IMG/VR virus record: IMGVR_UViG_3300028008_000116
Coordinates: 1 to 22,671 of that record
Length of the DNA stretch: 22,671 nucleotides
Direction: 5' to 3' (one strand)
From: a virus
This document shows positions 1-22,671 of this stretch, piece by piece (position 1 is the first letter of the stretch; the number at the start of each line of letters is the position of its first letter). The position numbers and the translations under genes are program-made. The notes under the pieces are model-generated. The model worked only from the letters and a program-made list of their open reading frames with translations, was not told where the DNA came from and did not search any database.

Positions 1-201
1 TTGTATAACTTCATTCAAGTTCTTCTCAGTAATCACAACTATGTTTGCATCTTTAAGAGACAGTACTTTTGGTCTCGGCACAACTTGAATGGTTGGCTTG
101 TAGACTTCGACTTGTGTTACAATTTCTTTTTCAGGCTTCCAAGAGCAACTACTTAACAGTAGCAGACTCAATAGACTTGAAAAAACTATCAATTTTTTCA
201 T
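1..201 (-). CDS. Outer-membrane spanin lipoprotein (Rz1-like), 3' end outside window
   Basis: I translated this frame by hand. It starts MKKLIVFSSLLSLLLLSSC and has a classic lipoprotein signal: basic N-terminus, a leucine/serine hydrophobic core and a lipobox Leu16-Ser17-Ser18-Cys19. After the cysteine the chain is charged and proline-containing, as in Rz1-type o-spanins, which sit in the outer membrane and join the inner-membrane spanin to fuse the two membranes at lysis. The start lies inside the upstream coiled-coil gene (149-526) in another frame, giving 53 bases of overlap, the usual partly nested spanin arrangement. An AGAG purine run lies a few bases before the ATG. The frame is open to base 1, so at least 67 residues are present and the stop is not seen. 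It could be some other phage lipoprotein, but its place after lysozyme and a coiled-coil membrane protein favours a spanin. Confidence 0.72.
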   Translation of the reverse strand, partial: MKKLIVFSSLLSLLLLSSCSWKPEKEIVTQVEVYKPTIQVVPRPKVLSLKDANIVVITEKNLNEVIQ

Positions 202-526
202 TTATTCTCTTTTCAGATGCTAATGGATCTGCTAAACTGTTTTTAACTAGATCAGTTTTTGCCAACAGGTCCTTGATTACTGTGTTTGCTTCACGTGCTT
301 TTTTTAAGTTGTCTGTGAGTTCTTGAGATAACTTTGCTTGTTTCACTGCATTCTCATTCATTGCAGTGATCTTTGCTGATAAACTTTTATTACTAGATTC
401 TAAGTTAGCATTATTAGTTCGCAGTGTTGCTATACGTGCTTGCGTATCCTTATAATAAAGATACACTCCGTATCCGCAACCTGTAAGTATTGCAAGTATT
501 ATTAATAATGCGTATATTCTAGCCAT
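149..526 (-). CDS. Inner-membrane spanin-like coiled-coil protein (Rz-like)
   Basis: A 125-residue protein with one hydrophobic segment at about residues 4-24, followed by a charged, Asn/Ser/Lys/Glu-rich helix with heptad-like spacing (about 28-95). This is the layout of Rz-type i-spanins: an N-terminal inner-membrane anchor and a periplasmic coiled coil. Its ATG overlaps the lysozyme stop (TAATG), so the two are translationally coupled, and its 3' end overlaps the lipoprotein gene. The membrane segment contains Leu-Thr-Gly-Cys at residues 14-17, which also fits a lipobox. Because strongly hydrophobic residues continue past the cysteine (GYGVYLYY), I favour a plain membrane anchor. The function is inferred from architecture and context, because spanins diverge too far for sequence recognition by eye. 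Confidence 0.7.
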   Translation of the reverse strand: MARIYALLIILAILTGCGYGVYLYYKDTQARIATLRTNNANLESSNKSLSAKITAMNENAVKQAKLSQELTDNLKKAREANTVIKDLLAKTDLVKNSLADPLASEKRINEKIDSFFKSIESATVK

Positions 527-978
527 TAGTCGTCTATCTGTACTGCTCTCATACGTGCTACCAGTCTGTCTGCACGTTTTGTTACTTGTTTGTACCAGTT
601 TGAATCAACCATTTCATCTGCAGCTGAGTTCCAATCTTTGGCATCTACTCCACGTTTCATTCCTTTAAACTTGCTTAGTCTCGGTCGGCCCATATTGAAC
701 ATCATGTTAGCAATTATCAGTTGGACTTCTTCTGGGAGGTCATCAAAGTCAGGATATAGTCGCTCGCAGTCGGCAAGGACGGTTTGGACGTCACTGTCAA
801 AGGCTGAATTGCATCTATCTTCTGAGACAGGCGTTCCAACCGGTTGTCCATGTTCTGGATCACTATCAATAACCAAATGACCAATACCAAAAGTAGGCAA
901 GCCGAGATGGTCGAGGTATATTTCATTAACTGAGCCTTCGTCATATGCAATCTCTTCTCTAAGTTTATCAATGTCCAT
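526..978 (-). CDS. e: T4-type lysozyme (endolysin, glycoside hydrolase family 24)
   Basis: A 150-residue muramidase that cuts the NAM-NAG bond of peptidoglycan. The T4 lysozyme catalytic triad is visible in its usual spacing: Glu14 (in YDEG), Asp23 (in YLDHLG) and Thr29 (in PTFGIGHL), matching E11, D20 and T26 of T4. The C-terminal lobe matches too: NMMFNMG near residues 91-97 parallels T4 NMVFQMG, and SNWYKQVTKRADR parallels T4 SRWYNQTPNRAKR. Length is close to T4 lysozyme (164). The start is supported by AAGGA about 8 bases upstream. It overlaps the SGNH gene by 11 bases and runs directly into the spanin genes, forming a lysis cassette. No N-terminal signal is present, so it should need a holin, and no holin is obvious in the window apart from the overlapping frame at 717-944. 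Confidence 0.95.
   Translation of the reverse strand: MDIDKLREEIAYDEGSVNEIYLDHLGLPTFGIGHLVIDSDPEHGQPVGTPVSEDRCNSAFDSDVQTVLADCERLYPDFDDLPEEVQLIIANMMFNMGRPRLSKFKGMKRGVDAKDWNSAADEMVDSNWYKQVTKRADRLVARMRAVQIDD
717..944 (-). CDS. Possible overprinted membrane ORF inside lysozyme gene (holin- or antiholin-like architecture)
   Basis: A 75-codon frame lies wholly inside the lysozyme gene, on the same strand in another frame. From the ATG at 944 the product begins MTKAQLMKYTSTISACLLL and has one strongly hydrophobic stretch (about residues 14-31), then a charged Asp/Arg/Glu/Lys helix and a short tail. A purine-rich AGAGAAGAGA lies 7-8 bases upstream of the ATG, and the frame also stays open back to a TTG at 971. 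One membrane span followed by a soluble tail resembles a class III holin or an antiholin, and the lysis cassette otherwise has no holin in this window. It may equally be a chance frame. I rank it as speculative. Confidence 0.25.
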   Translation of the reverse strand: MTKAQLMKYTSTISACLLLVLVIWLLIVIQNMDNRLERLSQKIDAIQPLTVTSKPSLPTASDYILTLMTSQKKSN

Positions 979-1660
979 AGTTCTTTCCTTCTGTTGTAAC
1001 CATATTTATGTACTTTGCGGCCTCTGCATGTGCTTTTTCCAGTGGATGTCCTTGTGCTCCTATTTCATATTTTTTGTGTTTACTCCAACTGAGAAAGTCT
1101 AATTTTTCAAATGTAGTAATATGCGGACTTACTTGTTCATGTAACTTTCCTATTGCATCATTCCATTTGGAGTTAGCAAAATTTAACATTTTATCAACAT
1201 TATTTGAATATTTTGAATCTAAACATGTCATTATGAAATCTATATTGTTTTGTTTCAGTAAGGAAATTGCACTGTGCATATGTTGTAAGTTACGATAAGT
1301 GTTCCAAACTTCACTATCAATGTGTTTGAAAAAATAATGACTTAATTTATGATCGTGACGTGGATGAACTGTTTTCCATCTATCAGAATCAATATCAACA
1401 TAATCAAATCTTTCAAAGTATGTCCAGTTTACGATAAAAAGCGTTTCTGGACGTAACCTATTTGCTATTTGCCAGCCAATATATTGGTTACCCACTCCTC
1501 CAAGTGCGAAGCAGTGATATTTGCAACCGACTGTGCGTGAAAGTATAGACGGCCATGTTTGTGTACTATGAGCAAAGTCATCAGTGTGGTCAGGACAATC
1601 AGTCAGCTCGTCGCCTCTGGTGAAACTATCGCCAAAAGCGATAATATTTTTATAGGACAT
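968..1660 (-). CDS. SGNH/GDSL-like hydrolase-fold protein
   Basis: A 230-residue protein with the order of SGNH hydrolase blocks: GDSF at residues 10-13 (nucleophile Ser12), GGVGN at 54-58, Asn78 in FIVNWTYFERF (block III-like), and GHP at 204-206 with a candidate catalytic His205. In typical family members the histidine lies in Asp-x-x-His. Here the Asp position is Ala202, so the charge relay may be altered or supplied elsewhere. Family members are esterases or acetyl-hydrolases that act on carbohydrates or lipids, and proteins of this kind recur in marine myoviruses. The ATG directly follows the stop of the upstream gene and the 3' end overlaps lysozyme by 11 bases, so it is part of the same operon. 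The substrate is unknown: cell-envelope deacylation or virion decoration are both guesses. Confidence 0.65.
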   Translation of the reverse strand: MSYKNIIAFGDSFTRGDELTDCPDHTDDFAHSTQTWPSILSRTVGCKYHCFALGGVGNQYIGWQIANRLRPETLFIVNWTYFERFDYVDIDSDRWKTVHPRHDHKLSHYFFKHIDSEVWNTYRNLQHMHSAISLLKQNNIDFIMTCLDSKYSNNVDKMLNFANSKWNDAIGKLHEQVSPHITTFEKLDFLSWSKHKKYEIGAQGHPLEKAHAEAAKYINMVTTEGKNYGH

Positions 1661-2209
1661 TTAGATTCCCGCGTTTAACAAAAACTTTTCTAAGGCTCTG
1701 TCTTTTTTGCCTTTGTTGTATATAGTCTTGTATGGAATCCCAGCGGCAGTTCTCATCTCGTTTAGTTCAAACTGTTCACGTTCTCTGTATGTCTTGGGTG
1801 AAGTAGGTACTATCATGTTGAACTGTTCCACAGTAAAAGGCATTTCTTTGCCTCTGTAGCCCATGGTCCAGCCGTCACCTTCGTACTCTGTTAGTGTGTT
1901 AAAATCATCTAGCAAGGTGGCTAAGTTGTCAGCAGTGTAGTTTCTACGTTTAAGTTCGATATATACCAGGAATCTATTTGGCTTTACTTCACCTGGGCTC
2001 ATATCAGCATCTAGTACAAAGTCATAGCCTTTTTCGAACCAGTTGACCAAGTCTACTGCGGCTTGTCTGTCACGGACATAAAAACTTGCAACAACTATCT
2101 CGTCGTCATCGCCCATCTTACTTGAAAAGTCATCAACATACATTGTGCTTTTCATCATACCTGCTAGGTCTTTGTAACCTAAACCTTCTGTTAAATTAAA
2201 CTTGGACAT
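1661..2209 (-). CDS. Conserved-looking T4-like phage protein, function unknown
   Basis: A 182-residue soluble, acidic/aromatic protein that starts MSKFNLTEGLGYKDLAG. The open frame extends upstream to 2245, but I chose the ATG at 2209 because it leaves a 14-base overlap with the preceding gene (as is common here) and avoids a Trp/Met-rich leader. No catalytic motif or membrane segment is visible. It shows alternating beta-like stretches (EIVVASFYVRDRQAAVDLVNW; FLVYIELKRR) and a basic C-terminus. Its place between another T4-like protein and the lysis cassette, and the late-promoter-like box ahead of the pair, suggest a virion or assembly role, which is inference only. Confidence 0.75.
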   Translation of the reverse strand: MSKFNLTEGLGYKDLAGMMKSTMYVDDFSSKMGDDDEIVVASFYVRDRQAAVDLVNWFEKGYDFVLDADMSPGEVKPNRFLVYIELKRRNYTADNLATLLDDFNTLTEYEGDGWTMGYRGKEMPFTVEQFNMIVPTSPKTYREREQFELNEMRTAAGIPYKTIYNKGKKDRALEKFLLNAGI

Positions 2210-2771
2210 CGATATTAGCATCCATTTCTTGTTGTGCGTCTGCATCCATAACCTGTTGCTGATCTAAGTCTGCATTGTATGCGTCATCAAGATCCTGCAG
2301 ATCAACTGTTTCATCTTCAAGTTCGATTGCCCCAGTTCTTATGTCTTGCATAAGACTTTTTGGCATAATAATTTCTACCAACCAAATTGGCTTTTCAATC
2401 AGTCTAGCAACCTTTGTGCCTGCCTTAAAGTCGCTTGGTGATTTAACTTTCACTGGAACTTTCATTTTGGTTTTCTTCCATTTAACTTCACAATCAAATG
2501 GCAATAAACGCATTGCTCCTCTTGGGTCCGGCATAAGTTGTTCTGGCCATAGAAATGTACATGAAGTTTTGTATGGACCTTGTTCAGGACCAGCAACAAG
2601 CTCTCCTAGTTCCCAATTGCGAAATGCAAATATATCCAGCTCGTTCATCACACGTTCAAAGTCTAATAGTATTTTCATACTACCATCACTCATGTAGATG
2701 CCCTTGATGTTATCTGCTACCATCCAATAGTCGGAACCGTCTTTGAAAAATTTATTATCGTCGAGTGACAT
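2196..2771 (-). CDS. Conserved-looking T4-like phage protein, function unknown (acidic C-terminus)
   Basis: A 191-residue protein. The first 150 residues are mixed, with motifs such as YMSDGSMKILLDFERVMNEL, PDPRGAMRLLPF and KPIWLVEIIMPKSLM. The end is rich in Asp and Gln (VDLQDLDDAYNADLDQQ and onward) and is probably disordered. I have the impression of similar proteins in T4-like cyanophages, annotated only as hypothetical or structural, and cannot name it. It is the first gene of a minus-strand unit running through the lysis genes. A CTAAATA box, the late-promoter motif seen elsewhere in this window, lies 28 bases upstream of its ATG, and a weak AAAGG ribosome site precedes the start. phoH is divergent across a 164-base gap. 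Confidence 0.78.
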   Translation of the reverse strand: MSLDDNKFFKDGSDYWMVADNIKGIYMSDGSMKILLDFERVMNELDIFAFRNWELGELVAGPEQGPYKTSCTFLWPEQLMPDPRGAMRLLPFDCEVKWKKTKMKVPVKVKSPSDFKAGTKVARLIEKPIWLVEIIMPKSLMQDIRTGAIELEDETVDLQDLDDAYNADLDQQQVMDADAQQEMDANIDVQV

Positions 2772-2798
2772 CTGTGGCCTTTTGTTTTACGTTAACAG

Positions 2799-2805
2799 TA
2801 TTTAG
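2799..2805 (-). promoter_or_regulatory. Late-promoter-like box CTAAATA
   Basis: The minus strand reads GGCTAAATACTG, 28 bases upstream of the ATG at 2771. T4-like phages use a short TATAAATA-type late promoter, and boxes with the core TAAATA recur at similar distance before other genes in this window (13110, 15853, 22051, 22552). Confidence 0.5.
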
Positions 2806-2935
2806 CCCAATTTGTCTTTGTGGCCACTAATATATTTAGCGGTGCATATCAAAACTTTACACATGTTATTTCTTATTTGTTTTTGTTTTAAATATTATTG
2901 TGGGTAGCGAACAACACTTAACCTTAGGAGATACA

Positions 2936-3658
2936 ATGTCTCGAGCGAAACGCAAAGCAAAATATCAAAGACAACTACAACAAGACAACACAATAAATTT
3001 TAACCAAGCACTAAAACGCAAACACATTGAACTTCGTCCGAAGTCAATCAATCAAGAAAACCTTATAACCAGCCTACTAGATCCACAAACCAACATCACT
3101 GTGGCGACTGGACCTGCGGGCACGGGTAAAACTTATCTTGCAATGTTAGCGGCTATAAAAGCATTTAGAGATGGTGCATGTGAACGTATTGTATTGACTC
3201 GCCCAGCAGTGGGTGTCGATGATGAAAAGCATGGCTTTCTGCCTGGTGACTTGAATAGTAAAATGGAGCCGTGGACCAGACCTTTGTTTGATGTACTGCG
3301 AGAATTCTACACTAAAAAAGAAATAGCACGTATGTTAGATGAACAAACTATTGAAATATCACCATTGGCTTTCATGAGAGGAAGAACATTCAAGGATGCC
3401 TGGATTATAGCAGATGAAATGCAAAATGCAACACCTAGTCAAATGAAAATGCTAATGACACGCATAGGCGAGAACAGCAAAATAGTAATCACAGGAGATG
3501 TTGAACAAACGGATAGAACCGTACATAACAACGGACTGATAGACTTATGTAAACGATTAGAAACACGTCGTGATGGACTAAGTGTATGCTATATGAACAA
3601 TAGAGATATCCAAAGACATCCTATCATTGACACAGTATTGGAGATCTACGCAACTTAA
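2936..3658 (+). CDS. phoH: PhoH-like P-loop ATPase
   Basis: A 240-residue PhoH-family ATPase on the plus strand, opposite to nearly all neighbours. The Walker A motif GPAGTGKT is at residues 59-66 and Walker B IIADEMQNA has its acidic pair at about 160-161. TGDVEQTD near 187-194 is the sensor-like segment typical of PhoH. An AGGAG centred about 8 bases before 2936 fixes the start at MSRAKRKAKY, although the frame extends back to 2900. PhoH is widespread in marine phages and was first noted as a phosphate-starvation gene. Its role in infection is unknown, with RNA metabolism and phosphate stress both proposed. A half-length Na/phosphate transporter lies 1.1 kb away, so a phosphate link is plausible but unproven. 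The ATPase domain is complete and no extra domains are seen. Confidence 0.95.
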   Translation: MSRAKRKAKYQRQLQQDNTINFNQALKRKHIELRPKSINQENLITSLLDPQTNITVATGPAGTGKTYLAMLAAIKAFRDGACERIVLTRPAVGVDDEKHGFLPGDLNSKMEPWTRPLFDVLREFYTKKEIARMLDEQTIEISPLAFMRGRTFKDAWIIADEMQNATPSQMKMLMTRIGENSKIVITGDVEQTDRTVHNNGLIDLCKRLETRRDGLSVCYMNNRDIQRHPIIDTVLEIYAT

Positions 3659-3662
3659 AAAT

Positions 3663-3765
3663 TGGCTCTGGGGGTAGGAGTCGAACCTACAAGGTTAAAT
3701 ATATTGCAGTACATTCAACCACACGGTTAACAGCCGTGCGTGTTTACCAATTTCACCACCCCAGA
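3663..3765 (-). tRNA. tRNA with GTT (Asn) anticodon and long class II variable arm, CCA encoded
   Basis: Read on the minus strand. The acceptor stem TCTGGGG (3765-3759) pairs perfectly with CCCCAGA (3673-3667), followed by discriminator G and an encoded CCA (3665-3663). A D arm GTG..CAC carries the loop AAATTGGTAAA. The anticodon arm CACGG-CTGTTAA-CCGTG places GTT at 3731-3729, reading AAC/AAU. The T arm is GTAGG-TTCGACT-CCTAC. Between the anticodon and T arms lie about 31 bases that fold into an 8-bp stem, GGTTGAAT with ATTTAACC (one G-U), closed by a 12-base loop. Such a long variable arm belongs to Leu, Ser and bacterial Tyr tRNAs, not to tRNA-Asn, and the D-arm region (TGGTGAAATTGGTAAACAC) resembles tRNA-Leu. 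The 103-base gene begins six bases after the stop of a class II synthetase-like gene, so the two may be co-transcribed. Confidence 0.88.
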
Positions 3766-3771
3766 TTATTC

Positions 3772-4602
3772 TTATACCTTGTTGATTTTTTCTAGTGCAG
3801 GGATCATACGTGTAACACCTATGCCTCCGCCTACTCTTTGAAAGAAGTCAAACTCTAAAAACTTTTCTAGTTCTGCTTCAACTCTTTCCTTACCAAACAG
3901 TTTGAATAGTAACTCTGCATACTCTCCGCCTACAATACTATGGAATGTATCTCTCATCATATCAACATCACATGAACGTTCTGCTGATCCAATAGTTTCC
4001 ATACCACCTAGTATAACATCCATCTTCTTTGCAGTATTGCCATCATCATTTCTAGCCATGTTCCAAAATGGGCTTGTTAGTTCGGGGAAGTTTGTAATAA
4101 GTGTTTGACCAAACTGTTCTTCCATCTTTAGTTCGTGTTCTGCTTCCATTTCTACGTCAGTACCGAGTCCAAAGTGTTGTTGCCATTCAGCATAGGTCTT
4201 TTCTGTAATGTTGCCAAAGCCTAAGTATTCACATAGTTCATACTCCATTGCTTTTAGATCATCTACATTACCTGGCATTTCAAATTCAAACATTGGAAAT
4301 ATTATATCGTGTCTACCTGGAATTGCATTTGGTTCCTGTCTGTAGGAAGTTGAGACACAAAAAAAGCCCTTTGCTGAGGGCTGACTTAGTAATTCATGTT
4401 CTAACCACATCTGGCCTGTTTGTGGTAGTGGCCAAACATTGCCTGCATAGTTGTAAGTTGCTACATTGAATGGATCTTCGCATGCGGCTAGTATTGATAA
4501 TCTGTTTTGTGTGTGTACTTCAAGAAATCCTTTTTCCAAAAAAAATGACCTTAAAAGGCCAACTGTCTCTGTGAATTTACTTGGGTCTATTAGTTGCGTC
4601 AT
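3772..4602 (-). CDS. Class II (AsnRS/AspRS-like) aminoacyl-tRNA synthetase catalytic core, no anticodon-binding domain
   Basis: A 276-residue protein that is almost only a class IIb synthetase catalytic domain. The motif 1 region is LLRSFFLEKGFLEVHTQNRL (residues 16-35). QTGQMWLEHELL at 61-72 matches the TGQLYLE-type amino-acid pocket segment of Asn/Asp enzymes. Motif 2 is STSYRQEPN (Arg88, Glu90) followed by GRHDIIFPMFEFEM. ILGGMETIGSAERS near 197-210 resembles the GEIIGGSQRE segment of AsnRS, and motif 3 is GGGIGVTR (258-265, Arg265). The N-terminal OB-fold that binds the anticodon in real AsnRS/AspRS is missing, since the protein starts at motif 1 after about ten residues. Alternatives are an AsnA-type asparagine synthetase, another free-standing synthetase paralogue, or a true tRNA-charging enzyme. 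The unusual tRNA six bases downstream favours a tRNA partner. AAAGGA precedes the start. Confidence 0.82.
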   Translation of the reverse strand: MTQLIDPSKFTETVGLLRSFFLEKGFLEVHTQNRLSILAACEDPFNVATYNYAGNVWPLPQTGQMWLEHELLSQPSAKGFFCVSTSYRQEPNAIPGRHDIIFPMFEFEMPGNVDDLKAMEYELCEYLGFGNITEKTYAEWQQHFGLGTDVEMEAEHELKMEEQFGQTLITNFPELTSPFWNMARNDDGNTAKKMDVILGGMETIGSAERSCDVDMMRDTFHSIVGGEYAELLFKLFGKERVEAELEKFLEFDFFQRVGGGIGVTRMIPALEKINKV

Positions 4603-4618
4603 TGCTTTTCCTTTTTTT

Positions 4619-4648
4619 GCCTAAAAAAAATTTGCCCAAAAAAAATTG
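4619..4648. repeat. Two tandem copies of a 15-base A-tract unit
   Basis: Units GCCTAAAAAAAATTT (4619-4633) and GCCCAAAAAAAATTG (4634-4648) lie head to tail just upstream of the synthetase-like start. On the transcribed strand they are two T8 runs. No flanking hairpin was found, so this is not a convincing terminator. Confidence 0.6.
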
Positions 4649-4675
4649 GACGTTACTTGTTCATCGAGTTATTTA

Positions 4676-4759
4676 TTATAGTTTGCCTTTTCCTGACAAA
4701 TACTGTACAGTTGGCTGTGGCTTGAACCATCTTTGTAATAGTTTCTCTAACCAATTCAT
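4676..4759 (-). CDS. Possible 27-residue amphipathic peptide
   Basis: A short frame between the transporter and the synthetase-like gene starts MNWLEKLLQRWFKPQPTVQY and ends SGKGKL. The first twelve residues form a plausible amphipathic helix (Trp, Leu, Leu, Trp, Phe on one face). A strong AGGAG sits about 8 bases upstream of the ATG, inside the 3' end of the transporter gene, and the ATG lies 12 bases after that gene's stop. The good ribosome site and otherwise unexplained space support translation. The small size means it could be chance. Confidence 0.42.
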   Translation of the reverse strand: MNWLEKLLQRWFKPQPTVQYLSGKGKL

Positions 4760-4770
4760 ATCTTACTCTC

Positions 4771-5238
4771 CTAAAACTTATTCAAAAATCTTGCTATGTG
4801 GTGCACCCATGGCAACAACATTATAGCCATAAACATGTTGGCACCTGTGTGTGCTATTGCTATCCTAAGTGTATCGCCTTTGGGCATACCATCGCTCACA
4901 AAAAAACCGGCTAACCAAATGGTGCCGGTGGTTCCGATGTTTGCGCCTAACACTGCCGCTATGGCTGCGGGCAGAGGCAGTGCCCCTGAGGCTACCAGTG
5001 CAATTATTGCCGTTGTACTTAAACTTGAACTTTGCCAAAGCAGTGTCATTACAATACCACCAAGGAACATATAGATTGGATTGCCCAAAAAGAAGTTCAA
5101 ATGTTCCAAGTTACCCATTGACTTCATGCCACCTGAGAACATCTTCAGCCCTATATAAAATACTACCAGTCCAACGAGAGCCGTCATTATGGGATTGCCT
5201 AAGTCCATCCTACATACCTTTTTAATAAGTTTGTTCAT
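4771..5238 (-). CDS. Half-length Na+/phosphate cotransporter (NptA/PF02690-like single repeat)
   Basis: A 155-residue integral membrane protein. The signature of the Na/Pi cotransporter repeat is clear: LWQSSSLSTTAIIALVASGALPL (QSSS at 69-72), then AAIAAVLGANIGTT (91-104). Hydrophobic segments lie at about 14-35, 55-70, 74-90, 92-112 and 125-148. Full-length NptA-type proteins carry two inverted copies of this unit, often with a PhoU-like tail. Here only one copy is present, so it would have to work as a dimer or with a host partner. The start is supported by AAGGA about 8 bases upstream. It probably sits in the inner membrane and imports phosphate with sodium during infection, which suits phosphate-poor ocean water. 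It is flanked by a nucleotidase gene and the synthetase-like gene. Confidence 0.85.
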   Translation of the reverse strand: MNKLIKKVCRMDLGNPIMTALVGLVVFYIGLKMFSGGMKSMGNLEHLNFFLGNPIYMFLGGIVMTLLWQSSSLSTTAIIALVASGALPLPAAIAAVLGANIGTTGTIWLAGFFVSDGMPKGDTLRIAIAHTGANMFMAIMLLPWVHHIARFLNKF

Positions 5239-5289
5239 TTATAGTTCCTTTTACAAACTTTATTTAAGCCTATAAATGTTACAGTTTTA

Positions 5290-5886
5290 TTACATTTGGG
5301 TAATTTGCTTATAAACTTCCAACCAATTTTTACATATTGGATAATCAACATCTGCATTCATGTTGTGTCCATGTTCAATCAGTATAGGCTTTAGACCAAA
5401 TCTCAAACCAGCAGTTGCATTTTCAACTTTGTCCTCTAACCAGTAACAGTTTGAACCTGCATACTTGCTCAGTGCTTCATCTTTGTCTGCACCTGTGTCT
5501 AAACATACCAGTTTAGTAAAAGCAGTTTTACCAAACATTTTTTGTAGATTCATTTCACGCAGTTTGTATGCATTTTCATCGAGACTTAAACTTGTTATGC
5601 ATATAAATGTATAACCATGTTGTTCATGTAGTCTTTTGACCCAGTACATTGCATCTCTCAGTACTGGTAGAAATCCTATTGCGGCACTTTCATTAAAGGT
5701 CTTAACAAGTTTTTTTACTTGCTCTTTTGGAATACCATAACGTTCAGCCATATCATATTTGAACTGGTATCCTTCTGTAGTTTCAAATCCATGTTGTATC
5801 ATCCAACAATTGAATGCCCACTCCCAATCTAGTAGTACACCATCGCAGTCTGTAAGTATTGTTTTTTCGTATTTGTTATATTTCAT
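5290..5886 (-). CDS. HAD-family 5'(3')-deoxyribonucleotidase-like phosphatase
   Basis: A 198-residue HAD-superfamily enzyme. Motif I is LTDCDGVLLDW with Asp13 (nucleophile) and Asp15. Motif II is in the strand TFICITSLS (Thr98/Ser99). The motif III lysine is probably Lys135 in GADKDEA, and motif IV is YWLEDKVENA (Glu151-Asp152). The helical cap between motifs I and II (about residues 25-80) and the overall length fit the NT5C deoxyribonucleotidases that phages use to dephosphorylate nucleoside monophosphates and adjust nucleotide pools. The exact substrate cannot be read from the sequence. It lies downstream of a small early gene, together with the Na/phosphate transporter. Ribosome site is weak (GAAAGATG region). 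Confidence 0.82.
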   Translation of the reverse strand: MKYNKYEKTILTDCDGVLLDWEWAFNCWMIQHGFETTEGYQFKYDMAERYGIPKEQVKKLVKTFNESAAIGFLPVLRDAMYWVKRLHEQHGYTFICITSLSLDENAYKLREMNLQKMFGKTAFTKLVCLDTGADKDEALSKYAGSNCYWLEDKVENATAGLRFGLKPILIEHGHNMNADVDYPICKNWLEVYKQITQM

Positions 5887-5904
5887 TTACATCTTTCTTT
5901 CTAT

Positions 5905-6117
5905 CTATATTGTCATCGGCAACTTTGGATACGGTGTTGCTATACCGTTTTGGTTGTCTAAGTACGTGCATATAAACTCTAGCATTACTGATTCATGCAT
6001 GGTCAAATAATAATCCAATGCTTCAAAACCAATTGCATCTTCGTAAACAAAATCATGTATGTAGTTTTTGCTAACGTAATCTTCTATTGCTAATCTTTCA
6101 GTTGCTATTGTAAACAT
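5905..6117 (-). CDS. Small unknown early protein (70 aa)
   Basis: I do not recognise this protein. The frame opens at 6156, but AAGGA six bases before the ATG at 6117 fixes the start at MFTIATERLAIEDYV. It is acidic and rich in aromatic residues and ends with PYPKLPMTI. No membrane span or motif is seen. It is the first gene after the early promoter at 6145-6172. Confidence 0.7.
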   Translation of the reverse strand: MFTIATERLAIEDYVSKNYIHDFVYEDAIGFEALDYYLTMHESVMLEFICTYLDNQNGIATPYPKLPMTI

Positions 6118-6144
6118 GTGTTTCCTTTTTCTTATTATGCTGTT

Positions 6145-6172
6145 ATAATAACACACTTTAAGAATAAGTCAA
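6145..6172 (-). promoter_or_regulatory. Early sigma70-type promoter
   Basis: On the minus strand TTGACT (6172-6167), a 16-base spacer and TATTAT (6150-6145) precede the 70-aa gene. A 21-base block covering the -35 region is identical to one at 9330-9350, and TATAATAACACA (plus strand) is also shared. The shared design suggests one class of early promoters read by host RNA polymerase. Confidence 0.75.
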
Positions 6173-6203
6173 CCTTTTTCTACGATTTGGCATAACTATC
6201 ATG

Positions 6204-6210
6204 CTAAATA
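6204..6210 (+). promoter_or_regulatory. Late-promoter-like box CTAAATA before the riboswitch-like RNA
   Basis: The plus strand reads ATGCTAAATAAAC just before the aptamer at 6215. The box matches the TAAATA core found before structural genes in this window, and its position would start the transcript right at the RNA element. Confidence 0.45.
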
Positions 6211-6214
6211 AACA

Positions 6215-6263
6215 TACGTTCACCCGAGAGGGCGGAAGTAGGCAATCGCTGAAGGAACGCACC
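6215..6263 (+). ncRNA. Glutamine riboswitch-like aptamer (Downstream-peptide / glnA RNA family)
   Basis: The block contains, in order, ACGTTCACCC, GGCGGAAGTAGG and GAAGGAACGCACC. These are the conserved elements I recall for the glnA and Downstream-peptide RNAs, which bind L-glutamine and occur in marine cyanobacteria and phages. CGTTC (6217-6221) pairs with GAACG (6255-6259), and CCC (6223-6225) pairs with GGG (6230-6232) over a GAGA loop. Downstream, CCTAA (6262-6266) can pair with TTAGG (6274-6278), next to the ribosome site AGGGAGGG (6277-6284), a possible expression platform acting on translation. As the name of one family implies, a short peptide frame follows at once. Confidence 0.85.
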
Positions 6264-6291
6264 TAACCATTTACTTAGGGAGGGTGGCAAA

Positions 6292-6405
6292 ATGACTTAC
6301 AGACCATATCAATGGAAGAAGTTTGCTGACGCACGGAAACGTGCTCTAGTTCATAAAATACTGAACTATCGCAAATCGTCTTGCATATGCAAAAAAGCTA
6401 GTTAA
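6292..6405 (+). CDS. Riboswitch-controlled 37-residue basic peptide
   Basis: This short frame begins MTYRPYQWKKFADARKRALV and ends CICKKAS. It contains eleven Lys/Arg and one Asp, so it is strongly basic, with a likely helix around FADARKRALVHKILNYRK and two cysteines (CIC). AGGGAGGG lies 8 bases before the ATG. It directly follows a glutamine-aptamer-like RNA, exactly the position of the peptide in the Downstream-peptide family. In freshwater cyanobacteria a related glutamine RNA controls a small basic inhibitor of glutamine synthetase (IF17), so a role in host nitrogen metabolism is a reasonable hypothesis. I cannot show homology by eye. Its last eight bases overlap the convergent gene at 6398-6553. 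Confidence 0.75.
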   Translation: MTYRPYQWKKFADARKRALVHKILNYRKSSCICKKAS

Positions 6406-6553
6406 CTTCGACGACCTTATGGAAGGGGAATACTCGAGGTTTGGTGTTTTTAATCATTTCCATGTATTCCTCTGCCTCTTTTCTAGTTTCTAATTTTGCA
6501 ATTGTTACTGGATCTTCGACACGTGGTTCGTACACAATATTAAATGTCTTCAT
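6398..6553 (-). CDS. Small unknown protein (51 aa)
   Basis: A 51-codon frame starts MKTFNIVYEPRVEDPVTIAK and continues with a charged helix (LETRKEAEEYMEMIK) and PRVFPFHKVVEVN. Its ATG overlaps the end of the upstream gene by 14 bases, with a GGGA run ahead. The layout, beta strand then a KEAEEYMEMI helix, is like small phage early proteins. Function unknown. It converges on the riboswitch peptide gene with 8 bases of overlap. Confidence 0.65.
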   Translation of the reverse strand: MKTFNIVYEPRVEDPVTIAKLETRKEAEEYMEMIKNTKPRVFPFHKVVEVN

Positions 6554-6782
6554 TGTTCATTTCCCAAACATTATACACATCTGAGAATCCCATATTCATT
6601 GGCGAATATTCACCAACATTTTCTTCTTGCCATGCATGTATATCAACCCATTGTTCTGCAGTCAGTTCGTCAATATCTTCAATTTCATAATGATTGCATA
6701 TTGCAGTTTCAACACAACTATATGCTTCTCTTTCAATATGCTCTTCGTCTTTGTACATTCTTGCCCAGTCAAATTTAGTCAT
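6540..6782 (-). CDS. Small acidic unknown protein (80 aa)
   Basis: I do not recognise this protein. It is strongly acidic, with many Glu, Asp and Trp residues (DIDELTAEQWVDIHAWQEENVGEYSPMN). It overlaps its neighbours by 8 bases upstream and 14 downstream, which supports it as a coupled gene of the APRT operon. No membrane span or metal motif is clear. Confidence 0.7.
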   Translation of the reverse strand: MTKFDWARMYKDEEHIEREAYSCVETAICNHYEIEDIDELTAEQWVDIHAWQEENVGEYSPMNMGFSDVYNVWEMNNEDI

Positions 6783-6963
6783 TGTTAGCCTCCTTTAATA
6801 TTTGTTTACGTCCTTCTACACCAATCTGTGAGTCCATCATTGTTTTAACATGTTGTAACATAGCACATGCCATCATCAGTATATCTTCTTTGCTATCACA
6901 CATTAGTATTTGTTGTTCTATAGGCCGGCACAGTTCCCTCATTCGCTCTTGAACTTCTGTCAT
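6775..6963 (-). CDS. Small unknown helical protein (62 aa)
   Basis: A predicted mostly helical protein, MTEVQERMRELCRPIEQQIL followed by a helix with three Cys in total and a basic end. Its ATG overlaps the stop of the APRT gene in an ATGA arrangement, so it is translationally coupled. The family is not recognised. Confidence 0.7.
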   Translation of the reverse strand: MTEVQERMRELCRPIEQQILMCDSKEDILMMACAMLQHVKTMMDSQIGVEGRKQILKEANND

Positions 6964-7505
6964 TTTGTTATCTCCTCTTGAGTTATGTGTAATTCCTGTT
7001 TCATATCATCTGAGTTAAGATACGTTAAGTTAATAATACTCGCAAAACCAACTACCCTTGCTTCTGCTTGTTCTACTAAACGTTTTGTTGCTAACATACT
7101 TCCGCCAGTTGCAACTAAATCATCAACAATAAGAACTCTATTTGCATGTCCTAGTAAGCCTTCTTGTAGCACCAGTGTGTCTTCACTGTATTCTGTGCCA
7201 TAACTTTCTTCTAACAAACTACCGGGATACTTTGAACCTTTTTTACGTACCATTATAAACGGCACACCAATAACACTTGCTAACACTGCACCAACTGCAA
7301 AGCCTCTGCTTTCAATCCCAACAATGTGTGTTATCTCACTGTTTGTGTTGAACAGTCTTTGTATTTCTACTGCCAGTTCAGCGGCAACTTGATTCCACAC
7401 AGGTTGTGCAAACAAACTGTTAACATCATAAAAGTTTACACCCTCAACCGGATAGTCCATCACAGTCCTCATGTAGTCTGTTGGCTTAGTTTTTTCTAAA
7501 GACAT
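6960..7505 (-). CDS. apt: Adenine phosphoribosyltransferase
   Basis: A 181-residue type I phosphoribosyltransferase that makes AMP from adenine and PRPP. The PRPP-binding signature VLIVDDLVATGGS lies at 124-136. The family hallmarks IVGIESRGFAVGAVLA (61-76), VPFIMVRKKGSKYPG (81-95) and the start FYDVNSLFAQP (analogous to FRDITPLL) all point to APRT rather than hypoxanthine or orotate enzymes. The frame opens at 7553, but GGGAGGG about 7 bases before the ATG at 7505 and the normal length of about 180 favour that start. It overlaps the methyltransferase gene by 20 bases. Adenine released from degraded host nucleic acid could be salvaged for phage DNA. Likely cytosolic. Confidence 0.93.
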   Translation of the reverse strand: MSLEKTKPTDYMRTVMDYPVEGVNFYDVNSLFAQPVWNQVAAELAVEIQRLFNTNSEITHIVGIESRGFAVGAVLASVIGVPFIMVRKKGSKYPGSLLEESYGTEYSEDTLVLQEGLLGHANRVLIVDDLVATGGSMLATKRLVEQAEARVVGFASIINLTYLNSDDMKQELHITQEEITK

Positions 7506-8616
7506 ATACACCCTCCCACTTTTCTCTACCTTGTTTACGATCATTACCCACACCCGGACGTGTGTTCAACATCATTTTAATTATTCCATCATGTTTGAAG
7601 CCGACCTTCTCTGCGGTTTGGATCCACCTTTCCGTGACTTCGTAAGGCTCGGGTCGATCATAGCTCTTATAGTCTGCGATGTTGGTGGCGAATACTCCGT
7701 CACTGTTGAGCCCTTTGCGAATGTTTTGCATAGTCGGAGCAACATAGCCTTCAAACCATTCATCTTCAGTTTTAAACTGTACCATGCATTGTGTTTCTTC
7801 ATTTGAATACTTCTCCAAGTTAAAATAAGGAGGTGAACTGAATGCTAGGTCTATATCCTCAGGTTGATAATTTTCACTAACATCTTGTACGATAGTGCCT
7901 CTTACACCGGTTGCTTCGTCTATTACATCATTCAAATAATTCAAGTATGCAACTGTTTCAGTGTTGGGTTCAACTCCTATGTAATTGTACTTAAAGTTGC
8001 TTGAGCCTATGCCTAATAATCTACCACCATAGCCACAACTGTAATCATACACATTGCCCCAAAGCACAGGGCACAGATGTTCTACTATTGCTTTGGCATT
8101 TTGTGCTTTGAAGTTAGTAACGTTCTCACCTGTGACTAATTCAAGTGCAGTTCTTAACTGTGTTGGACGTAACAATCTATCACCTGTTCTAAACTCAAAA
8201 CAAATTCTAATTGCACGTTTAAGTTTGCGTTCATCAAAGAATCGATCCTTTAAACTGTTTGATCCTCTGCCTTTAGGTTCAGCAGTCATCATATTAGGAA
8301 ACAAAAATCTATTGATTGTTTGCCCTCTGTTGTTGCCCAGTCCAATTTTTCCGTTGTCTACATTGTTATAGGATAACTTGCTAAACTTACGTACTGCATC
8401 AACCAATCCTTGGTGGGTATAATACACAATAGGAACTAGATCAATACTACGATATATGTTGTATACCTTTTCTATTGTTCCTTGTGGGTCAGCATCATAC
8501 TGTGCTTTATCAAAGGCGTCTAATTGATCGTAGACACTTTCATAACCAGTGAACTCGCCATCGATTATGTGCATTGATGATATATTCCAGATATCATGTA
8601 ATTGATCAATTACCAC
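7486..8616 (-). CDS. DNA amino-methyltransferase (SPPY motif)
   Basis: A 376-residue protein whose C-terminal half (about 180-376) is a SAM-dependent amino-methyltransferase. Motif I is VYDYSCGYGGRLLG (Asp191, GYGG 195-198), the acidic end of strand 2 is IGVEP (near 216), and the catalytic motif IV is LAFSSPPYFNLEKYS (SPPY 261-264). SPPY occurs in N4-cytosine and some N6-adenine enzymes. The N-terminal half carries no motif I recognise and may recognise DNA. The start shown is a GTG, overlapping the upstream stop by seven bases with only a weak GAGAT ahead. An ATG 14 codons in (Met15) is an alternative. No partner nuclease is nearby, so it is probably an orphan enzyme modifying phage DNA. Confidence 0.85.
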   Translation of the reverse strand: MVIDQLHDIWNISSMHIIDGEFTGYESVYDQLDAFDKAQYDADPQGTIEKVYNIYRSIDLVPIVYYTHQGLVDAVRKFSKLSYNNVDNGKIGLGNNRGQTINRFLFPNMMTAEPKGRGSNSLKDRFFDERKLKRAIRICFEFRTGDRLLRPTQLRTALELVTGENVTNFKAQNAKAIVEHLCPVLWGNVYDYSCGYGGRLLGIGSSNFKYNYIGVEPNTETVAYLNYLNDVIDEATGVRGTIVQDVSENYQPEDIDLAFSSPPYFNLEKYSNEETQCMVQFKTEDEWFEGYVAPTMQNIRKGLNSDGVFATNIADYKSYDRPEPYEVTERWIQTAEKVGFKHDGIIKMMLNTRPGVGNDRKQGREKWEGVYVFRKN

Positions 8617-9026
8617 GTAAATTTTATCTCCGCATATGCTTCATCTTGTTTAACAGTAATAGAACCAATGTCTTTCCAACTGTATGATAAGCCATCAAAC
8701 GAAGATGGATTTACAATAAGTTTATGGTCTGCTTGAAACTTCCAATACATTTTATTCTTGCTCTTAAGAACTACCTTTTGCTTGAATGTTTTTGCACGTT
8801 GCGGAAACTTACTATCATTGCTACTTTTTGTTTCACTAGGCCCAACAATACTAAAACCATATTTAATTTTGTTTAAGACATATCCGTTAATTGTATCATC
8901 AACTTCATAGTGCTTGTACAATCTCTGTGATACTTCTTCAATTGCTTTACTTGGATTATTAGTTGTAAATTCCTGTCCAAATACCATTGTGGGTAGCAGA
9001 AATAATATTGCAATAATGTATTTCAT
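8610..9026 (-). CDS. Predicted secreted protein of unknown function
   Basis: A 138-residue protein with a clear Sec signal peptide: MKYIIAILFLLPTMVFGQEF, with probable cleavage after Gly17. There is no lipobox cysteine. The mature part is basic and beta-rich, with repeated Lys/Ser segments (AKTFKQKVVLKSKNKMYWKF) and no recognised domain. Its ATG overlaps the stop of the upstream gene by one base. A phage early protein exported to the periplasm could act in superinfection exclusion or envelope protection, which is a guess. Confidence 0.75.
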   Translation of the reverse strand: MKYIIAILFLLPTMVFGQEFTTNNPSKAIEEVSQRLYKHYEVDDTINGYVLNKIKYGFSIVGPSETKSSNDSKFPQRAKTFKQKVVLKSKNKMYWKFQADHKLIVNPSSFDGLSYSWKDIGSITVKQDEAYAEIKFTW

Positions 9027-9283
9027 TATGCAGATGCCAATTCTACGCCTGCATCAAACATGTTCCATGCATCGCCATTGTTCTTAAAACCATATTCCTC
9101 TGCAAAATCCATTGAGCTACTATGCATCAATCTATCAGCAACACCTCTTGTTTGAAGAATGTATGCAACCATTTTTGGTGTCTTTGCAAAACCAACTGTG
9201 TTAAGTTGTCCAAGTTCGTCATTTCTACCACCGTAAAACTTAATACCACCGTTATCAGCACTTATAAAATCTATCTTTGTCAT
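9026..9283 (-). CDS. Small unknown early protein (85 aa)
   Basis: A soluble 85-residue protein (MTKIDFISADNGGIKFYGGR at the start) with no motif I recognise. Its start is preceded by AAGGAG about 6 bases upstream, and an early promoter lies just beyond (9314-9341). It is the first gene of the unit that continues through the secreted protein, methyltransferase and APRT. Confidence 0.75.
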   Translation of the reverse strand: MTKIDFISADNGGIKFYGGRNDELGQLNTVGFAKTPKMVAYILQTRGVADRLMHSSSMDFAEEYGFKNNGDAWNMFDAGVELASA

Positions 9284-9313
9284 CTAGCTCTCCTTATTTC
9301 TAACTATACATAT

Positions 9314-9341
9314 ATAATAACACAGTTATAGAATAAGTCAA
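9314..9341 (-). promoter_or_regulatory. Early sigma70-type promoter
   Basis: On the minus strand TTGACT (9341-9336), 16 bases, then TATTAT (9319-9314). The -35 region lies in a 21-base block (9330-9350) identical to 6161-6181. The ATG of the 85-aa gene follows 31 bases later. Confidence 0.75.
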
Positions 9342-9359
9342 CCTTTTTCTGCATTTAGG

Positions 9360-9587
9360 TTAGTCTAAAAATTCTATTATTTCTATCATTTTACTAAGTT
9401 TTTCTTGTGCTAAACGTTTGTTTGATGCTGGTACCCATGCCTGTCCTAAGCCATGTTCTTCGTCTACTTTGTTTAGTTCTAGTGTGATACGTTCCTTGCC
9501 AGTCTTACGCATCTTTAGTGGTCGTGGAGCAGTAAATTTAAGTATGAATACTTGTTCACGTGGTTTAAATTCTAATACTTCACCCAT
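9360..9587 (-). CDS. Small unknown protein following gp44 (75 aa)
   Basis: A basic 75-residue protein, MGEVLEFKPREQVFILKFTA at the start and a KLSKMIEIIEFLD helix at the end. It overlaps the gp44 stop by eight bases, so the two are translated together. In T4 the gene after 44 is 62, the small clamp-loader subunit, but this protein is far shorter than gp62 (187 residues) and I see no resemblance. Function unknown. Confidence 0.75.
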   Translation of the reverse strand: MGEVLEFKPREQVFILKFTAPRPLKMRKTGKERITLELNKVDEEHGLGQAWVPASNKRLAQEKLSKMIEIIEFLD

Positions 9588-10503
9588 TGATCTGCGATAG
9601 CTCTACCATAGTTGCACTTAGATTAATTTCTGGATCTGCTACGAAACTGTGATTAACAAGTCCTGTACGTATTGCCATAATAGCACTGTCTTGTCCTTCT
9701 GGAGTAGTACTGAACAGTTCTAAGTTGTCATACATCCAACGAAATACATCTTCCATCTCTTCTGGACGTACAGTTGCACACATAAGTTTACGTGCTTCAA
9801 TGATCTTGCCTGCTTTGAACAAGTTTACTGCATCAACCCGCCAGTCGCTTGTGTTGCCTTCATCGCCCTTTACGTTTGTAAGTTTGCCATCTGTGCTGTT
9901 CATCTGACACAGATTCAAACACTTACGTAGATCTGGATAGGTGCTACGTACATATGTGTCCAGTGTTTCGATATCAAGTTCAACATTCTCTGCAACCAGC
10001 ACAGTGGCAATACGTGCAGTAAACTCTGTCTTGTCTACTTTCTCAATATGAAAGCCTTGACATCTACTATGCAATGCAGGGATAACTCTGTTTGGATAGT
10101 TACAAGTTAGTATGAACCTTGCACTAGCATGATAGGTTTCCATAACACCACGCAGTGCCGCTTGTCCATTTGGCGATATATAGTCAGCCTCATCTAACAG
10201 TACAACCTTGAAGTCACCAAATGGCATTGTTTGTACAAATCCTGTGATCTTATCACGTATTGTGTCAATTGAATTTTCTCTTGATGCGTTTATTTCTAGC
10301 ACATCAAAGTCATCTATTTCAAGTTGTTTGATCAGTATCTTTGCCAGTGTTGTTTTACCTACACCAGGTGCACCTGAGAATAACAAGTGCGGAATAGCAC
10401 CTTCATCTATCCAAGTTTTTACTTGTGCTTTTTGTTCTGCATCACGGAACACATATCCGTCGATGTCATCGGGCCTATACTTTTCAGTCCACAGTTGCTT
10501 CAT
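9580..10503 (-). CDS. 44: Sliding-clamp loader ATPase subunit (gp44-like)
   Basis: A 307-residue AAA+ protein of the clamp-loader family. The start LWTEKYRPDDIDGYV is the typical N-terminal signature. Walker A GAPGVGKT is at 44-51, Walker B VLLDEADYIS near 101-110, sensor 1 ILTCNYPNRV at 131-140 and the arginine-finger motif HSRC at 145-148. The length is near T4 gp44 (319). It opens the gp45-type clamp ring around primed DNA for the phage replisome. It starts with AGGAG 8 bases upstream and has its own sigma70-type promoter at 10526-10554, inside the end of the upstream radical SAM gene. It therefore marks the start of an early transcription unit. gp45 and gp62 are not in the window. Confidence 0.95.
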   Translation of the reverse strand: MKQLWTEKYRPDDIDGYVFRDAEQKAQVKTWIDEGAIPHLLFSGAPGVGKTTLAKILIKQLEIDDFDVLEINASRENSIDTIRDKITGFVQTMPFGDFKVVLLDEADYISPNGQAALRGVMETYHASARFILTCNYPNRVIPALHSRCQGFHIEKVDKTEFTARIATVLVAENVELDIETLDTYVRSTYPDLRKCLNLCQMNSTDGKLTNVKGDEGNTSDWRVDAVNLFKAGKIIEARKLMCATVRPEEMEDVFRWMYDNLELFSTTPEGQDSAIMAIRTGLVNHSFVADPEINLSATMVELSQING

Positions 10504-10525
10504 ACAATACTCCTAATTTGTACAT

Positions 10526-10554
10526 AGTATACAGGTATTATTTAGGTAAGTCAA
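10526..10554 (-). promoter_or_regulatory. Early sigma70-type promoter for the clamp-loader gene
   Basis: On the minus strand TTGACT (10554-10549), 17 bases, then TATACT (10531-10526). The GGTTGACTTA sequence around -35 matches the promoters at 6167 and 9336. It overlaps the 3' end of the radical SAM gene and lies about 23 bases before the gp44 ATG. Confidence 0.75.
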
Positions 10555-12169
10555 CCAATTCTGGAAAACTATCTAATAGGTTTGCTTTATAGTATTTGTC
10601 TAGAGGCAAGATATTTTGCCAAAAGTCTTTACTATCAAAAGCAATAGTTGTATCTAGTTGTGTAAGGATGCTTTCAAAGCCCTGAGTTGCTCTACCTTCG
10701 TTATCAAGCGGACGTAACCATTCAAGATGATTATTAATTTTTTCTCTTATCTGCACACGTAAGGCGGGTGGAGCAGTTTCAACTCTCATCCATTCAGGCC
10801 AGTGTAGTGTCTGTATACGAAACTGTTCAGGTTTTATTAGACCTTTTTCTGTCCAACTGCGGTGAAAGTCTGGCACATGTAATACATTAATAAGACTTGT
10901 TGTACTACTGATATAAAAATCTATATCAGGACGTTGATCCAGCATTTCACGCCTAAAGTCTAATACATCTTGCCATACTGTTCCAGTACGTAGATATGCT
11001 CCTCTTTCGCCCTCTGCGTCAAGACTTGCACCAATGGATATGTTTTTAAAATTTTTCCATGCATCAAAGATACTGTGTCCTTTTAGATGCGAACGTGTCA
11101 TATTAGTATTATATATCAATTGGATGTCATGACGATGTCTTAGATTTAATTCAGCGAGTATCTTGTAGTTTTCTGGCATCATCAGTGGCTCGCCGCCGGC
11201 AAAGTATATCCTATCAATATTATCTAGTTGTTCAACTATTTGATCATACAAATCTGTGTTGTTTCTACCTGCTTTAAGGAATACTGGTGTAGACTTGTCA
11301 ATTAAACCAACTGCAACTGCTGGAGCATGCCAACTACTTGACGATCCGTGAACACAACTACGACAACTCAAATTACAAAGATTATTAAATCTTGAATCAA
11401 TGAATTTTAAATTATACTCGGGCGTGATATTTTGTTCGACAAGGTCTACGTGCTTTGCAAACGTAGTATTCATTGATGTTCTAAAACTTTCTTTTCCAAG
11501 TTTTTCAGCTCGCATACATTGTTTACATCCGTCACTTGGCAGATCATTTAGCATTCGTTTTCTTAAATTTTGATATGGTTTATCGTTCCAAATGTCTTTA
11601 AGGCTGTCTTTACTGCAATCACCAATTGACTCTCCATTCCATGCACAACACGGTGCAACACCATTTTTGGTATGAATGTATAAACTTGTCCAAGGAATTA
11701 TACAGAAATTTTTATTTTTAAATAGTAGATCTCTTTGTGCTTTTGTAAGTTTTGATATCTCTTCACTTCGATGATTGACACTATTTGTTTTTGTATATGG
11801 TCTGATATCACCTGCTGGTAATCTTTCAAAATTGCCTGCAATAGATTGTATTTTAAATGTTGTAGGGTCAGTACTATATGTTTTATGCACATAGCGATAT
11901 TCTTCATGAATTTTATTATTAGTTGTTACAAGACAGATAAAACAATTACTAATATCAATATGGTTAATAATAGTTTGTAAACTTTGTAATATTAAGCCAT
12001 GTGAATCTTTGTAAAAATCATTGGTTAATTTTATTACAATTTTTTGATTTGATTCAAAGGCTGGTTGATGTAGTGCTTTCAGTGCAAGATATAGATCAAC
12101 AAAGTTATCTTTGTAATGATCGCAATCAATTGTTCCTACAATCTCATCGCTGGTAAATGTCAATTGCAT
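10538..12169 (-). CDS. Radical SAM protein with upstream Cys-rich (SPASM/twitch-like) cluster
   Basis: A 543-residue protein in two parts. The first 140 residues show no known domain. Then FCIIPWTSLYIHTKNGVAPCC followed by SDGCKQC gives a second set of cysteines (156, 174, 175, 185, 215, 218), like the auxiliary cluster domain of SPASM/twitch enzymes, but placed before the catalytic core. The radical SAM motif CNLSCRSC is at 265-272 and GGEP, the SAM-binding strand, at 325-328. Such proteins cleave SAM to a radical and modify peptides or other small substrates. They recur in marine myoviruses, but the target is unknown. The frame extends to 12226, which adds a Met-rich hydrophobic leader fully inside the co-chaperonin gene. 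I prefer the ATG at 12169 (26-base overlap), though its ribosome site is weak. Confidence 0.85.
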   Translation of the reverse strand: MQLTFTSDEIVGTIDCDHYKDNFVDLYLALKALHQPAFESNQKIVIKLTNDFYKDSHGLILQSLQTIINHIDISNCFICLVTTNNKIHEEYRYVHKTYSTDPTTFKIQSIAGNFERLPAGDIRPYTKTNSVNHRSEEISKLTKAQRDLLFKNKNFCIIPWTSLYIHTKNGVAPCCAWNGESIGDCSKDSLKDIWNDKPYQNLRKRMLNDLPSDGCKQCMRAEKLGKESFRTSMNTTFAKHVDLVEQNITPEYNLKFIDSRFNNLCNLSCRSCVHGSSSSWHAPAVAVGLIDKSTPVFLKAGRNNTDLYDQIVEQLDNIDRIYFAGGEPLMMPENYKILAELNLRHRHDIQLIYNTNMTRSHLKGHSIFDAWKNFKNISIGASLDAEGERGAYLRTGTVWQDVLDFRREMLDQRPDIDFYISSTTSLINVLHVPDFHRSWTEKGLIKPEQFRIQTLHWPEWMRVETAPPALRVQIREKINNHLEWLRPLDNEGRATQGFESILTQLDTTIAFDSKDFWQNILPLDKYYKANLLDSFPELVDLPK

Positions 12170-12527
12170 CAGCCAATGTATCATCGTTGCCAGGATCATC
12201 ATCGCTAACAAGTAAAATGTCTGCATTGTCTACTTTACGAATCACAGTTTCTCCGTTTCCGTCTGCAATCTTCACACCTCTTGTCCAACGACCGTGTGCT
12301 ACCATGATCCATTGCCCTGTAGAAACTTCTGTTTGCTCTGGACCAATAGCATATACCTTGCCCCAACGTGGACGTATGCCATGACCTTTGCCGTCATCGT
12401 CTAATAATATGATTCCGCTTTGTAGTTTTCTTTCTTTAAATGCCATTTCTTCAACAATTACATCATCACGTAGTGCTCTAAACGTTTCTCTCGTAACTTT
12501 GTATGCATCATAGTTCTGTGTAGCCAT
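12144..12527 (-). CDS. GroES/gp31-like co-chaperonin
   Basis: A 127-residue protein with a GroES fold signature: LRDDVIVEEMAF (19-30) matches the first strands of GroES. KLQSGIILLDDDGKG holds a mobile loop whose Gly38-Ile-Ile-Leu41 parallels GIVL, the tripeptide that docks on GroEL. The following strands GKVYAIGP and STGQWIMVAHGRWTRGVKI, and a C-terminal NADILLVSDDD, also fit. T4 gp31 replaces host GroES so that the host GroEL can fold the large capsid protein, and this protein may do the same. AGGAG precedes the start, 12 bases upstream. It overlaps its neighbours at both ends. The tail past residue 110 is Asp-rich and lacks a GroES counterpart. Confidence 0.85.
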   Translation of the reverse strand: MATQNYDAYKVTRETFRALRDDVIVEEMAFKERKLQSGIILLDDDGKGHGIRPRWGKVYAIGPEQTEVSTGQWIMVAHGRWTRGVKIADGNGETVIRKVDNADILLVSDDDPGNDDTLADAIDIYQR

Positions 12528-13081
12528 TATATTTTCTTTACTCCTGCTTGTTCTTGTGCTTGTTGTCTTGGTGTTTTTTGTGCTTCTTGTTTTATAGTTT
12601 TTGCTCTTGCAATAGCTTCTGCTAATCCCCCTTTTTGAGCTGACGCCTTTTCGGGTTCAGGTGTAGGTTCAATATCTAATACTTTTTCATCTACTACTGG
12701 AGTCTGTATTGATTCTACACTTTTAGTTTTAGCAACTTTTGGAGTCTTAGTGCTTCGTTTTTCTTTAAATGCTTTGTCCTCTTTGGCATTTGTTTCTTGC
12801 AATTTATACGGATTAGGTGCAGGAGGTGCTGGCGGAATAACACGTTCAATGGTTGCAGCAGATTCTTGCGGAATTTCATTTTGCGGTCCAATCTGTTTGT
12901 TATAAGCTCGTTGAGATTGCTTTACCTTAGAGTCAACTACTTTGTTAAAGGTATCAACTCTGTCGCCACGTGCATTTACGCCCATGTTGCCAACTGCACG
13001 AACCGTTTCATTTTGTAATAACAAGGCTCCAAGGTCAACTGATTTGCCTTGTGAACTTCTATAAACTTTTTTACTTGCCAT
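12527..13081 (-). CDS. Conserved-looking T4-like phage protein, low-complexity tail
   Basis: A 184-residue basic protein. The N-terminal 60 residues (KVYRSSQGKSVDLGALLLQN, then VRAVGNMGVNARGDRVD) look ordered and resemble a family I have seen in cyanophages, annotated as hypothetical or virion protein. The rest is Pro/Ala/Lys/Gln-rich (for example PPAPPAPNPYK) and probably disordered. A late-promoter-like GATAAATA lies 29 bases upstream, and AGGAG precedes the ATG, so late expression and a virion role are likely but not shown. Confidence 0.75.
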   Translation of the reverse strand: MASKKVYRSSQGKSVDLGALLLQNETVRAVGNMGVNARGDRVDTFNKVVDSKVKQSQRAYNKQIGPQNEIPQESAATIERVIPPAPPAPNPYKLQETNAKEDKAFKEKRSTKTPKVAKTKSVESIQTPVVDEKVLDIEPTPEPEKASAQKGGLAEAIARAKTIKQEAQKTPRQQAQEQAGVKKI

Positions 13082-13109
13082 TTGGTACTCCTATTAACTG
13101 CGTAGTTAA

Positions 13110-13117
13110 TATTTATC
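13110..13117 (-). promoter_or_regulatory. Late-promoter-like box GATAAATA
   Basis: The minus strand reads AAGATAAATATTAACT, overlapping the stop codon of the DnaE-like gene and 29 bases upstream of the ATG at 13081. It matches the late-type boxes at 15853, 22051 and 22552. Confidence 0.55.
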
Positions 13118-13586
13118 TTAGAAACTCACCAGGGTCTAAATCATAGTACATGCTATCAATTCTGTGTACACCAAGCAAGTATAACACATAACTTGCAACA
13201 CTTGATCCTCTGCCTACACCCCATATTATCTTATTATTTCGCATGGTATCCACAAGATACTTAAGATACTTTAGCAAGTTAAACAAGTTGCGTTCTTGAA
13301 ACATCAACAGTTCTTCGCCAGCACGTTGTATCTCTGGTTGTGTTTTACAAAGATCAATCACATGCTGTGCAATATCCATTTGTTTGTACTCTTCAGGCAT
13401 TAACCAGTTGCGTTGATTCATCATATCATACTCATCAACACTCAATGATATATCAGTTTCAGGTGACGTATCTTCAAGTTGCACAGTGCCATCCACAGTA
13501 ATATCAGCAGTTGTTTGTTGTTTCATAATCAAATCAACTACGTCTTCAATGTTGTATACTATTTCACCAAACTTATTTTTTATCAT
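13113..13586 (-). CDS. DnaE-like fragment (DNA polymerase III alpha GRGS region only)
   Basis: A 157-residue protein whose second half matches a short, highly conserved piece of bacterial replicative polymerase III alpha: a helix ERNLFNLLKYLKYLVDTMRN, then WGVGRGSSVASYVLYLLGV and HRIDSMYYDLDPGEFLR. In DnaE the equivalent is GPGRGSAAGSLVAYALGIT..DPL.Y.LLFERFLNP. The DnaE catalytic aspartates lie further downstream and are absent because the protein stops right after EFLR. It is therefore not a polymerase by itself. The GRGS loop could be a DNA- or nucleotide-binding unit kept on its own. Start ATG overlaps the upstream gene by 14 bases. Similar short DnaE-like genes may occur in other T4-like marine phages. 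Confidence 0.75.
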   Translation of the reverse strand: MIKNKFGEIVYNIEDVVDLIMKQQTTADITVDGTVQLEDTSPETDISLSVDEYDMMNQRNWLMPEEYKQMDIAQHVIDLCKTQPEIQRAGEELLMFQERNLFNLLKYLKYLVDTMRNNKIIWGVGRGSSVASYVLYLLGVHRIDSMYYDLDPGEFLR

Positions 13587-14214
13587 TGGGTTTGAATTCT
13601 ACTACGTTTTCACTTGAGTGTACAATTTTTTCAGGTGTGTTTTCAAGTTTGATTTCAATTACTGTTTCTGGTTCTTCGCCATTGTCCCAATCCAAGTCTA
13701 AACTTTTCCAGGTTGGGTTATTAAGTGCTACAATTTTCTTACGTGTACTTGTAAGTGTACTACAATTTGGACCAGTATCGCTCCACCATCCTGGTTTTTC
13801 ATAAGGCCCAGTTGTTTCCTCATCATGATGCAAATAACTTATTCCGCCGCCTATACTACTTCTTATGCTTATATCTAGTATATCTATCACATCTTCTGTA
13901 ACTGCTTGTAGTTTACTATACAATGCTAAACCCGTCAATTGGTCAGCAGGTTCATTTGGCAAAATCACTGTGCGAAAACCAACGTCTTGGTATTTTTTAG
14001 CAACTTTTTTGTCGTCATCACCAATTATAATTGCATCACTGAATTGTTCATAGATAATATATTTGCATCTTTCCAGTGCTATGTTATGGTCGATAGTATT
14101 CATCGACTTTGTCATCATCTGTAGATCAATACTGTATGTATTCATAATTACCCCAGTATCAAAATGTATGCCAGCAGTAAATGTTGGACTGAAACCTATT
14201 CTTACATTACTCAT
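13573..14214 (-). CDS. Unknown T4-like phage protein (213 aa)
   Basis: I do not recognise this protein. It has an alternating pattern that could be a nucleotide-binding fold: CKYIIYEQFSDAIIIGDDDKK, FRTVILPNEPADQL. A middle portion SIGGGISYLHHDEETTGPYE contains two adjacent His and several acidic residues, a possible metal site. The C-terminus is low-complexity. It is overlapped by the genes on both sides (4 and 14 bases), forming an operon with the DnaE-like fragment and the MazG-like gene. Confidence 0.72.
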   Translation of the reverse strand: MSNVRIGFSPTFTAGIHFDTGVIMNTYSIDLQMMTKSMNTIDHNIALERCKYIIYEQFSDAIIIGDDDKKVAKKYQDVGFRTVILPNEPADQLTGLALYSKLQAVTEDVIDILDISIRSSIGGGISYLHHDEETTGPYEKPGWWSDTGPNCSTLTSTRKKIVALNNPTWKSLDLDWDNGEEPETVIEIKLENTPEKIVHSSENVVEFKPNDKK

Positions 14215-14441
14215 GATATGTCTATTTTATCCTCAAACTTATCGTCTTTGTTACGACGTGCTTCGGCAGTGATTTCTGCCAATTTATTTTGATATGTATT
14301 AAGCGCCATTTGTAATTGATTTATTAGACTTGAATTACCCATTCTCATAGCCATAGATAACTTTGAATTAATTTCTGTAATTTTATCCAGAATCTCGCCT
14401 TCATCAAGTTTACCAATGTCATTTATTAATGGGTGTTCCAT
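14211..14441 (-). CDS. Small conserved-looking T4-like phage protein (76 aa)
   Basis: A helical 76-residue protein: MEHPLINDIGKLDEGEILDK, a long amphipathic helix region (SSLINQLQMALNTYQNKLAEITAEARR), and an ending KFEDKIDIS. I recall small cyanophage proteins of about this length with a similar HPLIN start and IDIS ending, without known function. The ATG shares one base with the end of the mazG gene, and its stop overlaps the next gene by four bases. Confidence 0.75.
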   Translation of the reverse strand: MEHPLINDIGKLDEGEILDKITEINSKLSMAMRMGNSSLINQLQMALNTYQNKLAEITAEARRNKDDKFEDKIDIS

Positions 14442-14851
14442 TATATGTCGCCGTCTACTCTGTTTTCACTATAGTGTGCATCAAAGTCGCCACCTGGGTA
14501 ACGTGCTTTGAGTTTATCAATGTTCATCTGTATAATAATATTTGGATCAACATTCAATGCACGACATGCATTTACCCAATACCACATGATATCACCAAGT
14601 TCCCTTTTTGCATGATACTGAGTATCATCATCCAATGGTTTGCCTTGAAATATACATTTTTTAACAATTTCCATAAACTCACCACCCTCTGCACTGATAC
14701 CTACTGCACCAGTTAGTAGTAAACTCATATTAACACCAGACTCACCTTCTAATTTATCTATTGTTTCACACATTGATGATGTGCTATTAGAATCTTCGCT
14801 TGTAACTGCTTTTACAAACTCTTTGTACTTGTTTAGATCTATTTGTTTCAT
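14441..14851 (-). CDS. mazG: MazG-like nucleotide pyrophosphohydrolase
   Basis: A 136-residue all-alpha pyrophosphatase of the MazG family. The metal-binding ExxE motif is Glu55-Gly-Gly-Glu58 (GISAEGGEFMEIVKK) and the second acidic pair is Glu84..Asp87 (AKRELGDIMWYW). The C-terminal IQMNIDKLKARYPGG is typical. It is single-domain, unlike E. coli MazG (263 residues), and matches the marine phage type, which hydrolyses nucleoside triphosphates, dGTP/dCTP in some studied cases. It is the first gene after a perfect sigma70 promoter (14874-14902), with AAAGGAG before a T7 run and the ATG. Expected early expression. Confidence 0.9.
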   Translation of the reverse strand: MKQIDLNKYKEFVKAVTSEDSNSTSSMCETIDKLEGESGVNMSLLLTGAVGISAEGGEFMEIVKKCIFQGKPLDDDTQYHAKRELGDIMWYWVNACRALNVDPNIIIQMNIDKLKARYPGGDFDAHYSENRVDGDI

Positions 14852-14873
14852 AAAAAAACTCCTTTACTCAATA

Positions 14874-14902
14874 ATTATACAGCAAAGGAGTTGGTATGTC
14901 AA
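14874..14902 (-). promoter_or_regulatory. Perfect-consensus sigma70 promoter
   Basis: On the minus strand TTGACA (14902-14897), a spacer of exactly 17 bases, and TATAAT (14879-14874), 23 bases before the mazG ATG. It lies in the gap between the late structural genes and the mazG unit, marking the boundary of late and early regions. Confidence 0.9.
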
Positions 14903-14917
14903 TTATTATTTTGCTCT

Positions 14918-15826
14918 TTATCCAAATGCGGCGCCGTTGTTTCCAATACAGTACCATTTGCTATTAATATACATCAGTGTGGCTGCTTCGCCAATTGTAT
15001 CAAATGTAATAGTACCTGTACCTGATGCTTTCCAACCTGCGTTGGTTACAGTAATAACCATATCACCACCGTCTGCTACAAAGGCAAATACTTTTACTTG
15101 TCCTTCTACACCAGCGGCCAGTGTGGCTGTCTCTGCTCCACCAGTTGTAAAGAAACTTGCAGTCTTTGTTAGGCTAGCTGCACCTGATGCGGCCAAGTCT
15201 TCTGAACCTGTAAGTTTAATTGGATTTGTAAAACTATCTCTTGGACGAGTAAGTTCGCTTAGGAATATACTTGTTCCGCCATCGTCTGTATGGAATTGAA
15301 ATTCATATGTGCCAGTTTCTGCAAATGTTATTACGTTTGAAGCAATACCTTGTATACCCACAACTGATTTTGCACTTGCTCCGTTGCCTACTGCACTTGG
15401 AAGTGTCATAGTATGTGCAACGTTTGCAACAGTGACTGTCACTGTAATATATGCTTGGTTACCTGCACTTGGAATGTTTGAAAATGCTAGTGTAATTGAA
15501 CCTGATGTTGTTACACTGTACCAGTTACCTGCACTGTAGTCAATTGCAGTCGACCCAGTTACTGATCCTAATGCTATTCTTGTGTCTCTGGTTGCTTGTA
15601 ATTTAGCATTCTTAATAACTGCACCAGCCATGTCATTGTCCAGTGTTGTACCAGTTAATGCACTTTTAAAAATACCTTTTGCTTGCAAGTCATCAATCTC
15701 AGTTTCTGCAAATTCAAAGTTTGATTTGATATTTGTGAAGTTGTCACGAAATCCTTGACTGTCATTATCCTGTCCAGCAACTGGATAGGTTGTGTCTATG
15801 TTGTTTGGATTGATACTGCTTGCCAT
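14918..15826 (-). CDS. Phage structural / fibre-like protein (302 aa)
   Basis: A beta-rich protein with Ala/Ser/Thr/Gly repeats. The N-terminus MASSINPNNIDTTYPVAGQD, then FRDNFTNIKSNFEFAETEIDDLQ, resembles the start of many T4-like cyanophage fibre proteins and is related in layout to NDNF(T/Q)ELY in the neighbours. The C-terminus ends MYINSKWYCIGNNGAAFG. It should be a virion surface component, perhaps a baseplate or fibre tip, but its exact location is unknown. A late-promoter-like GATAAATA lies about 27 bases upstream. Confidence 0.8.
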   Translation of the reverse strand: MASSINPNNIDTTYPVAGQDNDSQGFRDNFTNIKSNFEFAETEIDDLQAKGIFKSALTGTTLDNDMAGAVIKNAKLQATRDTRIALGSVTGSTAIDYSAGNWYSVTTSGSITLAFSNIPSAGNQAYITVTVTVANVAHTMTLPSAVGNGASAKSVVGIQGIASNVITFAETGTYEFQFHTDDGGTSIFLSELTRPRDSFTNPIKLTGSEDLAASGAASLTKTASFFTTGGAETATLAAGVEGQVKVFAFVADGGDMVITVTNAGWKASGTGTITFDTIGEAATLMYINSKWYCIGNNGAAFG

Positions 15827-15852
15827 ATTTAATCTCTCTGTTTATGTCTTTA

Positions 15853-15860
15853 TATTTATC
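15853..15860 (-). promoter_or_regulatory. Late-promoter-like box GATAAATA
   Basis: The minus strand reads TGATAAATATAAAG, 27 bases upstream of the ATG at 15826, in the short gap after the 1371-aa gene's stop. It matches the boxes before other structural genes. Confidence 0.6.
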
Positions 15861-15878
15861 ATATTACGTCTAGTAGTA

Positions 15879-18800
15879 TTAATAACTGTAACTACTACTT
15901 GAACTGCTACTACTTGAACTACTACTGGTGTAGCCACCGCCTCCACCTGATGATCCACCGCTGGTGCCGCCACCATAACTAGGTGTGCTTGGTACACTAG
16001 GGGTACTTGGGCTTGGAGTTATTGTAGGTGATGTAGTATCTTCTACAACTGTAGCCATTGGACCAAGATCTCCAGTGTACACATATTCTGGAAGATCTGG
16101 TTGAATTGCAACTCCATGTGTTGTACTACTGTTTGGCATGTAAAATTTTATACCCGGAAAGTCTTCAAAGGTATGAACATGACTTTTTCCATTGCCCAAA
16201 TTTAAATTACCAGTACCATCATCAGCCGCATCTGCTTCACTTTGTACAGTATATAACGGATAGTAATAGCCTTTCTTTCCTTCTGAGAAACCACTGTCAC
16301 TGGTACCAAAAATATAATATGGGCCTTTGTAGTCTGAAAGCGTTTGATTAATAGTTACTGGTCCGCTATCTACATGTGTAATTGCAGTGGTAGCGTCAGC
16401 AGAGCCTAAAATTGTATTAGCAGGATATACTAGATACTTGTCGTACTTGTCAGTCTTGCCGTAGACATCTACAGGGCTGGTAAACTGTGTAGCATTGGCA
16501 TCAAAAATTGTTGGATTGCCACTACTGGTTGGATTAGTTGTTTGATTTACATTAAATGTCGTAGTTAATGGTGGACTTGGATTCCAATTTCCACCATCTG
16601 TAGAATCTTCGTTTGCTACCCAGTTTGCAGTAAGCTGGTTATCTAAGATATACCTGTCACTAACAAAATTTACTCTGTTTAAAATTTCGCCAAAATTTGT
16701 TCTTATTTTATAACTTGTGCGATCTGCTTCGCCTGGATTAACGTATGCAATAACCCATGCTTTAGTAAAGCCTAATACCCGACCGTCAGTCTGCTTTGAC
16801 TTCATCCACAGTGGTAGCACTGTGTTTGTTTGCCCTACTACATCAACGACCCTATCTCTCATGTTTACAAGACTGTTTGGATACACAGTAGTCACTGTCC
16901 TGGATACTGTGCTGTCTGCGTTATAATGAAGATAACCATAGTATTCTTGTAAACTAACAAGATGTTGTTCTATCGCAAAATAAAAAGGATCTTCTCCAAC
17001 AGGAAATGTACATGTTCCTGCTTGGTTACTGTCATTAAACGGTCTGTCTGGATGTTGCAGTGCATAAGCATATGCACAACAAATTTGATGATTTTTTGCA
17101 ATTCCTTCGGCTCCGTCGCCAGTATAGTGTGCATCAAACAGCACTTCTTGTGCAACTGCCGTAAAGCCTCCCCATGTGCCCGGCACCATTGGCACAATAT
17201 CACTTTTGTTTGTAAGTCGATAGAAGTTATTGCCTAATGTATTTCCTGATCTATCAGAGAGAGCATTAAAATATTCTGCATATTTTTTATTGCCAACTGT
17301 TGGACTTGCACTAACATAACCTTCTATCACATCAAATTTGTCTAAACTTTGTGCATAGTTGGTGATTAAAGTACTAATTGAACTTCCTAAACTGTGTCCG
17401 CCAATTTTTATTTTTGTTTTTGTAGTATTTGTAAGTGCGTCAAAAAGACTTGTACCAGGTACATCTGCAGGACGTTCTTCGCCTTTAGGGCCAAGTCCTT
17501 TATAAGCAATAGTAAAACCGTTGTGTGTTTTACCTTTGCCAAATCCAGCAATTGGATTTATAACCTGTCCAGCCATAACGTCTAACTTGCCATCGTATTC
17601 ATTTTGTGTTCCACGCATGACAAGATATGCAGTGTCGCCGACTTCAATTAGAAATCCAAACGGAGCAATACTACGCACAACCTTAGGTGGAACCAGTTTG
17701 TTCCCATTAGGATCTTTGTCGATAGTGACTGTGTAGTCACAATATATAAGATCATCATTTGTAAGGGCTAGTAGTGCAGCCTTGAACTTGTCATATCGCA
17801 ATGGTTCATCTATGTTTACAGGACATTGATTAGTTGGCGACCAGTTAAACGTATCGTTTATTTTTGGATTTGGGTAGTACTTTGAATTTTTACTATCAAA
17901 GCGTTCTGCAGGATCTCCAGGTTGTCCATCTACTATCCAGTCTCTTGCCATCTGACTTCCTATGTTAGCCAACATGTTTAGATCTCGCATTTCGTTTAGC
18001 CAGGCAAAATCTTTTTGATCAAGTGCAGTAACATTTTCAGCACCCAAGTCGCCATTACTGAAATTGGCATTGAAAAATTCTACAACATCTGTTGCTTGTT
18101 CATCGTAAACAGTTGCTGGATATGGAAGTGTCAGTTGTTGTGGTGGCGATTCACCTAGTTTGTTTACACCTGTGTCAACTACATTACTGTATACAACTTC
18201 GTATTCAACAGTACCATCTGCATTTAATGCTTGTGCAGTTTCTATTTCGCCAAGTATAAGTTTCTTTCTAAAATGATTTTTCGAAAGAGCATTAAGATAT
18301 TCATCTAAGGTAGCAGTGTCCAAACTGAAGGCATGTGTATAAGTCACGTCAGTGGCAACGCCAAAGTAAGGATCGTCAGCTCTGTATAATCTAGACGGTT
18401 CAATTATATCTGTATCTTGTAACAAGCTGTTTAAAAAGTTTCTGTCTTCTTGATCAGGCATTGCCTTAATGTAGAGTCCTTGGTAAGGTGAATCATATTC
18501 TCTGTCGATAGTGATACGAAAACGTCTGTTAATACTTACTAGTCCATCTGAACTATATGCAGTAACAGTGAAATCAAACGCTTTATCAAATGTTGTTTCG
18601 TCTGGATTTAACCTTGTACTAACATCTTTGTCAAAGGTTGTAGTACCTCCATCAAACGAAAATGTATTGAAACTTACTCGCCCGGCAATGTTACCGCTTT
18701 CAAGTAATTGTAATCCTTGCGGTAATTTATTGTCAAGATTATAAGGACCAAGTTTAAAAAGTAGTAGTCTACCACTAGGATTTATAGCTTCTATTGCTAA

Positions 18801-19994
18801 AGTGCTTATATCGCCATTATTAAGACTTCCAAGACTATAAATTGGATCATCTATTGGCCTGTCTGGTATTAGTGTCCCAGTCAACCACGTGACACTATTT
18901 TCGATATTCCCTATTAGTGTAATATAATATGTATATGGTTCACTTACAACTTGATGGTTATTCTTTTTATAGATTGTGATATCAAATGTATATGTGGTTT
19001 CGGTAGCTCCTTGATCAGGGAAAAACCCTGTCAGCCATCCAGTAGTACGATCAAATGTTAAGCCAGGTGGAATATCAGCACTATCTCCCAAGGCTATCTC
19101 AAATTCAAATGGGTCTCCATCGCAATCAAATCCTGTTATTTGATATGCAAAAAAGTTATCATGTCTGAATGTACCAATTGTGCCGGCGGCAACTGTTGGA
19201 TTAGTTTCAGCTGGTGGATAGTTAGTAATATATGGTATACGCATCGGTGACAAGTCTGCAGTAAGCACTTCACTATCTGCAGTAAAGTCAGTGGTATCAG
19301 CAGTTAAACTATCACGACTAATTACGAACATAGTAAAAGTACGCAAGTTTTGGTCTTTGCCATCGCTTATTCGTAAAGTAAATTCATAATTTTTGTTTAT
19401 ACTTCTTTGTGAAAAATCAAAAGGATATAAATCAAATGCACTTGCATCATAACCTGAAGTTGCATCGTCAGGCAAATTACTAATGGCACTTATGTGTCCA
19501 CTTATTAAACCTGTAGTAGGATTAATTGTAAGTCCTGGTGGAAGTTCGCCGTTGTCTACGTCGATTATCACTATATCATTTGGGTCTGAGTCTGTAAATC
19601 CAATCTCAATATTAATATTATCACAATCATAGAAAGTACCAAGACTGCCTGCAGGTGTTGTAAATTCAGGTATGTCTTGTCCGGTAACTGTTAAACTAAA
19701 CGTTCTGTCGTTGATACTAAGTCCATCTGGGGAAGTTGCTCTGATTGCAAAAGTTGAAGTTACATTTTCACTTACTTCAGTTGGTGTGCCTTTTACACTA
19801 ACATATGCCTGTGGAACTCCTTCTACAGTGCCGGCACTGGTAACCTGTATACCTTCAGGTAATCTACCAGCAATTAATGTATAAGTTGGTGTTCCCCCAT
19901 CTGGATCAGTGGCTACAACTGATACATTAAAAAATAAATTTTCAGCAATAGTGCCGAGATCACCTGCGGCTGTTACCCATACTGGTTGTGCCAT
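15879..19994 (-). CDS. Giant fibre-like protein with Ig-like repeats and embedded class 3 lipase-like domain
   Basis: A 1371-residue protein. The first 500 residues hold four putative-Ig (He_PIG-like) units of about 95-120 residues, each with a signature such as GELPPGLTINPTTGLISG (149-166), IPPGLTFDRTTGWLTG (308-323) and LPQGLQLLESGNIAG (424-438). Residues about 740-980 look like an alpha/beta hydrolase of the fungal-type class 3 lipase family: AYLVMRGTQ (789-797), IKIGGHSLGSSIS (nucleophile Ser868), NKSDIVPMVPG (Asp932) and KNHQICCAYAYAL (His969), giving a plausible Ser-Asp-His triad. Residues about 1240-1300 (YYPLYTVQSEADAADD, HTFEDFPGIKFYMPNSS) resemble a motif common in marine T4-like structural proteins. 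The end is a Gly-rich then Ser-run tail (1341-1371). It is probably a tail or fibre protein that degrades host surface lipid or esters. Confidence 0.85.
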   Translation of the reverse strand: MAQPVWVTAAGDLGTIAENLFFNVSVVATDPDGGTPTYTLIAGRLPEGIQVTSAGTVEGVPQAYVSVKGTPTEVSENVTSTFAIRATSPDGLSINDRTFSLTVTGQDIPEFTTPAGSLGTFYDCDNINIEIGFTDSDPNDIVIIDVDNGELPPGLTINPTTGLISGHISAISNLPDDATSGYDASAFDLYPFDFSQRSINKNYEFTLRISDGKDQNLRTFTMFVISRDSLTADTTDFTADSEVLTADLSPMRIPYITNYPPAETNPTVAAGTIGTFRHDNFFAYQITGFDCDGDPFEFEIALGDSADIPPGLTFDRTTGWLTGFFPDQGATETTYTFDITIYKKNNHQVVSEPYTYYITLIGNIENSVTWLTGTLIPDRPIDDPIYSLGSLNNGDISTLAIEAINPSGRLLLFKLGPYNLDNKLPQGLQLLESGNIAGRVSFNTFSFDGGTTTFDKDVSTRLNPDETTFDKAFDFTVTAYSSDGLVSINRRFRITIDREYDSPYQGLYIKAMPDQEDRNFLNSLLQDTDIIEPSRLYRADDPYFGVATDVTYTHAFSLDTATLDEYLNALSKNHFRKKLILGEIETAQALNADGTVEYEVVYSNVVDTGVNKLGESPPQQLTLPYPATVYDEQATDVVEFFNANFSNGDLGAENVTALDQKDFAWLNEMRDLNMLANIGSQMARDWIVDGQPGDPAERFDSKNSKYYPNPKINDTFNWSPTNQCPVNIDEPLRYDKFKAALLALTNDDLIYCDYTVTIDKDPNGNKLVPPKVVRSIAPFGFLIEVGDTAYLVMRGTQNEYDGKLDVMAGQVINPIAGFGKGKTHNGFTIAYKGLGPKGEERPADVPGTSLFDALTNTTKTKIKIGGHSLGSSISTLITNYAQSLDKFDVIEGYVSASPTVGNKKYAEYFNALSDRSGNTLGNNFYRLTNKSDIVPMVPGTWGGFTAVAQEVLFDAHYTGDGAEGIAKNHQICCAYAYALQHPDRPFNDSNQAGTCTFPVGEDPFYFAIEQHLVSLQEYYGYLHYNADSTVSRTVTTVYPNSLVNMRDRVVDVVGQTNTVLPLWMKSKQTDGRVLGFTKAWVIAYVNPGEADRTSYKIRTNFGEILNRVNFVSDRYILDNQLTANWVANEDSTDGGNWNPSPPLTTTFNVNQTTNPTSSGNPTIFDANATQFTSPVDVYGKTDKYDKYLVYPANTILGSADATTAITHVDSGPVTINQTLSDYKGPYYIFGTSDSGFSEGKKGYYYPLYTVQSEADAADDGTGNLNLGNGKSHVHTFEDFPGIKFYMPNSSTTHGVAIQPDLPEYVYTGDLGPMATVVEDTTSPTITPSPSTPSVPSTPSYGGGTSGGSSGGGGGYTSSSSSSSSSSSSYSY

Positions 19995-19998
19995 GTTA

Positions 19999-22023
19999 TT
20001 ATACCTTCAGCATACATTCTATTAGTTTTAAGCCCTCATCTGTGCTTGATTCCAATGCAATACCTACACGATTTCCTTCTGAACTTCTACTTGCTCTTCC
20101 GTGTATGTCTGTATACACTACATCGCCTTTGTTGACAACACCAAATACACTTACAGGCACACGTCCTACTAATGCAATACCAAGTCCGCCTTCAAGATCC
20201 TTGTTCATTAAAAATGCTGGATCAGTAGTTACTACACCTGCTGGTACATCATCGGCACCACAGATTGTAACCTCTTGTGGTCCTCCAATGGATACTACTG
20301 TTCCACTATCATATGAAGCATCTGCTAAATATTTCTCTGCGATATCAGCATATCTTGCTTGTGTAGCAGTTGCAGTTATAATACCTGCAGTAAAATTTCC
20401 TGAGCCGTCTCGTGCTACTATAGTTGATGCAGTATTAGCACTTGTGGCGTTTGATGTTACAGTAAATGTACCACCTTCTGCACTAAGTGAACCACTTAGT
20501 CCTGTTCCTGCTACGGCACCTTCGCCTACATAATTGCCTGTGGTGTCAGTTCCAAGGGCAACACTGTTTGCCTGAATTGTTGTTGCAATGCTTATGCCTG
20601 CACTACCGTCAAAGTCTGCGGTTCCTACCACGTCTCCACTGAGTGCTATTGCCCTTGCAGTTGTGAGTGTAGCGGCACTTCCTGTTGTATTCTGATTAAG
20701 TGTTGCTACTCTTGCCGCGGCTACTGTGCCTGATGCGATGTTTGTTCCATTTAATGCAGTAATAGCTGAACCGGCACCTGCTAGTGTTGCTCCAGTAACT
20801 GCACCTGTGGCTATCACTGCCCCACCTGTTTTTAAATTACCACCTGCTACATTACCTGTAGCAGTAATATTGCCTGTTGCAGTCATTACACCGTCTACGG
20901 CAGTGCCTGTCGCACTTACTGTGAGTCTTGTTGTACCAGCAACTCCAACTGTGGTAGCGGCACCACTTGCAACAGTTACATTTGATGTGCCGTTTGTTAA
21001 AGCAGTTGTTGCAATGCCTGTTAAGAAACTACCGTTGCCTAAGAAGTTTGTACCACTTACGTTTCCGCTTGATACTACATTACCTGTTGAAACAACTCTA
21101 CCTGTTGTAAGTAAATTACCGCCTGATATATTACCTGCGGCGTTAGTAGTAATATTGCCAGTCACTGTAAGTGGTTTGATTACATCAAAGTTTGTGCCGT
21201 TTGTTTGGGCGGTTAGTACACCACCTGATGTGATTTCTACATTACCACCTGCACCACTGATACCTACAACTGTTGTGCCGTTTGCAATTTGTGTTACTGC
21301 TACGTTTGAAGCCGCCGTAACGTTGGATAAAAATCCACCATCACCTTTAAAAAATGCGCCGGCAATAATATTTCCAGTGCCAGTGGATACAATATTAACT
21401 GCTGAAATATTAGCACTTGACACTACATTCCCAGTTGCAACTACTCTGCCACCTGTTAGTAGATTACCACCACTTATGTTTCCGGATGATGTTACGTTTC
21501 CAGTTGTAACATGTTGTCCAGCAATTATAACATCTCGTGTAGCTATGATATTAGCACCAGAGATATTAGCAGTACTGGTTATATTTCCTGTTGCATTCAT
21601 CAGCACACTGTTCACTTGTGCAAATCTTAGTGTTGCATTACCGAGATATCTTGTGTTATTTGTGTCAGGAAGTACATTAGATCCAAATGATCCAGAAACA
21701 ACTAGTTGATCTCCAATGGTTACATCTTGTGTTACTGTTAAACTATTTGCTATAGCAATATCTCTGGAAACTGAAATATTTCCAGTAAATTCTGTCACAG
21801 TACCCGCGAAGTTAACTACGTTAGCACTTCCGGCAATTGTTATTGTAACGTTTGCACTATCAGCAACACTTAAATTTGAAGTCCCGTTTGGTACACTTGT
21901 TGGAGTAATGGTTGTATTATACAACTCTTGGAAGTTATCATTACATTTGATATAAGCAGTACGGATACCATCTCCAGTACCATCATTGGCAGTTGCGCCT
22001 ACATTTATTGTTTGTTGTGCCAT
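19999..22023 (-). CDS. Long repeat-rich tail-fibre-like protein (674 aa)
   Basis: It starts MAQQTINVGATANDGTGDGI and NDNFQELYNT (29-38), the N-terminus shared with the 153-aa protein upstream, so the two probably attach at the same sort of site. Residues about 145-410 repeat a roughly 15-residue unit (GNISGGNLL, GRVVSTGNVVSSGN and variants), likely a trimeric beta-helix shaft. The C-terminus (about 555-674: ARYADIAEKYLADASYDSGT; GRVPVSVFGVVNKGD; GRASRSSEGNRVGIALE) resembles a terminal domain common in tail fibres of marine and enteric phages, possibly a chaperone-type or tip domain. A late-promoter-like CATAAATA lies 28 bases upstream of the ATG, and AGAGGAAACC precedes the start. The stop is four bases from the next ATG. 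Confidence 0.85.
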   Translation of the reverse strand: MAQQTINVGATANDGTGDGIRTAYIKCNDNFQELYNTTITPTSVPNGTSNLSVADSANVTITIAGSANVVNFAGTVTEFTGNISVSRDIAIANSLTVTQDVTIGDQLVVSGSFGSNVLPDTNNTRYLGNATLRFAQVNSVLMNATGNITSTANISGANIIATRDVIIAGQHVTTGNVTSSGNISGGNLLTGGRVVATGNVVSSANISAVNIVSTGTGNIIAGAFFKGDGGFLSNVTAASNVAVTQIANGTTVVGISGAGGNVEITSGGVLTAQTNGTNFDVIKPLTVTGNITTNAAGNISGGNLLTTGRVVSTGNVVSSGNVSGTNFLGNGSFLTGIATTALTNGTSNVTVASGAATTVGVAGTTRLTVSATGTAVDGVMTATGNITATGNVAGGNLKTGGAVIATGAVTGATLAGAGSAITALNGTNIASGTVAAARVATLNQNTTGSAATLTTARAIALSGDVVGTADFDGSAGISIATTIQANSVALGTDTTGNYVGEGAVAGTGLSGSLSAEGGTFTVTSNATSANTASTIVARDGSGNFTAGIITATATQARYADIAEKYLADASYDSGTVVSIGGPQEVTICGADDVPAGVVTTDPAFLMNKDLEGGLGIALVGRVPVSVFGVVNKGDVVYTDIHGRASRSSEGNRVGIALESSTDEGLKLIECMLKV
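20794..21591 (-). repeat. Internal repeat region of the fibre gene
   Basis: Codons for residues about 145-410 contain degenerate repeats of ISGGNLL(T), RVV(S/A)TGNVVSS and TGNI/NV units. They are imperfect at DNA level, but blocks such as the ACCACC/TACTACA patterns recur. The region could support recombination with related fibre genes. Confidence 0.65.
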
Positions 22024-22050
22024 GGGTTTCCTCTAACATACTGTTATGAG

Positions 22051-22058
22051 TATTTATG
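22051..22058 (-). promoter_or_regulatory. Late-promoter-like box CATAAATA
   Basis: The minus strand reads TGCCATAAATACTCAT, 28 bases upstream of the ATG at 22023. It matches the box before the 153-aa gene (22552). Confidence 0.6.
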
Positions 22059-22066
22059 GCAAGAAG

Positions 22067-22528
22067 TTAGTTGAGATCGACCCAAGCAGATCCTGTGTAA
22101 CCTTGGAACTTTGTACCGGTTGTATTGAAAATTAGCATGCCAGCAGCTGGTTGTGTAATGGTTGCATCTCTTGCAGTATTATCTGCAAACGTAGGAAGTG
22201 AAATTGGTCCTGAGCTTATTACACCAGCAGTTCCAATATAGGCTCCTAATGGACGTATGTTTGCATTGCCAATATATCTTGTGTTGTTTACATCTGGTAT
22301 AAGATCTGATGCAGTACGTATTGTGCCTGTACCATCTGGACCAAGTACAATATCTTGATTGGTAACATAAGTTGAAACTGTGTTTCCGCTCATTGCAAGA
22401 TTTGAACTTACTGAATTTGCTCCATAGAGTTCTGTAAAATTATCGTTAGTCTTGTCCATTGCTGAACGTAGATTATCACCAGTTCCATCATTTGCACCGG
22501 TGCCAATGTTTATTGTTTGCTGTGCCAT
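22067..22528 (-). CDS. Short fibre-like protein (153 aa), paralogous N-terminus
   Basis: The start MAQQTINIGTGANDGTGDNL and NDNFTELYG match the 674-aa fibre's N-terminus, and IPDVNNTRYIGNANIR (78-93) matches its LPDTNNTRYLGNATLR (118-133). The C-terminus is different: GMLIFNTTGTKFQGYTGSAWVDLN, a tip typical of short tail fibres and head decoration proteins. The shared first 130 residues with a different end suggest duplication and swapping of distal domains. Expected to be a virion protein. A late-promoter-like box lies 24 bases upstream, and AAGGATTAGTAG precedes the ATG. Confidence 0.85.
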   Translation of the reverse strand: MAQQTINIGTGANDGTGDNLRSAMDKTNDNFTELYGANSVSSNLAMSGNTVSTYVTNQDIVLGPDGTGTIRTASDLIPDVNNTRYIGNANIRPLGAYIGTAGVISSGPISLPTFADNTARDATITQPAAGMLIFNTTGTKFQGYTGSAWVDLN

Positions 22529-22551
22529 CTACTAATCCTTTAATACTTGTG

Positions 22552-22559
22552 TATTTATG
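22552..22559 (-). promoter_or_regulatory. Late-promoter-like box CATAAATA
   Basis: The minus strand reads ATCCATAAATACACAAG, 24 bases upstream of the ATG at 22528 and just after the stop of the preceding partial gene. Confidence 0.6.
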
Positions 22560-22561
22560 GA

Positions 22562-22671
22562 TTAATTTATTTTTGAATACCTAACTATATTATCAGTACC
22601 TGTTACTGATTTATATCTTTCAATACCAGGAGTGCTGAAGATTACATCTCCTGTTACAATTTGTCTATAAT
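22562..22671 (-). CDS. C-terminal end of a further gene, 5' end outside window
   Basis: Translated by hand, the last 110 bases hold an open frame that ends VIFSTPGIERYKSVTGTDNI, then VRYSKIN and a TAA stop at 22564-22562. At least 36 codons are open to the window edge. No domain can be named from so short a tail, but the position in the fibre module and the Ser/Thr/Gly content fit a structural protein. Confidence 0.55.
   Translation of the reverse strand, partial: YRQIVTGDVIFSTPGIERYKSVTGTDNIVRYSKIN

Follow-up and report, generated by a model that had tools for sequence, protein, structure and literature searches.

What use could a phage have for a small synthetase-like gene that is followed, six bases after its stop codon and on the same strand, by a tRNA gene whose body and anticodon seem to belong to different amino acids? 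The window, that is, the whole stretch of DNA that was analysed, is an entire virus record of 22,671 bases. It is a phage fragment that encodes an Rz-like spanin, a T4-type clamp loader, virion proteins and, on the plus strand, PhoH. The first-pass annotation had described a class IIb synthetase-like domain and a GTT tRNA at this spot and had proposed that the two form an orthogonal pair. The open reading frame, Pfam PF00152 and Rfam RF00005 confirm that a synthetase core and a tRNA are present. We find that their pairing is well supported and that the earlier interpretation, taken as a whole, is partly supported. The features on which the argument rests are collected in Table 1.

Table 1. Features of the enzyme gene and the tRNA gene (window positions)
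Feature	Position	Strand	Basis
Core-only class IIb synthetase of 276 aa, similar to the catalytic part of AsnRS	3772..4602	-	ORF, PF00152, predicted structure, dN/dS
Codon of E68 (QTGQMWLE); column E in AsnRS, Q in AspRS, K in LysRS	4399..4401	-	alignment
Codon of R209 (ETIGSAER); column R in AsnRS and AspRS, E in LysRS	3976..3978	-	alignment
tRNA gene with anticodon GUU on a class II (Leu-type) body	3666..3765	-	Rfam RF00005, covariance model, covariation
Anticodon GTT; loop CTGTTAA, U33 and A37 canonical in the window copy	3729..3731	-	fold, alignment; counted from stems
Long variable arm, 28-nt hairpin, 11 bp in the predicted fold	3693..3720	-	fold; compensatory changes in homologues
Leu-type D arm, 3-bp stem and 11-nt loop	3740..3756	-	same arrangement in the Leu tRNAs that model R1 picks up
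Discriminator G73 and encoded CCA (CCA 3663-3665)	3663..3666	-	sequence

Rfam RF00005 finds the tRNA at 3666-3765 (-) with 56.2 bits, where the gathering score is 29 (E 7.2e-10), and the covariance model R1, of which the window sequence is itself a part, gives it 108.1 bits. ARAGORN called no tRNA in the window; in relatives it calls the paired tRNA a tRNA-Asn at four loci (L081, L082, L083 and L087) and misreads it as 'Glu' in L010, 'Gly' in L020 and 'Asp' in L089. The stems of the window copy are fully paired (acceptor 7 bp, D 3, anticodon 5, T 5), with a minimum free energy of -36.9 kcal/mol (z -2.9). Over 41 distinct homologous tRNAs, 99.3% of the cells are standard pairs and 18 of the 28 pairs have changed on both sides; this covariation signal is reached by none of 500 shuffles, and sliding the partners destroys the pairing. 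Since the helices are kept while the letters change, the tRNA structure is under selection. Covariation and the conserved linkage described below rule out a chance or decaying tRNA, in agreement with what had been read from the paired stems and the encoded CCA of the window copy. The variable arm is indeed long, and it is 96.9% paired over the 41 homologues; the 8 bp first ascribed to it are the part that aligns across relatives, and the predicted fold pairs 11 bp. In class II homologues (copies found by the scanner that requires T33) the variable region measures 13 to 38 nt. Sorted into lengths below 20 nt and lengths of 20 nt or more, it switches class 25 times on the FastTree tree, which holds 162 enzymes. 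With lengths that differ so widely and pairing that is kept, it follows that the stem is conserved and its length is not.

Some paired tRNAs have peculiarities of their own. At L016, L060 and other loci, where the enzyme shares about 83-90% identity with that of the window, the tRNA has a short arm, in which a variable stem of 3 bp is capped by a GAAA tetraloop. A small group of phages (L025, L034 and L040-L042) apparently has a bulged T in the T stem (GCATGG/CCTGC).

The enzyme matches the Pfam family tRNA-synt_2 (D, K and N) with E 9.4e-16 and PHROG 29758, a family of unknown function, with 1.5e-130. On the AsnRS family model TIGR00457 it scores 38.4 bits, about one ninth of the cut-off of 342.6. 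Its class II motifs are present, with R88 and E90 in motif 2 and R265 in motif 3, and these residues are invariant in all 30 family members that were aligned; so are E68 and R209. When the enzyme is aligned with 12 class IIb sequences taken from genomes (5 AsnRS or AsnRS-like, 5 AspRS and 2 LysRS, named by motifs and family hits), the last two take the places of the Glu (in GQxxxE) and the Arg of the AsnRS pocket. A Glu and an Arg of this type are reported, in work on the T. thermophilus AsnRS, to hold the asparagine side chain. Because the pocket resembles that of AsnRS, the misloading of another amino acid, which had been considered at first, is not favoured. In the class IIb alignment the acidic residue that precedes the motif 3 Arg is replaced by Thr. 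Comparisons with seven chosen relatives give dN/dS values of 0.07-0.15, and by this measure the enzyme is under purifying selection; for the most distant relatives the synonymous sites are almost saturated.

An AlphaFold2 model of the enzyme (mean pLDDT 91.6, pTM 0.89) contains no N-terminal OB-fold anticodon-binding domain, and it aligns with the T. thermophilus AsnRS structure 9sh8 solely from chain residue 130 onward. Foldseek returns the P. horikoshii AsnRS first and then a mixture of AspRS and AsnRS entries. With VIA-align, where we treat Z differences below 1 as ties, the top of the list consists of seven AsnRS entries with Z from 27.4 (Brugia) and 27.2 (human) down to 26.5. The best AspRS reaches 25.9, GenX 23.7, LysRS 23.4 and the archaeal asparagine synthetase A 23.0, and lower-scoring AsnRS entries go down to 22.9 (6pqh). 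Judged by the predicted structure, the enzyme is an AsnRS-like core without an anticodon-binding domain, with AsnRS as its best structural matches and AspRS close behind.

We then asked whether the two genes stay together in related genomes, since the proposed pair was to be given up if they did not. The gene was found at 348 loci among the matches listed, from viral contigs, genomes (one per species) and phage records, of which 260 are distinct at the DNA level. Most scans give the best 80 matches each, so the sample leans to close relatives. Eight of the 260 genes, with less than 120 bases of flank, were left out of the counts; one of these (L304) does have a paired tRNA. A script accepted as paired a tRNA with anticodon GTT, at most 300 nt away and with a variable region of at least 10 nt. 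Among the matches listed, it found one at 94 of the 102 genes that share 75% identity or more with the enzyme of the window, at 73 of 78 with 65-75% identity and at 6 of 9 with 60-65%, and at none of the 57 genes with 50-60% identity or the 6 below. Nearly all of these tRNAs (166 of 173) start at most 12 nt from the enzyme stop codon. The covariance model, run on all 91 loci that were negative in the scan requiring T33, whatever their identity class, and a looser pattern added eight GTT tRNAs at genes with at least 60% identity (the former in L025, L034, L040, L224, L227 and L248, the latter in L025, L034, L040, L041 and L042). In total, a GTT tRNA with a long arm lies downstream of 181 of the 189 distinct enzyme genes with at least 60% identity among the matches listed. 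No paired tRNA was found at the remaining eight (L031, L049, L090, L091, L184, L219, L229 and L267). When the script was run without an anticodon requirement, it detected a tRNA within 150 nt of 169 of the 189 genes among the matches listed, and all 169 have GTT.

The linkage is present in the cyanophages P-SSM2, P-SSM5 and P-SSM7 and in uncultivated phages. On a tree of 99 representative enzymes, made with a quick method and with many weakly supported forks, the presence of the tRNA changes 6 times, compared with 33 in shuffles, and at least 3 changes are forced by well supported branches. So few changes suggest that the tRNA joined the enzyme once or a few times and has rarely been lost since. 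The two genes were thus inherited together, as the orthogonal pair that was first proposed would have to be. Around 50 representative loci that bear the tRNA, with flanks of uneven length, the most frequent other neighbour family is present at 10, so we see no third conserved partner there.

Several loci deserve a separate remark. In L090 (5866-5885) the two halves of the acceptor stem and the CCA remain after the enzyme gene and the interior of the tRNA is missing; this is a deleted tRNA. In L221, L224, L227 and L236 there is no stop codon before the tRNA, and the enzyme frame runs into or through it. Three R1 matches upstream of the enzyme gene in L278 (38-45 bits) were rejected as partners, as they have bodies of 72-73 nt and other anticodons. 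The P-SSM2 record annotates a tRNA-Asn about 2 kb off, inside another gene (L082 4813-4900 and 6825-6910); ARAGORN and the covariance model place the tRNA directly after the enzyme gene. Just before the enzyme gene of P-SSM7 (L081 3871-3943) lies an annotated tRNA Leu of 73 nt with anticodon TAA and a short variable loop. Here the mismatch is turned around, and a Leu anticodon sits on a class I body.

Other elements near the pair in the window were also inspected. Between 3400 and 5400 we counted 6 promoter-like sites (shuffled mean 6.8) and three terminator-like sites (1.4 in shuffles), none of the latter downstream of the tRNA. A Glutamine riboswitch (RF01739, 53 bits) lies at 6215-6263 (+), and after it, at about 6292, comes a short ORF of about 37 codons behind an AGGGAGG-like ribosome site. 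A riboswitch-like motif is seen 120-128 nt past the enzyme stop codon in L020, L029, L188 and L196. In a pattern search, a Gln riboswitch adjoins the paired tRNA at just 4 of the 260 distinct loci among the matches listed, and it was therefore excluded from the two-gene unit. Near PhoH, at 4771-5238 (-), there is a short Na+/Pi cotransporter-like protein (PF02690, 155 aa), and at 10538-12226 (-) a protein of 562 aa with a SPASM match and a radical SAM match below its Pfam cut-off.

What, then, does the pair do? In our judgement it is probably a phage-borne two-gene module, made up of a minimal AsnRS and a tRNA(Asn) of its own, that serves for asparagine charging and the reading of AAC/AAU in translation. 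The 276-aa core would activate asparagine with ATP and load it onto the tRNA, which is probably co-transcribed with the enzyme gene. Because a core enzyme should not reach the anticodon, we expect the tRNA to be chosen by its acceptor end (U1-A72 and G73, both invariant) and perhaps by its elbow. The Leu-type body and the large variable arm should prevent the usual AsnRS or AspRS of the host from using it. The charged tRNA would then decode AAC and AAU on the ribosome, so that the supply of asparagine could persist in infection when the host tRNA(Asn) is cut, under-charged or lacking a direct route.

The anticodon loop is the part of the tRNA that fits this reading least easily. In elongator tRNAs, U33 and a purine at position 37 are near-universal. 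Among the matches listed, the 118 distinct paired tRNAs have U (98), A (16) or C (4) at position 37 and U (103), C (12), A (2) or G (1) at position 33. The purine-37 rule is broken in 102 of them and the U33 rule in 15, and the window copy keeps both. Positions 34-36 are GUU in all 118; the scan required GTT, and the scan without this requirement agrees. As a control, other tRNAs of the same loci were collected with the same script and stricter stem rules. Of the 58 obtained, one proved to be the paired tRNA of L304, and the other 57 all keep U33 and a purine at 37. The FastTree enzyme tree has 15 changes at position 33 and 19 at position 37, of which well supported branches force about 7 and 9. 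C33 is as scattered there as in shuffles, 146 of 500 of which are as low, and both a repeated origin and a separate exchange of tRNAs and enzymes fit. A pyrimidine at 37 or the loss of U33 should impair normal decoding, and the loop oddities suggest either that the tRNA evades defences that cut tRNAs or that it acts outside normal elongation. For mycobacteriophage tRNAs, changes in the loop that are known to affect VapC cleavage have been proposed to confer resistance to anticodon nucleases, according to the available text of PMC10264068.

A role outside elongation would mean that the enzyme charges the tRNA with asparagine and that the product donates the amino acid away from the ribosome, perhaps in the modification of a protein, a lipid or a peptide, with the loop freed from decoding rules. 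The broken loop rules, found in none of the 57 other tRNAs of the same loci, and the repeated changes at positions 33 and 37 are what one would expect from it. On the other hand, the 169 detected tRNAs all have GTT, a constancy that is hard to explain except by decoding unless something else reads the anticodon, and the 50 representative loci have no conserved transferase-like neighbour. We consider such a donor unlikely, and because the anticodon is frozen we favour loops that dodge nucleases. An enzyme without an anticodon domain could hardly hold the anticodon constant, which makes codon reading the simplest selector; we infer that it is codon reading that keeps GUU in place. A bolder proposal, which we put forward tentatively and would not expect to hold, covers both branches: a virus-specific asparagine channel, in which the tRNA has repeatedly been freed from the U33 and purine-37 rules and the anticodon alone is frozen. 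It would be either a nuclease-proof decoder of AAY unlike ordinary elongators, charged by a core-only synthetase, or a carrier of asparagine outside the ribosome.

The wider enzyme family raises another doubt. Of the 63 genes below 60% identity among the matches listed, one (L260) is followed after about 160 nt by a weak tRNA-like match with GTT and a poor anticodon stem; another, L115, has an ordinary class I tRNA-Asn 204 nt on from the enzyme gene. Relatives without the tRNA occur in Bacteroidota, Patescibacteria, Chlamydiota and other genomes, many of them metagenome bins. The Bacteroidota loci without an adjoining tRNA include L092, L093, L094, L096-L100 and L104, and the relative in L094 sits among chromosomal genes, near PEPCK and GldB. 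Two distant members belong to very large phages, L084 (LR756501, 735 kb) with 48% identity and L085 (LR756508, 484 kb) with 46%, and have no adjoining tRNA. We looked for a partner tRNA elsewhere in the genomes of tRNA-less members by running R1 over 37 genomes or records; among the matches listed it returned the paired tRNAs and many others, and the ten best matches in 17 stretches taken from them are the GTT copy of L260 and nine tRNAs with Leu anticodons. An AsnRS above the TIGR00457 cut-off is found in 11 of 17 genomes that hold relatives, which are holders and not identified phage hosts, and in neither of the two large phage records searched.

The absence of a linked tRNA from most distant members would suit an asparagine synthetase of the archaeal AS-A type, which makes free asparagine and leaves the adjoining tRNA to a host enzyme. 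Its fold is near that of our model (Z 23.0), and the family model NF005055 weakly matches 22 of 30 family members. We nevertheless regard this as quite unlikely, as the window enzyme scores 19.1 bits on NF005055 against a cut-off of 389, the best AsnRS structures outrank asparagine synthetase A, and the tRNA linkage is near-obligatory in the phage clade. A search of 40 genomes for asparagine synthetase A found none over the cut-off.

Could a host enzyme charge the tRNA? By appearance the tRNA is a chimera, with a Leu-type body and an Asn-type acceptor end and anticodon. It has the GUU and G73 of a tRNA-Asn and lacks the class I body with a short variable loop; it has the D arm and long variable arm of a tRNA-Leu and lacks a Leu anticodon and A73. 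The Leu-like body next to an Asn anticodon, which had been pointed out before, is borne out by the nine Leu-anticodon matches of R1, three from two cell genomes and six from phage records. U1 and G73 are present in all 118 distinct homologous tRNAs among the matches listed, and L115's ordinary tRNA-Asn has both as well. Of the 118, 71 encode CCA, which the P-SSM2-like group lacks. In the available text of PMC9976931, GUU and G73 form the bacterial asparagine identity set, so the host AsnRS might charge the phage tRNA; for the pair itself, orthogonality is plausible. The same text gives A73 as the Leu determinant in E. coli and states that G73 can turn a Leu tRNA towards Ser identity, so that attraction of SerRS is possible. 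A host SerRS or LeuRS might thus load the tRNA by its class II body, with its Leu-type D arm and long variable arm, and cause a deliberate or accidental mistranslation of Asn codons. We find this very improbable: G73 speaks against LeuRS, a private enzyme would be needless, and misreading of AAY codons, which make up 391 of 6230 codons (6.3%) in 20 chosen ORFs of the window, should be costly.

A last possibility is an enzyme like EpmA/GenX, which aminoacylates a protein, next to a hitch-hiking tRNA. EpmA/GenX likewise consists of a class IIb core, lacks an anticodon domain and has a similar fold (Z 23.7). This reading is hardly credible to us, given 14.2 bits on TIGR00462 against a cut-off of 286.9, pocket columns that agree with AsnRS and not with LysRS (in the alignment of AsnRS, AspRS and LysRS sequences), and a tRNA that stays linked while other neighbours change.

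We return to the private AsnRS and its tRNA(Asn). What counts against this reading is the TIGR00457 score far below the cut-off, the closeness of AspRS structures, a wider family almost without the tRNA and the odd loops. Overall, many marine phages carry the two-gene unit, and this suggests that they have a private asparagine supply for protein synthesis. If this is true, ocean phages hold in one small cassette a natural synthetase-tRNA pair that is both private and widespread and that serves a standard amino acid. It opens the questions of how a synthetase without an anticodon domain achieves specificity, how the ribosome handles a tRNA without U33 and purine 37, and whether phages remodel individual tRNA species so as to survive defences that cut tRNAs. 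The compact class II tRNA and its 276-aa enzyme could also seed engineered orthogonal pairs.

How does the pair compare with known systems? With bacterial and eukaryotic AsnRS the phage enzyme shares the class IIb catalytic fold, motifs 2 and 3, the Glu and Arg of the Asn pocket and the best structural match; it differs from them in the missing anticodon-binding domain, the low family score and the Thr before the motif 3 Arg. EpmA/GenX and the archaeal asparagine synthetase A are synthetase cores without an anticodon domain that have taken other jobs. The window enzyme lies far below both family cut-offs, and we know of no linked tRNA for either of them.

In the part of the open-licence literature that was available to the search, we found no paper on the enzyme-tRNA pair. 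The protein family as such has been seen before: PHROG 29758 and the 'tRNA ligase' T4-GC194 of the cyanophages P-SSM2 and P-SSM7, a table row in PMC3037559, are the same family as the window enzyme (66-68% identity). In the available text of that paper T4-GC194 is a table entry only, and the pair, the tRNA shape and the loop are not discussed; the P-SSM7 and P-SSM5 records annotate a tRNA-Asn directly after the enzyme gene. With the phage tRNAs that PMC10264068 proposes to evade anticodon nucleases the paired tRNAs share loops that depart from those of the host and an anticodon that stays, and the accessible text of that work mentions no synthetase. The idea of a phage enzyme that charges a phage tRNA is shared with huge phages, whose synthetases have been suggested to charge phage tRNA variants (PMC7162821, in the text available). 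Those synthetases are described there as host-related, whereas the system of the window is a near-obligatory two-gene unit of a core-only enzyme and a tRNA with an odd body.
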